Assembly: GCA_902779395.1 (NCBI GenBank)
Contig: CACZBK010000015.1
Span: 1-64,000, forward strand
Reading direction: 5' to 3'
Source of the DNA: an uncultured Lachnospiraceae bacterium
Lineage (GTDB): Bacteria > Bacillota > Clostridia > Lachnospirales > Lachnospiraceae
Length of the DNA stretch: 64,000 bases
Shown here piece by piece: positions 1 to 64,000 of this stretch. Position 1 is the stretch's first letter; each line of letters opens with the position of its first letter. The notes beneath the pieces are model-generated. The model saw only the letters and a program-made list of their open reading frames with translations. It ran no database searches and was not told the DNA's origin. The position numbers and the translations under genes were made by a program.

Positions 1-3000
1 AAAGTTACAATAGACAGGCGTGTGGTAAGTGTTAACGTTATAAAAGCCAAGAATAAAACATATGATGCCACCACAAGCGCAGAGATAGATAATAGCAGTG
101 TAGTTATAGAAGGAAGAGCCGATCAATACCTTAGCATCGCAGCCGATCCGGAATTCGAAGACGCTGATGCAGGTGTGGGTAAAACCGTAAATATAAGCAA
201 CATCAGACTCACCGGTTCTACATCGGCAAACTATATACTTTCCGGCAGCGGTAATCATGCTTCAACTGCAGCAGATATTAATAAGAGAAAAGTCACGGTA
301 ACCGCCCTTGATCAGACCGTTATAGTAAATCAGAAAATTAATGCTTCAGTAAGCATGGCAAGCTTAAGCGGTGCGGTGGAAGGACATACACTGTATTCCG
401 TAAGCTTAAATGCCGATGATACATCCCACAAGACTACGAATGGTGTCATAACCGCTGCGAATGCAGCTATAAGCAGCAACAGCGCGGATGTTACGGCAAA
501 CTATGAGATAGAATATGAAGAAGGAAATCTCACCGTTATTCTGGGTGAAGCGGCTGCTGTAACGACCGCTCCACAGGGAAAGGCCGGCTTGAGCTATAAC
601 GCAGCAGCACAGGCGCTGGTGAGCGCAGGTATGGCGGACGGCGGAACGCTTATGTATGCTCTTGGCGATGACGATGAGACCGAACCTTCATCAGGCTGGA
701 ATGAAACAGTTCCCACCGCTATAGATGCGGATACCTACTATGTATGGTATAAAGTCTTTGGTAATGAAACTCACGACGATTCGGATGCTGTATGTATTGA
801 AGTGACGATAGCACAAAGGGACGTTACTGTGAAAGCGCTTGATCAGAGCGTATCCCTTAATGCGGCTATCAACGGATCAGTCAGCATGGCACAGCTTTCG
901 GGACAGGTGACCGGCCATACTCTCTACAGTGTAACGCTCACATCAGGCAGTACTGAAAATGTGACAGCTTCAGGTGAGATAATCGCATCCAATGCTGAGA
1001 TACGAAACGGTGATACCGATGTAACACCCAACTACAGGATCACCTATGCCAAAGGTGTTCTGACAGTAAAGGCTGTTGAAGCCACTGTAACTACAGCCCC
1101 CGCTGCACGGCAGCTGGTATATAATGCAGAGGCTCAGCAGCTGGTAAGTTCAAATGCCGTGGCAGTTGGCGGAGAGATCAGATATGCATTAAGTACCAAC
1201 GGAGTAACCGCACCCACTGAGGGCTTTACTCCGGCGATACCCACAGCCACGGATGCAGGAACCTATCATGTGTGGTACATGGTTCATGCGGATGACAACC
1301 ACGTAAGTACAGCGCCTGTATGCGTGGATGTTACGATAGTTCCCGCTGAATATGCCATCCGTTATGATAAGAACGACGGAAGCGGAGCAGTGGTATCGCA
1401 GAATAAGACCATAGGAAAAGCCGGAGAAAAGGCGACCATAAGCATCAATGATGCAAGCCGCGAAGGATATATGTTCAAAGGCTGGAATGATAAGGCCGAC
1501 GGAAGCGGTAAGCCTTATAAAAACGGCGATGAGTATACTCCCGTACGAAAGGAAGATAAGAGCTTTGCAGACCTTACGATATATGCACAATGGGAGGCAG
1601 TGAGCCTTAACTCCATAAGCATCAATAAAGCTCCTGATAAAACAAAGTATCACGAAGGAGAAAACTTTGATCCCACAGGTATGGTAGTTGTGGCTAACTA
1701 CACGGACGCTTCTTCAAAAGAGGTGACTGCTTATACTTATACACCCAGTTCAAACCTTGCACTTACAGATGATAAGGTAACAGTAAGCTATACTGAAGAC
1801 GGTATCACCTGCACGGCAGAACAGCCTATCAGTGTAAGTGAAAATGAGCCTGAAATAACAGTAAGCCTTAATTCCATAAGCATCAATAAAGCGCCCAATA
1901 AGACCGAATATCTTGAAGGAGAAAGCTTTGATCCTGCAGGTATGGTCGTGGTAGCTAATTATACTGATAACAGTACTAAGGAAGTAACAAACTATACCTA
2001 TAGGCCCGACACCGGTCTGTCACTTACAGATAAAAAGATAACTGTAAGCTATACTGAAGGTGATATCACCTGTACAGCAGAACAGGCCATAAGCGTAAGC
2101 GCAAATGAGCCGGAAGCCACGGTAAGCCTTAATTCCATCAGCATAACCACAGCTCCTGCAAAGACAGCTTATAAGGAAGGCGAAAAGTTTGATAAAACAG
2201 GTATGGTGGTGACCGCAACTTACACCGATGAAAGTACAAAGGAAGTTACGGACTATACCATTGATCCTTCGGGAGAACTTAAGATCGATGATAAAAAGAT
2301 CACCGTAAGTTATACCGAGGGCAAAATAACATGTACGGCGGAACTTAAGATAAGCGTAAGCCGCGTAAAGACAGAGGAAGAAGAGGTTATAACAGAAGAT
2401 GAGGATTACTTCATCTGGAACCTGTATGAGGATTCAACACCTAAGACACTTAAGATAAAAGGCGTGAGTGTAAATGAGACTGTCACAAACAGTAACAGCA
2501 AGTCCTCAGCGTTCTATAAAGCGACACTGTGCGGCAGCGACATAAGCGTTTCCGTTATCGGTAATCTTAAAAATGCTGCTAAGGCAGAAAATACCTTACT
2601 GGAGTTTAAGACTGCTGACGGCGGAATTATAGAGTACACCCTGCCTGTAGAATATAAAAAGCCCGTGCTCAAACTTTCAACAACTTCCGCGACCATAAAG
2701 AAGGGAACTGCTTCGAAAGTTCAGACCACAGTGCTTTATAAGACTGCAGGCGGCAACTTCGAGCCTCTTGATCTGACCGGAGGGGAAGTTAAATATGACG
2801 GTAAGGCAGCCGAGATATTGGAAGACGGCGTAATATCCTTTACAACCAGCAATTCAGGAAAAGGAAAGATAAGCATCACAGGTAAAGGCTGGAACGCAAA
2901 CGATCCCATAGAGCTTACGTTTACTATAAAAGCTTCAAAAAAAGATGTACTTTACGTTGATCTGGGTGGCGCAAAGGATGTGGTCATCAACCGGAATATA

Positions 3001-3789
3001 AAGGGCCAGAGTTTTGAATACCCTGTATACTTAAACGGCGAAAAAGCCGGTGCACTGGATATAGAGGATAAAGCCAAAACCGGCCTGGCACACTATGCTG
3101 ACGGAATACTCACAATATCTGATCCGACTGGCTGGAACCTTAAGCCCAAGACTTATACCATTACACTCAGCAATGGAGATGTAAAGGCAAACGTAAAGAT
3201 ACGTGTTACCAATAAAGATCTTTCAAAGTCGATAAGCCTTAAATTACAGAGCAAGTACGATGTAGTCACCGGCCAGAAAATGGTGATCGTTCCCACGCTT
3301 AAGGATATCGACGGCGAGTTGACCGGTGTGAGCGTCACGGATAAGAACTACAGTGCAGTTATCAATGAAGCCGGAAATATAGTTGTAGACTACAGCGGCG
3401 ATGCACTGGATGCAAAGCATCTTAAGATAGGTAACCTTACATTCAAGCTTAAGATAAGCGATGTTGAAGAGGAAATACCGGTCACCATAAAGAATGTGAA
3501 GGCTAAAAAATCATCGATAAATGTGAAGGCAGCCAAGGTTAAACTTAACGGCGGAAAAACAGGTGTGGCTAACCTGATATGCAGCTATAAAGATTCAGCC
3601 GGTAATTTGCATCTAATCGCGCCGATAAGTACCTATGTGGTTAAACCCACTAAAGTTAAGGCTGTGGTAAGTGATGATCCGACAGTTATCAATATCTCGG
3701 ATCTTAGCGGAAAAAGTGGCAGCATAAAACTCAAGCTTACTTTCGCCGGCGGGGTTACTAAGACGGTTACGGTTAAGGTTGCGAAGTAA
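1..3789 (+). CDS. Giant Ig/MBG-repeat surface protein, 5'-truncated by window edge
   Basis: The frame is already open at base 1 (KVTIDRRVV...), so the true start and any signal peptide lie upstream. The visible 1262 residues are a string of extracellular modules. First comes a YDG/MBG-type domain (KNKTYDATTSA, residues about 8-95). Two MBG-like domains follow that share ALDQ(T/S)V and GHTLYSV cores, alternating with two copies of a VTTAP...DA(D/G)TYYVWY module. Next is one InlB/Flg_new B-repeat (YAIRYDKNDGSG to LTIYAQW, about 450-535), three nearly identical 87-residue Big_3-like Ig domains, and a long unassigned beta-rich C-terminal half. There is no LPXTG, SLH or GW anchor at the C-terminus (ends VTVKVAK), so any anchoring must be upstream or non-classical. 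A good terminator follows. I infer a role as surface adhesin or stalk; no enzymatic domain is seen. Confidence 0.85.
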   Translation, partial: KVTIDRRVVSVNVIKAKNKTYDATTSAEIDNSSVVIEGRADQYLSIAADPEFEDADAGVGKTVNISNIRLTGSTSANYILSGSGNHASTAADINKRKVTVTALDQTVIVNQKINASVSMASLSGAVEGHTLYSVSLNADDTSHKTTNGVITAANAAISSNSADVTANYEIEYEEGNLTVILGEAAAVTTAPQGKAGLSYNAAAQALVSAGMADGGTLMYALGDDDETEPSSGWNETVPTAIDADTYYVWYKVFGNETHDDSDAVCIEVTIAQRDVTVKALDQSVSLNAAINGSVSMAQLSGQVTGHTLYSVTLTSGSTENVTASGEIIASNAEIRNGDTDVTPNYRITYAKGVLTVKAVEATVTTAPAARQLVYNAEAQQLVSSNAVAVGGEIRYALSTNGVTAPTEGFTPAIPTATDAGTYHVWYMVHADDNHVSTAPVCVDVTIVPAEYAIRYDKNDGSGAVVSQNKTIGKAGEKATISINDASREGYMFKGWNDKADGSGKPYKNGDEYTPVRKEDKSFADLTIYAQWEAVSLNSISINKAPDKTKYHEGENFDPTGMVVVANYTDASSKEVTAYTYTPSSNLALTDDKVTVSYTEDGITCTAEQPISVSENEPEITVSLNSISINKAPNKTEYLEGESFDPAGMVVVANYTDNSTKEVTNYTYRPDTGLSLTDKKITVSYTEGDITCTAEQAISVSANEPEATVSLNSISITTAPAKTAYKEGEKFDKTGMVVTATYTDESTKEVTDYTIDPSGELKIDDKKITVSYTEGKITCTAELKISVSRVKTEEEEVITEDEDYFIWNLYEDSTPKTLKIKGVSVNETVTNSNSKSSAFYKATLCGSDISVSVIGNLKNAAKAENTLLEFKTADGGIIEYTLPVEYKKPVLKLSTTSATIKKGTASKVQTTVLYKTAGGNFEPLDLTGGEVKYDGKAAEILEDGVISFTTSNSGKGKISITGKGWNANDPIELTFTIKASKKDVLYVDLGGAKDVVINRNIKGQSFEYPVYLNGEKAGALDIEDKAKTGLAHYADGILTISDPTGWNLKPKTYTITLSNGDVKANVKIRVTNKDLSKSISLKLQSKYDVVTGQKMVIVPTLKDIDGELTGVSVTDKNYSAVINEAGNIVVDYSGDALDAKHLKIGNLTFKLKISDVEEEIPVTIKNVKAKKSSINVKAAKVKLNGGKTGVANLICSYKDSAGNLHLIAPISTYVVKPTKVKAVVSDDPTVINISDLSGKSGSIKLKLTFAGGVTKTVTVKVAK
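1600..2370 (+). repeat. Three tandem 261-bp repeats encoding Ig-like domains
   Basis: The sequence GTRAGCCTTAAYTCCAT recurs at 1600, 1861 and 2122, giving an exact 261-bp (87-codon) period. Each copy encodes a VSLNSIS...GMVV...TVSYTE...ITCTAE...ISVS domain. The constant period and high nucleotide identity suggest recent tandem duplication. Such in-frame repeats can change copy number by recombination. Confidence 0.9.
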
Positions 3790-3807
3790 AAAAGATTTAA
3801 ATTTATC

Positions 3808-3846
3808 AATACGGCGGAGACATAAATCTCTGCCGTATTTTTTATT
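3808..3846 (+). terminator. Rho-independent terminator of the surface protein gene
   Basis: The stem AATACGGC-GAGA pairs with TCTC-GCCGTATT across a short loop, followed by TTTTTATTT. It begins 19 bases after the stop codon at 3789. Confidence 0.85.
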
Positions 3847-3865
3847 TGGGGTTATTAAGGTAATT

Positions 3866-4004
3866 CTCCTCAAGGGGTTATCAGATAACTCAAGGCGTTA
3901 TCTGACAGATTCAGCACACGCATTACGTGCACTGAATCTGTCAGATGTCGTTGTGGGGAGGTTAAAGCATCCTCCCCACAACTCAACAAAGCCACCTTGA
4001 GGAG
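3866..4004. repeat. Multibranched palindromic element
   Basis: Outer 10-bp arms CTCCTCAAGG (3866-3875) and CCTTGAGGAG (3995-4004) enclose three further hairpins. A 7-bp stem AGATAAC/GTTATCT (3883-3889 with 3897-3903) overlaps a direct repeat TCAAGGNGTTATC. A perfect 14-bp stem pairs 3901-3914 with 3932-3945. A perfect 12-bp stem GTTGTGGGGAGG/CCTCCCCACAAC pairs 3950-3961 with 3971-3982. No protein is encoded. It resembles a small non-autonomous mobile palindrome or a structured RNA; no target duplication is evident. It fills most of the 387-bp gene-free gap 3790-4176. Confidence 0.75.
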
Positions 4005-4060
4005 AGGAGTATGCTTTAAATGTATGTATGCGTTAAATTTCAGTTTTACGCAATAATGTC

Positions 4061-4088
4061 TTGCATTTTAACGGGAGAGTGATATAAT
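4061..4088 (+). promoter_or_regulatory. Promoter of the tyrosine recombinase gene
   Basis: The -35 TTGCAT (4061-4066) and -10 TATAAT (4083-4088) are separated by 16 bp. They lie about 90 bp before the start codon and downstream of the palindromic element. Confidence 0.65.
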
Positions 4089-4176
4089 ATATTTATTGTA
4101 AACCAAAGATATGAACATTTATAAACAATAATGTATATAACTGTTTTATCTTCACATTAATAATGGAGAATTCATT

Positions 4177-5214
4177 ATGCTGGGAAAAGAAAATCTTACT
4201 CAAAAGATAATCCGCTTTTGCAACGATCTTCCTGATTGCTGTACATCATTTTTATTAGAGACAGGTACGGAAATGGCAAATTCGACCAGATTGGCATATG
4301 CCCGTGAACTCGACTGGTTTTTCGATTATCTGATCAATTATAACCCGGATTTCGCAGAAACAGCCAAAAGAAAGATCACCATTGAGCAGATCCGCGGGAT
4401 AACATCCCAGGATATCTCAAGATATCTTACGATATATAAAGGTCAGGGAAAGGCCGAACGGACCCTTGCACGTAAACGCGCAGCTTTATCCAGATTCTTT
4501 ACATACCTTACGGCAAACCGGCAGATCGAGTTTAATCCCGTAGCCGCCGCCGTTCGTGTTAAGATCCATCAAAGCGACGAAGTCCTTCATCTGGATATGG
4601 CTGAGCAGGTACGGTTTTTGGACGCGATCGACGCAGGCACCGGAATGACCAATAAACAGCTGAAACAACACGAAAAATACCGTCTAAGGGATGTTGCATT
4701 GGTTACATTGCTTTTAGATACCGGTATGCGTGTTTCTGAGCTTCATGGTATAGATATTGCAGATTTTGATTTTGATGAATGTTCTGTAGTGATCACCCGC
4801 AAAGGCGGCAACATGCAGACGATCTATTTTTCCGACGATACCAGGGATGTTTTGCTGGATTATCTTAATGAACGCAAAGCAAAAGATCAGAATATCAAGG
4901 CTGAAACCGCCTTTTTTACTACCAATAAAGGCGACCGTCTGTCTATCCGCAGTATCGAGGTCCTTATCAAGAAATATGCATTGTGTTCCATTCCCGGTAA
5001 AGGCCGCAAATTATCCCCTCATAAAATGCGTTCTTCCTTTGCTATGGAGTTTTATGCCGCCGAAAAGGATATTCTGGCCCTTCAGCGCAAATTAGGCCAT
5101 AAGAATATTACGGCTACAAATATCTATGCTAAAGCTACCGACCAGAAAATGAAGGAAACCCGCTCGATCCTGGCCGAAAAACGCAGCAAACAGCGCCGCA
5201 AAAAAGCAGATTAA
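4177..5214 (+). CDS. Tyrosine recombinase/integrase, XerC/D-like
   Basis: This 345-residue, full-length phage-integrase-family recombinase would carry out DNA strand exchange through a covalent 3'-phosphotyrosine intermediate. Residues 1-125 form the SAM-like core-binding domain. Residues about 160-335 form the catalytic domain with Arg near 184 (TGMRVSEL), HxxR (SPHKMR), GH at 307-308 (LGHKNI) and nucleophile Tyr317 (NIYAKA). The catalytic tetrad and tyrosine are therefore intact. The start is supported by GGAG 8 nt upstream. It stands alone with its own promoter, convergent with the flavoprotein gene (111-bp gap). No prophage, integron cassette or dif-like site is recognised, so the substrate is unknown. 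A lone recombinase next to an inverted DNA segment raises the possibility that it is a local invertase, but the sequence does not prove this. A second Xer homologue cannot be excluded as its role. Confidence 0.88.
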   Translation: MLGKENLTQKIIRFCNDLPDCCTSFLLETGTEMANSTRLAYARELDWFFDYLINYNPDFAETAKRKITIEQIRGITSQDISRYLTIYKGQGKAERTLARKRAALSRFFTYLTANRQIEFNPVAAAVRVKIHQSDEVLHLDMAEQVRFLDAIDAGTGMTNKQLKQHEKYRLRDVALVTLLLDTGMRVSELHGIDIADFDFDECSVVITRKGGNMQTIYFSDDTRDVLLDYLNERKAKDQNIKAETAFFTTNKGDRLSIRSIEVLIKKYALCSIPGKGRKLSPHKMRSSFAMEFYAAEKDILALQRKLGHKNITATNIYAKATDQKMKETRSILAEKRSKQRRKKAD

Positions 5215-5325
5215 CCGTTATAGAACAGATGCGACATTATGATATCTAATACCTCTCCAAAACATCGCATAACATTGGGAGCATATCACTTTCGGCAGCC
5301 GTTTTCTCTTTTTTCACACTATAGA

Positions 5326-6960
5326 TCATAAAGCCCCCATCACATGTTTTGCAGCTATCATGCCGAAAGTGTAACATCTTCCAAGGGACAGACCTGTCTG
5401 ATGGAAAGGATAATCTGCACCGCCGTAAAAAGGTCCTCCAAGATTTCCTACACAGTACAGGCCCGGTATGGGTTCACCCTTTTCATCAAGAGCCTGGGCA
5501 TTTTCATTGGTGATCACACCGGATACTTCCGCAGAAACACGTATATGCTTGCGGGCTCCCCAGAAGGGTGCTATTTCTATCTTATGCATATATTTGGCAG
5601 GTTTTCCGAAATCAGTATCAACACCTTTTTCACACAGTTCATTATACCTGTCTACGGAAGCCTTAAGCTTATCATATGGAATTCCCAGTTCTTTAGCCAG
5701 TTCCTCAAGTGTATCGCACCGATGCAGATCTATCAGATTCTTAAACACTCCTTTGGGATCCTCTACTGCCCCGGGTATGAATTTTTCCATCACCGCAGGA
5801 GGAACCTTCCCGCTGACGAATTCATCATCCGGCCAGCTCATATAGCTGTCATCATATATTGTACAGTACCATCCTTTCGACCCGTTTTCCTCATGTTCTT
5901 TATCCAGCATACTTCCTTTAAAAGGCGGCTGGTATTTAAGCAGATTTCCCATATAAACAAAGCCGGTATACTCATTTGTGAAACGCTCCCCTTCCATGTT
6001 CACATACAGAAAAGGCTCCTCCCACATAAGGGCCGAATCGAAATCATGCATCATCTTGGTATGGCCAAGGTTCTCCATCACGGCGCCTGCACTTATGGCC
6101 ATTACATGTCCGTCACCGGTCTTACCAAACTGCTTTTTATCAAATTCCGCAATATCCGGACACCACTTCTTAACCATAGCAGGATTGTTTGTATAATCTC
6201 CTGTAGCCAGTATCACTGCCTTTGCGGCATTAAACTGTATATACTCTCCGTCTGCTTTCTTTCCTATCACACCACATACTCTGCCGCCATCCGTAATAAG
6301 TTTTACTGCAGGAGTTGAATAGAACACTTCAAGATTCTGACATTTTTCCTTTACATTATCCACAACCTTACGAAGAGCATTTCCGACATTAAGGGGCTTG
6401 GGTCCCACCCAGGGTGCCCAGAAATAACAATGATCATCACCGTATTCGTAGCTGTTTTCCCTATCTTTCCAGGTACCGGTAAAATCTCCGCTGGTACTGA
6501 TAAATGCACTTAGTTTATCACCATCATTTAACAGCTTTGCGCTTTCCGTATTACTGTCCACTTTACTTCCGTCACCATATTCCGTTTCTTTGGTAAGGCC
6601 CGCCCTGTTTAAAAACCATATCAACGCCTCTTCGGAATGATCCGCATAGGCTCTTAACTGCTTTGTATCAGCGCGCCAGTCACACAGACTGTTGGTATGA
6701 TGTATCCACTTGGCTATACCAGCTTCGGTGGATCTGGATCTGATTATCGCAGACCCGCAGTTGCCCTGCGAAACCACGTTTATCTCTTTCTGAAGCAATG
6801 CTGTCTTTGCACCCAGTTCTGCTGCCCATCCTGCTGCCGGTACACCAGATGCCCCGGCACCAACAGCTTACTGAAGAAGAAATATCGGCATCGGTATGTG
6901 AAACGGGTGAAATAAAGCCTTCTGAGATACTTTATTATGATGTAGTGGTTGTTGTATCAT
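5326..6960 (-). pseudogene. FAD-dependent oxidoreductase (fumarate-reductase-like), disrupted by a 94-bp inversion
   Basis: The gene body (6798 down to 5326) encodes a soluble flavoprotein of the fumarate reductase/3-ketosteroid dehydrogenase superfamily. The C-terminal FAD-binding block GLYCVGNLGGPFYGG is clear. There is no FMN-attachment domain or signal peptide. The natural start is ATG at 6960-6958, preceded 8 nt away by GGAGG (6969-6973). From there the frame runs only 30 codons to a TAA at 6870-6868, then reopens as AVGAGASGVPAA. Flipping 6861-6954 replaces the stop-containing stretch with MIQQLTEEE...EILYYDVVVVGAGASG. This gives 544 codons and a canonical Rossmann FAD motif. As written the protein would lack the first FAD beta strand, unless translation restarts at an internal TTG (6798). 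The substrate is unknown because the fumarate-reductase active-site residues are not conserved. It may be an OFF-phase gene rather than a true pseudogene. Confidence 0.85.
6861..6954. repeat. Inverted intragenic segment bounded by CAACA/TGTTG
   Basis: The segment lies between the inverted repeats CAACA (6861-6865) and TGTTG (6950-6954). The intervening 84 bp (28 codons) read in the flavoprotein's frame only on the opposite strand to the rest of the gene. The plus strand here encodes QLTEEEISASV...EILYYDVVVV. That is the leader and first beta strand expected immediately before the GAGASG on the minus strand. The inverted repeats are only 5 bp (6 of 7 in an alternative register), which is shorter than known site-specific inverton repeats. 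Confidence 0.85.
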
Positions 6961-6992
6961 CAGTTTTTCCTCCAGTCATGCTGTATGTTACT

Positions 6993-7022
6993 ATTTTACA
7001 TCAAAACAGGCAGCCCTGACAA
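6993..7022 (-). promoter_or_regulatory. Promoter of the flavoprotein gene, -35 inside a terminator loop
   Basis: On the minus strand TTGTCA (7022-7017) is followed by an 18-bp spacer and TAAAAT (6998-6993). The -35 overlaps the loop of the terminator of the upstream minus-strand gene. The -10 lies 32 bp before the start codon. Confidence 0.5.
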
Positions 7023-7034
7023 GGCTGCCTGTTT
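7001..7034 (-). terminator. Terminator of the BspA-like gene
   Basis: A perfect 12-bp stem AAACAGGCAGCC/GGCTGCCTGTTT (7004-7015 with 7023-7034) has a 7-nt loop. It is followed on the minus strand by TTTT. It lies 44 bp after the stop codon of the BspA-like gene. Confidence 0.8.
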
Positions 7035-7077
7035 CATCCGCTTATGTTCGTCAGAATGTCTACTGACCGGTATCATA

Positions 7078-10000
7078 CTACCTTTCAGTATTCATATCTA
7101 ATCCTAAAGCTTCCCCCGACCAGTAGAACTCATTATCTGCCATTTGGATCAAATCATCCAGCAGCTCATTATATTTGTAATATTCATACCAGATCATACT
7201 CTCATACGTTGTATTACCTGCCTGCATTCCATGGGAGACTTCGCCGTCGCCAAGGTAAAGCCACATATAATCCTCGTCCGGCCAGAAAGAATACTCTCTC
7301 CATTCACGACTTCCATCAGCATTGGTATGTTCATCAAAAATGACATCATAATAGCACACGTCTCCTTCGGATTTTTCAACCCTTCCTCCGATTGCGCTGG
7401 CAAGGTTCGCCGCAAGACTAGGAACCCTTTCTTTAGTAAGAGGGCCAGTTAAGATATAGTTATATTGATATTTTCCCTTTACTATCTTCAGCTTCTGTTC
7501 GTTACCCTTCTTATCCGTTTTCCTAAATGTAATGCCTTCTACCCATGTATCTCCGGTAAGCTTTATATCCCCGGTGAACGTCATTGTTCCCGTTCCGCTT
7601 AGGATAAGCTTTCCATATCCCTTTGTGGGAAGCTTAAAGGTACCGTTTAAATTTACATCACCAATAATAGTTACTGCCAATTCTATCTTGCTTCCTGTAT
7701 TCTTCGCAGCCTTCACATCAGCATTCATGGCTGCCACAGCATCTTTCCATACGCCGTATTTCTTGCCACCGTAGCCTATGCTCTCTCCGAAAATGCATAC
7801 CTTGCCGCCTGCTGTATAATAAAGATACGTATCAATGATATTATCCGTTATCCCGGTCACATTAAAGGCAGTTTTTAAAGCATCCGAATTTATCTTCTTT
7901 GTTGAAGCCTTAAGTATCTGTGTTCCGTCAGCCTGCTTTACACCGCTTAACTTAACCGTACCACTCACAGCTCCCTTTAGAACTACCGGCTTTTTGAAAT
8001 TATCCGGCAGCACTATCTCACCACCGTTACCTTTAAGTATTCCTTTTACTGTTATGCTTCCATCTGCTGTGGGCTTAAGCGCTGCTCCTTCTTCCAATGC
8101 CAGATCCTTCACAATAACGGTTTTTGCATAAATACCGCATTTAAGTGTCATTAATGCACTACACTTCAGCGTCACTGCTGATGCCTCAAAAGATACTTTA
8201 CCCTCTATGCTCAGATCCTTCTTAGTATCAAGTGTGAACTTTGCCGCAGCTCCTTTCTTTGTTTTCGTACATATAGTCACATCAGTCAGTGTAAGATTTG
8301 TCTTTGATGTAAACTTAGTACCTGTAATCTCTATCACATGCCCGTTTCCGTTAATGGTAACCGATTTAGCTGTCTTAGGAATAGTAAGATTCTTCTCGCC
8401 CTTGACATCGCTGCCAAGTACCAGAATGTAGTCCTTTCCGGAATCCTTCATCTTTTTAAATGCAGATTTAAGGGAATCAACCTTTTCCCCATTAATCGTT
8501 ATCTCACCGGTATTTGTATCATCTTTATCTCCATTATCGCCTGGTTTAGGAGTAGGGGTAGGAGATGGTTTGTTTCCACTCCCTGTTTTTCTGGTCAGTG
8601 TTATACTTTGAGAATTACGTGGCAGATTCAGATATGTTTTTCCATCACTGCCTGTAAATTCAGCAGGAAGTTCCTCGAGTTCTTTACATTTTACATTATA
8701 CGGTGTTTCAATGGTCTGTAAACTGTCACACTTTCCAAAAAAGGAACACAAACGATTATCTTCTACTTTTCCAAGATCAAAATTGCTTAGGTCTATACTC
8801 TCCAGGCTGCTGCATCCGCTAAACATAGTATGCATATCCGTAACCTTACTTGTATCAAAATTACTCATGTTTACTGTCTTTAAACTGCTGCATTTATAGA
8901 ACATCTGCATAGTATACGTTAAAGCCGGAGTGTTAAAAGAACTCAGATCCAGCTTTTCCAAACCTGTACATCCGGTAAACATCATGCTGGTAGTCATTAA
9001 TTTTGAAGTATCTTTAAAAGAAAGGTTCAGATCAACCAGACCAGTGCTCTCACCAAACATACCATTCATATTGTATACCTTACTGACATCCCACTTACTT
9101 AAATCAAGGCTTTTCAGACTCGTAAGACCATAGAACATAGAAGACATATCTTCTACGTTATGTGTATCAAAAGAACTTACATCCAGACTGGTAAGATTAC
9201 TGCATTCCGCAAACATAATACTCATAGATGTTGCATTACTCGTATCCAGTGTACTAACATCTATCGTTTTAAGACTACTACATCCTCTAAACATGCCCTG
9301 CAGGCCTTTAACATTTGAAGTATTAAGAGAAGATATATCAAGAGTTGTTAAGCTGCTGCAATGATCAAACATATAATTAATACTGGTAACTTTATCAGTA
9401 TTAATCCCTTTGATATTCAGATCCGTTAATCCCTTACATCCTGAAAACAAGTAGCCCATATTGGTTACATTACAGGTATTAAGCATACTTATATCCAGAC
9501 TCTTTAATGTTTCGCATCCAGCAAACATAAAACTCATATTCGTAACTTTATCAGTCTTGAAATCACTCACATCCAGGCTCTTCAAAGCTTTACAATAGTA
9601 AAACATCTGAGACATACTATCAACATTAGTCGTATCAAGATTTCTTACATCCAAAGTCTCCAATGCTTCACAATGATAAAACATATCCATCATGTTCGTA
9701 ACAGAAGATGTATCCAGACTGCTAACATCCAAATATTTCAAACTTGAACAATAGCCAAACATATCTATCATACGTTTTGTATTGCCGGTATCAATACCTT
9801 TTAAATCTATACTTGTGAGATTCTTACAATAATAAAACATTTTACTGCAGTCATCTGCTTTTACTCCATTTTCAAAAGATATGCTTTTTATCTCCTCATG
9901 CCCGCCGAACAGCCCTCCATCATCCGGATCATTTATACTATTTATGATCACATCGTATGTAATACCATCTATTGTTGCAGTAGAAGGTACTGTGACCTGT

Positions 10001-12726
10001 GCAGAGGCTCCGTTATATTTTGTTAAAACGATAGCATTACGTTCTTCATCAATCGAATATGTATATTCTTTATACCAATCAGAAGGAGCCTGTGATTCCT
10101 GCTTTTTTGTAACAGTTACTTTACAGCTCTGATCTTCTGCTCCTGTTAAGGATGCAGTAACAACCGCTTCTCCTTCCTTAATACCTTTCAAGGTCACCTG
10201 ATTTCCAACAGTATTTATCATTAATACCGATTCATCACTGCAATTCCAGCTTACGGTTGCTGATTCATCTTCCGGTTCGATCGTTGCCTTTACTACCCGT
10301 GTACCATCCACCGGTATAGTGAGCTTATCAGCTGATAATTTGATACTGATGGCAGGTTCATCTTCTTCGGATGCATGTTTGTACTCATAAACTATCTCTA
10401 CTCCATCAGGAATTGTATATCCCAGTTTATCCCACTGAGCCTTAGTTCCGGGGTAATATATCTTTTCCAATTTCGTACCCCAGGCAGAAATATCATCTGC
10501 TTTTTCTCCCTCTTCTTCATCTCCTTCAAATCTTTTCCATGATAAGGGCAGATAAACACTCTTTGCTCCGATCCAATTTAACATGTTATATATATAGCAT
10601 GTTTTATTGATCACAAAACCTGATATATCCAAATCAGTAAGTGCAATATCTGAAACAAACATATTATTCATATATGTAACGTTTGATGTATCAAATGAAC
10701 TAACATCAATCTTTTTTAAAGACTTACAAAAAGCAAACATAGATTGCATGTCTATGCAGGCGGTCGTGTTAAATTTGTTTACTACAATTTCTGTTGCCTT
10801 ATCACAATGATTAAACATGGAATCAAATGTTTTTACATTTTTAGTATCAAATGTCGACAGATCAATCTTTGTTAACGAATTGCATGAACAAAACATAGCT
10901 TCCATAGTAATTACTTTCGATGTGTCAAAGCCACTTAAATCAATATCAGCTAACGTTATACAACCTGCAAACATACAACTCATATTTGTTACATTTGTTG
11001 TATTAAAGTTACTAAGATCCAGAGTCTTTAATCCTATGCAACATTCAAACATACTGCTCATATCAGTAACTTTTGAGGTATCAAAACTGCTCAGATCCAG
11101 TTTTTCAAGTTTCATTGGATGGCAATCTTCATCTACTTCAGGATCATTCCAGTTACTCGTAAGTCCCTCAAACATATGGGACATATTCTTTACTGAAGAT
11201 GTATTTAAATCCCTTAAATCTAATTCAGTAAACTCAATACAGTTATAAAACATATAAGACATATCTGTCACTTTTGATGTATCAAGACCGGAAAACGATA
11301 TTTCTTTCAATGACCTGCAATCATAGAACATGTAAGACATATCAGTTACTTTTGAAGTATCTATATCGGCAATATCTATCTCTTGTACAGCTGTCAATCC
11401 GTAAAATAATGCTCTACAACTGTTATCTAAAAACGAGATCCCCTTCTCCAATTTAATACTTTTGATCTTATCACGTTGTTTATACCATAATGATACATTT
11501 CCAAGAGAAAGGTTTTGCGTGGTCTGATCGGAATCTAACACTACACCATATTCCTTCCCGTTAATAACAGCCTTTCCGGGAACAACAACATTGTTTATAT
11601 CAAAGCTATCCAGCACAGATTTCAGATGGATCTTTGAATTAATCTCATCTAAATCATATGAATAACTCTCATACCAATTTTCTGCCGGTTCATCTTCTTC
11701 GGATGCAGGTTTATACTCATAAACTATCTCTACTCCATCAGGAATGGTATATCCATAAGCATCCCATTGAGCCTTTGTTCCGGCGTAATATATATGTTGC
11801 AGTTCCTTTCCCCAATTGGAGATATCTTCATAACCGGTTGTTTCACCCAGGTATGCCCTTTTCCACGATACCGGTAAATACAGATCTATTATTTTACTGC
11901 CATTAATGAAGTATTGTGTCTTACATTCTTCATTAAAAACAAAATTACTTATATCAAGACTGGACAGACTTTTACACATAAAAAACATACTTGTCATATC
12001 TGTTACTTTTGAAGTATCAAATCCGGAAACATCGATGTTTTTAAGCGAATCACAATAGAAAAACATATAGTACATGTTTGTCACATTTGCAGTATTAAAA
12101 CTGCTTGTATCTACTTCCTCGAGCCCTCTGCAGTATTCAAACATCTCCCTCATAGAAGTTACTTTAGAAGTATCAAAAGTATGCAGATCCAAACATTTTA
12201 GTTTTTTACAACTATAAAACATCCTGCTCATGTCAGTAACATTAGATACATCTATCTCTGTCACGTCAATTACTTCTACATTCTCCATTCCGGCAAACAG
12301 ACCAATACACTTATTCTCAATAAACTCGACTCCCTTATTCAGCTTAATTCCTTTAATCTGGTCTTTTTTATTTCTCCATAGAGACATACTTGTATCAACA
12401 TACTCAGTATCCGCATCTAATACAACGGTATATTTATGACCATTGATACTTGCTTTCCCGGGAATAACTATATAGGTTCCGCTAAGAGTATCCAAAACAC
12501 TATGAAGAATGATTTTCGAGTTCACTTCATCCAACTCATATGAATAATCCTTATACCAGTCTGTTACAGGCTCTTCCCATGTCACATCTGCTGACTGAAT
12601 ATCACTTTCTTCTGCTGTAGTATCATCTTCTGCCTGTATTGTCATCGTATTCAGATAAGAAGATGATAATAAACTTACCAATAATATCGCACATACAATT
12701 CTTGTAAAGATCTTTTTTCTTTTCAT
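7078..12726 (-). CDS. BspA-like surface protein with DUF285 repeats
   Basis: This is a 1882-residue secreted protein. I chose the ATG at 12726 because GGAGG lies 6 nt upstream and the first residues (MKRKKIF...) form a signal peptide ending near IQAED. Most of the protein is BspA-type leucine-rich repeats of the DUF285 pattern (L-D-L-S-x-F-D-T-S-x-V-T-x-M-x-x-MF), roughly 4, 9 and 14 copies in three blocks. Blocks 1 and 2 end with the same YYxGTKAQWD...IPDGVEIVYEYK module. A Big_2-like Ig domain (KLTIPVDG) separates blocks 2 and 3. Then come a PTPTPKPGD linker and a beta-helix-like region (TINGNGHVIEI). The last 120 residues are of unknown fold, with no LPXTG. It probably acts as adhesin or protein-binding surface. 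It sits 52 bp downstream of the lipoprotein pseudogene and likely shares its transcript. Confidence 0.88.
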   Translation of the reverse strand: MKRKKIFTRIVCAILLVSLLSSSYLNTMTIQAEDDTTAEESDIQSADVTWEEPVTDWYKDYSYELDEVNSKIILHSVLDTLSGTYIVIPGKASINGHKYTVVLDADTEYVDTSMSLWRNKKDQIKGIKLNKGVEFIENKCIGLFAGMENVEVIDVTEIDVSNVTDMSRMFYSCKKLKCLDLHTFDTSKVTSMREMFEYCRGLEEVDTSSFNTANVTNMYYMFFYCDSLKNIDVSGFDTSKVTDMTSMFFMCKSLSSLDISNFVFNEECKTQYFINGSKIIDLYLPVSWKRAYLGETTGYEDISNWGKELQHIYYAGTKAQWDAYGYTIPDGVEIVYEYKPASEEDEPAENWYESYSYDLDEINSKIHLKSVLDSFDINNVVVPGKAVINGKEYGVVLDSDQTTQNLSLGNVSLWYKQRDKIKSIKLEKGISFLDNSCRALFYGLTAVQEIDIADIDTSKVTDMSYMFYDCRSLKEISFSGLDTSKVTDMSYMFYNCIEFTELDLRDLNTSSVKNMSHMFEGLTSNWNDPEVDEDCHPMKLEKLDLSSFDTSKVTDMSSMFECCIGLKTLDLSNFNTTNVTNMSCMFAGCITLADIDLSGFDTSKVITMEAMFCSCNSLTKIDLSTFDTKNVKTFDSMFNHCDKATEIVVNKFNTTACIDMQSMFAFCKSLKKIDVSSFDTSNVTYMNNMFVSDIALTDLDISGFVINKTCYIYNMLNWIGAKSVYLPLSWKRFEGDEEEGEKADDISAWGTKLEKIYYPGTKAQWDKLGYTIPDGVEIVYEYKHASEEDEPAISIKLSADKLTIPVDGTRVVKATIEPEDESATVSWNCSDESVLMINTVGNQVTLKGIKEGEAVVTASLTGAEDQSCKVTVTKKQESQAPSDWYKEYTYSIDEERNAIVLTKYNGASAQVTVPSTATIDGITYDVIINSINDPDDGGLFGGHEEIKSISFENGVKADDCSKMFYYCKNLTSIDLKGIDTGNTKRMIDMFGYCSSLKYLDVSSLDTSSVTNMMDMFYHCEALETLDVRNLDTTNVDSMSQMFYYCKALKSLDVSDFKTDKVTNMSFMFAGCETLKSLDISMLNTCNVTNMGYLFSGCKGLTDLNIKGINTDKVTSINYMFDHCSSLTTLDISSLNTSNVKGLQGMFRGCSSLKTIDVSTLDTSNATSMSIMFAECSNLTSLDVSSFDTHNVEDMSSMFYGLTSLKSLDLSKWDVSKVYNMNGMFGESTGLVDLNLSFKDTSKLMTTSMMFTGCTGLEKLDLSSFNTPALTYTMQMFYKCSSLKTVNMSNFDTSKVTDMHTMFSGCSSLESIDLSNFDLGKVEDNRLCSFFGKCDSLQTIETPYNVKCKELEELPAEFTGSDGKTYLNLPRNSQSITLTRKTGSGNKPSPTPTPKPGDNGDKDDTNTGEITINGEKVDSLKSAFKKMKDSGKDYILVLGSDVKGEKNLTIPKTAKSVTINGNGHVIEITGTKFTSKTNLTLTDVTICTKTKKGAAAKFTLDTKKDLSIEGKVSFEASAVTLKCSALMTLKCGIYAKTVIVKDLALEEGAALKPTADGSITVKGILKGNGGEIVLPDNFKKPVVLKGAVSGTVKLSGVKQADGTQILKASTKKINSDALKTAFNVTGITDNIIDTYLYYTAGGKVCIFGESIGYGGKKYGVWKDAVAAMNADVKAAKNTGSKIELAVTIIGDVNLNGTFKLPTKGYGKLILSGTGTMTFTGDIKLTGDTWVEGITFRKTDKKGNEQKLKIVKGKYQYNYILTGPLTKERVPSLAANLASAIGGRVEKSEGDVCYYDVIFDEHTNADGSREWREYSFWPDEDYMWLYLGDGEVSHGMQAGNTTYESMIWYEYYKYNELLDDLIQMADNEFYWSGEALGLDMNTER

Positions 12727-12778
12727 TGCTTCCCTCCTGTTTTTTGTGATCAACCGTTTAATAAGCACTTACATCATT

Positions 12779-14062
12779 CTACTTCAACTCGTTATAATAC
12801 TTTTCTGCCCAGCCAAGAAATCCATACTTATCCAGTGCTTTTTCGTACCAGTCCAAAGCCAGCTTTTCGTTTACACTGCCTTGTAATCCAAATTGATAAC
12901 AGTATCCCATCCACCACATTGCATATATGTAACCTGCCTTAGCTGCATTATTGATATTTCCATAGCCGGAACCCTCATTATTATTATAAAACATACCCAA
13001 CTCATACTCGGCTGCTCCATACAAAAATACATTTTCATCACTTGGATTCGCCTCATATAAAGGTTTACTTATCTCAACGGCTTTTTTATACCATTTCTGT
13101 GCCTCAAGATAATCATAAAGCCTGTCCGGACCGTATGCATATATATCCTGCATTCTGACAACATTGGCTATCTCCAAGCTCTCCACCTCTCATATACCAT
13201 TTCAATGTATCTTCATACCCTGCATCTCCGTTAGCCATCAGATAAGATTGTGCGATCAGCATGTCTATGCTCCCACTTTCTCCAAGCTCAGTTTCGTTTG
13301 CTGCGGTAAAATACTCCAATGCCTTAGCATGATCAGAATACCCATCAGGATCAATCGGTATAAACGCAGAGATCATAGATGAATACTTATCATTATCCGG
13401 AAGGTAATATTCTCCCAGTTGCCTTAAGGCTAATTGTTTTTCATAAAGTTCTTCTGTTTCACTTGCTGCTTCAAGATATTCTATTGCTTTACTATCATCC
13501 TCTTCTATCACAGCCATACCTATACCGGCAGCTTTACATCCTTTATCATACGCTTCCTTAAAACACTCAGAAGCCTTTTCTTTATTATTTTTCTCTGCTT
13601 CACTGCCACTGTAATAGCCATTATAATATGCATCTCCAATCCTGTAAAGAGCCTCAAGCCGGCCTGTCTCCACAGCCTTTTCATAATATGTTTTTGAACT
13701 ATCAAGAAGTGTATGCCTTTCCGGAGCAGCAGCATCATAATCTAAAGCTTTTTTCTCGGTGATCCTCCCTAAATAGAACAGCGCATCACCATTAGTTTCA
13801 TCCAATCCTGATTCAAGCTGGGCCAGCTTCGCCTGTAGTTCTTCTTCCGCTTTCCTATCCTCCTCTTCAGTATCTGTATTATCCCCAGACCCATTCTGAT
13901 TCGGAGATGTTTCCTCCGTTTCATTTACAGCTGATCCTGGATCAGATGTCTCTTCCTGTTGACTTACCGGTTGTTCCGTATTGTTTGAACAGGCAGTCAT
14001 GCCTATCATCGATGCACGCAAAGCTGCTGTCAATATTCTTTTTTCATCTGATCTTGTTTCAT
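12779..14062 (-). pseudogene. Sel1/TPR-repeat lipoprotein gene with two frameshifts at simple repeats
   Basis: Two overlapping minus-strand frames (14135-13113 and 13186-12779) together make one helical-repeat protein. Sel1-like units such as A-x-x-YL-x-A and W-Y-x-K-A recur throughout. Adding one AT to the (AT)4 tract at 13139-13146 fuses the frames as NAGYIYAYGPDRLYDY. Adding one A to the A6 tract (T6 at 14039-14044) links ATG at 14062 to KKRILTAALRASMIGMTAC, which is a proper lipoprotein signal peptide. The ATG has GGAGG 12 nt upstream. Without that change, only a poor non-canonical start (14083) remains. The mature N-terminus is Ser/Glu/Thr-rich. The gene is either decayed or repeat-tract phase-variable, or the read has indel errors. 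Sel1 proteins act as interaction scaffolds; the partner here is unknown, perhaps the adjacent BspA-like protein. Confidence 0.75.
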
Positions 14063-14233
14063 AAAACCATTCTTCCTCCATTAATAAATTTAGCTTCCAT
14101 ATAAAAAAGTTCCAGCTTCTGCTACTGTTCCGCAACTTTTCATCCTGCCGATTTCTGTGTTTTAAATCAAACTATACATCTGTACTAAAATGTATACCTC
14201 CAAATACTAACTTATCCGGCATTTATTATACAA

Positions 14234-14284
14234 CTAAAAAAGGCTGTCGCCTTGATGATTTTAATCATCTAAAGCGACAGCCCC
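14234..14284 (-). terminator. Terminator of the 1547-aa secreted protein gene
   Basis: A long stem with GGCTGTCGC/GCGACAGCC arms (14242-14250 with 14274-14282) and an inner GATGATT/AATCATC is followed on the minus strand by TTTTTTAG. A TATAAT (14230-14225, minus) just beyond it may be the -10 of the lipoprotein gene; no good -35 is visible. The rest of 14084-14233 shows nothing further. Confidence 0.85.
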
Positions 14285-14315
14285 TTAACTTTACCCAAAT
14301 TGCAATTTCTGAGGT

Positions 14316-17300
14316 TTATTCTTTTTTGCCGTAAACAGCGTATAATGTAATTGTTTTTCCTTTAGCAGGAAGTATCGTAGTCAAATTGACATTTTCACCA
14401 ACTTCAAACAGCACTTCCGTTCCGTTCTTTACAGTCGTCCATCCCTTAAGCTCAAGCGTACTGTCTTTAAGTGTTAATTCACTACCCTTCACAGTTATAG
14501 CTAAATCCGAGGAATACTTAAGCTTTTCACTCTTGATCTTACCGCTTGTCTTTACTTTTTTGCCTTCAAATTTTCCTGTCTTGTTATACTTTACGGTATA
14601 TGTATTTGCAGTAAATTCAGCATTAAGGGCAAGTGTTCCTCCGGCTCCGCCTTCAGCATATTTTTTTATGATAGATGCAGTTATAGATGTAACTTTCTTC
14701 TTCTTGACCTTTCCCTTAACTGTATAATAAACATACCACCCCTTAAAAGTATAACCTTTCTTTGTAAGTTTCGCCATCTTGGCAGATTTTTCATTCTTTG
14801 CTTTCGTATAATAAGCAGTCATGGGATCCGCCCCATTAGTATTGAGTTTTAACGTTGCGGAAATGGTCTCTTTTTTATTTGCCTTGAGAGTAATCGTATA
14901 AGGATTAGCTGCCTTTCCATTATCACGTGAAGCAAAATAACCCGTTTGACTGCGCACACGTTGATTATTTGAGATCACAAAGCACGTGTATACAGTGGAT
15001 GGATCCAGTTTAGCTACATCATCCTTTGTAAAATAGTAATAATTGTTATCGATATCTTCTTTTTTTACAGTCAATGATTGAACGAGCCTGCTTTGATCAC
15101 TGAATTCATAGAAGTTAAGTGTTAATGGAAGCTGATTCTTCAGTTCATTAGTGTATACGCAATAGTATGCATAGTAATCTGTACTGCCGGACAATCCAAA
15201 ACCACTGGATCTGCTGAGCTTATTTCCATGAACAGGGTCGTTATAGTATTCTGTATCATCATATATACTAAGGGGAGTTTTTCCGTCTTTCGTAAACCTT
15301 ACGTAATAACATAAAGCATCTTCGTCAAGTCCTTTTATGTCAAAATATAAACTCTTCCCTGATGCACTGGTGGGGGTGATCGTCAAACCATTAACAAGCT
15401 TATAATCTGCATCGAACACTTCCACTTTAAGTTTTATTTTTTCTACAAATGCTTTTAAATCTGACTCCTTATCTGTAGCGGGAACATCCTCAAAAGGCAT
15501 GGATATATATGCATTTGCAGCACTTAGATCGTTATAATAAAAACTCTGCCAATTATTATCTGTATAAAATACGCCCTTTTCCTTTACATAGAAATCACAT
15601 GTGTAAAGTGATACTTCTTCTCCGGAAACCACTTCATACACTTCTACAGTATAATTCCCGGCAGGTAACGGCTTGGAAAAGGTCCATTTTCCACTATCAA
15701 ACCGGTCATAGGAATTTTCCTTTGTGTATTTAAGTTCCTTCTTTTCCTCAGTCCCGATTATCCTGGCTACCAGCTTATTAGTACTGTGTTTATTCGGTGT
15801 AGCCTCCATATGAACTTCTATATCGGCAGCCGGTGCAATCAAATATCTATCGGTTACCCAAGCATGCAGATAGTCATTATTAACAGGCCCGCTGTAATTT
15901 TCGGACCAGTTATACCATTGAATCCTGAAATTGCCTTCAAACACGGCATCGCCTGATTTTACACGATAATACTGCTGGAAACCATTTTCAGGAATATATG
16001 CAGCGCCCTCAGAGTTAATAGGTTTTAACGAAAGGATACCCTTATTATCTGTTTTACCTGTAGCGGTAGCGGTAATATCCTTTACAGAAGAATCAGTGAA
16101 AAATTCAAGATTTATTTCCGTTCCTTCTTTTACCGTACTGTTAAAAGTGTATTCAAATGTCTGCTTTTTCCAGTTATAGTATGCTGTAACCGGTTTAAGA
16201 TTTATACCTTCTTTATCTTTTAAATATAAGGCTTTAATGGTTTTATTATTATCTTTTCTCTGATCGATTACCTTTTCTCCAACAATTTTAACAATATAAT
16301 CTGTTTCTTCCGGAGCCTTGTTTATTTCCGCCCAATTATCGTTTTTCTTTAATTGATAAACATATCCTTTATCAGACGTTCTTATCACATCATTAACAGT
16401 AGTATATTCAACCTCTTTGTCGTCACATATAACAGGGAATCCATTTTCTTTATCAAGGTTATATCCATTAAGACGGATATAATAGTATTCACCGCTGTTA
16501 TCGTAACCTAAAGAATCGTATCCGATATCCTCTACAAGCGCATAATCAGTAACATGGACATTATTGGTCCATACCATCTTATCCCCGTCATTAAGAACAA
16601 GAGCAAGATCATAGTCTCCCGGTGCAGGTAAACGAACTGTATTTAAATAAACACTTTCAATACGCGAAGAATTATAATCAAGTCCTGTAAAACTGCTTTG
16701 TTCAAATATATCATAATACAGCTTTCTTCCCAGATCATCAGAATAGCAATATAAGGATGAATTGGATGTATAGTATACTCTGTCATTTTTTACAACCTGT
16801 ATACAATTGAACGATGCTGAATCATAATATCCTCCGGTAGGATAAACAGATACGCAGAAATTATCTGTCCATGGTGAAATATAATAATCTCCGGCATCGG
16901 CATTCATCGGTACAAAACTGATCGTTTTATCCAGTTTTATAATATCACTGTACCCGTCATTAACTGTAATTTCGGCTGAGTATTCTTTTCCTTGTTCCAA
17001 CGCAAAATCATCTTTAGCTGTCGTTATCACCAGAGTTTTATTATATCCTTCAAACGAATCATATGTTTTACTTATATTATTTATTGATATCGTAGTAACA
17101 TAGTGTCGTCCGCTTTTTGAGCCGGTAAACTTCAGTATTATAGGATAAATACCATTAGCATCAATATAGTATGAATCAGCCGCTATAAGATCATTGTCAC
17201 GTGACGACCAATCAAAATCAACACTTTCGGGAACCTTAGCAGCTGCTACAGATTCTTCAGACAAAAGATTATTATTTAAACTTAATCTTTCCCACTTTAT

Positions 17301-18959
17301 CCCGGAAAGGTCAGGGAGCTCAGAAATATCGTTATATTCGAGAGCGACTGATGTTAAATATTTCATCTTAAGAAGCGGTGTTATGTCTTTGATATTTTGC
17401 GAATATAGGGAGATACTTGTCAGATTAGGCAGTTTTTCAGGCAGATCTTCCAGAGATTTTATAACAAGGTCAAACTTTTCATAGGATGAGATCGTAAGAC
17501 TCTTCACATCCAATAATTTTGAATTATTAACATTAGCTTCGCCTACCTGTTTCTTTACGAGAGCATATATTCCGGAATCCTTAAAATCAGATTCGGTATA
17601 ATTAGTTATATCACCGATCGTAAACGTATAAGGATCATCCTTGCTGCCAAATGATTTAACCGCAGCGGAATTATATGAATAACGTAATTCAATATAATAA
17701 TAAAATACGGTATTGGGATTTACATCATTTGCATTAGGCGAAATACTGAATTTACCATCTTTATTAACAGCAATTGATTTACTCTTATAATAACTGTTAG
17801 TAGAAACAGTCTTATAATACAAATATGCTGTAAGTTCATCCTTCTCATAATAAGGGGTTAATTCACCTTCTACGATAAGGTTAGTTGAAATGCTGTTGTT
17901 AGCAGAAACGTTCGCTTTCAGATCTTTATCATCATACAGATCCTGTACAAAATCCTTCTTTACATAGCTTTTTTTGCCTTCACCAACATATACTACAGCA
18001 CGAAGTTCAAGCTCTTTATCAGTTTTGCCATAACTTCCCGTATAGTTATTGTTATCCTTATCATAATTAAGTGCTGAGATAACAGATGCACTTGCATCAT
18101 TTTCGCTTTTGACGACCAGTTGTACCTTCTCAATATATTCATTATCAGGATTATTAATTGATACACTGAAATCAGAACGATAATAGCCGTGGTCGCCGGT
18201 AGTAACATCCCCGATGCTTACTTTTGATTCGTTAACTGCAGCTTTGGTGGTAAATTGCTGGGGTTGTGTTACAAAAGCATATTTATTTCCTTCATCATAA
18301 TAACCCACAGCAACCTGATAATAATACGTTGTATCGGGAGACAGTAAAGCAGCTGTATTACCCAAAGGCGCTATTTTGACTGAATACGAATATTTGGTAT
18401 ATGGTTTTCCGTCAGTATCATCTTCTACACGCTGTGATTTCCCATAATCTGAGTTTGTGTACGTATAATCGGTAGAGTTTTGAAGGTCATTATTAGTTAT
18501 ATAATCCTTGTCCGGAAAAAACTCAGCATCTTCTTTAGTCGTATATATCACAAGAATAGAGTTATATTTATTTTCTGTTTTTGTTGCTTCCAGATTGAAT
18601 GTAGCAGCATAACTGCCCACTTCCAGATTACTGGATAATACCTTAAATGCATTTTCATCAATAGTGTTGTATTCCTTATCGTCATTGTTTTCATCAGGGA
18701 TGGAGTCGCTGTCCTCTTCACTGCCCGGCTCCTCTTCTGAAGATGACTCATCTTCATCCGTTGTATTATCTGAAACCGTTTCGTTTTGCGAAAGCGTTTC
18801 ATCTTCGGATACAGAATCCGTTTCACTGCCACCGCTTTCCTCTTCCGCGCTCACTTCCTGCTCATCCCCTGCGGCCAAAACCGAAAAACTGCCCATCTCA
18901 CCGGATAACATGGTGATGCTGAGCAGTATGCCAAGGGCTCGGCATAACTTTTTCTTCAT
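14316..18959 (-). CDS. Large secreted protein with LRR segment and InlB-type C-terminus
   Basis: This 1547-residue protein has a clear signal peptide (MKKKLCRALGILLSITML...VLAAG). A highly acidic Ser/Glu/Asp-rich spacer follows (about 30-100). Long beta-rich regions without a recognised family come next, with a short leucine-rich repeat stretch near residues 470-570 (LTSISLYSQNIKDI, LTSVALEYNDISEL). More Ig/fibronectin-like beta sequence follows. The C-terminal 130 residues resemble InlB B-repeats (GYTFKGWYVYY, FTANTYTVKYN, ITLYAVYGKKE). No LPXTG or SLH motif is seen. AAGGAGG lies 8 nt upstream of the ATG. It has its own strong promoter and terminator, so it is monocistronic. I infer a surface or secreted interaction protein; no catalytic motif was found. 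Confidence 0.85.
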   Translation of the reverse strand: MKKKLCRALGILLSITMLSGEMGSFSVLAAGDEQEVSAEEESGGSETDSVSEDETLSQNETVSDNTTDEDESSSEEEPGSEEDSDSIPDENNDDKEYNTIDENAFKVLSSNLEVGSYAATFNLEATKTENKYNSILVIYTTKEDAEFFPDKDYITNNDLQNSTDYTYTNSDYGKSQRVEDDTDGKPYTKYSYSVKIAPLGNTAALLSPDTTYYYQVAVGYYDEGNKYAFVTQPQQFTTKAAVNESKVSIGDVTTGDHGYYRSDFSVSINNPDNEYIEKVQLVVKSENDASASVISALNYDKDNNNYTGSYGKTDKELELRAVVYVGEGKKSYVKKDFVQDLYDDKDLKANVSANNSISTNLIVEGELTPYYEKDELTAYLYYKTVSTNSYYKSKSIAVNKDGKFSISPNANDVNPNTVFYYYIELRYSYNSAAVKSFGSKDDPYTFTIGDITNYTESDFKDSGIYALVKKQVGEANVNNSKLLDVKSLTISSYEKFDLVIKSLEDLPEKLPNLTSISLYSQNIKDITPLLKMKYLTSVALEYNDISELPDLSGIKWERLSLNNNLLSEESVAAAKVPESVDFDWSSRDNDLIAADSYYIDANGIYPIILKFTGSKSGRHYVTTISINNISKTYDSFEGYNKTLVITTAKDDFALEQGKEYSAEITVNDGYSDIIKLDKTISFVPMNADAGDYYISPWTDNFCVSVYPTGGYYDSASFNCIQVVKNDRVYYTSNSSLYCYSDDLGRKLYYDIFEQSSFTGLDYNSSRIESVYLNTVRLPAPGDYDLALVLNDGDKMVWTNNVHVTDYALVEDIGYDSLGYDNSGEYYYIRLNGYNLDKENGFPVICDDKEVEYTTVNDVIRTSDKGYVYQLKKNDNWAEINKAPEETDYIVKIVGEKVIDQRKDNNKTIKALYLKDKEGINLKPVTAYYNWKKQTFEYTFNSTVKEGTEINLEFFTDSSVKDITATATGKTDNKGILSLKPINSEGAAYIPENGFQQYYRVKSGDAVFEGNFRIQWYNWSENYSGPVNNDYLHAWVTDRYLIAPAADIEVHMEATPNKHSTNKLVARIIGTEEKKELKYTKENSYDRFDSGKWTFSKPLPAGNYTVEVYEVVSGEEVSLYTCDFYVKEKGVFYTDNNWQSFYYNDLSAANAYISMPFEDVPATDKESDLKAFVEKIKLKVEVFDADYKLVNGLTITPTSASGKSLYFDIKGLDEDALCYYVRFTKDGKTPLSIYDDTEYYNDPVHGNKLSRSSGFGLSGSTDYYAYYCVYTNELKNQLPLTLNFYEFSDQSRLVQSLTVKKEDIDNNYYYFTKDDVAKLDPSTVYTCFVISNNQRVRSQTGYFASRDNGKAANPYTITLKANKKETISATLKLNTNGADPMTAYYTKAKNEKSAKMAKLTKKGYTFKGWYVYYTVKGKVKKKKVTSITASIIKKYAEGGAGGTLALNAEFTANTYTVKYNKTGKFEGKKVKTSGKIKSEKLKYSSDLAITVKGSELTLKDSTLELKGWTTVKNGTEVLFEVGENVNLTTILPAKGKTITLYAVYGKKE

Positions 18960-19014
18960 GCTGTTTTCCTCCTTGAAATAATAAGATTGTGTTGATATTC
19001 AGAACACTATTATT

Positions 19015-19043
19015 ATTTTATCCCCGCCGGCAGACACAGTCAA
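19015..19043 (-). promoter_or_regulatory. Strong promoter of the 1547-aa secreted protein gene
   Basis: On the minus strand TTGACT (19043-19038) is followed by a 17-bp spacer and TAAAAT (19020-19015). Confidence 0.75.
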
Positions 19044-19067
19044 ATATAAAGGCACCCAAAGGGTGCC
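19042..19067 (-). terminator. Probable terminator downstream of the AI-2E family gene
   Basis: A perfect 7-bp hairpin GGCACCC-AAA-GGGTGCC (19051-19067) is followed on the minus strand by TTTATATTT. It is about 180 bp beyond the AI-2E gene stop. The intervening 19068-19249 shows no other clear feature. Confidence 0.55.
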
Positions 19068-19249
19068 AAAGTTTAGTTCGTACATTTGGGAGTTTTGCGG
19101 TTCACATAATCGAAATATGTAAATCACTTATTTAAAAACTGTCCTCTACCTCTACAGTATGGCTGAATTGGCTGTGAGGCAGCTTTTTATGCTTTTTCAG
19201 ACAGCCAAGGACAAAGCATAGCATGGCAAATATCGTTACAACACAGAAA

Positions 19250-20617
19250 CTAATCTCCCTTTTTCTTATCTTCTTCCGGATTTTCGGCTTTCTTCTTGTG
19301 GGTGAAAAACGCCTTGAAGTCCTTACCGCTCATAACACCTTTTATATCCTCTTTGGGAAGACGTACATATTCGCCGTCCTCATTGATATAATCAACATGA
19401 ACATATTGCTTCGTGTTATCTTTTAAGCCTTTTTCTTTAAGCTTTGCACGTATAAAGCTGCTCACTCCGGTATAGATGACAGCAAACACAGGCACCCCAA
19501 GAAGCATTCCCGGGAAGCCGAAAAGCCCGCCGAACAGTGTAATTGCAAATATCACCCAGAAACCTGAAAGCCCTGTCTTCTGCCCCAGGATAAGAGGCCC
19601 TATGACATTGCCGTCCAGCTGCTGAAGCACTATGATCAATATTACAAAATACAGGCACTGCTTGGGATCGACCAGAAGAACCAGTATGGCACTGGGGATC
19701 GCTCCTATAAAAGGCCCGAAGAAAGGAATTATATTTGTAACACCGATGATTATGCTTATCAGCAGTGCATAAGGAGTACGAAGTATCGTAGTTGCAATAA
19801 AGCACAAGAGACCGATGACTATGGAATCCAGGATCTTTCCGACAAAGAAATCCTGGAATATCTTGTTAGTATATCTAACATTATATATAAATGCATTAGC
19901 TGTATCTTTTTTCATAAGTGCATAAGCTATCTTTTTAGCCTGGCCTATCATCAGCTCCTTACTGCCAAGCAGATACAGCGAGATTATCATTCCTATTATG
20001 AAATTGAACAAAGACTTTATCAGGCTTATTCCGCCCGAAAGGACCACCCCGGCAAACTCATTCACTTTACCGAAAACATTGGTATTGATCCATTCGTTGA
20101 TGGGATCGGAAAAATTGTTCATCAGATTATTATATGCATCATCGAGAGCAGGGTATTTGACCAGCATCTTATCCACCCATACAGTCAGGTTCCATTGGTA
20201 AACAGGGAGATTCTTGCTTATCTTCTGGATGCTTTCGGCTATACCGGGGATTATGATGGCGAAGAAACCTACCATTATCAGCAAAAAGATAACAAATGTA
20301 ATAAATATAGATACACTTCTTACTTTTCTCTTTGCGCGTCCGCGTTTTTCACCTTCTTCACGGCCTTTAAAGATGCGTGCCGAAAACTTTGCATATATCC
20401 ACTTGTTCTCGATGCTGTTTACAATGGGTGCAAGTATATATGTGAGAACAAGACCGTCTATGATCGGTGTGAGTATCTTCAAAAGTTTATCCAGTTCTTC
20501 GGAAACTTCGCCCAGATGCATCAAAAGCATCAGAAAAAGAATAACCGCACAGGCCGAAAGAAAGAAGGTCAGCCCCATAAAGAAATATTTTCTTTTTTCA
20601 TCGCCGTCCATTTTCAT
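19250..20617 (-). CDS. AI-2E family transporter (PerM/YdbI-type permease)
   Basis: This is a 455-residue polytopic membrane protein. It opens with a charged stretch and a transmembrane segment (FFLSACAVILFLMLLM). A second hydrophobic hairpin surrounds LTPIIDGLVLTYILAPIV, and the C-terminal half carries the family's dense membrane segments with GxTNIIPFFGPFIGAIP and LQQLDGNVIGPLILG. Those two signatures define the UPF0118/AI-2E exporter superfamily, whose members export autoinducer-2 or act as Na+/H+ antiporters; which applies here is unknown. The hydrophilic tail is lysine/glutamate-rich. I chose ATG 20617 because the upstream ATG at 20629 abuts the GGAGG (20630-20634). A promoter directly upstream gives a leader of only about 18 nt. 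Confidence 0.85.
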   Translation of the reverse strand: MKMDGDEKRKYFFMGLTFFLSACAVILFLMLLMHLGEVSEELDKLLKILTPIIDGLVLTYILAPIVNSIENKWIYAKFSARIFKGREEGEKRGRAKRKVRSVSIFITFVIFLLIMVGFFAIIIPGIAESIQKISKNLPVYQWNLTVWVDKMLVKYPALDDAYNNLMNNFSDPINEWINTNVFGKVNEFAGVVLSGGISLIKSLFNFIIGMIISLYLLGSKELMIGQAKKIAYALMKKDTANAFIYNVRYTNKIFQDFFVGKILDSIVIGLLCFIATTILRTPYALLISIIIGVTNIIPFFGPFIGAIPSAILVLLVDPKQCLYFVILIIVLQQLDGNVIGPLILGQKTGLSGFWVIFAITLFGGLFGFPGMLLGVPVFAVIYTGVSSFIRAKLKEKGLKDNTKQYVHVDYINEDGEYVRLPKEDIKGVMSGKDFKAFFTHKKKAENPEEDKKKGD

Positions 20618-20641
20618 GATCCACAGCATCCTCCGGATTTT

Positions 20642-20670
20642 ATTTTATCAAACATGAGGATATTTTACAA
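20642..20670 (-). promoter_or_regulatory. Promoter of the AI-2E family transporter gene
   Basis: On the minus strand TTGTAA (20670-20665), a 17-bp spacer and TAAAAT (20647-20642). The predicted start site is next to the GGAGG at 20634-20630, so the leader would be very short. Confidence 0.65.
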
Positions 20671-20690
20671 TTATTTATTGCCATTTTATG

Positions 20691-21611
20691 TCATCCAAGT
20701 TTGCTTAAAAGTTTTTGAAAATACTCCGGCAGAGGAGCTTCGAATCTGATGAATTCATTTGTAGAAGGATGAACAAATCCCAGAACACCGGCATGCAGAA
20801 CCTGTCCGGGCTCATCTATCTTTATAAAGGATTTTGTGTGATTATACAGCTCATCTCCCAAAAGCGGGTGTCCTATATGCGACATATGCACCCTTATCTG
20901 ATGAGTCCGTCCTGTCTCAAGAGTACAGCTTATATGAGAACATTTTTCGAATTCTTTGATCACATGATAATGTGTCACTGCAGTTTTTGCGTGCAAAAGT
21001 CCGGAATGTACCGCCATGCGCTTTCTTTCAGACGGATCTCTTCCGATAGGAGCATCAACCGTTCCGTCGGAATCTTTAAACCGCCCCAGGCAGACAGCCT
21101 GATACACGCGGTCTATACTGTGTTCCTTAAACTGTGCAGCCAGCACTCTGTGCGCCGAATCATTTTTGCATATCACTAAAAGCCCGCTGGTATCGCGGTC
21201 GATCCTGTGGACTATCCCGGGGCGCATTACCCCGTTTATTCCGGACAGGTCCCTGCAATGAAACATCAAGGCATTGACAAGCGTACCCGAAAAATGGCCG
21301 GGAGCCGGATGTACCACCATCCCCTTCGGTTTATTGACAACTAAAAGATCCGTATCCTCAAATACTATATCCAGCGGAATATCCTCTGCTTTGATATCGG
21401 GAAGAACAGCATCCGGAAGACTGATAAATAGCTCATCGCCTTCCTTAAGCCGGGCTGAAGCCTTTGAGGAGCAGCCATTCAGAAGCACTTCCCCTTCTTT
21501 TATGAGTTTTTGTATGAATGATCTGGACTGATCAGGCATGAGCTCTGCACACACCTTATCAATGCGTTCGTCTTCCTGATCATCATTTATCACAAAACGG
21601 TATTCTGTCAA
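20691..21611 (-). CDS. RluA/RluD-family 23S rRNA pseudouridine synthase
   Basis: This 306-residue enzyme isomerises uridine to pseudouridine in rRNA. An N-terminal S4 RNA-binding domain (about 10-60, ERIDKVCAELMPDQSRSF...LLNG) is followed by the catalytic domain. The catalytic aspartate sits in HRIDRDTSGLLV, the RluA-family motif II. ETGRTHQIRVHMSHIGHPLLGD is also typical. I prefer the TTG start at 21611 because GGGAG lies 8 nt upstream and the protein then begins MTEYRF, as in homologues. An ATG at 21638 overlapping the lspA stop (ATGA) is the alternative and adds 9 residues. It follows lspA and aroB on the same strand, the usual lspA-rluD pairing of Firmicutes. Whether the target is 1911/1915/1917 or another site is not determinable. 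Confidence 0.9.
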   Translation of the reverse strand: MTEYRFVINDDQEDERIDKVCAELMPDQSRSFIQKLIKEGEVLLNGCSSKASARLKEGDELFISLPDAVLPDIKAEDIPLDIVFEDTDLLVVNKPKGMVVHPAPGHFSGTLVNALMFHCRDLSGINGVMRPGIVHRIDRDTSGLLVICKNDSAHRVLAAQFKEHSIDRVYQAVCLGRFKDSDGTVDAPIGRDPSERKRMAVHSGLLHAKTAVTHYHVIKEFEKCSHISCTLETGRTHQIRVHMSHIGHPLLGDELYNHTKSFIKIDEPGQVLHAGVLGFVHPSTNEFIRFEAPLPEYFQKLLSKLG

Positions 21612-21634
21612 AATACGATCTCCCTGCCGAATTA

Positions 21635-22168
21635 TCATTCTTTGTCATCCGGAACGGAAGCATCCTTTTTTTCCATAAACTTAAGCTCATCATCTTTATA
21701 CACAAAGATGATCAATATCATCAGCCATGCCGTTGCACATACGATAAATATATCAGCCACATTAAACACCGGGAAATTGATGATCTTTGCATACAGGAAA
21801 TCAGTAACCGAACCTTTATGGATACGGTCTATCACATTCCCGACAGCTCCTGCCGCGATCAGGCTCAAAGCCAGATTAAGCTGCATGTATTTCTTTTCAG
21901 CCGGTATCTTTGTCAGGAGAATAACTATACCGGTCACCACTACACAGGCTATGATCACAAAAACTACTTTTCCTCCCTTAAACAGCCCCCAGCTGGCTCC
22001 CGTATTCTCGTGATGATAAAACTGAAAAACCCCCGGGATCACATCAACATACTCGTATAATCCAAGCTTACCCCTTACGATATACTTCGTGAGCTGGTCA
22101 AGCAGTATAGCCAGAACAACTGCGATAGCATCTATAAATAATATAAGCTTTTTACTCATGCTTTTCAT
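21635..22168 (-). CDS. lspA: Lipoprotein signal peptidase (signal peptidase II)
   Basis: LspA is an aspartyl protease in the membrane that removes signal peptides from diacylglyceryl-modified prolipoproteins. The 177-residue protein has four transmembrane segments and the family blocks NTGASWGLFKGG, GAVGNVIDRIHKG (catalytic Asp) and FNVADIFI (second catalytic Asp). The usual FNxADS serine is isoleucine here. A charged C-terminal tail (FMEKKDASVPDDKE) extends it slightly. The ATG at 22168 overlaps the aroB stop by 4 bp, with AGGGA about 8 nt upstream. Its clients in this window would include ApbE, the OadG fusion, the M13 peptidase and the Sel1 lipoprotein. Confidence 0.95.
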   Translation of the reverse strand: MKSMSKKLILFIDAIAVVLAILLDQLTKYIVRGKLGLYEYVDVIPGVFQFYHHENTGASWGLFKGGKVVFVIIACVVVTGIVILLTKIPAEKKYMQLNLALSLIAAGAVGNVIDRIHKGSVTDFLYAKIINFPVFNVADIFIVCATAWLMILIIFVYKDDELKFMEKKDASVPDDKE

Positions 22169-23268
22169 TCGTTATCTTCCCTGTATTCTATCTCTCTGAT
22201 GCCTTCCAGCATCTCTTCTTCGGTAACGGAAGTATCAATATATGCCTTTCCTACACGCTTAAGCAGGATGAATTTAATACCGTTATCCATAGCCTTTTTA
22301 TCGGAACGCGTAAGCCGGATGATCTCTTCCGGATCTATATTATCTATGCTTATAGGGAGTTTAAAAGGAACAAACATATCCCTTATCTCATAATACTCTT
22401 CTGCAGAGAGCTTGCCTCTTTTAAAAGATATGAATGCAGCTGCAACACAGCCTAATGCCACACATTCTCCGTGAAGGAGTTCAAAATTCTTCGCTTTCTC
22501 TATGGCATGTCCTATGGTATGGCCGAAGTTCAATAATGCCCTGTCCCCCTGCTCCAGCGGATCACGCTCAACTATCCTCTGTTTGCAGCTGCAGCAGTGT
22601 GCGATCATCTCCTCCATAACAGAAGCATCCCTGTCATGTATCTCATACATCTTCGAAATGATCCATTCATAGAACGAGGCATCCATGATAAGACCGTATT
22701 TCATTACCTCGCCCATTCCCGAATAGAACTGCCTCGCATCGAGTGATGCTAATGTAGCAGTGTTGATATAAACAAGTTTAGGCATCTTAAAGGCTCCGAC
22801 CATATTTTTATATGCATCGAGATCCACGCCGGTCTTTCCGCCCACCGATGAATCAACCTGTGAAAGAAGCGTTGTGGGAACCTGGACCACATCAATCCCT
22901 CTCATATAGATCGCAGCACAGAAGCCTGCCGTATCACCTACCACGCCGCCGCCAAGAGCTATGACCAGGTCTTTTCTGTTCATCTTATGCTCTGTAAACT
23001 GTTTCAGCAGCTTTACGACGGTATCCATATTCTTATTTGCTTCACCGGCATCGAAAATGCATACGAATACCTCAGAAAAAACATCTTTGATCTTATTACA
23101 TATTTCATCGGCATAAAGAGGTCCTACGGTACTGTCTGTTACGATAGCGGCACGTTTTCCCTCGTAGCCCAGATCTTTGAGAGCTTCGGACAGCGATTCA
23201 AAATCATTTTCTATCCTTATATCGTAGATCGGTTTCTTATTCATACTTATACTTATCGTTGACGGCAT
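22165..23268 (-). CDS. aroB: 3-dehydroquinate synthase
   Basis: AroB converts DAHP to 3-dehydroquinate, the second step of the shikimate pathway, using NAD+ and a divalent metal. The 367-residue protein shows the NAD-binding GGGVVGDTAGFCAA, the catalytic VPTTLLSQVDSSVGGKTG, and the metal ligands in NFGHTIGHAIE and HGECVALG. I chose ATG 23268 (MPSTISISM), preceded by AAGGAG at 8 nt. The in-frame ATG at 23304 lies at or before the predicted transcription start. It is first gene of an operon with lspA and the pseudouridine synthase. No other aro genes are in the window. Confidence 0.96.
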   Translation of the reverse strand: MPSTISISMNKKPIYDIRIENDFESLSEALKDLGYEGKRAAIVTDSTVGPLYADEICNKIKDVFSEVFVCIFDAGEANKNMDTVVKLLKQFTEHKMNRKDLVIALGGGVVGDTAGFCAAIYMRGIDVVQVPTTLLSQVDSSVGGKTGVDLDAYKNMVGAFKMPKLVYINTATLASLDARQFYSGMGEVMKYGLIMDASFYEWIISKMYEIHDRDASVMEEMIAHCCSCKQRIVERDPLEQGDRALLNFGHTIGHAIEKAKNFELLHGECVALGCVAAAFISFKRGKLSAEEYYEIRDMFVPFKLPISIDNIDPEEIIRLTRSDKKAMDNGIKFILLKRVGKAYIDTSVTEEEMLEGIREIEYREDNE

Positions 23269-23307
23269 ATTCCATACTCCTTGTAATATCTCTGTAATGA
23301 CCATAGG

Positions 23308-23336
23308 ATTTTAACATATATACGCTTTTATGGCAA
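23308..23336 (-). promoter_or_regulatory. Promoter of the aroB-lspA-rluD-like operon
   Basis: On the minus strand TTGCCA (23336-23331), 17-bp spacer, TAAAAT (23313-23308). The predicted start site about 23301 supports the downstream aroB start at 23268. Confidence 0.75.
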
Positions 23337-23337
23337 A

Positions 23338-23365
23338 TTGAAAACCGACCCGTTCGGGCCGGTTT
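23338..23365 (-). terminator. Terminator of sepF
   Basis: A 10-bp stem (AAACCGACCC at 23342-23351 with GGGCCGGTTT at 23356-23365, one A-C mismatch) and GTTC loop, followed on the minus strand by TTTTC. It sits 35 bp past the sepF stop and directly before the aroB promoter. Confidence 0.8.
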
Positions 23366-23400
23366 CATATTATATCACAACATTTATTAAGAAGGATGTG

Positions 23401-23865
23401 TTACTCGGTGAAATTCTCCTGAAAAGCACCGGAGATACTGGTGGTCTCAGGTGTGATAATGTATATACCTGCAAGAGTGCTCTGAGCTGAATATGAAATA
23501 CGTCCGAATGAACAGTTAAGTGCATAAACGGTACCGCATACATAATCGAAGATCCTTCTTGCAAGAGCTTCGTCACAGCGCTCTGTATTGAGCACAACAG
23601 TATAACCTTCAAGTATCTTATCGGTTATCTCATGTGCATCATCAAATGATCCGGGCTGGATAGCAAAAACTTCACGTTCATGTGTGATCTCTTCTACTTT
23701 CTTGTTGGAAGTAAAAGGAGAAATCTTACCGAAACCTTTGGCTTTCTTCGCAGGCTTCTCTTCTACCTCATACTCATCATCCAGATACTCTTCCTCATCA
23801 TCATAGTAATCGTCACCTCTGCCGAATTTGCTGCTGAGAACAGCTGCCAGATTACCAAATGCCAT
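23401..23865 (-). CDS. sepF: Cell division protein SepF
   Basis: SepF is the FtsZ-associated membrane anchor that assembles into rings at the septum of Firmicutes. The 154-residue protein has the usual plan. A short amphipathic N-terminus (MAFGNLAAVLSSKFG) is the membrane-binding helix. An acidic, lysine-containing linker follows, then the DUF552 core (about 65-148) with PGSFDDAHEITDKILEG, VVLNTE and RRIFDYVCGTVYAL. GGGAGG is upstream of the ATG. It is flanked by its own promoter and terminator, unlike many Clostridia where it sits in an ylm operon. Confidence 0.92.
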   Translation of the reverse strand: MAFGNLAAVLSSKFGRGDDYYDDEEEYLDDEYEVEEKPAKKAKGFGKISPFTSNKKVEEITHEREVFAIQPGSFDDAHEITDKILEGYTVVLNTERCDEALARRIFDYVCGTVYALNCSFGRISYSAQSTLAGIYIITPETTSISGAFQENFTE

Positions 23866-23922
23866 TTATCTTTCCCTCCCGTTGATTAATCCTTGGGCAA
23901 TACTACGCCCCATCTGTTTCAT

Positions 23923-23951
23923 ATAATCGCACAAAAAACTGATTATGTCAA
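23923..23951 (-). promoter_or_regulatory. Probable sepF promoter
   Basis: On the minus strand TTGACA (23951-23946), 17 bp, GATTAT (23928-23923). A second TTGACATAAT occurs about 85 bp further upstream near 24035, so tandem promoters are possible. The rest of 23952-24105 shows nothing else clear. Confidence 0.55.
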
Positions 23952-24105
23952 CAACTTTTTTGGCTATTTTACTAGAAAAATGCCGTATTTACTGCATCTT
24001 GTGGTGGTTTACATAAAAAATACCAGATATATTATGTCAACACTTTATGTTAAACTGTTATGTAAACATATATTTATTATATCACATATCTCCTTGAAAT
24101 ACTTT

Positions 24106-24134
24106 TTGTATATTTCAGCTTTATATGCTACAAT
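24106..24134 (+). promoter_or_regulatory. Promoter of the 120-aa proline-rich protein gene
   Basis: TTGTAT (24106-24111), 17-bp spacer, TACAAT (24129-24134), on the plus strand, 29 bp before the ATG at 24164. Confidence 0.65.
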
Positions 24135-24163
24135 AAATATATTCAAATATGAGGAGGTCCGCT

Positions 24164-24526
24164 ATGGCACTGTTTGGAAAAAGATCAAATTCTGATACAC
24201 CCCCCGCTCCCATCGAATATAAGCCCGAACCGGCTAAAGCACCGGAGCCCGAGCCTTTACCCGAGCTTGATTTTCTTAAAGAGCCGTCTGTCAAGCCTGC
24301 TGAAACAGTATCGCCGGTATCGCAGATCCCGCAAGGTGATGCCGTAATAAAAAAACAGCCCCAGTATTCACAGCTGATCCTGGAAACAGAAAAGCCTCCT
24401 GTCATAACCGTATGCCGTTACGGAGGCAACTATGTAGCCACTGATCATGTACGTAATCTCCAGGCTGTAGAACGTACGGAATACGAAGCGCTGGAAAGTC
24501 TGATAAAACAGTACAATAAAAAATAG
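24164..24526 (+). CDS. Hypothetical 120-aa proline-rich protein
   Basis: I do not recognise the family. The ATG at 24164 follows GAGGAGG by 6 nt; the upstream ATG lies inside the ribosome-binding site. Residues 1-75 are low-complexity and rich in Pro/Glu/Ala (EYKPEPAKAPEPEPLPEL). The last 40 residues look folded (PPVITVCRYGGNYVATDHVRN, then a helix ERTEYEALESLIKQYNKK). There is no signal peptide, so it is probably cytoplasmic. It stands alone between its own promoter and a bidirectional terminator, divergent from sepF and convergent with the flotillin gene. Confidence 0.75.
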   Translation: MALFGKRSNSDTPPAPIEYKPEPAKAPEPEPLPELDFLKEPSVKPAETVSPVSQIPQGDAVIKKQPQYSQLILETEKPPVITVCRYGGNYVATDHVRNLQAVERTEYEALESLIKQYNKK

Positions 24527-24529
24527 CAC

Positions 24530-24563
24530 AAAAAAGGGGAGCTTTCTCAGCTCCCCCTTTCTT
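24530..24563. terminator. Bidirectional terminator between convergent genes
   Basis: GGGGAGC (24536-24542) pairs with GCTCCCC (24550-24556). The plus strand continues CTTTCTT and the minus strand TTTTTTGTG, so it can serve both the hypothetical gene and the flotillin gene. Confidence 0.85.
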
Positions 24564-24581
24564 ATCATTCATTTACTTTTT

Positions 24582-26090
24582 TTAAAAATCTTCTTCTGAA
24601 GCTCCCGCAGCTAATGCACCGGTGTTATCAAGCCCTGTAACATTGATATTCTTTGTGACCTTTGCATCATAAGTGCTTGCACGCATTATCTCGGTAAAAT
24701 CAACTCCTGTTGCTTCCGTCATCGTATCAAACACCTGCTTCATCACGACCGGCATATTGCCGCTGATCTGTGATACTCCGCTGCCATCGGCTCCGCCACC
24801 GCCGCCATAGATATTTACCTTATCGATGGAAGCAAGAGGTTTTGCAACTTCGGCTGCCATCTCGGGAAGGATCTTTACCATCATCTCGATAACGGCTGCA
24901 CCATTGTACTTCTTGTAAGCTTCGGCTTTCTTCTCCATTGCCTCTGCTTCAGCAAGACCTTTGGCCTTTATAGCTTCTGCTTCTGCAACACCCTTTGCAG
25001 TGATACCTGCAGCTTCCTGCTCTGCGGCATATCTCTGTGCATCAGCTTTTGCCTTCTGTGCTTCTGCAGCTTTTTCCTGTTCATACTTTTCTGCTTCAGC
25101 CTGACGCTGGCGCTGGATAAGTCTTGCTTCGGCATCTTTTTCTGCCTTGTACTTTTCTGCATCGGCCTGACGTTCGATCTGTGCGGAGAGTTCCTGCTGA
25201 CGTACCAGCACTTCTTTCTGCTTCAGTTCTGCTTCACGTTCTGCCTTAGCTATCTGTACGTTAACGGCCTGGGTCTCGATAACCTTAGCCTGTTCCTGCT
25301 TCTGGATCTCGTAAGCCGCATCAGCCTCTGCACGCTTGATATCAGCCTGAACTTTCAGTTCTGATCTCTTGATATCCAGTTCGTTATTTCTCTGAGCTAT
25401 AGCCAGATCCGAAATAACTCTTGCATCGTTTGCTTCTTTTGCAGCTTCAGCCTGGGCTACAGCCACGTCTCTGTCTGCATTTGCCTTTGCTATAGAAGCA
25501 TCTTTCTGGATCTTTGACATATTATCCTGACCCAGTGCATTTATGAGTCCCTGCTCATCTTCTATACGCTGTATGTTACAGGATATGATCTGGATACCCA
25601 ATGCTTTCATATCCACCTGGGCTTTTTCCTGAACCTCATCACCGAATTTCTTACGGTCTGTGTTCAGTTCGCGGAGCTCGATGGTACCGATGATCTCACG
25701 CAGGTTACCCTGTAATGAATCGGTCAGCGCTACGATGAAATCTCTTTCCTTCATATTCAGGAAGTTGCGCTGTGCTTTAAGTATGCCTTCCTCAGATGTA
25801 TCAACTTTGACTTTTGCTACGGCATCAATATCAACACCGATGAAATCCTTGGTGGGTACGAAGCCGCCGGTCTTGATATCTATAGACATCTGCTTAAGGA
25901 GCAGAGTATCTTTTCTTTCTAAGAACGGGATCTTGATCCCTGCACGTCCTATCAGCACCTTGGGTTTTTTCTTGATACCGGAAATTATGTAGGCTGTATC
26001 CGGGGGAGCCTTCACGTATCCGGACATCAGGATCACAATGAGAAGCACTACCGCAAGTATGATCAGACCGATCAATAATTCCTGGGGCAT
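24582..26090 (-). CDS. floT: Flotillin-like SPFH-domain protein
   Basis: This 502-residue membrane scaffold protein is inferred to organise functional membrane microdomains. An N-terminal hydrophobic hairpin (about 5-24, LLIGLIILAVVLLIVILMSG) anchors it. The SPFH/Band-7 domain spans about 30-210. A long coiled-coil follows, rich in Ala, Glu, Lys and Gln with EA/AEA repeats (about 210-400), the flotillin hallmark. The C-terminus includes a GGGGGADG stretch. GGAGG lies just upstream. It has its own promoter. Usual NfeD partners are not adjacent. Confidence 0.9.
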   Translation of the reverse strand: MPQELLIGLIILAVVLLIVILMSGYVKAPPDTAYIISGIKKKPKVLIGRAGIKIPFLERKDTLLLKQMSIDIKTGGFVPTKDFIGVDIDAVAKVKVDTSEEGILKAQRNFLNMKERDFIVALTDSLQGNLREIIGTIELRELNTDRKKFGDEVQEKAQVDMKALGIQIISCNIQRIEDEQGLINALGQDNMSKIQKDASIAKANADRDVAVAQAEAAKEANDARVISDLAIAQRNNELDIKRSELKVQADIKRAEADAAYEIQKQEQAKVIETQAVNVQIAKAEREAELKQKEVLVRQQELSAQIERQADAEKYKAEKDAEARLIQRQRQAEAEKYEQEKAAEAQKAKADAQRYAAEQEAAGITAKGVAEAEAIKAKGLAEAEAMEKKAEAYKKYNGAAVIEMMVKILPEMAAEVAKPLASIDKVNIYGGGGGADGSGVSQISGNMPVVMKQVFDTMTEATGVDFTEIMRASTYDAKVTKNINVTGLDNTGALAAGASEEDF

Positions 26091-26133
26091 AATCTGTTAC
26101 CTCCTTCTGGGTTTGAAATGGTTTATAATGTAT

Positions 26134-26153
26134 GTTACTCCGGCCGGAGCAAC
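26134..26153. other. Palindrome in the flotillin 5' leader
   Basis: A perfect 12-bp palindrome CTCCGGCCGGAG (26138-26149), flanked by GTTA/CAAC, lies between the promoter and ribosome-binding site of the flotillin gene. It could be an operator or an mRNA hairpin. Confidence 0.5.
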
Positions 26154-26165
26154 TTTACATTTTTT

Positions 26166-26193
26166 ATTATATCATGCAGTTAAGCGCTTACAA
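26166..26193 (-). promoter_or_regulatory. Promoter of the flotillin gene
   Basis: On the minus strand TTGTAA (26193-26188), 16 bp, TATAAT (26171-26166). Confidence 0.65.
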
Positions 26194-26231
26194 GATATAA
26201 ATGTTGACATTTTTGCTACCCGCATTAGCGG

Positions 26232-28040
26232 TCACAGAGCTCTTGTGGCTTTTTCAAGCCACGCGCGTTCTTCATCGCTCTCCATAAACGGCATCAGCTT
26301 ATCTCTTACTTTTGAATGATATTCATTAAGCCATCTGAGTTCTTTGGGTTCAAGGTATCCGGGATCTATCGCGTCAAGATCGATCGGTACATAAGTAAGG
26401 GGCTCAAAAGCAAGGAACTCACCATCGCTGTTTTCCGTCTTATGAATGCACAGAAGGATATTTTCGATCCTTATCCCGTATTTTCCCGCGATATAAACTC
26501 CGGGTTCATCAGACATCAGCATTCCCGGTTCCAGAGGGTAATCGGAACTTTCCGGTTTCATCCTCCATCTGACAGCTGCCGGCCCTTCATGCACATTCAG
26601 CATATAGCCTATCCCATGGCCTGTACCGCATTTATAATCGATATCAAGCTCCCATAAAGGCTCACGGGCGAGGATATCAAGATTCCTTCCGCCGCAGCCC
26701 TTTAAGAAGACAGCATTCTGTAATGCCAGCATACCGGCCGCAACCCGGGTGAAGTGTTTCTTCGCTGTATCGCTTACCCCTCCTATCGCAAGAGTCCTGG
26801 TGACATCCGTTGTACCGCCGTCATATTGACCGCCGGAATCCACAAGATAGAAATTGCCTTCACAGATCTTTGCCGAGCCTTCTTCGCCAGCTTCATAATG
26901 CATCATCGCCGCATCCGGTCCGAAAGCACTTATCGTTGCAAACGAAAGGTCGGTGAACCCTTTTATCTGCGCTCTCATGCTGTCGAGCCTTAAGGCAAGA
27001 GTATATTCATCCGTTTTATCTGATACGGCCTTTTCCTTTACATATTTCAGAAACCTTGTCAGTACCGCACTGTCTTTAAGATAAACATCCCTGATGAGAG
27101 CGATCTCTTTAGGTGTTTTTACGGCCTTTGCTTCATCAAGGGGGCTCCTGCATTCAATGATATCAACTCCGCTCTTCTCAAGGAGCCTGCAGAGCAGATA
27201 ATTGGTCTTATCGGGATCTATCAGCACACTGCCGTTAAAACACAGCAGCGGAAGATCTTTATAAAAATCCTCATAAGCTTTTAATGTGATATCTTTTTCC
27301 CGGGCATACCGGCAAAGCTCATCATCCAGGGCACGTTCCTTGATATACAGGGATACTCCGATATCCGTAACCACTGTGTACGCATAAGCGACCGGATTAC
27401 AGCTGATATCGCTCCCGCGCAGGTTAAATAGCCACATCTGCTCATCCAGCCCGCTGATAACAGCGCCTACAGCCCCTTTCATAGCTATCGAATCCCTGAA
27501 ATCCGAAAGCTTTTCACTATAATCCTGCCCGTAAAGTTCAGCAGGAAGCACGCGTATTTCGGCACTGCTGTCCTGAGGACGGTCTTCCCAGATCTTATCC
27601 ACAAGATTTTTCCCGATCTTCAGTCCGGCACCGATACTTTTTAAAACTTTTCTCAGTTTTCGGCCGCGCTTGCAGCTGATCAGCCTTCCGTCTGCAAGAA
27701 GGATATCCCCGGAAGCGAACTGTTCTTCGATGAACTCATAGATGTTTAATACTCCGGCATCGTCTTCACGCATAAGTATAATGCCGGTATCCAAAAGTTC
27801 TTCTTCAGCCTGCACAAAATACCTTCCGTCAGTCCACAGATATGCTCCTTCAAGTCCCACGAGAAGACTCCCGGCAGATCCTGTAAAACCGCTTAAATAT
27901 TCTCTTTCCCTGTAATGCGGATTGATATACTCCGAATTATGCGGATCTGCCGTATCGCACAGATACCACTGGGCTTCATTTTCTTTTAACAGTTTTCTGA
28001 GCTTATAGAGCCTGTCTCTTATCATCTCGTATTTTTCCAT
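26232..28040 (-). CDS. Aminopeptidase P family protein (M24B), long form
   Basis: This 602-residue metallopeptidase would release N-terminal residues before proline. Two creatinase-like N-terminal domains (about 1-300) precede the pita-bread catalytic domain. Metal ligands are visible in DSGGQYDGGTTDVTRT (Asp, Asp), GHGIGYMLNVHEGP (His) and DEPGVYIAGKYGIRIEN (Glu, Glu). The length matches the long three-domain class rather than the about 360-residue PepQ/PapA class. GGGAG lies 6 nt before the ATG. It starts 3 bp after the response-regulator gene and belongs to the thrC operon. Confidence 0.92.
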   Translation of the reverse strand: MEKYEMIRDRLYKLRKLLKENEAQWYLCDTADPHNSEYINPHYREREYLSGFTGSAGSLLVGLEGAYLWTDGRYFVQAEEELLDTGIILMREDDAGVLNIYEFIEEQFASGDILLADGRLISCKRGRKLRKVLKSIGAGLKIGKNLVDKIWEDRPQDSSAEIRVLPAELYGQDYSEKLSDFRDSIAMKGAVGAVISGLDEQMWLFNLRGSDISCNPVAYAYTVVTDIGVSLYIKERALDDELCRYAREKDITLKAYEDFYKDLPLLCFNGSVLIDPDKTNYLLCRLLEKSGVDIIECRSPLDEAKAVKTPKEIALIRDVYLKDSAVLTRFLKYVKEKAVSDKTDEYTLALRLDSMRAQIKGFTDLSFATISAFGPDAAMMHYEAGEEGSAKICEGNFYLVDSGGQYDGGTTDVTRTLAIGGVSDTAKKHFTRVAAGMLALQNAVFLKGCGGRNLDILAREPLWELDIDYKCGTGHGIGYMLNVHEGPAAVRWRMKPESSDYPLEPGMLMSDEPGVYIAGKYGIRIENILLCIHKTENSDGEFLAFEPLTYVPIDLDAIDPGYLEPKELRWLNEYHSKVRDKLMPFMESDEERAWLEKATRAL

Positions 28041-28043
28041 TTC

Positions 28044-28922
28044 TCACTCCCTGAAAAAATGTACTCTGTTTTTGCCTGACTGTTTAACATGATACATGGC
28101 CATCTTAAGTTTTTGATACAGCGTCTCGTAATCCCTGCCATGTTTGGGGATAAAAACAGCCGCTACAGAAGCCGTAAGGGGATCCCCGCCGTTTCTGGCG
28201 CTGTTCGCCTCTTCCATAACGTGTGATCCTATCTCTTCACAATAGCTCATTAGTTCCGCTTCGCTCAAAGCCTGCGGTATATATATTATAAATTCATCCT
28301 GGCCGCTCCGGCATAAAATACTTCCGCTCAAAGCCGTTTTTCTGAGTGCATCGGTAAACTTTATGATAACACCGTTAGCGTAACTGCTCCCCTGTTCCAG
28401 CATGAACTCGCCGAAACCGTCTATATCGACCATGACCATTTCCGCGCCGTCGGTATCGGTCCTTATCCGGCTGTCCACTTCCGAAGCCATATATTCACCT
28501 TTTAACAGATCCGTAAGCAGATCCATCCTCGCGCTTCCAAGTATATTACGGCGCATATCTTCCATCTGAAGCACCTTTTCTATGCGCGAAAGCATAACTT
28601 CCGCTTCAAACGGCTTGGTGATAAAATCCAGCGCCCCCATCTTAAGCCCGCGTATTTCACTCTCATGCTCGGTATCGGCCGTAAGGAAAATGATGGGAAT
28701 GTTAGCGGTGCGCGGATTCAGCTTTATCTGCTCCATGGTCTCATATCCGTCCATTTCAGGCATCATTATGTCGAGCAGTATCAGATCGGTCTTATTCTTT
28801 TTAAGGAAATTAAGCGCCTGTCTGCCGGATTTGGCCATTGACAGATGATAAAAAGGCTGCAGAACTTCCGCAGCACTTTTCAGGTTAGTGGTTGAATCAT
28901 CTACCATAAGGATGTGCTTCAA
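28044..28922 (-). CDS. Response regulator with degenerate GGDEF domain
   Basis: The 292-residue protein has an N-terminal receiver domain (about 1-120). Its acidic pocket is VDDS, the phospho-acceptor Asp is in LILLDIMMPEMDG, and the conserved Lys is in FITKPF. The C-terminal GGDEF-like domain (about 135-290) carries SGQDEF in place of GGDEF, so cyclic-di-GMP synthesis is doubtful; it may bind nucleotide or act as a protein switch. I accept the TTG start at 28922 (MKHILMVDD) because GAGGTG precedes it and it restores the standard receiver N-terminus. It starts 4 bp after thrC and ends 3 bp before the peptidase gene. No histidine kinase is nearby. Confidence 0.88.
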   Translation of the reverse strand: MKHILMVDDSTTNLKSAAEVLQPFYHLSMAKSGRQALNFLKKNKTDLILLDIMMPEMDGYETMEQIKLNPRTANIPIIFLTADTEHESEIRGLKMGALDFITKPFEAEVMLSRIEKVLQMEDMRRNILGSARMDLLTDLLKGEYMASEVDSRIRTDTDGAEMVMVDIDGFGEFMLEQGSSYANGVIIKFTDALRKTALSGSILCRSGQDEFIIYIPQALSEAELMSYCEEIGSHVMEEANSARNGGDPLTASVAAVFIPKHGRDYETLYQKLKMAMYHVKQSGKNRVHFFRE

Positions 28923-28926
28923 ATCT

Positions 28927-30447
28927 TCACCTCAAAAAACCTCTTACCATTGCGGGCATTTCGGAAACCTCGCAAACATTGTCATGAAGTATCTCTGCCT
29001 TGCGTATATCTTCGATAGCCTTAGGCACGGAAACACCGCTTAAGGAATTTAGTTCATCTATAAGCGCAAGATCATCCATGCCGGCATACTTTTTATCTAT
29101 CGCACAAAGAACGGATTTTGCAAATTTATACGGACTTGCGGTGGATGCTATCACCGTTACCGTATCATCATTGCTTTCTTTTTTATACTTATCATAAACA
29201 TATCCGGCTACCGCGGTATGTGTGTCTATAACATACCCGCAGTCCGAATAAAGCGAAGCGATCTTTTCGGCTGTCTGCTCTTCCGTAGCATAATCCCCGC
29301 AGAATGAAGAAAGGGCTTCTTTCATGTCATCACTGATAGTATAAGCGCCTTTTGAATTAAGATCCGCCATAAGCGCCCTGTCCCTGGCATCATCATCTCC
29401 GGCTATATGATATATCAGACGCTCCAGATTGCTTGATATAAGTATATCCATGGAAGGCGAAGTCGTCAGTACGAAGCTTCTGTCTTTACTGAAAGCGCCG
29501 TCTCCATCCATCTCGTGAAGCTTATCGTATTTACCGCTCTCAAAGAAGTCGAAAAGTACTTTGTTCGTATTTGATGCACATATCAGCTTATTTACCGGAA
29601 GACCGGCATTTTTAGCGTAATAAGCTGCTAATATATTACCGAAATTACCTGTAGGCACGCAGAAGTTTATCTTATCCCCGCTCTTTATCCTGTCTTCTTT
29701 AAGAAGCCTTGTATAAGCATAAACATAATAAACGATCTGGGGTACAAGACGTCCAATGTTTATGGAATTGGCAGATGAAAAAACAAAGCCTTTGTCTTTA
29801 AGTTCGGCTTTAAGTTCCTCATCGGAAAACATTTTCTTCACGCCGCTCTGCGCATCATCAAAGTTTCCTTTTATCCCTACTACTTTGACATTGGCACCTT
29901 TCTGTGTCACCATCTGCAGTTCCTGGACTTTTGATACACCGTTCTTGGGATAAAAAACCATTATCCTGGTGCCGGGAACATCGGCAAAACCGGCTAGTGC
30001 GGCTTTTCCGGTATCTCCGCTGGTAGCGGTAAGGATAACTATTTCCTCCTTAAGAGCATTCTTCTTAGCCGCAGTAGTCATAAGATGCGGCAGTATAGAT
30101 AATGCCATATCCTTAAAAGCTATGGTAGCACCGTGGAATAGTTCAAGGTAATATGCGCCGCCCGCATAGGTTAACGGTGCTATCTCTTCCGTATCGAATT
30201 TATCATCATAAGCCCTTTCAATACAGCCCTTAAGTTCTTCTTCGGTATAATCGGCAAGGAACAGCTTCATAACTTCATAAGCCACACTCTTATAGTCCAT
30301 TTCCGAAAGTTCTTCAAGACTTTTATCAAGCCTGGGCAGTACATCAGGGACAAAAAGTCCTCCGTCATCCGCAAGTCCTTTTAATACGGCCTGCGAAGCC
30401 GTGATCTTTAAGTCATTGTTTCTGGTACTGTGATATAAGATATTCAT
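28927..30447 (-). CDS. thrC: Threonine synthase
   Basis: ThrC converts O-phosphohomoserine to threonine with PLP. The 506-residue length matches the longer class of threonine synthase. The PLP lysine is in HGATIAFKDMALS, and the glycine-rich cofactor loops TATSGDTGKAALAGF and FCVPTGNFGNILAAYYAK are intact. I chose ATG 30447 (MNILYHSTRNN), preceded by GGAGAGG; the longer frame would start upstream of the predicted promoter. It is the first gene of an operon with the REC-GGDEF-like gene and aminopeptidase P. No T-box or leader peptide is recognised in the short leader. Confidence 0.95.
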   Translation of the reverse strand: MNILYHSTRNNDLKITASQAVLKGLADDGGLFVPDVLPRLDKSLEELSEMDYKSVAYEVMKLFLADYTEEELKGCIERAYDDKFDTEEIAPLTYAGGAYYLELFHGATIAFKDMALSILPHLMTTAAKKNALKEEIVILTATSGDTGKAALAGFADVPGTRIMVFYPKNGVSKVQELQMVTQKGANVKVVGIKGNFDDAQSGVKKMFSDEELKAELKDKGFVFSSANSINIGRLVPQIVYYVYAYTRLLKEDRIKSGDKINFCVPTGNFGNILAAYYAKNAGLPVNKLICASNTNKVLFDFFESGKYDKLHEMDGDGAFSKDRSFVLTTSPSMDILISSNLERLIYHIAGDDDARDRALMADLNSKGAYTISDDMKEALSSFCGDYATEEQTAEKIASLYSDCGYVIDTHTAVAGYVYDKYKKESNDDTVTVIASTASPYKFAKSVLCAIDKKYAGMDDLALIDELNSLSGVSVPKAIEDIRKAEILHDNVCEVSEMPAMVRGFLR

Positions 30448-30482
30448 TTTAACCTCTCCTAAAACAAAACATTTACCGCCAT

Positions 30483-30511
30483 ATTTTAACAGAAAATGAT
30501 CACAATGTCTA
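30483..30511 (-). promoter_or_regulatory. Promoter of the thrC operon
   Basis: On the minus strand TAGACA (30511-30506), 17 bp, TAAAAT (30488-30483). The start codon follows at 30447. Confidence 0.65.
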
Positions 30512-30672
30512 TTCCTGCAGGATAAATACACTTAATTGTGTTATTATAATACTGCTGTAAATTTTATTTTTGATCTTTTGTCACCTTTCGGGCGGCTTAT
30601 TCATATATCTGGTGAAAAGACATCGCGAACACTTTTCATCACCGGTGAAATAAGATTCAGAAGGAGAACGCA

Positions 30673-31170
30673 ATGAACAAGCAAAAAGACGATCTGGGAT
30701 CGGTCATAGACAGGTACTCCGACTGCCTGTATAAGATCTGTTTTCTGATCCTTAAGAACGAGCATGATACAAAAGATGTACTTCAGGAGACTTTTCTGGC
30801 CTACTACACCAAAAGCCCCGAATTTACGAGTGAGGAGCACAAAAAAGCATGGCTGATAAAGGTGTCCCAGAATAAATGCAGGGAATTTTTAAGATTTCAC
30901 AAAAAACACGCCTGCCTGCCGCTTAACGAGATAGACGAAAGCTTTATGATGATAGACGGGCTTCACCACGAAGAAAGGGAACTGCTCTCTCTGATCCTGA
31001 ATATGGATTACAAAAGAAAATCTGTTTTCATACTCTACTACATAGAAGGGTATTCGGTCGAAGAAACAGCTCAGCTTTTAAGGATATCCGTATCAGCTGT
31101 CAAAAAACGTCTTCAGCGCGCAAGGGAAGCATTAAGATCAGATTATAAAGGAGAAGTGACTTATGAATGA
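30673..31170 (+). CDS. ECF-type RNA polymerase sigma factor
   Basis: This 165-residue sigma-70 family protein has only regions 2 and 4. Region 2 (about 8-75) includes YKICFLILKNEHDTKDVLQETF. Region 4 (about 100-160) is a helix-turn-helix (FILYYIEGYSVEETAQLLRISVSAVKKRLQRAREAL). AGAAGGAG precedes the ATG. It overlaps the next gene by 8 bp, the usual layout for ECF sigma plus membrane regulator. A hairpin (GGTGAAAAG near 30611 with CTTTTC...ACC near 30640) lies in its leader, and TATAAT occurs near 30542 without an obvious -35. Target genes are unknown. Confidence 0.9.
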   Translation: MNKQKDDLGSVIDRYSDCLYKICFLILKNEHDTKDVLQETFLAYYTKSPEFTSEEHKKAWLIKVSQNKCREFLRFHKKHACLPLNEIDESFMMIDGLHHEERELLSLILNMDYKRKSVFILYYIEGYSVEETAQLLRISVSAVKKRLQRAREALRSDYKGEVTYE

Positions 31171-32278
31171 AGATTTCAGCAGAATACTGGGCAATATAAA
31201 TATATCGGAAGAAATGAAGCATCAGATCTATTCCGAATGCAAAAAGCATAAAAGAACAAAAGATATCACTTTCAGATATTCCGGATTATTATCGGTGCTT
31301 ATAGGTCTTTTTATCTTTGGAACATTAAGCATAGGCGCTGCCGCTGCTGTAATAAGCGTAAAACAGCGAATGGAGGAAATGCCTGAAGAAGAATACGAAG
31401 ATTACGCATACGAAGTTGAAAACGACACTTTCATCACCATGGATGAGGGCTATTCAAGGGAACTTACAGACAGTGAGATCACAAGGCTGTTAAAGCTTGA
31501 ACGTGATTATTATGATAACGGAATATTTCCGCAGGAAGCGATGGCGCATTTAGATACTAAGGCAGAGCTTGCAGAAGGTCAGATGGCTTATGTTGCAGAG
31601 GACAACCTGATATACCTGCCCGAAGAAGAAATGAGTGATGAACAGCTGCTGCAGTATATCGATCACGATGCAAAAAAATGGTATGTCAACGCTCAGGCGC
31701 TTGAAGAAGAAGGCTTTGATACAGGTATCAACTCCCAGCTTTCATACGAATCCACTCCCATCACTCCCGGCAGCATAGAAGAAACCGTCCGCCAAAAGGC
31801 TATAGCTTACCTGATGAAGTATCTTAATGTCGATATAAGCTCAGATCCCGCATGGATCGTTATTGTCGATCACTTTGAGGCCGATCCTGAAATAGATATG
31901 GATGAGACATATATGGTCGATATCAGCAAAAAAGGCTTAGGTTACGCTACCGGTTACCAGATAGAGCTCAAAGCTTCCGATCTTTCACTGCTTATGCTAA
32001 ACACAAACGGCTACGAATTTGAACTGACTGCAAAAAAATACAGTTATGATGAAGCCGATGCCATGGAGGAAGAAGTGGTCGAGAGTGCCAAAGCTCTGCT
32101 TAATGAAGTTTTCGGAGCAGGTGAACCCGACAGTTATGAATATGATAACGAAAGCAGCTACGACGATGACGGACCGGGTACCGGACATGTATGTGTATAC
32201 TTCAGATATGGTAATGATGCTTATATGACACGCGTCAGGCTCGAAGATAAAAAAGTAATATCTTTCTTTAAGCGTTAA
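31163..32278 (+). CDS. Single-pass membrane protein, probable anti-sigma partner
   Basis: The 371-residue product has a cytosolic N-terminus of about 40 residues (MNEDFSRILGNINISEEMKHQIY), one transmembrane helix (about 46-68, LLSVLIGLFIFGTLSIGAAAAV) and an acidic extracytoplasmic domain of about 300 residues. No catalytic motif or known domain is recognised in that part. The 8-bp overlap with the sigma gene and the topology are those of ECF anti-sigma factors; the assignment rests on context. The short cytoplasmic segment lacks a visible zinc-binding HxxxCxxC motif, so it is not a ZAS-type factor. Confidence 0.75.
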   Translation: MNEDFSRILGNINISEEMKHQIYSECKKHKRTKDITFRYSGLLSVLIGLFIFGTLSIGAAAAVISVKQRMEEMPEEEYEDYAYEVENDTFITMDEGYSRELTDSEITRLLKLERDYYDNGIFPQEAMAHLDTKAELAEGQMAYVAEDNLIYLPEEEMSDEQLLQYIDHDAKKWYVNAQALEEEGFDTGINSQLSYESTPITPGSIEETVRQKAIAYLMKYLNVDISSDPAWIVIVDHFEADPEIDMDETYMVDISKKGLGYATGYQIELKASDLSLLMLNTNGYEFELTAKKYSYDEADAMEEEVVESAKALLNEVFGAGEPDSYEYDNESSYDDDGPGTGHVCVYFRYGNDAYMTRVRLEDKKVISFFKR

Positions 32279-32281
32279 TGC

Positions 32282-32287
32282 TATAAT
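32282..32287 (+). promoter_or_regulatory. -10 element of the AP2 gene, implying a leaderless mRNA
   Basis: TATAAT ends 6 bp before the ATG at 32294, so transcription would begin at or next to the A of the start codon. No GGAGG-type site precedes the ATG. The -35 is weak. Confidence 0.5.
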
Positions 32288-32293
32288 CAATTC

Positions 32294-33088
32294 ATGTCAG
32301 CTAACACTCAGGGGGTATATGCCTCCAGAAAAAAGAGCGGAAGTTCCTACTTCCGCTCTTCCATAACTTTTAAAGGTAAACATATCAGTCTGGGAGGCTT
32401 CGATACCGAGACCGAAGCACACCGGGCATATCTTCAGGCACGTCTGATCATAAGCGATCACAGCTGTGGCATCCTTGATTATAAAGCCCCCTCTCCTCTT
32501 TCATTTGAAAAATGGGTCAGCCTTATCAATTACCGTGACAATGGTATCTATATAGCCAATCCCGTCTATATCATGCGAAGGATGTTTTTTTATTATCTGA
32601 GTCCCACTGATATCCTTAAATTTGATGCTGATGAACTCTTCTATTACAGCTCGCACAAGATAATGAGGCGCGGAAAGCATTTTTTTGCCGCCGATTACGG
32701 GCTTCAGGTCAATATTTTAAACCGCTACGGTATACGAAGCTATGCCGTACCGGGAAGGGACTATATTTTTCTTAACGGTGATGAACTTGATTTTAGAAGT
32801 GCAAATATCAGTATAATCAACCGTTTTAACGGGGTTACAAAGCAGACAAAAAAAGGCCTTGTCAGCTACCGCTGCCGTATACACATAAGAGGCAGTATCG
32901 TAGTGGGTGATTATGAGACCGAGACTGAAGCCGCCATAGCATATAATAAAGCGGTAGATCTCCTTAAAATGAGAGGCTTTTCCAGAAATTATACGCTCAA
33001 TTACATCGATGATATAAGCGCTAAAGAATATGCAGACTTATACAGCAGTATCACCATCTCTCAAAAGCTTAATGAGATACCTCTATGA
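32294..33088 (+). CDS. Double AP2-domain protein
   Basis: The 264-residue protein has two AP2/ERF-like DNA-binding modules. One is N-terminal (about 6-50, GVYASRKKSGSSYFRSSITF...GGFDTETEAHRAY) and one C-terminal (about 180-228, GVTKQTKKGLVSYRCRIHI...GDYETETEAAIAYNKAVDLL). Both follow the strand-strand-strand-helix pattern with FDTETEAA..AY. The central 120 residues are unassigned and contain no HNH or GIY-YIG motif, so it is not an obvious homing endonuclease. It starts 15 bp after the anti-sigma-like gene, has no visible ribosome-binding site, and may be leaderless or translationally coupled. It probably binds DNA; whether it regulates genes or is a domesticated mobile-element relic is open. 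Confidence 0.78.
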   Translation: MSANTQGVYASRKKSGSSYFRSSITFKGKHISLGGFDTETEAHRAYLQARLIISDHSCGILDYKAPSPLSFEKWVSLINYRDNGIYIANPVYIMRRMFFYYLSPTDILKFDADELFYYSSHKIMRRGKHFFAADYGLQVNILNRYGIRSYAVPGRDYIFLNGDELDFRSANISIINRFNGVTKQTKKGLVSYRCRIHIRGSIVVGDYETETEAAIAYNKAVDLLKMRGFSRNYTLNYIDDISAKEYADLYSSITISQKLNEIPL

Positions 33089-34264
33089 TCATCTGATGGT
33101 ATAATCAAGAAAACATATATTAAGATGGGCTCCGCCGGCTATACCGTTGACTTCTGCCCCCTTATCATACTGCCACATGACATACTGATAAGGATAATCA
33201 GGAAGATCACTGCATTCCGAATACCATATATCATATCCTATCATGGATCCTAAGCTGTATTTCTTTATCAGTGTAGCCTTATCACCATACAAAAGTGAAA
33301 ACAGACCCGCATTCTCTACCGCTTTCATGAAAGTCAGGGCACAATTTGTGCGCGGCATCTTTTCAAGCTCATCAGTCCTGGATCTGCCGCTGCCCAGCTG
33401 CATTGTGGAAAGCGCAAGCGGATAATTGATAACAGCTTCGTTTTCCGCGAGCACCTGCAGACAGAAATCCGCCTCTTCCCTTGCTTCTTCATTGCTTATG
33501 GCAGCAGTAACGAAATATACTCCCACATCAAGCTCTGCTTCTTTAGCACGCCTGTAATTATCCACAAAGCAGTCATCCACCGAAAGCTCGCCTGTACTGT
33601 ATCCGCGCTGGCCAAGGCGTATCATCACAAAATCCACGCCTGCATCTTTAAGCCTGTCAAAATCAACAAAGCCCTCTTCTTTAGAGATATCAACACCTAC
33701 AAAACCCTTTTCCGTATTGTTCTCATAATAATGCTTAAAAGGTTTGCGGTAAACAAAACCCGAAGGATCATAAGTATTTTTAGACAGATAAGGATTTATC
33801 TCCACCCATTCATCGCTTCCGTCTGCGAGCATGATACGTGTATGCAGCCCGTCTTCAGAGACAGAAAGTTTCTTATCGTCTTCAGCAGTCTCTTCCTGCA
33901 TTCCCCCCCACGGAGTCGGCGTAGGAGCCGCATTTGAAGAAGGCGCTAAGGTGGGATCGGCTTTTGTGGGATAAGCATCCCAGAAATCAAGATCCGACGC
34001 CGTTGAAGTCTTTCCGCTGATAACCGAAGTCGCATTTGGATCAGGATTCCACTGAGCTGCGGCGGCAGGAGTCGTCCCGGCACTTATACCGCTTCTGGCA
34101 TCCGGATTCTTTTTTGCCGGATTATTGGCAAGTATGACTATACCCACGGCAGTCAGTATAAATAACACAGCGATCACCGCTGCGGTAGCTGTACTGCTTT
34201 TCCTGCCGCTGTTATAGCTCAGCGGATCGTCATATTCTTCATCAAAATCATCATTAAGCTTCAA
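33089..34264 (-). CDS. GH25-like membrane-anchored protein, probably catalytically inactive
   Basis: The 391-residue protein has a cytosolic N-terminus, one transmembrane helix (about 27-47, AAVIAVLFILTAVGIVILA), a Ser/Thr/Pro/Asn-rich linker with PTPTPW, and a C-terminal GH25 lysozyme-like barrel (about 185-391). Barrel landmarks are FVGVDISKEEGFVDF, VDFVMIRLGQRGY, VGVYFVTAA and YQYVMWQYD. The strand that normally carries the catalytic DxE reads YPLALSTMQLG, so both acids are missing. It may bind peptidoglycan without cutting it. The start is weak: the only in-frame choice is TTG at 34264 with a poor ribosome-binding site, so translation may be low or the start may be misplaced. It is transcribed from its own promoter and is convergent with the AP2 gene. 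Confidence 0.78.
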   Translation of the reverse strand: MKLNDDFDEEYDDPLSYNSGRKSSTATAAVIAVLFILTAVGIVILANNPAKKNPDARSGISAGTTPAAAAQWNPDPNATSVISGKTSTASDLDFWDAYPTKADPTLAPSSNAAPTPTPWGGMQEETAEDDKKLSVSEDGLHTRIMLADGSDEWVEINPYLSKNTYDPSGFVYRKPFKHYYENNTEKGFVGVDISKEEGFVDFDRLKDAGVDFVMIRLGQRGYSTGELSVDDCFVDNYRRAKEAELDVGVYFVTAAISNEEAREEADFCLQVLAENEAVINYPLALSTMQLGSGRSRTDELEKMPRTNCALTFMKAVENAGLFSLLYGDKATLIKKYSLGSMIGYDIWYSECSDLPDYPYQYVMWQYDKGAEVNGIAGGAHLNICFLDYTIR

Positions 34265-34330
34265 AGCTTTGTACCATTAAACCTGCCGCTGCCATTGTTC
34301 ACTGAAAAGTTTCTTTTAATATCCTCAGAT

Positions 34331-34359
34331 ATTATATCATTCACCCACCGGCCTTTCAA
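34331..34359 (-). promoter_or_regulatory. Promoter of the GH25-like gene
   Basis: On the minus strand TTGAAA (34359-34354), 17 bp, TATAAT (34336-34331). Confidence 0.7.
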
Positions 34360-34411
34360 TGTATAAATACCGGCGGAGCACACCTTCGGCAATGTGAAAA
34401 TACTTCTTTTG

Positions 34412-34420
34412 TGTTATAAT
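34412..34420 (+). promoter_or_regulatory. Extended -10 promoter of apbE
   Basis: TGTTATAAT on the plus strand is an extended -10; the context TTGTGTTATAATCCC recurs upstream of the metallophosphoesterase gene. No strong -35 is present. Confidence 0.55.
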
Positions 34421-34501
34421 CCCTTAATAACAGATACATGCATCGGGATTATCCCGCAACGAAAATAGTCGGATCTTAACATCAGGGAGATCATCGGAAA
34501 T

Positions 34502-35491
34502 ATGAAAACATATCGCCATAGAAGAGGAATATTTCTTATAGCTGTTGTCGTAATAAGTCTTTTTATCTTATCTGCCTGCCATACGGTCAAACCGTATGCC
34601 GAAGACGGTTTTTATTTTGATACATATGTTAAGTTCTGTTTATATGGGGATGACAGGGTTTATCTGGATGATTGCTTTGATATATGTGAAGAAAATGATT
34701 CGTTATTATCGGCACATGATGAAGACAGCCTTTTATACAAACTGAACCACGGTGATGAATGTGACTTCAGCGCCCTGGTACCGGTACTTTCTGATGCTTT
34801 TTATTATCATGAACTGACAGGCGGTGCGGTCGCTCCCTGCATAGGTGCCGTAAGCATGCTGTGGGACTTTAATGATCCGGAAAATGCACAGTTCCCCGGT
34901 GAAGCAGACGTATCTGAGGCATTAAAACACATAAACTCATCATCGGTGGTGATAAGCGATGGCGATATCACGATCACAGATCCGGACTGTATGATCGATC
35001 TTGGTTTTATTGCCAAGGGCTATATTTCAGGGATCATACGTGACTATCTTAAACAGAACGGAGTTAAAAGCGGGATCATAAACTTAGGCGGTAACGTGGT
35101 AGTTATAGGAAAGCGGCCCGATGGCAGGGATTACAATGTAGGCATACAGCGCCCGTTTGGAAATGATGCGATACTCACTTTTTTTATAAGCGATTCTGCT
35201 GTTGTGACCTCGGGTATATATGAGCGGTATTTTGAAAGGGATTCAAAGATCTATCATCATATTCTCGATCCGGATACGGGTTATCCTGTGGATAATGATC
35301 TATACAGCGTAAGTATAGTCAGCCCCGATCCGGTGATGGCAGATGCACTTTCCACAGCCTGTCTGGTCATGGGCAGGGAAAAGGCACTTGAGTTTATAGA
35401 AGATATAGACAATGCGGAAGCGCTGTTGATCGATAAGGATATGAATATATACACATCATCAGGCTTCCCGGAATACAGCCTTAATGATTGA
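34502..35491 (+). CDS. apbE: FAD:protein FMN transferase, ApbE-type lipoprotein
   Basis: ApbE transfers FMN from FAD to a threonine of target flavoproteins outside the cytoplasm. The 329-residue protein starts with a lipoprotein signal peptide ending in the lipobox LSAC (Cys about residue 26). The family signatures follow: DLGFIAKGYISGIIRDYL, GIINLGGNVVVIG, and IYHHILDPDTGYPV with a later DALSTACLVMG. It lies convergent with, and overlaps by 11 bp, the 3' end of rnfB. Its expected substrates are RnfG and RnfD, whose acceptor motifs are present across the gap. Confidence 0.93.
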   Translation: MKTYRHRRGIFLIAVVVISLFILSACHTVKPYAEDGFYFDTYVKFCLYGDDRVYLDDCFDICEENDSLLSAHDEDSLLYKLNHGDECDFSALVPVLSDAFYYHELTGGAVAPCIGAVSMLWDFNDPENAQFPGEADVSEALKHINSSSVVISDGDITITDPDCMIDLGFIAKGYISGIIRDYLKQNGVKSGIINLGGNVVVIGKRPDGRDYNVGIQRPFGNDAILTFFISDSAVVTSGIYERYFERDSKIYHHILDPDTGYPVDNDLYSVSIVSPDPVMADALSTACLVMGREKALEFIEDIDNAEALLIDKDMNIYTSSGFPEYSLND

Positions 35492-36278
35492 GTATTATCT
35501 TTTTAGGACATTTTTCGGCGCAGACACCGCATTTTTCACACTTATCCTGATCTATATATGCCAGAAGATCTTTTATATCTATCGCTTCTTTCGGACAGTT
35601 CTTTTTGCATAAGCCACAGCCTATACAGCCGGCCTTGCATTTTTTCATCACATCAGGTCCCTTGTCTTTAGAAGAGCAGGCCACAATATATTTTGAATCA
35701 TAAGGCAGCAGTTCGATCAGCTTCTTGGGGCATGCTTCTATGCATTTACCGCAGGCCTTGCAGGCATCCTTATCCACCAGTGCTATCCCGTTAACTATAT
35801 GAATGGCATCAAATGGGCAGGCACTTACACAGCTGCCGTAGCCCAGACATCCGTAAGCACAGCTCTTATCTCCTCCTCCGGGAAGCAGGGCAGCCATGCG
35901 GCAGTCTTCAGCACCTGTATATTCATAGTTTTTAGCTGCTTTCTCACAATCCCCGGCACATTTAACATAAGCCGCCATACGCTTCGTGTCATCTGCCTCC
36001 ACACCCATTATGGCAGCAACTTCTTTTGCAACAGCTGCACCACCGACCGGGCAGGCGTTAACGGGAGCTTCTCCATTAACGATAGCAGCGGCAAGGCCTG
36101 TACAGCCCGGATATCCGCAACCTCCGCAGTTATTTCCGGGAAGCGCAGCGCTTATCTTATCTTCCCTTGGATCCGTTTCAACATGGAAAGCTTTTGCTGC
36201 AATACCAAGAAAAAGGCCAAGTATCAGACCTAAAACCGCGATCACTATAACTGCTGTTAGGATTGCTGATGTGTTCAT
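35481..36278 (-). CDS. rnfB: Rnf electron transport complex subunit B
   Basis: RnfB is the ferredoxin-like subunit that accepts electrons from reduced ferredoxin. The 265-residue protein has an N-terminal membrane helix (about 7-29). A [4Fe-4S] domain with CGGCGYPGC follows, then three ferredoxin-type clusters (CVSACPFDAI, ACKACGKCIEACP, CIGCGLCKKNCP, CEKCGVCAEKCP). The clusters make it longer than the proteobacterial form and like the Clostridial ones. It is the last gene of the operon; AAGGG lies upstream of the ATG. Confidence 0.96.
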   Translation of the reverse strand: MNTSAILTAVIVIAVLGLILGLFLGIAAKAFHVETDPREDKISAALPGNNCGGCGYPGCTGLAAAIVNGEAPVNACPVGGAAVAKEVAAIMGVEADDTKRMAAYVKCAGDCEKAAKNYEYTGAEDCRMAALLPGGGDKSCAYGCLGYGSCVSACPFDAIHIVNGIALVDKDACKACGKCIEACPKKLIELLPYDSKYIVACSSKDKGPDVMKKCKAGCIGCGLCKKNCPKEAIDIKDLLAYIDQDKCEKCGVCAEKCPKKIILNH

Positions 36279-36352
36279 AGTTTATTATCCCTTATAAAAT
36301 GGCACGGTAGTTTATAACAGATCCTTTGCTGTGCTCAGGACGACGCGATGGT

Positions 36353-36937
36353 TTATAAAAGCCCCGAAAAGCCACAGAAGGCTATAGCCATAAGTCCTGC
36401 GGTCACCAGTACTATCGGCATGCCCTGAAATGCTTTAGGGATGTTATTGTATCTCATTTTTTCCCGTATACCGGCCAGTATGCATATTGATATCGCAAAT
36501 CCCACTGCCGTGGCAAAACCGTTAACAACCGAATATAATACTGAGTATTCTTTCTGTACATTTGTAAGCGCAGTCCCCAGCACCGCGCAGTTCGTTGTGA
36601 TAAGCGGCAGATATACACCCAGAGCCTTATAAAGCGACGGTACAAATCTCTTCAAAAACATCTCAACGAATTGTACCAATGCCGCTATCACCAGTATGAA
36701 GACTATGGTCTTTAAGTAATCCAGTCCAAAAGGATCAAGAAGAAATCTGTATATCAGGGCACTTACCAGGCTTGCCAGCGTGATCACGAAAATAACAGCT
36801 GCGCCCATTCCGCCCGCGGTCTTTAACTGTTTTGACACGCCCAGGAAGGGACAGAGCCCGTAAAACTGGCTTAATACCACATTACTTACAAAAGCAGATC
36901 CTATGGATATTATCAATAATTCCGATATTGTACTCAT
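36353..36937 (-). CDS. rnfA: Rnf complex subunit A
   Basis: RnfA is a six-helix integral membrane subunit of the ion-translocating ferredoxin:NAD+ oxidoreductase. The 194-residue protein shows the family signature SNVVLSQFYGLCPFLGVSKQ in the first helix and ITTNCAVLGTALTN in the fourth. Those motifs carry the conserved cysteines that ligate the intramembrane [2Fe-2S] cluster shared with RnfE. It overlaps rnfE by 4 bp. Confidence 0.96.
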   Translation of the reverse strand: MSTISELLIISIGSAFVSNVVLSQFYGLCPFLGVSKQLKTAGGMGAAVIFVITLASLVSALIYRFLLDPFGLDYLKTIVFILVIAALVQFVEMFLKRFVPSLYKALGVYLPLITTNCAVLGTALTNVQKEYSVLYSVVNGFATAVGFAISICILAGIREKMRYNNIPKAFQGMPIVLVTAGLMAIAFCGFSGLL

Positions 36938-37683
36938 AACTTTTTACCTACCGCCGTATCTTTACCGTCAGGATCATAGAACCTGTGCACACAGCTGCTG
37001 TCGGAGCAGCCTGCGCAGTCTTCATCGCATCTCACATCTTTGATCTTAGTCTGTTTACCCGCTGCAAGCTGTTTATCACGTATCACGCTCATGACCGCGA
37101 TAATAGCCGCCAGCACAAAGAATGCTCCCGGCGCCATTACAAATATTGCAATGGGTGATAATCCGGCAGCTTCAAGCGGCGCTTTAAAACTTATACCGAA
37201 TATTGAAAAGCTGCCCAACACCTCCCTTACACAGCCTATCAGCGTCAGCGCAAGGCTGAAGCCAAGCCCCATTCCAAGACCGTCAAGCGCAGATGCAAAT
37301 ACGCCGTTCTTTGACGCAAACGCTTCGGCACGTCCCAGTATGATACAGTTTACGACGATCAGCGGTATGAACATGCCCAGAGCTGAATTCAGCGCCGGAA
37401 GGTACGCTTCCAGAAACTGTCCGACTATGGTCACAAAAGATGCGATTATCACTATAAAAGCAGGTATACGGACTTTGTCAGGGATCACTTTTCTGAGTGC
37501 CGATATGATTATGTTACTCAGAGTCAGCACTACTGTTGTAGTAAGTCCCATGCCCAGACCGTTGATCGCGGAAGTTGTAACGGCCAGCGTAGGACACATT
37601 CCCAGCATAAGGACAAAAGTAGGGTTCTCCTTGATAATACCGTTTATAAAGGGATTTGTTTTTTTATCTTTCGTATTGTCCAT
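36934..37683 (-). CDS. rnfE: Rnf complex subunit E with cysteine-rich C-terminal extension
   Basis: RnfE is the membrane partner of RnfA. The 249-residue protein has the usual core (NPTFVLMLGMCPTLAVTTSA near the N-terminus and VNCIILGRAEAFA in the middle), so the two cluster-ligating cysteines are kept. After the last helix it adds about 45 residues containing CDEDCAGCSDSSCVHRFY. Many RnfE proteins end before this. The extension could hold an extra metal site or only be a tail. It overlaps rnfA by 4 bp and follows rnfG by 11 bp. Confidence 0.95.
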   Translation of the reverse strand: MDNTKDKKTNPFINGIIKENPTFVLMLGMCPTLAVTTSAINGLGMGLTTTVVLTLSNIIISALRKVIPDKVRIPAFIVIIASFVTIVGQFLEAYLPALNSALGMFIPLIVVNCIILGRAEAFASKNGVFASALDGLGMGLGFSLALTLIGCVREVLGSFSIFGISFKAPLEAAGLSPIAIFVMAPGAFFVLAAIIAVMSVIRDKQLAAGKQTKIKDVRCDEDCAGCSDSSCVHRFYDPDGKDTAVGKKL

Positions 37684-37694
37684 ATCTTATTTTC

Positions 37695-38300
37695 TCATTT
37701 ATCATTCAGTACATTACGGTAAAAATCCAGCCCTGCATTGATGCCGTTTGTAAAGGCACGGGTAGTTACGGTTGCAGATGAAATGGCATCAATTTCGTTT
37801 TCAGCCGAAGCTCCGCCGCCTTTGATAAAGACAAAGCTCTCTGCCTTACGGTCTTTGAACTGTGGAAGCAGCACATCTGCAGCTTGAAGGCCAAGGCCGG
37901 GAGTTTCGGATGTTTCCAGTATCGATACACCCTTTACTCTTGAATCGGATGCTATCCCGATACTGAAACGGATATTTCCGCCATACCCTTCTTTATTGGT
38001 CATGTTAAGGACCACACCAAGGATATCACCGTTTTCATCCTTCGCATCATATATCTCATCCACGCTGTCTTTTGCGTGACGTTCAAGAAAAGAGCTGTAT
38101 GCGGCTGCAGATCCATCCGGAAGAGCTCTGTTTTCAAAGAAAGCAGCCTCCGGAAAAACTTCCCTGCACGCCGCTTCTACCGCAGCACGCTTGCCTTCCT
38201 CTATAGGTTTTTTCGTCACTTCGTTTACCACTGCCAGAAGGATTCCGGCTATGGCCGTGATCATAAAAAGTATTAATGCATCTTTTATAACATTCTTCAT
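37695..38300 (-). CDS. rnfG: Rnf complex subunit G
   Basis: RnfG carries a covalently bound FMN on the extracytoplasmic side. The 201-residue protein has one N-terminal transmembrane helix (ALILFMITAIAGILLAVV) and an FMN-binding domain. The flavin attachment site is in DAISSATVTTRAF, matching the S(T/S)AT consensus used by ApbE. It also has SETPGLGLQAAD typical of the family. It follows rnfD by 18 bp. Confidence 0.95.
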   Translation of the reverse strand: MKNVIKDALILFMITAIAGILLAVVNEVTKKPIEEGKRAAVEAACREVFPEAAFFENRALPDGSAAAYSSFLERHAKDSVDEIYDAKDENGDILGVVLNMTNKEGYGGNIRFSIGIASDSRVKGVSILETSETPGLGLQAADVLLPQFKDRKAESFVFIKGGGASAENEIDAISSATVTTRAFTNGINAGLDFYRNVLNDK

Positions 38301-38318
38301 CGACAGCCTCCAAGTCTG

Positions 38319-39311
38319 TCAGGATCCATTCCTGTAACCAAAATGTCTGGGGACGGTTATCTTTTCTATAAGCGGTACTATCAGGTTACCGATTATTATG
38401 GCATAGGATACGCCCTCGGCTCCGGGACCGAATATCCTGAATATACCTGTCAGGCAGCCGAGAAAAATACCGTATATTATCTGCCCCTTTTTTGTTATGG
38501 GACGCGTGACGTAATCTGTAGCCATAAAGAAGGCTCCCAGCATAAGCCCGCCGCCAAAAAGATGCGCAGCAATATAAGCCGGATCAAAACCGCGTCCTCC
38601 GAAAACAGCCACAAATATTACCAGGCTCAGCAGATACATCCCCGTAAGATGCCAGGTGATAACCCCCGCACATAAGAGGAATATCCCTCCCAGAAGAAGC
38701 GCCAGCGCCGAAGTCTCACCGATGGTACCCGCTTCATTTCCCAGGAACATGGAGGTAAGATCAAAACCCAGCCCGTTCTTTACATCCGCAAGAGGTGTGG
38801 CTGAACTTATCACATCTGTACCGCCCCAGCCGCTTTTATAGGAAAAATCCGTCATATATCTCGAAAAACTGAGTACCAGAAAACATCTTGCACCAAGTGC
38901 AGGATTCATAAAATTCTGTCCAAGTCCGCCGAAGAGCTGTTTTATCACTATTATAGCCACAAAACTTCCGACAAGCGGAATATACCACGGTACGTTTACC
39001 GGCAGGTTAAGCGCCAATAATAATCCTGTCAGCGCAGCAGAAAGATCCTTAACAGTGCTTTTCTTTTTACATAACTTTTCAAAGCCCCATTCAAAGAGCA
39101 CACACAAAGCAATGCAAGATATGACTATAACAAGTGCACGGGGTCCGAAATTATAAATGCCCAATGCTGTCGCAGGCAGAAGTCCAAGCAAAACACAGCC
39201 CATTATCCTGCCGGTAGTAGACTTATCACGCACATGCGGTGTGGGGGATACGGATGGCAGGGATTCGGCTGTGGAGGACATATTGTTTTTATCGTTTACA
39301 TTTTCACTCAT
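38319..39311 (-). CDS. rnfD: Rnf complex subunit D
   Basis: RnfD is the large flavin-carrying membrane subunit related to NqrB. The 330-residue protein has about ten hydrophobic segments. The covalent-FMN acceptor region is DVISSATPLADV (Thr in S-A-T). Family motifs HVRDKSTTGRIMGCVLLGLLPA and GQNFMNPALGARCFLV are clear. It lies 49 bp downstream of rnfC and is a second predicted ApbE substrate. Confidence 0.95.
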   Translation of the reverse strand: MSENVNDKNNMSSTAESLPSVSPTPHVRDKSTTGRIMGCVLLGLLPATALGIYNFGPRALVIVISCIALCVLFEWGFEKLCKKKSTVKDLSAALTGLLLALNLPVNVPWYIPLVGSFVAIIVIKQLFGGLGQNFMNPALGARCFLVLSFSRYMTDFSYKSGWGGTDVISSATPLADVKNGLGFDLTSMFLGNEAGTIGETSALALLLGGIFLLCAGVITWHLTGMYLLSLVIFVAVFGGRGFDPAYIAAHLFGGGLMLGAFFMATDYVTRPITKKGQIIYGIFLGCLTGIFRIFGPGAEGVSYAIIIGNLIVPLIEKITVPRHFGYRNGS

Positions 39312-39360
39312 ATTTTACTCTCTAAGTATCCTTCGCTTTTCAGGAAATAAGATAAGCCTG

Positions 39361-40677
39361 TTATTTCCTGCGTTTTGCAAGCTGAGTGCGCCGCATGGTT
39401 TTTATCATCTGTACCAGCTGGCGTTTTGCGGGACATACATACGAACAGCTTCCGCATTCAACACACTCCATACCGTATAATGCCAGAAATTCTTCCTCAT
39501 TAAAATGAGCCGCATGATCCGCCAGGAGCGACGGGACCAGCCTGGATGGACATACATCAACACAGCGCCCGCAGTTTATGCATGCGGAAGGTTCCCATTT
39601 TCTGACCTCATCCGTACTCATGCATAAAAGTGCGGAAGATGTTTTTGTGACAGGAACATCAAGATCAAATAATGCAAATCCCATCATAGGTCCGCCTGAA
39701 ATGATCTTTTCAGGCTTGCATTTATACCCGCCTGCCGCTTCTATCAGATCTTTATATTTTGTACCGGTGCGCACCCTGAAATTACATGGCTCCTTTATGG
39801 CATCTCCGGTCACGGTCACAATGCGGTATATCAGAGGCAGGCCTTCACGTACCGCCTCATTTACAGCTATAACGGTATCTACATTATTCACGATGCATCC
39901 CGCATCCGCCGGAAGCATACTTGAATTGATCTGCCTGTTGGTAACAGCATAGATCAGCTGTCTCTCCGAACCCTGCGGATACTTTGTCTTCAAAGCAGCT
40001 ACGCTTATATTGGGCATATCTTTGGTCATGCTGCGCAAAAGCTTTATACAGTCGGGCTTATTGTCTTCAACAGCCAGTACACCCCTTGCATTTTTGAATA
40101 AGCCTGCTTCTATCTGCAGACCGCCTATCAGCTTTTCCGGCTCCTCCAGCATCTTCCTGTAATCGCTTGTAAGATAAGGCTCACACTCGGCACAATTGAC
40201 TATAACGGTATCTATCTTATCAGGATCTTTTGGAGACAGCTTTACATGGGTAGGGAAGCCTGCTCCGCCCATGCCTGCGATCCCGGCCTTTTGTATGGCG
40301 GCTATAACCTCGTCACGGCTCATTTCCTCGTAAGGCTTATCATTGAGCGGTAAAGCTTCTTCGTAAGAATCATCATTTTCTATGACGATACAGTCTGCCA
40401 TATCCCCCGTAACGGTCCTGCGTTTTTCTATACATTTCACCGTACCTGACACAGAAGAATAAACAGGTGCAGACACAAAACCACCAGCCTCTGCGATACA
40501 CTGACCGCACAGTACATGCTCACCTTTTTCTACCAGTGCCTTAGCCGGTGCACCTATGTGCTGGCTTAAGGGAAATACCAGTTCTTTTCCGGGCTCAACA
40601 TTCTTTATAGGTTTATCTTTTGAGAGATCTTTCCCATCATACGGATGGATCCCTCCCTTAAAGGTAAACAACGGCAT
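39361..40677 (-). CDS. rnfC: Rnf complex subunit C
   Basis: RnfC is the peripheral NADH-binding subunit with FMN and two [4Fe-4S] clusters. The 438-residue protein shows the NADH/FMN loop GIAGMGGAGFPTHVKL, a NuoF-like central domain, an SLBB-like fold, and the cluster motifs CINCGRCVDVCP and CVECGSCSYVCP near the C-terminus. I chose ATG 40677 (MPLFTFKGGI), preceded by AGGAG at 8 nt; upstream in-frame starts overlap the promoter. It is the first gene of rnfCDGEAB. Confidence 0.96.
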   Translation of the reverse strand: MPLFTFKGGIHPYDGKDLSKDKPIKNVEPGKELVFPLSQHIGAPAKALVEKGEHVLCGQCIAEAGGFVSAPVYSSVSGTVKCIEKRRTVTGDMADCIVIENDDSYEEALPLNDKPYEEMSRDEVIAAIQKAGIAGMGGAGFPTHVKLSPKDPDKIDTVIVNCAECEPYLTSDYRKMLEEPEKLIGGLQIEAGLFKNARGVLAVEDNKPDCIKLLRSMTKDMPNISVAALKTKYPQGSERQLIYAVTNRQINSSMLPADAGCIVNNVDTVIAVNEAVREGLPLIYRIVTVTGDAIKEPCNFRVRTGTKYKDLIEAAGGYKCKPEKIISGGPMMGFALFDLDVPVTKTSSALLCMSTDEVRKWEPSACINCGRCVDVCPSRLVPSLLADHAAHFNEEEFLALYGMECVECGSCSYVCPAKRQLVQMIKTMRRTQLAKRRK

Positions 40678-40708
40678 ATCAGATTCTCCTGAGTATTTTA
40701 CAGTACAG

Positions 40709-40737
40709 ATATTACCACAGATCGACATGATTCTCAA
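40709..40737 (-). promoter_or_regulatory. Promoter of the rnfCDGEAB operon
   Basis: On the minus strand TTGAGA (40737-40732), 17 bp, TAATAT (40714-40709). Confidence 0.6.
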
Positions 40738-40782
40738 CAATGTATATGCTCCTGACACATAGTTTTCCCCGAAGAATCTTTA

Positions 40783-40810
40783 TTGAAATTTTCTCAGATT
40801 ATGATATCAT
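40783..40810 (+). promoter_or_regulatory. Promoter of the YprB-like exonuclease gene
   Basis: Plus strand TTGAAA (40783-40788), 16 bp, TATCAT (40805-40810), 33 bp before the ATG. Confidence 0.55.
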
Positions 40811-40843
40811 ATTTACATAAATCATTTTCGAAAGGATGCACAG

Positions 40844-41962
40844 ATGAAAAGCTTTGGATCAGCTCTTGATATCGTTCCCAGGTATCCTATAGAAGGTCTT
40901 TTACCCGAAGGTGTTACAAAAGAAGAAGTCCTTTTTCTTGATATAGAGACAACGGGATTATCACCGAAAAATTCCTGCCTTTATATGGTGGGCTGTGTTT
41001 ATTATAAGAACGACTGCTGGAACAGCATACAATGGATAGCAGAAAATTATGATGAAGAGCTTACCCTTCTGACAGCTTTTTTTGAGTATATCCATGATTA
41101 TAAATTCCTTATACATTATAACGGTAACCGTTTTGATCTGCCCTATCTGGAGCAGAAAGCGGCACAGTATTCGATGCCCTATGATTTCAGCCGCTTTACC
41201 GGTGTGGATATATACCGCCGCATCCAGGGATATAAAGACATCCTGGGCCTGTGCGATCTCAAGCAGAAGACCATAGAAGAATTTTTAGGTATCGATCGTG
41301 AGGATCCTTATACCGGCGGAGAACTGATCAGCCGCTATCACGATTATGTATGCGAAAAGGATCCCGCGCTTCTTGATATTCTGCTCAAACACAATGAAGA
41401 CGATCTTAAAGGAATGCTTTTTGTCGTAGATATGCTCGCATATCCCGATATTTTCTTAAAACCTGTAAGGGTTATGAAAGTACATGCAAATTATTTTCAT
41501 GATATAAACAAAAAACGCGGTCAGGAAGTTATCATGAAACTGCGTTTTACCGCTCCGCTTCCCAAGCCTGTTTCATTCAGATCTCTTGGCTGCTATTTCT
41601 CAGGAGAAGGTATAGACGGATCGCTTAAAGTTCCTCTCTACGAAGAAGAACTCAAATATTTTTATGCAAACTACAAAGATTACTACTATCTTCCTGCCGA
41701 AGATACCGCCATGCACAAAGCCATTGCCGGTTTTGTAGATAAGGAACACAGGGTTCAGGCTAATGCTTCGAACTGTTATACCCGCAAGAAATCCCTGTAT
41801 CTTCCTCAATGGGATGTTCTGTTCACACCTTTCTTTAAACGCGAATACAGATCAAAGGATCTTTTCTTCGAACTGACCGATGAATTCAAAAAAAGCCGTG
41901 CAGGCTTCAATATGTATGCTGAACATATACTCTCATCCATGTATCAATACAGGGATGAATAA
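40844..41962 (+). CDS. RNase H-fold 3'-5' exonuclease, YprB-like
   Basis: The 372-residue protein has a DnaQ-like exonuclease domain (about 25-210). Catalytic acids are seen in FLDIETTGLS (ExoI), HYNGNRFDLPYL (ExoII) and HNEDDLKGM (ExoIII with the general acid region), and no proofreading polymerase domain follows. The C-terminal 160 residues are a helical region of unknown function, as in YprB proteins of Firmicutes. The substrate, RNA or DNA, is unknown. It starts divergently from rnfC and ends at a bidirectional terminator. Confidence 0.85.
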   Translation: MKSFGSALDIVPRYPIEGLLPEGVTKEEVLFLDIETTGLSPKNSCLYMVGCVYYKNDCWNSIQWIAENYDEELTLLTAFFEYIHDYKFLIHYNGNRFDLPYLEQKAAQYSMPYDFSRFTGVDIYRRIQGYKDILGLCDLKQKTIEEFLGIDREDPYTGGELISRYHDYVCEKDPALLDILLKHNEDDLKGMLFVVDMLAYPDIFLKPVRVMKVHANYFHDINKKRGQEVIMKLRFTAPLPKPVSFRSLGCYFSGEGIDGSLKVPLYEEELKYFYANYKDYYYLPAEDTAMHKAIAGFVDKEHRVQANASNCYTRKKSLYLPQWDVLFTPFFKREYRSKDLFFELTDEFKKSRAGFNMYAEHILSSMYQYRDE

Positions 41963-41980
41963 AAGATCAGATGACCGGTC

Positions 41981-42019
41981 AAAAACCCCGGAGAAACTAT
42001 CTCCGGGGTTTATTTTTTA
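41981..42019. terminator. Bidirectional terminator between yprB-like and cheR genes
   Basis: A 12-bp stem AAACCCCGGAGA/TCTCCGGGGTTT (41983-41994 with 42000-42011) is followed by ATTTTTTAA on the plus strand and by TTTTTGACC on the minus strand. Confidence 0.88.
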
Positions 42020-42862
42020 ATCTGTTCTCTCATAGAAAAATGAATTTTTCCTGATATAATTGATCTCTTTATAATTGGTTATCTGCTCTGTTGATCCTAT
42101 GAAAAGGATCCCTTCATGAACAAGCGTATCATGGAATCGTCTGAACACGCTGTTTTTGGCATCTTCCGTAAAATAGATCAAAACATTCCGGCATACGATC
42201 ATGTGGTAATCCCTTGGATAATCCTTAGCTTCAAGCAGATTTGCCTGCTTAAATGTAACCCTGTTCTTGATCTCATCACTTATCTTATAACCGACACGAA
42301 GTGTTTTTAAGTCTTCATTTCCCTTCTGACTAACTATCTCTTCAAGCGCTTTTCCCTCGAGTCTGGTGAAATATTTTGCCTTAAGATCAGAAGGCATATC
42401 TTCAAGAGATTTTTCTAAATATATCCCTCTGTTCGCCTTATATAAGATAGTCTTATCGATATCGGTTGCATAGATGCGTATTGAGCTCAGTGGCATGTGC
42501 CTGGATAAAGCCATGACCAGAGAATAAGGCTCGTCACCGGTAGAACATGCAGCAGACCAAATCTTAAGATTCTTTCCGAATCTCTTTATCAGAAGAGGTA
42601 TAACTTCCTTATCAAGAAATTCCCATTGTTCGGGATTACGGTAAAAGTTAGATACATTGATAGTAAAATGATTCAGGAATTCTTCCATTGCATCCCTGTC
42701 TTTTTTTAACAGTTCAATATACTGCGGATAATCCAAGATCCCCTTTTTACTGATGAGCTGGTCAATGCGGCGTTTCATCTGAGCCTCTTTATAAGCATTC
42801 AGATCCACCCCGGTAAGAGCAAGTATTTTATCTTTCAGATATCCGTAATCTCTTTCAGCCAT
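42017..42862 (-). CDS. cheR: CheR-type chemotaxis protein methyltransferase
   Basis: CheR uses S-adenosylmethionine to methylate glutamates of chemoreceptors. The 281-residue protein has the helical N-terminal domain (about 1-70) and the SAM-binding domain with WSAACSTGDEPYSLVMAL and ATDIDKTIL. The late motif CRNVLIYF is intact. GGGAG lies 7 nt before the ATG. No chemoreceptor, CheA/CheW or flagellar gene is in the window, so it is an orphan here. It could serve receptors elsewhere or a chemosensory system with another output. Confidence 0.9.
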   Translation of the reverse strand: MAERDYGYLKDKILALTGVDLNAYKEAQMKRRIDQLISKKGILDYPQYIELLKKDRDAMEEFLNHFTINVSNFYRNPEQWEFLDKEVIPLLIKRFGKNLKIWSAACSTGDEPYSLVMALSRHMPLSSIRIYATDIDKTILYKANRGIYLEKSLEDMPSDLKAKYFTRLEGKALEEIVSQKGNEDLKTLRVGYKISDEIKNRVTFKQANLLEAKDYPRDYHMIVCRNVLIYFTEDAKNSVFRRFHDTLVHEGILFIGSTEQITNYKEINYIRKNSFFYERTD

Positions 42863-42965
42863 ATCAAATCTCCCAAACTCTCCTTACATGACCGCTGCGG
42901 ATCGAATGATCAGGATGCGCTCCGGCGGTCAGTTTTGCCGGCATCATCCATTATCCGGCTCTGAA

Positions 42966-43005
42966 AATAAAGGGCTCTGCTCATAATGAGCGGGGCCCTT
43001 TTTCT
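42966..43005 (-). terminator. Terminator after the S1-domain protein gene
   Basis: The imperfect stem GGGC..TGCTCAT / ATGAGCGGGGCCC spans about 42972-42998. T-rich tracts follow on both strands (TTTATTTTC on the minus strand). Confidence 0.7.
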
Positions 43006-43026
43006 TATATCATGATCAGTTTAAGA

Positions 43027-44139
43027 TCACTCTTCTGTAGCAGCTGCCTCAGTCTCTTCAGAAGCTTCTTCAGGTTCCTCAGGAAGCAGATCCTTAAGGC
43101 TTAAAGAAATCTTGTGATCTTCGATATTAAGATCTACAACCTTAGCTTCGATCTCATCTCCGGTCTTAAGCACATCCGAAGGCTTATCGATGTGTTTACG
43201 GCTGATCTGTGAAACATGAAGCAGAGCATCAACGCCTTCCTCAAGCTGGATAAACGCACCGAACTCAGTCATACGTGCAACGGTACCTTTTACCACTGTG
43301 CCAAGAGGGTACTTGCTCTCAACATTAAGCCAGGGATTGTTCTCATCAAACTTAGCGGACAGTGCGATCTTGTCTCCCTTGATCTCTTTGATGATAACCT
43401 TAACGGTATCACCCTTCTTGAATACATTCTGGGGATAATCGATGCGGCCCCAGCTCATCTCTGAGATATGAAGCAGACCATCGATCCCTCCGATATCAAC
43501 AAATGCACCGAAACTGGTAACGTTCTTTACGGTACCTTCTACTACATCACCTTCATGGATGCGTGCGAGAGCATCACTCTTAGCAGCCTCACGGCGCTCT
43601 TTAAGAACGCTCTTGCAATCACCGATGTATCTGCGCTTAGCGGGATTGAACTCGTGCATAACGAACTCGATCTCCTGATCAGCAAATACATTAAGGTTCT
43701 TGGTGTAGATATCAGATGCAAGGCTTGCAGGGATAAATACGGGAACTTCATCAACCGTAGCTACAAGACCGCCCTTTACAACTTCGGTAACCTTTGCTTT
43801 TAATACGGTCTGTGCATTAAATGCATCCTCAAGTACCTTGCTTACTTTTTCGGAAGCAATGCGCTTATGCGAAAGAACAACCTGACCATCACCGTCATTC
43901 AGCTTAAGGACCTTAACCTTAATGCTGTCACCGGCTTTGACCACGGTGGTAAGATCCAGAGTGGGGTCTGACGAATACTCGTTTCTTGAAACGATTCCGT
44001 CGGACTTATAGTTGATATTTACTGCGATCTCTGTGGGTGTCACTGAGATAACGGTACCTTCCACCACGTCCCCCGTACGAACATTTCTCCCTTTCTCGAA
44101 AGATTCTTCCAATAATGATTCAAAATTCTCTTCTGACAT
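43027..44139 (-). CDS. rpsA: Ribosomal protein S1 homologue (four S1 domains)
   Basis: The 370-residue protein has four S1 RNA-binding repeats (about 18-85, 100-165, 190-257 and 275-342). The last two are the best conserved (VTSFGAFVDIGGIDGLLHISEMSW and MTEFGAFIQLEEGVDALLHVSQIS). It ends in an acidic tail. The ATG at 44139 has GAGGAGG 9 nt upstream. It overlaps ispH by 20 bp and follows cmk-ispH. In some Clostridia ispH and S1 are fused; here they remain separate overlapping genes. It likely assists translation initiation on structured mRNAs. Confidence 0.93.
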   Translation of the reverse strand: MSEENFESLLEESFEKGRNVRTGDVVEGTVISVTPTEIAVNINYKSDGIVSRNEYSSDPTLDLTTVVKAGDSIKVKVLKLNDGDGQVVLSHKRIASEKVSKVLEDAFNAQTVLKAKVTEVVKGGLVATVDEVPVFIPASLASDIYTKNLNVFADQEIEFVMHEFNPAKRRYIGDCKSVLKERREAAKSDALARIHEGDVVEGTVKNVTSFGAFVDIGGIDGLLHISEMSWGRIDYPQNVFKKGDTVKVIIKEIKGDKIALSAKFDENNPWLNVESKYPLGTVVKGTVARMTEFGAFIQLEEGVDALLHVSQISRKHIDKPSDVLKTGDEIEAKVVDLNIEDHKISLSLKDLLPEEPEEASEETEAAATEE

Positions 44140-44968
44140 AGTTTTGAACCTCCTCAATGATATAGTTTGGGGTGGAAGCCCCCGCTGTGATCCCAACTGT
44201 CCTTATACTGCCATCCTGTGCCAAAGTAAGCTCGTCTACAGTCTGTATAAATTCTGTCTTTGAACATACTTCACTGCAAATTTCATAAAGCTTGCGGGAA
44301 TTGGAACTCTTTTTATCGCCTATGACGATCATGGCATCCACTCCCTCAGCTATACTACGTGCCTCAGTTTGATGATTGGCGGTAGCATTACAGATAGTAT
44401 TCACAATACTAACATAATACGATTTTTTTTCAAATATTTCAACAATTTTTTCAAATTTCTTGTAATTAAATGTGGTCTGCGCGACCAGGCATACATCACG
44501 GCCGTCTCCGGGTATATAGGCTAAAGCTTCCTCCTCTGTTGATATAACATCGGCAGGCGTCTTACACCACCCCATTATCCCCTCAACTTCCGGATGAGCG
44601 GGATTTCCGGCTATTACTATCTGCTTCTTTTCGCTCTCAAGATAAACTATATCATGAATGCGTTTTACAAAAGGACAGGTAACATCCACATAATCAATGC
44701 CTTTTTCATTCAGCAGGTCTATAATGGATTTCGGTACGCCGTGAGACCTTAAGATAACGGTTCCGCAGCTTAAATCTCTCAGCTCTTCCTCTGTCTCAAT
44801 AAGTTTTACGCCCTTTTGCGCAAGATTTCGTATAACCTCATCATTATGGATCACAGGTCCGTAGGTATAGACTTTTTTCCCCGGATCAGCAAGCTCAAAC
44901 GCTTTATCTACGGCTTTCTTTACGCCAAAACAAAAGCCGGCGGTCTTTGCCCTTATTATACCGACCAT
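44120..44968 (-). CDS. ispH: 4-hydroxy-3-methylbut-2-enyl diphosphate reductase
   Basis: IspH carries out the last step of the MEP isoprenoid pathway and makes IPP and DMAPP. The 282-residue enzyme has the three cysteines that ligate the [4Fe-4S] cluster in TAGFCFGVKKAV, DVTCPFVKRIH and VNTICNAT. The catalytic-site SNPAHPE-like region is AGNPAHPEVEG and the SSNSRKL substrate-binding motif is present. The ATG at 44968 overlaps the cmk stop codon (TGATG); the GTG further upstream is too close to the ribosome-binding site. It overlaps the S1 gene by 20 bp. Confidence 0.96.
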   Translation of the reverse strand: MVGIIRAKTAGFCFGVKKAVDKAFELADPGKKVYTYGPVIHNDEVIRNLAQKGVKLIETEEELRDLSCGTVILRSHGVPKSIIDLLNEKGIDYVDVTCPFVKRIHDIVYLESEKKQIVIAGNPAHPEVEGIMGWCKTPADVISTEEEALAYIPGDGRDVCLVAQTTFNYKKFEKIVEIFEKKSYYVSIVNTICNATANHQTEARSIAEGVDAMIVIGDKKSSNSRKLYEICSEVCSKTEFIQTVDELTLAQDGSIRTVGITAGASTPNYIIEEVQNYVRREF

Positions 44969-45642
44969 CAGCCGCACTTCTCCCTGACAATATCCATCAA
45001 AGTCTTCGTTACCTCTTCGATATCCATATCGGAAGTATCCACCAGCACAGCATCATCTGCCTGCTTAAGCGGCGATATCTCCCTGGTCATGTCGCGGTGA
45101 TCGCGCTCTATTATATCCGCTTCTATCTGAGCCAGATCGCATTTTTCGCCTTTTGCGACCAGTTCATCGTAGCGTCGCTTAGCGCGCACTGCACTGGACG
45201 CGGTAAGATAGATCTTTACCTCCGCATTGGGAAGCACCACTGTTCCTATATCTCTGCCATCCATTACTACGCTCTTTTCAGACGCCAACTTTCTCTGAAG
45301 CTCTACCAGCTTTTTGCGAACGTCGGGATTAACGCTTGATTTTGAAGCCATCGCACTCACTTCTTCGGTGCGTATCAGCGCGCTTACGTTTTCCCCGTTA
45401 AGTATCACCTGCTGGACTCCGTCAACGAAATCTATGCTTATATCGGCGCTCTTACACTTTTCGCTGATCGAAGCACTGTCTTCGGCGCTTATGTTTTCAC
45501 GGATCATATACAGTGCCATTGCGCGGTACATCGCTCCGGTGTCAACATAGATAACTCCAAGTTCCTTTGAGAGATTTTTTGCTATGGTCGATTTGCCTGC
45601 GCCCGCAGGACCGTCTATTGCTATCGCGAATCTTTCTTTCAT
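44968..45642 (-). CDS. cmk: Cytidylate kinase
   Basis: Cmk phosphorylates CMP and dCMP. The 224-residue protein has the P-loop IDGPAGAGKSTIAKNL, the substrate motif YVDTGAMYRAMAL, and VVMDGRDIGTVVLP, all typical of the family. AAGGAGG precedes the ATG. The order flavoprotein-cmk-ispH-S1 protein on one strand is characteristic of Clostridia. Confidence 0.96.
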   Translation of the reverse strand: MKERFAIAIDGPAGAGKSTIAKNLSKELGVIYVDTGAMYRAMALYMIRENISAEDSASISEKCKSADISIDFVDGVQQVILNGENVSALIRTEEVSAMASKSSVNPDVRKKLVELQRKLASEKSVVMDGRDIGTVVLPNAEVKIYLTASSAVRAKRRYDELVAKGEKCDLAQIEADIIERDHRDMTREISPLKQADDAVLVDTSDMDIEEVTKTLMDIVREKCG

Positions 45643-45678
45643 GAGTAACCTCCTTATCAGTCTTCAAATGTATTTTTA

Positions 45679-46917
45679 TCATAGGATCCCTGCAGCGCTC
45701 ATTCCCGCCAGATGCCCGGTAGACCAGGCGATCTGCAGGTTATAGCCGCCGGTGTGCGCATCCACATCCAGGGCTTCGCCGGCAATATAGAGTCCGGGAA
45801 CTATCTTGCTTTCCATAGTAGACGGATCCACTTCCTTAACATTAACCCCGCCCTGGGTGATTATTGCCTCTTCAAAACCGCGGCATCCCGTGACATTATA
45901 CTCCAGGCACTTTAGTTTTTCCACTATGCCCCTGCGCTCTTCCTTCGTGATGGAATTGACTTTTTTATCCGCAGGTATGCCGGTTCTTACAGGAAATACC
46001 TCCCTCAGCTTTCCCGGTAAAAGGCTTCCTAAAACATTACCCAGGTCTTTATTCTTATTTTCTTCAAACTCCCGTAGAAGACGTGCATCCAGCTGCTCAG
46101 CGGTCAATGCCGGTTTAAGATCCAGATACAGCCTGGCTGCTCCGCCTCCCTTTTTCTGATAATATGATGAAGCTGTCAAAACCAGAGGCCCGCTCAGTCC
46201 GAAGTGTGTATAGAGCATCTCTCCGAAACCTTCATATATCTTCTTTTTCCCATCCTTCAGAACTATGCTTACGTTTTTTAGTGCCAGGCCCTGCGCAGCC
46301 ATACATTCATCCTTCTCAAGTACATTAAAGGGCACAAGGGCCGGTACCGTTTCCTTAATACTGTGCCCAAGAGACTTAAGCATTCCCAGCATGCTGCCGT
46401 CAGAGCCGGTAGTCGGATAACTCTTTCCGCCGCAGGCTACTATCAGCGAATCCGCCTTTATGGTTTCACCGCCCGTAAGCTTTATCTCAAAAGTATCATT
46501 CCGTGTTACAGATCTGATGATACTGTTTAATCTCACTTCAACTTTAAGCTCATCCATCCTCTTATTCAGTGCCTTTATCACATCAGAGGCGTGATCGCTC
46601 AAGGGAAAAATACGCCCGCCGCGCTCCTCCTTCAGCTTGCAGCCCTGCGATTCAAAAAAATCGCAGACCTGTACACTGTCATATGAATATATAGCACTGA
46701 ACAAAAATTTGGGATTGCTCACAACATGAGAAAAGAATTCCTCATCGGGGCAGGAGTTTGTCAGATTACATCGCCCTTTCCCGGTAATATAGATCTTTTT
46801 CCCCGTTTTTTCATTTTTTTCTATCAGGATGACTTTAGCTCCTGCTTCCGCCGCCGCTATCGCAGCCATCATCCCCGCTGCGCCGCCTCCGGCTACAGCC
46901 ACAGTCTTTACCGCCAT
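45679..46917 (-). CDS. HI0933/YhiN-family NAD(P)/FAD-dependent oxidoreductase
   Basis: The 412-residue flavoprotein begins with a Rossmann FAD motif (VAVAGGGAAGMMAAIAAAEAG) and includes GKGRCNLTNSCPDEEFF and VACGGKSYPTTGSDGSML, the HI0933 signatures. The C-terminal GLYIAGEALDVDAHTGGYNLQIAWSTG is typical. The reaction is not established; a BaiN-type bile-acid role or aminoacetone oxidase has been proposed for relatives. I chose ATG 46917 just after the RpiR gene stop. It is followed by cmk in the same operon. Confidence 0.9.
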   Translation of the reverse strand: MAVKTVAVAGGGAAGMMAAIAAAEAGAKVILIEKNEKTGKKIYITGKGRCNLTNSCPDEEFFSHVVSNPKFLFSAIYSYDSVQVCDFFESQGCKLKEERGGRIFPLSDHASDVIKALNKRMDELKVEVRLNSIIRSVTRNDTFEIKLTGGETIKADSLIVACGGKSYPTTGSDGSMLGMLKSLGHSIKETVPALVPFNVLEKDECMAAQGLALKNVSIVLKDGKKKIYEGFGEMLYTHFGLSGPLVLTASSYYQKKGGGAARLYLDLKPALTAEQLDARLLREFEENKNKDLGNVLGSLLPGKLREVFPVRTGIPADKKVNSITKEERRGIVEKLKCLEYNVTGCRGFEEAIITQGGVNVKEVDPSTMESKIVPGLYIAGEALDVDAHTGGYNLQIAWSTGHLAGMSAAGIL

Positions 46918-46918
46918 A

Positions 46919-47785
46919 TCATTCTCCCGGATCACCCAGTTCATCCTTATCGTAGGTCTGGTAATCCTTCCACAGATTTTCAAGACGCCTGGTGTTTTCA
47001 AGTATAGTATCTTCGTTCTTAAGGTACAGGGCAACAGTAAGAGCGTTTATCACACTCAGCGGCGCTGCCAGCGAATCGGCAAAAGTTATCATATCAGTCT
47101 TTGCCCATAGATTGCAGGATGAATACATATTCATCGGCGAGTATTCACTGTCGGTAACGGATATCAGCCTGGCGCCACGGGAATTGGCATAATCCATAGC
47201 CTTAAGAGTACGCAGCGAATATCTCGGAAAACTGATGCCCACCAGCACGTCGCCTTTTCCTATCCAGTTCATCTGCTCATACAGCTCGCTGATATTATTA
47301 CTTGTAACAGATCTGACTCCCGGCCGTATCACTCCCAGATAATAACTTAAGATATCTGCCAGAGGAGCACAGTTGCGTATACCAAGCACATATATGTGTT
47401 CCGCTTCGTTAAGCATATCCACAGCCATGTCAAATACTGCATCAGGAACCATATGAATGCTGTCTACGATATTCTGCGCATCATGCACAAGCACTTTTTT
47501 CATCAGTCCGGACGGATCGGCTTTCAGTTTATTTGTGGTACTCTTTTTATCGGATACCAGACGGCTCTGTATCTCATCTATCATAGCCTGCTGGAATTCA
47601 CTGTACTTATCATAGCCCAGCATTGCCGTAAAACGGACCACGGTAGCCTCACTCACACCGGCTGCTTTGCCTAACCTTGCCGCTGTCATAAACGATGCCA
47701 CTTCATCATTTTCCGATATATAGTCCGCTATCTTTTTCTGGGCCGGAGACATTTTATCATAAATTCCGAGAATATCGTTTAACAT
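46919..47785 (-). CDS. RpiR/MurR-family transcriptional regulator
   Basis: The 288-residue regulator has an N-terminal HTH_6 domain (about 1-75, SPAQKKIADYIS...KAAGVSEATVVRFTAMLGY) and a SIS sugar-phosphate-binding domain (about 110-250; YVLGIRNCAPLADILSYYLG, DVLVGISFPRYSLRTL). It would sense a phosphosugar. AAGGA precedes the ATG. It heads the operon with the flavoprotein gene (1-bp gap) and cmk. A 7-bp dyad lies in its leader. Confidence 0.92.
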   Translation of the reverse strand: MLNDILGIYDKMSPAQKKIADYISENDEVASFMTAARLGKAAGVSEATVVRFTAMLGYDKYSEFQQAMIDEIQSRLVSDKKSTTNKLKADPSGLMKKVLVHDAQNIVDSIHMVPDAVFDMAVDMLNEAEHIYVLGIRNCAPLADILSYYLGVIRPGVRSVTSNNISELYEQMNWIGKGDVLVGISFPRYSLRTLKAMDYANSRGARLISVTDSEYSPMNMYSSCNLWAKTDMITFADSLAAPLSVINALTVALYLKNEDTILENTRRLENLWKDYQTYDKDELGDPGE

Positions 47786-47802
47786 ACTTATATCCTTTTT
47801 AT

Positions 47803-47829
47803 CCGGTCAAACCATGCCATAATGACCGG
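47803..47829. promoter_or_regulatory. Dyad in the leader of the RpiR gene, possible operator
   Basis: CCGGTCA (47803-47809) and TGACCGG (47823-47829) form a perfect 7-bp inverted repeat with a 13-bp spacer, 18 bp before the start codon. It may be an autoregulatory site or an mRNA hairpin. Confidence 0.4.
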
Positions 47830-47840
47830 GATATCTGCAT

Positions 47841-47908
47841 AGTCTTTATATACGAATATCGCTTTACCACCCTGCACAAAATGTGCGGATGATAAAGCGA
47901 TAAAGACT
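47841..47908 (-). terminator. Bulged long hairpin downstream of oadA
   Basis: Nested arms AGTCTTTA/TAAAGACT (47841-47848 with 47901-47908) and TCGCTTTA/TAAAGCGA (47859-47866 with 47893-47900) enclose a GCACA/TGTGC hairpin. No T-run follows on the minus strand, so it may be an mRNA-stabilising end rather than a strict terminator. Confidence 0.5.
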
Positions 47909-47924
47909 TCAATGTATCAATTAC

Positions 47925-49361
47925 TTATACAGGGTAAGCGTTATTCTTTGTATCTGCCTTCTTGGCATCCATCTTCTGCTGCTGTGCCTCACGATACTTA
48001 AAGAACTCGGTAGCTACCTGAGGGAACAGAGCGTAGGAAAGAACATCCTCATCCTGCTGTTTGTACTGCTTCATCTCTGCTTCGATGGCAGCAAGCTCGG
48101 GCTTGTCGTGACCGGTTGCCTCAGCAGATCTTGCAGTTGAACGCTTCTCACCGGGGATGACCTTGTTGATGACATCCTGGTTCATAGGCTTAACGGTCTG
48201 TCCGTAATTACCGCGGAGCAGATCCTTAAACTCGCCTGTAGCAGTCTTATATCTCTCGCCCATCAGGACGTTAAAGATAGCCTGTGTACCGACGATCTGT
48301 GAAGAAGGCGTAACCAGAGGAGGCTCACCGCAGTCCTTACGAACGCGGGGGATCTCTTCGAGAACGTCATTGTACTTATCCTCTGCGTGCTGTTCCTTAA
48401 GCTGTGAAACCATGTTGGAAAGCATACCGCCGGGAACCTGATAAAGCAGGGTCTTGATGTTAACGCCCAGCACCTTGGTGCTCATCAGACCGTTCTCGAT
48501 GCACTCTTCACGATAAGGTCTCCAGTAATCGGCTATCTCAGCAAGAAGCTTCTGATCGTAACCGGTATCATAAGGAGTATCCTTGAAGGTCTCAACCATA
48601 ACCTCTGTAGCAGGCTGGGAAGTACCCAGTGCGAAAGGTGATATAGCACAGTCAATAACGTCTACACCCGCTTCAACAGCTTTAAGGTAAGTCATTGAAG
48701 CAACGCCGGAGGTGTAATGTGTATGAAGCTGGATCGGAAGCTTGGTGCTCTCCTTTAAGGTCTTTACCAGCTCTGCAGCCTTGTAGGGAACCAGCAGACC
48801 TGCCATATCCTTGATACAGATGGAATCTGCGCCCATCTCTTCTATCTTCTTAGCCATGTCAGCCCAGTACTCAAGAGTATAAGCATCACCCAGTGTATAG
48901 GAAAGAGCTATCTGGGACTCGCCGCGGCCTTCCTGCTTTTTGATCTTATTTGTAGCATCAACTGCAGCCTGAAGGTTACGGATATCATTAAGGCAGTCGA
49001 AGATACGTATCACATCAATACCGTTTGCGATCGACTTCTCAACAAATGCATAAACCACATCATCCGCATAAGGACGGTAACCAAGGATGTTCTGACCACG
49101 GAAAAGCATCTGAAGCTTGGTCTTCTTAAATCCGTCACGAAGCTTGCGGAGTCTCTCCCAGGGATCTTCCTTAAGGAAACGGAGGGATGCATCAAATGTT
49201 GCACCACCCCAGCACTCTACAGCATGATAACCAACTTTATCCATCTTATCGACAATGGGAAGCATTTTATCGGTAGGCATACGTGTTGCAATCAGGGACT
49301 GATGAGCATCACGCAGAACCGTTTCCATGATCCCAACCGGTTTTTTAGCCTGTTCAGCCAT
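47925..49361 (-). CDS. oadA: Oxaloacetate decarboxylase alpha-type carboxyltransferase
   Basis: The 478-residue protein is the carboxyltransferase of a biotin-dependent decarboxylase, transferring CO2 from oxaloacetate (or pyruvate carboxylase-type substrate) to biotin. The TIM-barrel HMGL-like domain has ETVLRDAHQSLIATRM and the carboxylated lysine in SICIKDMAG (K184), then metal-binding HTHYTSG. The PYC/OADA C-terminal domain follows (about 300-430). The biotinyl domain usually fused at the end is missing; that function sits in the separate carrier two genes upstream. GGAGG is at the expected distance. A 180-bp gap with a palindromic element separates it from oadB, so its transcription may be partly uncoupled. 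Confidence 0.93.
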   Translation of the reverse strand: MAEQAKKPVGIMETVLRDAHQSLIATRMPTDKMLPIVDKMDKVGYHAVECWGGATFDASLRFLKEDPWERLRKLRDGFKKTKLQMLFRGQNILGYRPYADDVVYAFVEKSIANGIDVIRIFDCLNDIRNLQAAVDATNKIKKQEGRGESQIALSYTLGDAYTLEYWADMAKKIEEMGADSICIKDMAGLLVPYKAAELVKTLKESTKLPIQLHTHYTSGVASMTYLKAVEAGVDVIDCAISPFALGTSQPATEVMVETFKDTPYDTGYDQKLLAEIADYWRPYREECIENGLMSTKVLGVNIKTLLYQVPGGMLSNMVSQLKEQHAEDKYNDVLEEIPRVRKDCGEPPLVTPSSQIVGTQAIFNVLMGERYKTATGEFKDLLRGNYGQTVKPMNQDVINKVIPGEKRSTARSAEATGHDKPELAAIEAEMKQYKQQDEDVLSYALFPQVATEFFKYREAQQQKMDAKKADTKNNAYPV

Positions 49362-49404
49362 TTTATTTTCCTCCTAAATATTTATGATTAATTAACTGTT
49401 TCGA

Positions 49405-49538
49405 AACGCCAACCTCAACTACGTTCGCTATGCTCACTCCGTTTCGGTCGCTGCTATTCGCAGCATACACTTTCGTATCAGCTTTCGCTCCCGTCAGCTA
49501 GCTGCCATCGCTTCAATCTGATACGAAACTGTGGCGTT
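49405..49538. repeat. Palindromic intergenic element between oadB and oadA
   Basis: AACGCCA (49405-49411) pairs with TGGCGTT (49532-49538) as an outer stem. An inner 11-bp stem TTTCGTATCAG/CTGATACGAAA pairs 49471-49481 with 49518-49528, and GCTGC/GCAGC makes a small hairpin at 49450-49464. The repeated TCGCT/CGTTTCG words resemble dispersed REP-like sequences. It contains no gene and interrupts the decarboxylase cluster. Confidence 0.6.
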
Positions 49539-49540
49539 AC

Positions 49541-50707
49541 TCAAAATACCCCGAAGATAGCCATGAATGTACCGGCAGCTACTGCTGTACCGATAACGCC
49601 GGCCACGTTCGGCCCCATGGCATGCATCAGCAGGAAGTTCGTAGGATCTTCCTCGGCACCGACACGCTGCGAAACACGCGCCGCCATAGGCACAGCTGAA
49701 ACACCGGCCGAACCGATCAGAGGATTAACCTTACCCTTCGTTATGACGCACATTATCTTACCGAAAAGCACACCGGCCGCAGTACCGAACGAGAATGCAA
49801 CCAGACCAAGTGCTACGATGAACAGTGTATCGGTGTTGAGGAATGCTTCTGCAGATGTGGTAGCACCTACGGAAGTACCAAGCACGATAACAACGATATA
49901 CATAAGGGCATTTGAAGCAGTCTCTGTAAGCTGGCGTACAACGCCGGACTCACGGAAGAGGTTACCCAGCATAAGCATACCTACAAGAGGAGCTGTGGTG
50001 GGAAGTACTATGGAAACAACTATTGTAACGATGATAGGGAACAGGATCTTCTCCAGTTTTGTAACGGGGCGAAGCTGTCCCATCTTTATCTGACGCTCTT
50101 TCTTGGTAGTAAGAGCCTTCATGATAGGCGGCTGGATAATGGGCACCAGTGACATGTATGAATATGCTGCCACTGCGATAGGCCCCAGATATTTGGTCTG
50201 ACCCAGCTTACCTGCAAGGAAAATGGATGTAGGTCCGTCAGCACCACCGATAATGGAGATTGCTGCAGCTGCTTTGCCGTTAAAATCAGCCCATCCCATA
50301 GCTCCTGCAAAAAGCGCTCCGAAATAAGCTGCGAAGATACCGAACTGAGCAGCAGCTCCCAGGAGGAAGCTGGCGGGGTTGGCGATAAGCGGACCGAAGT
50401 CTGTCATCGCGCCGACACCCATGAAGATAAGTGACGGCAAAATTGCCCACTCATCAAGCACATAGAAATAATACAGTAATCCGCCCACACCGTTCGGCGA
50501 ATCCTCAGCCCTCATCATGATATCCGGGTAAATATTTACCAGCAGCATACCGAATGCGATGGGCACCAGCAAAAGAGGCTCAAACTCAAAGCGTATTGCC
50601 AGGAAGAGGAAAAAGAGCGCCACGCAGATCATGATCACGTTCTTATATGTAAAGTCGGGATTCATGAACGCCATCTGGCCGAGCAGATTGTTAATGATCT
50701 CACTCAT
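49541..50707 (-). CDS. oadB: Na+-translocating decarboxylase beta subunit
   Basis: The 388-residue membrane subunit decarboxylates carboxybiotin and couples this to Na+ export. It has about ten hydrophobic segments, and the family's key segment ISIIGGADGPTSIFLAG carries the conserved Asp of the Na+ site. A second characteristic region is MLMLGNLFRESGVVRQL. It lies 30 bp downstream of the biotin carrier gene. Members of the family serve oxaloacetate, methylmalonyl-CoA or glutaconyl-CoA decarboxylases. Confidence 0.94.
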   Translation of the reverse strand: MSEIINNLLGQMAFMNPDFTYKNVIMICVALFFLFLAIRFEFEPLLLVPIAFGMLLVNIYPDIMMRAEDSPNGVGGLLYYFYVLDEWAILPSLIFMGVGAMTDFGPLIANPASFLLGAAAQFGIFAAYFGALFAGAMGWADFNGKAAAAISIIGGADGPTSIFLAGKLGQTKYLGPIAVAAYSYMSLVPIIQPPIMKALTTKKERQIKMGQLRPVTKLEKILFPIIVTIVVSIVLPTTAPLVGMLMLGNLFRESGVVRQLTETASNALMYIVVIVLGTSVGATTSAEAFLNTDTLFIVALGLVAFSFGTAAGVLFGKIMCVITKGKVNPLIGSAGVSAVPMAARVSQRVGAEEDPTNFLLMHAMGPNVAGVIGTAVAAGTFMAIFGVF

Positions 50708-50737
50708 TTATCTTACCTCCAATAGTATCAAAAAACT

Positions 50738-51109
50738 TTAGTTAAGTGTTGCAAGAACCTGGCCTGCCTCACATGCATCACCAACTGCCACATCAATGCT
50801 GGCAACTGTTCCGTCCGAAGGAGCTACCTGAGGGATCTCCATCTTCATAGCTTCGATGATGAGCACTGCATCACCCTTCTTAACGGAATCGCCTACATTC
50901 TTCTCTATCTTGAATACCTTTCCTGCTGCTCCTGCTTCTATCTTTACTGAGCCGGCACCGCCTGAAGACTTAGCTGCTGCGGGAGCTGCCTTGGGTGCTG
51001 CCTTAGGAGCTGCCTTGGGTGCTGCTGCTGCAGCTCCTGCTCCTGCGCCACCCTCTTCTACTGTAACATCATATACGTTTCCGTTTACGGTAATAGTATA
51101 ATTCTTCAT
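50738..51109 (-). CDS. Biotin carrier protein of the decarboxylase (gamma/MmdC type)
   Basis: The 123-residue protein carries the biotin arm between the carboxyltransferase and the beta subunit. A short N-terminal domain (MKNYTITVNGNVYDVTVEE) is followed by a flexible Ala/Pro/Lys linker with repeated APKAAPK, then the biotinyl domain (about 55-123). The biotin lysine is in EAMKME. I chose ATG 51109, with GGAGG 8 nt upstream. It is encoded between the OadG fusion and oadB. Confidence 0.93.
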   Translation of the reverse strand: MKNYTITVNGNVYDVTVEEGGAGAGAAAAAPKAAPKAAPKAAPAAAKSSGGAGSVKIEAGAAGKVFKIEKNVGDSVKKGDAVLIIEAMKMEIPQVAPSDGTVASIDVAVGDACEAGQVLATLN

Positions 51110-51127
51110 TTTTTTATCCTCCATTAA

Positions 51128-51979
51128 TTATCTTATTCTTCTGATGCTGCGAACAACAAATCCATCGGTTGAGGCTTCGTTCTGTGATGCAGCGATAGCT
51201 GCCGCGATCACGGCTATAAGCTCTGTATCATCTGCCTCTTCGGTATCATCCGATTCCTCACGGGCAACGATATTCTCGATAGCCTTTTCAACCGATTCGT
51301 TGTTCTGAGTCTCGGGCTTTTTGGAAAAGGCATCTACTATTGAAGGCACATATTTGAGCAGTGATATTATGATCGCTATAACGATCAGCATGATAAACAC
51401 CGTTCCCATGCCTATAAGTGTATTAACACCTGCATTTCTCATGGATTCTCCCAGATCCAGTACAGTGTTGACTGTGATGGAAGAAACATGCAGGTTCTTA
51501 TCAAAAATGACCTCTACGATACCGTCATGGCCGCCGTTTTCAGGCTCAAGGGTCTTGAAATGAAGCTCAGCCACTACGCTGTCTTCATCCACATCATAGC
51601 TGATCTGATCCGTGGGGACTAATGCTTCCGGGGTGGTAAGATTTCTTACTGCCTGGGCAAGCTCATTGTCCCTGAGCTCCTTATATGAATCCGCATAGGA
51701 ATGCATACCTTTGAGTATCACGGGGAAATCAACCTTAAGACCGTATGATTTTAAATACTGGCTCATGGTATCGATCTCATCACTCATCATGCTGTCATAA
51801 GTATCCAGCTGAGCTGTTTCCGAACCGCCGCTGACTACCAGTGCACTTATATAGCACACTTCATAATCGAGTTTACCGTGCGGGTCATCTACAAGCGGCT
51901 TCTTTTCTCCGCCACCGCAAGCAGCCAGAGTCAGGATACATACGATCATGCTTAGTAATAAACTGATCTTTTTCTTCAT
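51128..51979 (-). CDS. OadG-like subunit with N-terminal lipoprotein domain
   Basis: The 283-residue protein has a lipoprotein signal peptide (lipobox LAAC, Cys about 21), an extracytoplasmic domain of about 160 residues (DUF3887-like in appearance; not confirmed), a transmembrane helix (about 194-212, GMGTVFIMLIVIAIIISLL) and an OadG-type cytosolic tail. OadG normally has just the helix and tail, so this is a fusion. The tail is acidic and ends in the basic RSIRRIR. OadG assembles the decarboxylase. It lies 32 bp downstream of the carboxyltransferase gene. Confidence 0.85.
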   Translation of the reverse strand: MKKKISLLLSMIVCILTLAACGGGEKKPLVDDPHGKLDYEVCYISALVVSGGSETAQLDTYDSMMSDEIDTMSQYLKSYGLKVDFPVILKGMHSYADSYKELRDNELAQAVRNLTTPEALVPTDQISYDVDEDSVVAELHFKTLEPENGGHDGIVEVIFDKNLHVSSITVNTVLDLGESMRNAGVNTLIGMGTVFIMLIVIAIIISLLKYVPSIVDAFSKKPETQNNESVEKAIENIVAREESDDTEEADDTELIAVIAAAIAASQNEASTDGFVVRSIRRIR

Positions 51980-52011
51980 TGTTAATCCTCTCTTTCCTTA
52001 CCGAAGCCGCT

Positions 52012-53400
52012 TTAAGCAAAAAGCATTTCAAATGCATATACCAGATGCTTTCTGGTATCCGCAGGCTCGATAAGCTCATCCACATATCCTCTGGAAGTAG
52101 CGCTCTCTACGCTGTTCTGCTTTGCTGCAAATTCCTTGGCCTGCTTTTCGATCTCTCCGCCGCTCTTTCCGTCAGCCAGGATCTTTCCTGCAAGCTTTGA
52201 ATCCATGGGACCTACTTCGGTACCAGGCCATGCATATACAAGATCGCAGCCTGTGCCCTTGGAGTTCATGACCGCATAAGCGCTTCCGTAAGCCTTGCCT
52301 ACGATGAGGTTTACTCTGGGAACATCACACTCGGAGAAAGCCTGTGCAAGCTGTGCTGCAGCCTTTGCCATATGGCGTTCACTGCACATTGTAGCTTCAA
52401 AGCCTTCCACATTGGTGATGGTAAGTACGGGGATACCGAAGCTGTCGCAGAAGTAAACGAAATCTGCTGCTTTGTATGCTCCCTTATGGCTCATACGTCC
52501 GGAAAGCTTATTTATCTTTCCGTCATCGCCTACTATCTCGGTACGGTTAGCAACACAGCCAACGGTAAGACCATCCAGACGGATAAAGCCTGTAACCATG
52601 TCTTTAGCATAAGCGCTGCCGCACTCAAGGAAGTAATTATCATCCGCTATATTTGAAAGTAAAATGGAGGTATCGCCCTTAGCGCCTTCGATATCAGGCA
52701 GCACACGGTTAAGATCATCGGTAGAATCCGTAAGGGCTACATCATCATTATTCTCGGGAAGTATTGCGATCAGCTCACGTATCTTTGCATTGATGCTGTC
52801 TGCATCCCCCGCAAAATCCGCATTACCGCTTTCCTCAGTCTGAAATCCGGCTGCGGAAGTATCATTCTTTTCAGCATAATTACCGTCTATGGCATTGGGA
52901 GAATTTACAAAGAGCTTTGCATTCTTCTCTTCCATAAAGGTAAAATCCGAAATAGCGCTCATAACTGCCAGACCGCCGCCGCAGTTTCCGAATACGGCTG
53001 TTATCTGGGGGATCACACCCTTAGCCATTGATTTCTTGAAGTAGATCTCTCCCAAAGAATTGAGAGCATCAGTAGATTCAGAAAGACGTACACCCGTAGA
53101 ATCCATGATACCTATGATGGGGGTTCCCGTCTTCATTGCCAGATCGTAGAGATTGCAGATCTTTTTTGCGTGCATCTCACCGATACTGCCGCCGAGAACA
53201 GATGCTTCCTGGCTGTAAACATAAACCCTTTTGCCTTCGATGGTTCCGTAACCGCAAACAACACCGTCAGACGGTGCATCAGCGGGTGTGGGATTAAAAT
53301 CTGTGGCACGGGCTTTTACAGCGGAGCCGATCTCAACGAAACTCTTTTCATCGAGCAGCGCTTCAATGCGCTTTACGCTCAAGCCTGTTGAACCAGTCAT
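52012..53400 (-). CDS. mmdA: Biotin-dependent carboxyltransferase (methylmalonyl-CoA decarboxylase alpha-like)
   Basis: The 462-residue protein has two crotonase-fold carboxyltransferase halves. Motifs include YVYSQEASVLGGSIGEMHA, GIMDSTGVRLSE and GNCGGGLAVMSAISDF in the N-half and GFIRLDGLTVGCVANRTE and GKAYGSAYAVMNSKGTGCD in the C-half. These are acyl-CoA carboxyltransferase signatures. The length is somewhat shorter than the usual 510-520 residues. The cluster thus encodes two carboxyltransferases (this and OadA) sharing one biotin carrier and one beta subunit, so the substrate may be methylmalonyl-CoA, malonyl-CoA or another acyl-CoA. GGAGG precedes the ATG. Confidence 0.85.
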   Translation of the reverse strand: MTGSTGLSVKRIEALLDEKSFVEIGSAVKARATDFNPTPADAPSDGVVCGYGTIEGKRVYVYSQEASVLGGSIGEMHAKKICNLYDLAMKTGTPIIGIMDSTGVRLSESTDALNSLGEIYFKKSMAKGVIPQITAVFGNCGGGLAVMSAISDFTFMEEKNAKLFVNSPNAIDGNYAEKNDTSAAGFQTEESGNADFAGDADSINAKIRELIAILPENNDDVALTDSTDDLNRVLPDIEGAKGDTSILLSNIADDNYFLECGSAYAKDMVTGFIRLDGLTVGCVANRTEIVGDDGKINKLSGRMSHKGAYKAADFVYFCDSFGIPVLTITNVEGFEATMCSERHMAKAAAQLAQAFSECDVPRVNLIVGKAYGSAYAVMNSKGTGCDLVYAWPGTEVGPMDSKLAGKILADGKSGGEIEKQAKEFAAKQNSVESATSRGYVDELIEPADTRKHLVYAFEMLFA

Positions 53401-53442
53401 TCCTCTTACCTCCGTTTTACTTTAAGTTGGTATAATTTATGC

Positions 53443-53460
53443 CTGCGGATACGTCCGCAG
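53443..53460 (-). other. Hairpin in the decarboxylase operon leader
   Basis: A perfect 7-bp stem CTGCGGA/TCCGCAG with a 4-nt loop lies between the promoter and the ribosome-binding site. It could stabilise the mRNA. Confidence 0.5.
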
Positions 53461-53474
53461 ACGCACTGCCGATT

Positions 53475-53483
53475 ATTATAACA
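53475..53483 (-). promoter_or_regulatory. Extended -10 promoter of the decarboxylase operon
   Basis: The minus strand reads TTTGTGTTATAATAATC, with an extended -10 TGTTATAAT (53483-53475) and no strong -35. A very similar word lies upstream of apbE and of the metallophosphoesterase gene. Confidence 0.55.
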
Positions 53484-53511
53484 CAAAGAAATAAAAATTC
53501 ATAGAAAAATT

Positions 53512-54306
53512 TTAAACATCTACATTAACTTTAAGATCTTCTTCCGCTTCAGCTTCAGCCTGTGCTTTGAAATCCTGCATCATCTCGGGACTCATTACCG
53601 GAAGGTCCTGAATACTGCGTACACCGAAGCTTCGCAAAAACTGCTCTGTCGTGCCAAAAAGCAGAGGTTTTCCGGGCGCATCAAGACGTCCGACTTCCTC
53701 GATAAGCTCATATTCCAGAAGCCGGTTGACCGCATGATCACAGGAAACCCCTCTGATACGTTCTATCTCCGCACGGGTGACCGGCTGCTTATAAGCTATT
53801 ATCGACAGCGTTTCGATCACCGTATCGGAAAGAGTCATGCGCTTCGGACTCTTTGCAAGCTTTATCAGGTATTCGTAATATTCGCCTTTGGTCCCAAGCT
53901 GCACGGCATCTTCAAGCTCTGTCAGACATATCCCCCGGTCAGACTGCGCATATCTTTCTTTAAGGGTATCGATCGCTGCATGAAGCTCATCTTCGTTAAG
54001 CCCCAGGACGTCAGAAAGGCGCTCGAGCTTTACCGAATTGCCTGTAGCAAACAGTATTGCCTCTATAGCCGCTGCAGGATCATCCGGCTTAGTGCTGTCT
54101 GCCCGGATCCCGGCATCTTCGGAACTTTCGCCATCTTCAGCATCACTGTTTTCAGGAGCTTCTGATATTTCTTCGTTTTCCGCATGCGTCTCTCCGCCTT
54201 CAGAAACCGCGTCGTTAACGGCGGCTTCCGGGACCTCAGCTGTATTCTCCGCGTTCATTTCATTATCATTCTCTGTGTTTATTTCATTAATTTCCATCTT
54301 TGGCAT
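53512..54306 (-). CDS. scpB: Segregation and condensation protein B, long acidic N-terminus
   Basis: ScpB dimers bind ScpA and the SMC ring in chromosome condensation. The 264-residue protein has a core of about 170 residues with paired winged-helix domains (PAAAIEAILFATGNSV and LSIIAYKQPVTRAEIERIRGVSCDHAVNRLLE). The C-terminal motif PLLFGTTEQFLRSFGVRSI is typical. The N-terminal 75 residues are unusual, dense in Glu, Asn, Asp and Ser with no fold expected. It follows scpA by 41 bp. Confidence 0.94.
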   Translation of the reverse strand: MPKMEINEINTENDNEMNAENTAEVPEAAVNDAVSEGGETHAENEEISEAPENSDAEDGESSEDAGIRADSTKPDDPAAAIEAILFATGNSVKLERLSDVLGLNEDELHAAIDTLKERYAQSDRGICLTELEDAVQLGTKGEYYEYLIKLAKSPKRMTLSDTVIETLSIIAYKQPVTRAEIERIRGVSCDHAVNRLLEYELIEEVGRLDAPGKPLLFGTTEQFLRSFGVRSIQDLPVMSPEMMQDFKAQAEAEAEEDLKVNVDV

Positions 54307-54347
54307 CCTTCTGTTCTGTCAAGATTCTTCGCTTTTTTCTATATGCA

Positions 54348-55133
54348 TCAGACTATAGCGAAGTCTTCGGCAAGACTTATATCCGCAGCGTCTTCCGCTC
54401 TCTCGATAAGGATATCATCAAAGATATTATCCTGCCTTATGGTTATCTGCCCTGTTTTCATCAGCTCAAGGATCACCAGGAAGCTTACTATCACATCGAT
54501 CTTCCTTCTCTGGCTGCCAAGCATCTCCCTGAAAGAACAGATCTCATGTTCATTTAAGTAAGCAAGTATCTCAAGCTGTTTATTTTCAACGGATATCTCA
54601 TCCTTAGTGATATTTCCGAAATGACTTCTGATGGGATCCACACGGTCATCGACACGCTTAAGGATCTCTCTGTATATCTCTCCCAGTTTTCTCAGATTAA
54701 GATCGCGGACCAGGTCTTCATAATTGAGCGGTTCTCTGTATGCCAGTACGGCATCCGGGATACTGGGCTGTTTGTACATGGATTTACCTGCATCCACAAA
54801 ACGGTCTTTAAGCTCAAATGCCATGTATTTATACATCTTATGTTCCAGCAGCTTCTGTACGAGTTCCGCTCTGGGATCTTCCTCTTCCCCTTCCTCATTG
54901 ACCGGACGCGGCAGCAGCATGCGGCATTTGATGGAAAGCAGCGTTGCTGCCATGACCAGGAATTCGCTCATGACATTCATGTCTTCTCTTTCCATGGCCC
55001 TTATGTAATCAAGATACTGCGCCGTTATCTCAACAATGGGGATATCGTAAATATCGACTTTATTCTTTTCTATAAGATGAAGGAGCAGATCCAAAGGCCC
55101 TTCGAATACTTCAAGTTTTACAGGTATAGCCAT
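54348..55133 (-). CDS. scpA: Segregation and condensation protein A
   Basis: ScpA is the kleisin that closes the SMC ring. The 261-residue protein has the N-terminal EGPLDLLLHLIEKNKVDIYDIPIVEIT, which binds the SMC neck. A helical central region includes EFLVMAATLLSIKCRMLLP, and a C-terminal winged helix contacts the SMC head. It is of normal length. It begins 2 bp after the metallophosphoesterase gene and precedes scpB. Confidence 0.95.
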   Translation of the reverse strand: MAIPVKLEVFEGPLDLLLHLIEKNKVDIYDIPIVEITAQYLDYIRAMEREDMNVMSEFLVMAATLLSIKCRMLLPRPVNEEGEEEDPRAELVQKLLEHKMYKYMAFELKDRFVDAGKSMYKQPSIPDAVLAYREPLNYEDLVRDLNLRKLGEIYREILKRVDDRVDPIRSHFGNITKDEISVENKQLEILAYLNEHEICSFREMLGSQRRKIDVIVSFLVILELMKTGQITIRQDNIFDDILIERAEDAADISLAEDFAIV

Positions 55134-55135
55134 TC

Positions 55136-56017
55136 TTATTCCCTTTCCTTCTTTAAGTCTATCACCGCAAGCTCTGCGGGATTAAATACCCTCACCGGTA
55201 ATGTGTGTGTGCCCAGCCCGCAAAGGACAAGCTGATGTTTATTCTTTAACCTGAACATCCCGCCAGAGTAATCCGGAAAAAGCCTTGGTTTGGGACTTAT
55301 CACGCCGCCTATGAACGGAAGCCTCATTATGCCTCCGTGATAATGCCCGGATAAAGACAGATCAGCTCCCCAGGCAGCATAGGAAGGAAGGTATTCCGGA
55401 TCATGTGCGATAAGGATATTAAAGCTGTTTTTATCCGGCCTTCCGAGCATTGCGTTCATATCCGGGACCGGCAGGTATTCGGCTCTTTTTCTGTGAAGAT
55501 AATGCCGGGGTGAGATATTGATCCCGAAGATCTTTACTCCGGATCCAGGTATCGCAGCGGAAGCATTATCAAGTATCACCGCTCCGCTTTCTTTAAAACG
55601 CGTCATCATATCTTCGTATGTAAAATCAAACAGCCACGGCATCCAGTCAACTCGGCTTTCATGATTCCCCATACCAAAGTATACGGGAAAACGTGAAGCC
55701 AGTTCTTTAAGAAGATGCCCTGCAACATCCACAGAGCCCCTGATATCGACCCCCAGATCTTTCGCTGTCATTATATCGCCTGCGGTGATCACTGCATCGG
55801 GCTTAAGAGCGCAGATCTTCGCTATCAGCCTCTCATTATCTTTACCGAAGCTTCTTCCGTGAAGATCAGACAATGCGACTATACGCATGTTTTTCCTGAT
55901 GCGGCTGTCGCGTATCACATGATGCCGGACTTTTATATTGTGAATATCGCTTATTATGACTCCCGTAAAAAAAGCGCTGAAAAAGGAGCACAGAAAAAGC
56001 AATCCTTTATTTTTCAT
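55136..56017 (-). CDS. Metallophosphoesterase, YkuE-like
   Basis: The 293-residue protein has a membrane anchor (about 5-24, LLFLCSFFSAFFTGVIISDI) and a calcineurin-like phosphoesterase domain. The metal site is complete: ALSDLHG, TAGDIM, GMGNHES, IAHDPEY and SGHYHGG. YkuE-type enzymes act at the membrane; the substrate is unknown. It is first in the operon with scpA and scpB, driven by a strong promoter. Confidence 0.9.
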   Translation of the reverse strand: MKNKGLLFLCSFFSAFFTGVIISDIHNIKVRHHVIRDSRIRKNMRIVALSDLHGRSFGKDNERLIAKICALKPDAVITAGDIMTAKDLGVDIRGSVDVAGHLLKELASRFPVYFGMGNHESRVDWMPWLFDFTYEDMMTRFKESGAVILDNASAAIPGSGVKIFGINISPRHYLHRKRAEYLPVPDMNAMLGRPDKNSFNILIAHDPEYLPSYAAWGADLSLSGHYHGGIMRLPFIGGVISPKPRLFPDYSGGMFRLKNKHQLVLCGLGTHTLPVRVFNPAELAVIDLKKERE

Positions 56018-56060
56018 AAAAGCACATCCATTGCATACAATATTTTGTTACAACGCCGGG

Positions 56061-56089
56061 ATTATAACACAAGATAAGATGTTTATCAA
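56061..56089 (-). promoter_or_regulatory. Promoter of the metallophosphoesterase-scpAB operon
   Basis: On the minus strand TTGATA (56089-56084), 17-bp spacer, TATAAT (56066-56061), with an extended -10 TGTTATAAT. Confidence 0.75.
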
Positions 56090-56136
56090 GTTTACATAAA
56101 CATGACTTTATCATATATGGCCGATGATGTTACTAT

Positions 56137-56156
56137 TCACGGCCCTCAGGCCGTGA
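56137..56156. other. Palindromic hairpin in intergenic region
   Basis: TCACGGCC (56137-56144) and GGCCGTGA (56149-56156) form a perfect 8-bp stem with loop CTCA, immediately after the stop of the membrane protein gene on the minus strand. No T-run follows, so terminator activity is uncertain. Confidence 0.6.
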
Positions 56157-56162
56157 GCAACA

Positions 56163-56921
56163 CTATACAGCTTTGTTCTTCTTAAACAGCTCTCTGAGCC
56201 TGCGCCTTTCCTTGCGTTTAAACTTAAACACTATCACAGATAATACGATCGAAACTGCAACATATATCAGAAACACCGGTATGAACTTAAGATCTATCCT
56301 TCCCAGCATAAAACCGGAATAAGCATCCTTAGCGGCGGTATACACAAAAAGGGTATATCCCCTTACTCCCAGTCTGTTCACAAAAACGGGATAAACACAC
56401 ATAAGCACAGCATAAACAACTATCGGCAAAAGCCAGAATGCGGTAAGGAAAAGGAAGAAAAGCGCAACCGAAAAGCTTGCTATCGCTGCAGTCATATCCA
56501 TGACAAGAGATACAAGCATGGCCTTTAACTGAAATGCCGTCGTCTGGGCCTTGAAAACAAAGCCCAGAGCAACTATCAATACAGCCATGACAAGATACAG
56601 TCTGATAATGGCCGATATCCCCGCCCGCCATTTGGCGATCACATTACCTCTTCTTGATACACCGTTTATCTCTCCCTGCTCTATCGAATTTCTCGTAAAC
56701 CTCAGCCTGTACAGTCCCAAAAGCACCGTCACCCCTGCAGCAGTATTAAACACATACAGCATGTAATCCTGTATACGGAAAGTAAACATTATGTCATTCC
56801 AGAAAGTTATCTTTGTGTATACTGTAAGTGCTATAGCTCCGATAAACAGAGCAGCAGACATAAAACGGAAACGTTTTAATGAAAGCAGCCTCTTTTTTTC
56901 AATACGGTACAACGGATTCAT
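56163..56921 (-). CDS. Six-helix membrane protein, ABC-2 permease-like
   Basis: The 252-residue protein has about six hydrophobic segments and a basic C-terminus (FKRKERRRLRELFKK). The loop GEINGVSRRGNVIAKWRAG resembles the ABC-2 family intracellular coupling region, so I suggest an ABC-2-type permease. No ATPase gene is adjacent, so this stays tentative. It begins 11 bp downstream of the M13 peptidase gene and is probably cotranscribed. Confidence 0.65.
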   Translation of the reverse strand: MNPLYRIEKKRLLSLKRFRFMSAALFIGAIALTVYTKITFWNDIMFTFRIQDYMLYVFNTAAGVTVLLGLYRLRFTRNSIEQGEINGVSRRGNVIAKWRAGISAIIRLYLVMAVLIVALGFVFKAQTTAFQLKAMLVSLVMDMTAAIASFSVALFFLFLTAFWLLPIVVYAVLMCVYPVFVNRLGVRGYTLFVYTAAKDAYSGFMLGRIDLKFIPVFLIYVAVSIVLSVIVFKFKRKERRRLRELFKKNKAV

Positions 56922-56932
56922 ATCCTGCCTCC

Positions 56933-58984
56933 TTACCAGATAGCTATACGTTTTTCGGGAGCCAGGTACATTCCGTCCCCCTCTTTGATCCCATAAGTAT
57001 CATAAAACTCATCAAACTGCTGAAGTGTCACATTGACCCTCAGATATGCCAGCGGATGTACGTCCGTTCTTATACGCTCTATCTCCACGCCTTTGGGATC
57101 CAGTTTTCTCCAGACAGATGCGAAGCTCCTGAAATACAGATCATAATCAAAATCCTCCTCTTTCGAAGCAATCATCAGCGTGGCCCTGACCCCGCCCATA
57201 TCTGCAATGGCTTCCGCGCTCAGCTGATTATCGATCGGATAAGCATCCGCACCTTCAAAAGGTTTATACCCGAAATAATATGCACTGACCTTCCCGGCTT
57301 TTTCCGAAAAAGCACTCATATCATCGCCTTCGATCAGCGCATTCCAGCAGCCTTCCTTATCGTATTTCACACCGCTCGAATCAAAAGCATGTGACAGCTC
57401 ATGCCCAAGGACAGAACCGATAGCTCCAAGCTTCTGTTCATACTTCATGTCATAACTGTAGAAATCCCCCAGAAGGATACCGGCCTGTATTACTACGATA
57501 TTATTCCAGTTATCATAAAATGCATTAGTCTGTGTCGTAGACACTTCCGAATCATAAATATCCCAGAAACTCCTGTCATAATCCATACCTGCCATATCGG
57601 CAAAATGTCTTATCTTAGCTTCGTTCAGGACCGTATAAGCATCCAGCAGGCTTCCGCCTTCCTCTTTTGTCAGGAGTTTCATATTCCCGTAATCCGCCGT
57701 GTTTGAAGGTTTTATTATGTCAAATACTATGCTGTCAAGTTTTTTACGGATATTATTTTTGTTATCATCACTCAGCCAGTCTTTCCCGTCAATGATCTCC
57801 TTGTACATATCTCTGATCTTTTCACACATCTCAAGTACGTCGCTGTAGGTCTGCTGATCATAATAGGCGTCAAGATAAGCCTGATCCATAGCACCGTTCA
57901 GAAAAGACCGCTGCAAATACACGAACAGATACCTGTCCATGTAGGTATATGAAGATTCATAAAACGGATTCGATTTATCAAACTCTGTCTCGGAGCAATA
58001 CTCATATGTATCCCAGTCAAGAAAAGATCCGGAATCAAGCGCAAGATTGACTTTAAAATATGCTTTCATACCTTCTACATGCGCATCATCATAAATACCG
58101 GAAAGGCCGCTTAAATATTTATAATCCCCATAATACTGCGGAAGATCGGCAAGACCGTAATGTTCAAATATCTCTTTAAGCGGATACGCGCCTGAATACT
58201 CAAAAAAGTCATCCGCATCCAGGATATTGATATTATCTACGTTCAGCTCAAACTCCGGATCAAGTGCCACAAGCTCCGATTCAAACTTAAAGCACTCACT
58301 TAAGAGTCTGTCAACCTCTTCTTTGCTGTAACCAGCTTTTTCCAGTATATAATGCACTTTCTTCTCGATCTCTTCAAGCTTCTGTATGCCCTTATTATTC
58401 AGCATTGAATAATAAAGACCTTTCCCGAGGGAATAATCCGGCTGCAGAGCTCTTATCGTGTAATGATCCCTGTTTTCGTCATATACCTTTATATCTATTT
58501 TGATAAGCATCAGAGCAAAAGGATTTTTAGGGTTATCCAGGATATAGCTGCTCACATCATCGATATCATCTATATCATCAATATAAGCAAGATATTTTTT
58601 CAGAGGTTCCGCTCCAAGCTCTTTTCTGTAATCCAGATCTGTAAACAGCGAATCATAAGTACGTACAAGATCAAGATTCTTACTGTTTACGCTCATGTCA
58701 TCCAGCAAAGCGCGCTTGTTCTTATTTACCAGCAGATCCGCCGATCTGAAAGTGGAATTTTTGTACACAGGATCGTACACCTGCTCCGAAAGCCATTCGC
58801 CGTTAACATTTGCGGCAAAATCATCCTGCAGGCGTTTTTCACCGGCAATATACTGGTTATCGATTATGTTGGAATCTATCCAGGTATATTTCCCGCTCTT
58901 CTGCGCATCAAAGGCACAGCCTGTTAATGACATCGTTACGATAAACGAAACAAAGACAAGTATTATCCTCTTTCCGACAGTCAT
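56933..58984 (-). CDS. M13-family metallopeptidase lipoprotein (PepO/neprilysin-like)
   Basis: The 683-residue zinc peptidase would cleave oligopeptides at the cell surface. A lipoprotein signal peptide ends at SLTGC (Cys about 23). Most of the chain is the M13 N-terminal helical domain. The catalytic HELSH zinc site (residues 528-532) follows GSVLG, and the third ligand Glu is in SAEAIADMGG. The C-terminal signature NVTLQQFDEFYDTYGIKEGDGMYL is kept. I prefer ATG 58984 with a purine-rich ribosome-binding site 5 nt upstream. It follows the rpsU terminator. Confidence 0.9.
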   Translation of the reverse strand: MTVGKRIILVFVSFIVTMSLTGCAFDAQKSGKYTWIDSNIIDNQYIAGEKRLQDDFAANVNGEWLSEQVYDPVYKNSTFRSADLLVNKNKRALLDDMSVNSKNLDLVRTYDSLFTDLDYRKELGAEPLKKYLAYIDDIDDIDDVSSYILDNPKNPFALMLIKIDIKVYDENRDHYTIRALQPDYSLGKGLYYSMLNNKGIQKLEEIEKKVHYILEKAGYSKEEVDRLLSECFKFESELVALDPEFELNVDNINILDADDFFEYSGAYPLKEIFEHYGLADLPQYYGDYKYLSGLSGIYDDAHVEGMKAYFKVNLALDSGSFLDWDTYEYCSETEFDKSNPFYESSYTYMDRYLFVYLQRSFLNGAMDQAYLDAYYDQQTYSDVLEMCEKIRDMYKEIIDGKDWLSDDNKNNIRKKLDSIVFDIIKPSNTADYGNMKLLTKEEGGSLLDAYTVLNEAKIRHFADMAGMDYDRSFWDIYDSEVSTTQTNAFYDNWNNIVVIQAGILLGDFYSYDMKYEQKLGAIGSVLGHELSHAFDSSGVKYDKEGCWNALIEGDDMSAFSEKAGKVSAYYFGYKPFEGADAYPIDNQLSAEAIADMGGVRATLMIASKEEDFDYDLYFRSFASVWRKLDPKGVEIERIRTDVHPLAYLRVNVTLQQFDEFYDTYGIKEGDGMYLAPEKRIAIW

Positions 58985-59034
58985 TTTTACCCTTCCCCTC
59001 ATAAAATCTCTTTACTCATACATTCCCGGCCGCA

Positions 59035-59064
59035 TAAAAACAGCCTGCATACAGATGCAGGCTG
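59035..59064 (-). terminator. Terminator of rpsU
   Basis: The perfect 10-bp stem CAGCCTGCAT/ATGCAGGCTG (59041-59050 with 59055-59064) is followed on the minus strand by TTTTTATG. Confidence 0.88.
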
Positions 59065-59073
59065 TGATCATAA

Positions 59074-59250
59074 TTAATTATATTTGCGTTTTCTAGCTGC
59101 TTCAGATTTCTTTTTACGCCTAACGCTGGGCTTCTCATAGTGCTCGCGCTTGCGGATCTCCTGCTGTATGCCGGCCTTTGCACAGCTGCGCTTAAAACGT
59201 CTTAATGCGCTGTCCAAATCCTCGCCAGCCTTAACTTCGATCTTCGACAC
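59074..59250 (-). CDS. rpsU: 30S ribosomal protein S21
   Basis: The 58-residue protein reads [19 protein letters not shown], then [20 protein letters not shown] and a basic tail of Arg/Lys, which is the canonical S21 sequence. S21 helps 16S rRNA pair with mRNA near the anti-Shine-Dalgarno. The start is GTG at 59250, with GGGAGG 10 nt upstream. It is monocistronic between a perfect promoter and a strong terminator. Confidence 0.95.
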
Positions 59251-59308
59251 CCGGACTCAACCTCCCCTCAGTGCTTAGATTAAATACTTAGTTTTTTACA
59301 CGAGCTAG

Positions 59309-59338
59309 ATTATACCTTTAATAACAGCTATATGTCAA
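59309..59338 (-). promoter_or_regulatory. Consensus promoter of rpsU
   Basis: On the minus strand TTGACA (59338-59333), 18 bp, TATAAT (59314-59309); both hexamers are consensus. The -35 overlaps the stop codon of the FliB-like gene. Confidence 0.85.
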
Positions 59339-60462
59339 GAAAAATTTTTCTCTGTTTTTACCGCAGCATGTATATCCTTAAGTGCATAATCGTTATGAAA
59401 AAACCTTTTTTCGACAACCGATATTATATGTGCTATCTCGCGCTTTTTCGGCTTTCCGTTTTTTTCATAGCTGAGCATATAAAAAAGCAGGAACAGATTA
59501 AGCGACAGATAAGCATCTTTAAAATGATGATACGGACTGTAATCCTCATAGGATATCAGATATCTGCGAAGGATCAGGGATATCATATAATCTCCCGCAA
59601 GCTTTACGATATGCGGATCATTGTATATATACCTTTCCGACATATCGTGCCAGAGCTCATCCCCCTGCCTGTAATTGAGCTTGTCAAAGCATTTATAATA
59701 CAGTTTGCACAGCTTATACAGATATTTTCCGGAATATTGCAGCCATTCCTCAAAAAAGCATGTGCTCATCATTTCATTGACGTCTTCGATGGGCAGAAGA
59801 AAAAGCTCCTGCCCTGTATCGTATACGTCATCATCATCCCATTTATCGCTGTTTCCAAGGGTAAGCAGTTCTTTCTGTATCGCCCACTCCCTGCCGGCTA
59901 TCCGCCGAAGCGCATCATCAAGCTCTTTTGCTCCCATCAAAGATGCTGCATTTATGGTATCAATGATCGTCTGCCTGTGAGAATACAGCGTGGTAAAATA
60001 TTCGATATCATCATTATTCCCGTAAGTTTCGGGAAGATCTTCAGCCGACGATCTTATAAGCAGCTCTTCATCATCACGATGGCGCAAAAAAAGAGAAGCA
60101 GCATGAACGCACGACAGATCCAGATGATACTCCGCCACAGGGCCGTAATTCATACGGACCTTCGGGTATTCCCGGCACACATCGGCTATAAAGCTCTCTC
60201 CTCTTTTCTTCTGCAGCCCGCACAATCCGTCCCTGCACAGATGAGGACAGCGTACAGACATGGGGCTGAACACTTTCTGTTCTTTTCCGTGGATAGTGGA
60301 GCGTATCCACATACCCCATAATCCCTTTTCTTTTTTGAAACGTTCAAGTGCTTCTTCGTCCAAAGGAATGCCCCAGCCATGGCAGCAGTTATCGGGGCAT
60401 TTCCCCATCAGACATTTAAATTCATCATAATAACCTGTCTTTAACAGCGGTGTATCGCTCAT
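59335..60462 (-). CDS. FliB-like flagellin lysine-N-methylase family protein
   Basis: The 375-residue protein has an N-terminal cysteine cluster typical of the FliB family (FKCLMGKCPDNCCHGWGIPLDE, then VRCPHLCRDGLCGLQ and VCREYP), which probably binds an iron-sulphur cluster. The rest is helical with no recognised SAM motif. FliB methylates flagellin lysines, but relatives occur in species without flagella, and no flagellar gene is present here. It overlaps alaS by 4 bp (ATGA), so it is translationally coupled to it. Confidence 0.8.
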   Translation of the reverse strand: MSDTPLLKTGYYDEFKCLMGKCPDNCCHGWGIPLDEEALERFKKEKGLWGMWIRSTIHGKEQKVFSPMSVRCPHLCRDGLCGLQKKRGESFIADVCREYPKVRMNYGPVAEYHLDLSCVHAASLFLRHRDDEELLIRSSAEDLPETYGNNDDIEYFTTLYSHRQTIIDTINAASLMGAKELDDALRRIAGREWAIQKELLTLGNSDKWDDDDVYDTGQELFLLPIEDVNEMMSTCFFEEWLQYSGKYLYKLCKLYYKCFDKLNYRQGDELWHDMSERYIYNDPHIVKLAGDYMISLILRRYLISYEDYSPYHHFKDAYLSLNLFLLFYMLSYEKNGKPKKREIAHIISVVEKRFFHNDYALKDIHAAVKTEKNFS

Positions 60463-63146
60463 GCATTTAACTGTTTGCTGACAGCTTCATCAGCTGCAGC
60501 AAGTGCATCAGCCATTCCCGCAGGATTCTTACCGCCGGCCTGAGCCATATTAGGCTTGCCGCCTCCTCCGCCGCCTACAAGAGCCGCGATCGCTTTGATA
60601 AGATTACCCGCATGCGCGCCTTTCTTAACAGCTTCATCGGAAGCCATAGCAATAAGGTTAACTTTGCCTTCCACTACAGATCCCAGAACAACAACTCCGC
60701 ATCCCTGTCCGTCTTTTATCTTGTCGCCAAGCTCACGAAGAGCGTTCATATCGACTCCGTCAACAGCCTTGATAACATATTTTATTCCGGCTGCTTCCTT
60801 CACATCATCCGCTACATTGCCAAGAGCATCACCGGCTGCTTTGCTCTTTAACGACGCCACCTCCGATGCCAGTTCCTTATTCTCCTTAAGGACTGTACCG
60901 ATACGGTCGCATATATCGGCAGGTCTGGTCTTTAACATCTCAGCAGCTGCCTTTAACTTGTTTTCCATCTCACGGTAATATGCAAATACGGCATTGCCGG
61001 TTATTGCTTCTATCCTTCGAACACCGGATGCGATCCCGGCTTCCGATAATATCTTAAATGCACCTATGCTTCCCGTAGATGATACATGAGTACCGCCGCA
61101 AAGCTCAACAGAATATCCGCCCATATCAACAACACGCACTTCATTACCGTACTTTTCGCCGAACAGAGCCATAGCTCCGGTCTTTCTGGCTTCCTCCAGA
61201 CTCATCAGCTTTGTCACTACCGGCAGATTCTCACTTATCTTTTCATTGACAAGCTGCTCAACCTTAGCGATCTCCTCATCAGTCATTGGCTGGAAATGTG
61301 AAAAATCAAAACGGGTCCGCTCGGGATCCTGTGAAGATCCCTTCTGTTCTACATGCGCTCCCAATACATCACGCAGCGCCTTCTGCATAAGGTGTGTAGC
61401 CGAATGGTTCTGGCAGGTGCGGTTTCTTAAATTTGCATCGACTTTGAATTCCGCACTTACGCCGCTTCTTATCATGCCGCGTTCTACCACACCGATATGG
61501 GCTATCTTTGAACCGGCCACATGAATGGTATCCAGCACCTTGAACGATCCGTCTTTGGTATTGATGATACCCTTATCACCCTGCTGACCGCCCATAGTAC
61601 CATAGAAGCATGTCTGATCGCTTATGACTGCACCACGCATTCCGTCAGTCAGTACATCACATATCTCATCTTTGCTCTCTGCATCATTATCTGCATCGGC
61701 AAGTTTAGCAAGAGCAACTATCCGTGCTTCGCACTCAAGCCTGTCATATCCTATAAATTCCGTATTAAGCGATGCATCAAGTTCTTCATAAACAGTGGCA
61801 TCAGCTCCCATATAGGTTGTAGTCTTCCTTGCTGCACGGGCCCTGTCCTTCTGCTCTTTCATTGCAGCATCGAAGCCTTCTTTATCCATGCCGAAGCCTT
61901 TTTCTTCAAGAATCTCCGAAGTAAGGTCTACAGGAAAACCATAGGTATCGTAAAGCCTGAATGCATCATTGCCGTCAAGCACAGTGCGTCCTTCAGCCTT
62001 CATTTTTTCTTCCATCTCTGCCAGAAGGCTGAGACCCTGGTCTATCGTACGGGCAAACTGATTTTCTTCCTGTCTGAGATTATTGAGTATAAAATCTCTC
62101 TTCTCTTCAAGCTCGGGATAACCGTCCTTACTGCCTTCTATAACAGTCTCGGCAAGTTTTGCCAGAAACACTCCGTCTATCCCGAGAAGGCGTCCGTGTC
62201 TTGCTGCGCGCCTTATGATACGGCGGAGCACATATCCCCTGCCCATATTAGAAGGCGTGATACCGTCAGATATCATAAAGGTAGCCGAACGTATATGATC
62301 GGTTATAAGGCGGATCGATATATCCTTTTTATCATCGGTCTGATAAACGGCTCCGGCCATCTCGCAGACTTTATCTCTTATGGCTTTCATGGTGTCGATA
62401 TCAAAGACTGAATCAACATCCTGTACCACCACGGCAAGACGTTCAAGTCCCATACCGGTATCTATATTCTTTTGCTTGAGTTCGGTATAATTGCCCTTAC
62501 CGTCTCCGTCAAACTGGGTGAACACATTGTTCCAGACCTCTATAAAGCGGTCGCACTCACACCCCACCTTGCAGTCAGGCTTTCCGCAGCCGTATTTGAT
62601 TCCTCGGTCATAGTATATTTCGGAACAGGGACCACAGGGGCCTGCGCCGTGTTCCCAGAAGTTATCGCACTTTCCTTCTTCATCGCGGTAAAACTTGGTT
62701 ATCCTGTCAGCCGGAACACCTATCTCATCTGTCCATATCTTTATGGCTTCATCATCTTCATAATACACCGAAGGATACAGGCGGTCCTTTTCAAGTCCTA
62801 CAACCTCCGTAAGGAACTGCCAGCTCCATTTCAGCGACTCATGCTTAAAATAATCTCCGAAAGAGAAATTACCCAGCATCTCAAAAAACGTAAGATGTCT
62901 TGCAGTATGCCCTACATTTTCAATATCACCGGTACGTACGCATTTCTGACAGGTTGTAACCCTGCGGCGCGGAGGTATCTCCTGCCCGGTAAAATAAGGC
63001 TTTAAGGGAGCCATACCTGAATTGATGATAAGAAGAGAATTGTCATTATGAGGAATGAGCGAAAAGCTCTTCATCTTAAGATGCCCCTGGCTTTCAAAGA
63101 AATCAAGGAACATCCGCCTTAATTGGTTTACACCATATTTTTCCAT
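60459..63146 (-). CDS. alaS: Alanine--tRNA ligase
   Basis: AlaRS charges tRNA-Ala and edits Ser/Gly mischarging. The 895-residue, full-length enzyme has the class II catalytic core (N-terminal SQGHLKMKSF, GMAPLKPYFTG, FFEMLGNFSFGDYFK). The tRNA-recognition and editing domains follow (NHSATHLMQKAL and SVELCGGTHVSSTG zinc motifs). The C-Ala domain ends with GGGGGGKPNMAQAGGK, typical of the family. GGAGG precedes the ATG. It is followed by the FliB-like gene. Confidence 0.97.
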   Translation of the reverse strand: MEKYGVNQLRRMFLDFFESQGHLKMKSFSLIPHNDNSLLIINSGMAPLKPYFTGQEIPPRRRVTTCQKCVRTGDIENVGHTARHLTFFEMLGNFSFGDYFKHESLKWSWQFLTEVVGLEKDRLYPSVYYEDDEAIKIWTDEIGVPADRITKFYRDEEGKCDNFWEHGAGPCGPCSEIYYDRGIKYGCGKPDCKVGCECDRFIEVWNNVFTQFDGDGKGNYTELKQKNIDTGMGLERLAVVVQDVDSVFDIDTMKAIRDKVCEMAGAVYQTDDKKDISIRLITDHIRSATFMISDGITPSNMGRGYVLRRIIRRAARHGRLLGIDGVFLAKLAETVIEGSKDGYPELEEKRDFILNNLRQEENQFARTIDQGLSLLAEMEEKMKAEGRTVLDGNDAFRLYDTYGFPVDLTSEILEEKGFGMDKEGFDAAMKEQKDRARAARKTTTYMGADATVYEELDASLNTEFIGYDRLECEARIVALAKLADADNDAESKDEICDVLTDGMRGAVISDQTCFYGTMGGQQGDKGIINTKDGSFKVLDTIHVAGSKIAHIGVVERGMIRSGVSAEFKVDANLRNRTCQNHSATHLMQKALRDVLGAHVEQKGSSQDPERTRFDFSHFQPMTDEEIAKVEQLVNEKISENLPVVTKLMSLEEARKTGAMALFGEKYGNEVRVVDMGGYSVELCGGTHVSSTGSIGAFKILSEAGIASGVRRIEAITGNAVFAYYREMENKLKAAAEMLKTRPADICDRIGTVLKENKELASEVASLKSKAAGDALGNVADDVKEAAGIKYVIKAVDGVDMNALRELGDKIKDGQGCGVVVLGSVVEGKVNLIAMASDEAVKKGAHAGNLIKAIAALVGGGGGGKPNMAQAGGKNPAGMADALAAADEAVSKQLNA

Positions 63147-63177
63147 AAGAACCTCCGAAGTATATACTCTTTCTTTT

Positions 63178-63207
63178 AGAAAAGACCGTATCGCTATACT
63201 GATACGG
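63178..63207 (-). terminator. Terminator after tRNA-Thr
   Basis: CCGTATC (63186-63192) and GATACGG (63201-63207) form a stem with an 8-nt loop, followed on the minus strand by TTTTCTAAAAG. Confidence 0.65.
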
Positions 63208-63215
63208 CCTCATAA

Positions 63216-63288
63216 AGCTGGAAAAGAGACTCGAACTCTCGACCCCTTCATTACGAGTGAAGTGCTCTACCGACTGAGCTATTCCAGC
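63216..63288 (-). tRNA. tRNA-Thr (anticodon CGU)
   Basis: On the minus strand the acceptor stem GCTGGAA/TTCCAGC, the D-arm AGCTCAGTCGGTAGAGCA, the anticodon arm CTTCA-CTCGTAA-TGAAG with anticodon CGT, and the TTCGA T-loop are all intact. The 3' CCA is not encoded. It reads ACG threonine codons. Confidence 0.95.
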
Positions 63289-63298
63289 AACGTTCCTT

Positions 63299-63326
63299 AT
63301 TATACTATAAAAAATGAAATATGCAA
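63299..63326 (-). promoter_or_regulatory. Promoter of tRNA-Thr
   Basis: On the minus strand TTGCAT (63326-63321), 16 bp, TATAAT (63304-63299), 11 bp before the tRNA. Confidence 0.7.
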
Positions 63327-63361
63327 GCAAAAAATACACTTAGCCGATCACAGCCATACGA

Positions 63362-63392
63362 GTAAAAAAGGGAGCACAGTACGTGCTCCCCC
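63362..63392 (-). terminator. Terminator of the SHOCT-repeat protein gene
   Basis: GGGAGCAC (63370-63377) pairs with GTGCTCCC (63383-63390); the minus strand continues TTTTTTACT. Confidence 0.85.
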
Positions 63393-63416
63393 AAAAAACC
63401 ATTTGACAATAAAATT

Positions 63417-64000
63417 TTACAGATCGTTCATCAGCTTGCCTTTGTATGCATTGAATTCATCATCTGTAATAATGCCGCCCTCCTTAAGCTTAAGCAGCAT
63501 GCCGACCTTTTCCTGGAACTCCTCCATACTTTCATAAGGAGCAAATACATCCTTGATAAGAGCCTGCTTCTTGCCTTCAAAATCTTCCTCGGTAATAAAT
63601 CCGCAGTCCCTGGCCACCATATAGAGTCTTGTGCGCGCTACGAAGTCTTCGATCTTCTCTACATCTTTTAAGATCTCTACCTTCTTTCCGTGATAATCCA
63701 TCTCGGAAAGCCAGCTCTTGTTTTTGAGGAGCATAACGCGAATGATCTTCTCCTTAAACTCTGCCTCATTTCCTCCGGGCATAGTCATGACTTCGCTGAT
63801 CATGCGCTGCTGTCTCTCTTTGTATTCCACATCGCTTGCGGTTCCGGCTACTACCATTGCAGGCCATCTTGAGAATTTCATCTCCAGAGCATCCATACTG
63901 TCGGAAAGCTTGGGTTCAAGCAGGGACTTAAGGTCTTTCTTATCACTTTCAAACTCCTCTGCGGGAACCAGCTCTGCATCAACGAGTATAGGCAGTTTCT
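63417..64000 (-). CDS. SHOCT-repeat protein, N-terminus cut by window edge
   Basis: The frame is open to base 64000 (upstream residues include LPILVDAELVPAEEFESDKK), so the start lies outside the window. The visible 194 residues end in a SHOCT-type motif (LLKLKEGGIITDDEFNAYKGKLM). Two similar segments precede it (MLLKNKSWLSEMDYHGKKVEIL and YMVARDCGFITEEDFEGKKQAL), making three tandem copies. SHOCT modules are thought to mediate oligomerisation or protein contacts. The function is unknown. Confidence 0.8.
   Translation of the reverse strand, partial: KLPILVDAELVPAEEFESDKKDLKSLLEPKLSDSMDALEMKFSRWPAMVVAGTASDVEYKERQQRMISEVMTMPGGNEAEFKEKIIRVMLLKNKSWLSEMDYHGKKVEILKDVEKIEDFVARTRLYMVARDCGFITEEDFEGKKQALIKDVFAPYESMEEFQEKVGMLLKLKEGGIITDDEFNAYKGKLMNDL

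Follow-up and report, generated by a model that had tools for sequence, protein, structure and literature searches.

The locus and its broken flavoprotein gene

The window analysed here, bases 1-64000 of contig C15 in a 3.58 Mb assembly of 56 contigs (genome G000), carries near its left end a gene for an Xer-like tyrosine recombinase, a palindrome upstream of this gene and, on the minus strand, a copy of a flavoprotein gene that is interrupted near its start by an inverted segment of 94 bp (Table 1). Several of the nearest relatives with the flavoprotein gene are Lachnospiraceae assemblies from the rumen or omasum of sheep, goats or deer, and the source bacterium is therefore taken to be a rumen-type commensal.

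Table 1. Positions of the genes and sequence features discussed in the text (window coordinates).
Feature	Position	Strand	Remarks
Conserved imperfect palindrome upstream of recombinase gene	4029-4052	+	Unlike the inversion arms
Xer-like tyrosine recombinase gene	4177-5214	+	Below every curated NCBIfam cut-off among those listed
Flavoprotein (FAD_binding_2) gene copy, broken near start	5326-6960	-	Body 5326-6867 open
Inverted 94-bp segment	6861-6954		84-nt spacer plus two 5-bp arms; opposite strand to gene body in relatives
Arm CAACA	6861-6865
Stop TAA	6868-6870	-	Created by the inversion, after 30 codons
Arm TGTTG	6950-6954
Start codon ATG	6958-6960	-	Outside the segment
Ribosome-binding-site-like GGAGG	6969-6973	-	8 nt spacing to ATG
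Promoter-like site TTGTCA-18-TAAAAT	6993-7022	-	Outside the segment; consensus match only

The encoded protein matches the FAD_binding_2 family (PF00890; 109.8 bits vs. a gathering score of 20.4), and its best matches by sequence among solved structures are urocanate reductase and flavocytochrome c fumarate reductase. It falls below every curated NCBIfam cut-off among those listed, and for vinyl phenol reductase (NF053717) the score was 138.7 bits vs. a cut-off of 600, as obtained with the intact relative L018. The FAD-binding domain is homologous to that of vinyl phenol reductase, urocanate reductase and flavocytochrome c fumarate reductase, and our guess, by analogy with these enzymes, is that the protein may reduce a small unsaturated compound.

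Read from its ATG, the frame runs into the premature stop and then reopens as AVGAGASGVPAAG, and reversing 6861-6954 in silico yields 544 codons without interruption, carrying YYDVVVVGAGASG. The start codon, the GGAGG, the TAA, the reopening, the arms and the 544-codon flipped frame had all been described in a first-pass annotation of this DNA and were confirmed in the sequence; its plus-strand frame, given as starting at 6866, needs correction, and QLTEEE...YYDVVV is actually in frame from 6864 to 6950. Because the start codon and the ribosome-binding-site-like and promoter-like sites all lie outside the segment, the inversion appears to have struck the coding sequence and to have spared the expression signals. 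With translation stopping after codon 30 and the start of the FAD-binding fold (...DVVV) lost from the frame, this gene copy is presumably inactive as assembled.

Translation of the gene body might also begin at an internal start (e.g. TTG 6798) and give a shortened protein that still works, a reading that draws on the conservation of the body and on its being open for 490 codons from this TTG. Such a product would nevertheless lack the VVVVGAGA[AS]G segment, which is kept by 78 of the 80 relatives and is required for FAD binding in Rossmann-type FAD domains, and we regard a working protein of this kind as extremely unlikely.

Orientation of the segment in related species

That flipping the segment re-opens the reading frame is weak evidence for an inversion, because an inversion preserves length and only stops within the segment count. 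Among 10,247 flips placed arbitrarily in the region, 4,243 (41%) gave an open frame again; for flips bounded by arms of at least 5 bp, the figure was 11 of 13. The first-pass annotation had held a chance restoration to be very unlikely, which, given the 41% of arbitrary flips that restore it, does not hold for the frame. We therefore rejected frame restoration as evidence for the inversion, a question that homology settles instead; equally, a flip that restores a frame says little, taken alone, about whether a locus is an inverton.

Compared with this gene in related species, bases 6861-6954 are reverse-complemented. The flipped reading is aligned from codons 1-5 by 78 of 80 related loci, and the other two (L032 and L072) have apparent small frameshifts near the N-terminus and no inversion. 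When the 29-aa plus-strand piece was used as the sole query, 74 matches were found in 72 of the 80 loci (eight gave none), on the gene-body strand every time, with an identity of up to 76% and an E value of about 6e-11; the search was run at a loose E of 10, and at least one of the 74 is a chance match. At the DNA level, the segment matched four of the eight gene-bearing relatives in the genus (G012, G014, G017, and G032) on the strand opposite to the body, with identities of 73-79% and a best E value of 7e-12, and the other four gave no match in this search. The segment was again found on the strand opposite to the body in a repeat DNA comparison with L019, L020, and L022, although the genome set and the locus set overlap (e.g. 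G017 = L018, G012 = L019) and are not independent. The flipped reading shares its length of 544 codons with L018, L020, L021, and L022, indicating a clean join.

The alignment of homologues that had been proposed as a check thus matched the gene-like orientation, and the inverted state was found in none of the 80 related loci, the source species being represented by one genome. Family-wide, five of 397 genomes gave a match at E 1e-150, and only the match in G000 begins late in the protein. A search for relatives of the flavoprotein in viral contigs gave no match. The apparent frameshifts in the flavoprotein genes of L032 and L072 lie near positions 3200 and 3985 of these loci, respectively.

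The normal orientation in every relative, together with a gene that is otherwise intact, is also what an assembly or library artefact would leave if the gene had its normal orientation on the true chromosome. Against this, the exact shared arms of 5 bp would be far shorter than an assembler's overlap, the junctions are clean, and the segment has one genomic match at E 0.001, which argues against a paralogue chimera. Nor is there a second such event in the aligning parts of the window between 19.3 and 64 kb: in comparisons with G012, G017, and G032, no aligned block had a short match on the opposite strand beside it on the same contig, in a scan that scored 40 of the 46 to 104 first-look candidates per genome and run and may have missed some. 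An artefact therefore seems unlikely to us.

Second copy, conservation and age of the break

In addition to the broken copy, G000 encodes an intact second copy of the gene (C37:257-1879), sharing 88% identity with the intact relative L018. Across the 35 genomes searched, G000 has two copies and the other eight gene-bearing genomes of the genus have one each, and in the tree the two G000 copies group with different relatives. Given the intact second copy, loss of the broken one may have been tolerable. A stretch of about 14 kb (about 5.2-19.28 kb), with the broken copy at one of its ends, is missing from G012, which instead has about 1.2 kb separating the recombinase gene from the block that matches the window from 19.28 kb on. 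These 14 kb also hold a large DUF285 repeat protein, and a gene near the intact copy (L131 5562-6665, G000:C37) has a long KKAEEEAR repeat tract.

The broken copy shows no departure from the 283 columns that are at least 97.5% conserved among 82 aligned sequences, a state shared with 28 other sequences. Decay elsewhere in the gene, which the first-pass annotation had asked for as a sign of a fixed mutation, is thus absent at conserved columns. Compared with five sisters, the broken copy has 20 private residues, whereas each sister has 2-9 (a start-codon artefact is counted among the nine of L019), and none of the 20 falls in the 283 conserved columns, a distribution with a probability of about 4e-7 if random, as a rough post hoc estimate. 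Judged from these patterns, the broken copy appears to have been under purifying selection until very recently.

Its protein also evolves about twice as fast as those of the sisters. The protein branch of the broken copy measures 0.10 vs. 0.021-0.046 in the sisters, and Tajima-type comparisons (n = 15) gave counts of 23-35 for the broken copy vs. 11-18 for the sisters, with chi-square values of 1.45 to 12.52 that exceeded 3.84 in 11 of the 15. The same kind of comparison for the intact second copy gave 18 vs. 8 and 17 vs. 14. The faster rate could reflect an altered function or altered constraint before the break. Synonymous distances approach saturation, which makes dN/dS ratios rough, and no ratio was obtained for pairs in which dS was saturated.

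With no departures at conserved columns, the inversion is either young or reversible, and the selection data fit both. A reversible switch would account just as well for the lack of decay.

Inversion arms, mechanism and known systems

The perfect match between the arms CAACA and TGTTG ends at 5 bp, with no extension. Since arms of at least 5 bp would be met at a random inversion with a probability of only about 0.005 (analytic estimate), microhomology probably mattered for the inversion. In 79 intact relatives (79 of 81 rows were kept, and L032 and L072 dropped), the longest repeat that links the corresponding two positions measures 3-7 bp, with at least 5 bp in 24 relatives and 3-4 bp in 55, which matches the chance expectation. 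Across these relatives, arms of this kind come about by chance and are not a kept feature. Among the listed repeats of at least 8 nt, none places its two arms at the two edges of the segment; one 8-nt pair (6689-6696 and 6859-6866) reaches across the left edge but not the right. In its present orientation, the segment has no unusual single-strand fold (z 0.25 and 0.80) by which the arms could meet, a point against the micro-inversion explanation.

The palindrome upstream of the recombinase gene, which we take to be dif-like, has the form TGCGTTAAAT-NNN-AGTTTTACGCA, is kept in the six relatives aligned and, with up to three mismatches allowed, has a single occurrence in the genome. In all four relatives with close copies of both genes (G011, G012, G017, and G032), the recombinase and flavoprotein genes are on different contigs. 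This unrelated conserved site and the separate contigs make it unlikely that the neighbouring recombinase is the invertase. In G017 (L130, G017:C106:1-8000), the recombinase gene is flanked by two open frames in opposite orientation, both of which share sequence with the adhesin-like gene at 22-3789 of the window, perhaps as a gene-shuffling arrangement.

These observations bear on whether the locus is a programmed intragenic inverton, in which case the segment would be turned back and forth by a recombinase, making the redox enzyme phase-variable, and the assembled sequence would show the OFF state. An inversion lying exactly between inverted repeats within a gene, a gene body without decay and a gene for a tyrosine recombinase at a distance of about 1.6 kb would all be in keeping with such a switch. 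However, the arms measure 5 bp and not the 10-40 nt that one account gives for inverton repeats (PMC11892184), they are at chance level in the relatives, the recombinase examined has a single site of its own, no related locus is inverted, and the intact second copy would make a loss tolerable. The first-pass annotation had named two possibilities, an OFF-phase switch and a micro-inversion that has become fixed. There is good support for a micro-inversion that inactivates the gene, whereas a programmed switch is, on the points just listed, very unlikely.

We consider it likely that a spontaneous and recent micro-inversion at a 5-bp microhomology has disrupted a redundant gene copy. Compared with the ancestral orientation, the segment is reverse-complemented between flanks that are in place, and it has 5-bp inverted repeats exactly at its edges. 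During replication or break repair, DNA synthesis may have jumped strands at the inverted repeat CAACA/TGTTG, and the 84-nt spacer would then have been copied in reverse between two strand jumps, by template switching or microhomology-mediated repair. The outcome would be the stop after codon 30, with the start of the FAD-binding fold out of frame, a loss that the redundancy provided by the second copy may have allowed to be tolerated. Both arms are still there, so the event may on rare occasions reverse. A reversible switch that needs no recombinase, with the 5-bp arms flipping by template switching at a low but selectable frequency, is in our estimate very improbable; if true, it would make a redundant redox-enzyme copy a contingency locus without a dedicated invertase.

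The locus is a well-resolved bacterial example of how a micro-inversion at 5-bp repeats can break a gene, seen before further decay. Searches that demand arms of at least 10 nt would presumably miss such events, and ordinary annotation would just label such a gene as truncated.

Intragenic invertons or programmed gene-altering inversions have reportedly been described by Chanin et al. 2024 and Milman et al. 2023, and in those systems, as far as they are described, an inversion inside a gene truncates the product, as it does here. Unlike in intragenic invertons, the arms of the present locus are too short and are not kept in relatives, the neighbouring recombinase is probably not tied in and one state is seen.

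The inverted repeats that flank micro-inversions between human and chimpanzee measure 3-75 nt, and in about half of the cases 4-8 nt, and for very short arms the authors of that survey favour break repair (PMC8755829). In yeast coding genes, template switching inverts spacers, and reversal is possible (PMC8604942). The human-chimpanzee cases span 17-33 nt in that account (PMC8755829), in contrast to the bacterial inversion of 94 bp, which hits a coding start and makes a stop, and the yeast cases described have spacers of 2-5 bp and arms of more than 9 bp (PMC8604942), unlike the 94-bp inversion and 5-bp arms found here. Both precedents, as reported, are eukaryotic and have inverted segments shorter than the present one, which counts against a micro-inversion as the explanation. 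The locus nevertheless resembles the human-chimpanzee cases in being an exact short reverse complement whose edges lie at inverted repeats of a few bases (PMC8755829), and it resembles the yeast cases described in being an inversion of coding sequence between short inverted repeats, with the arms retained and the event reversible in principle (PMC8604942).
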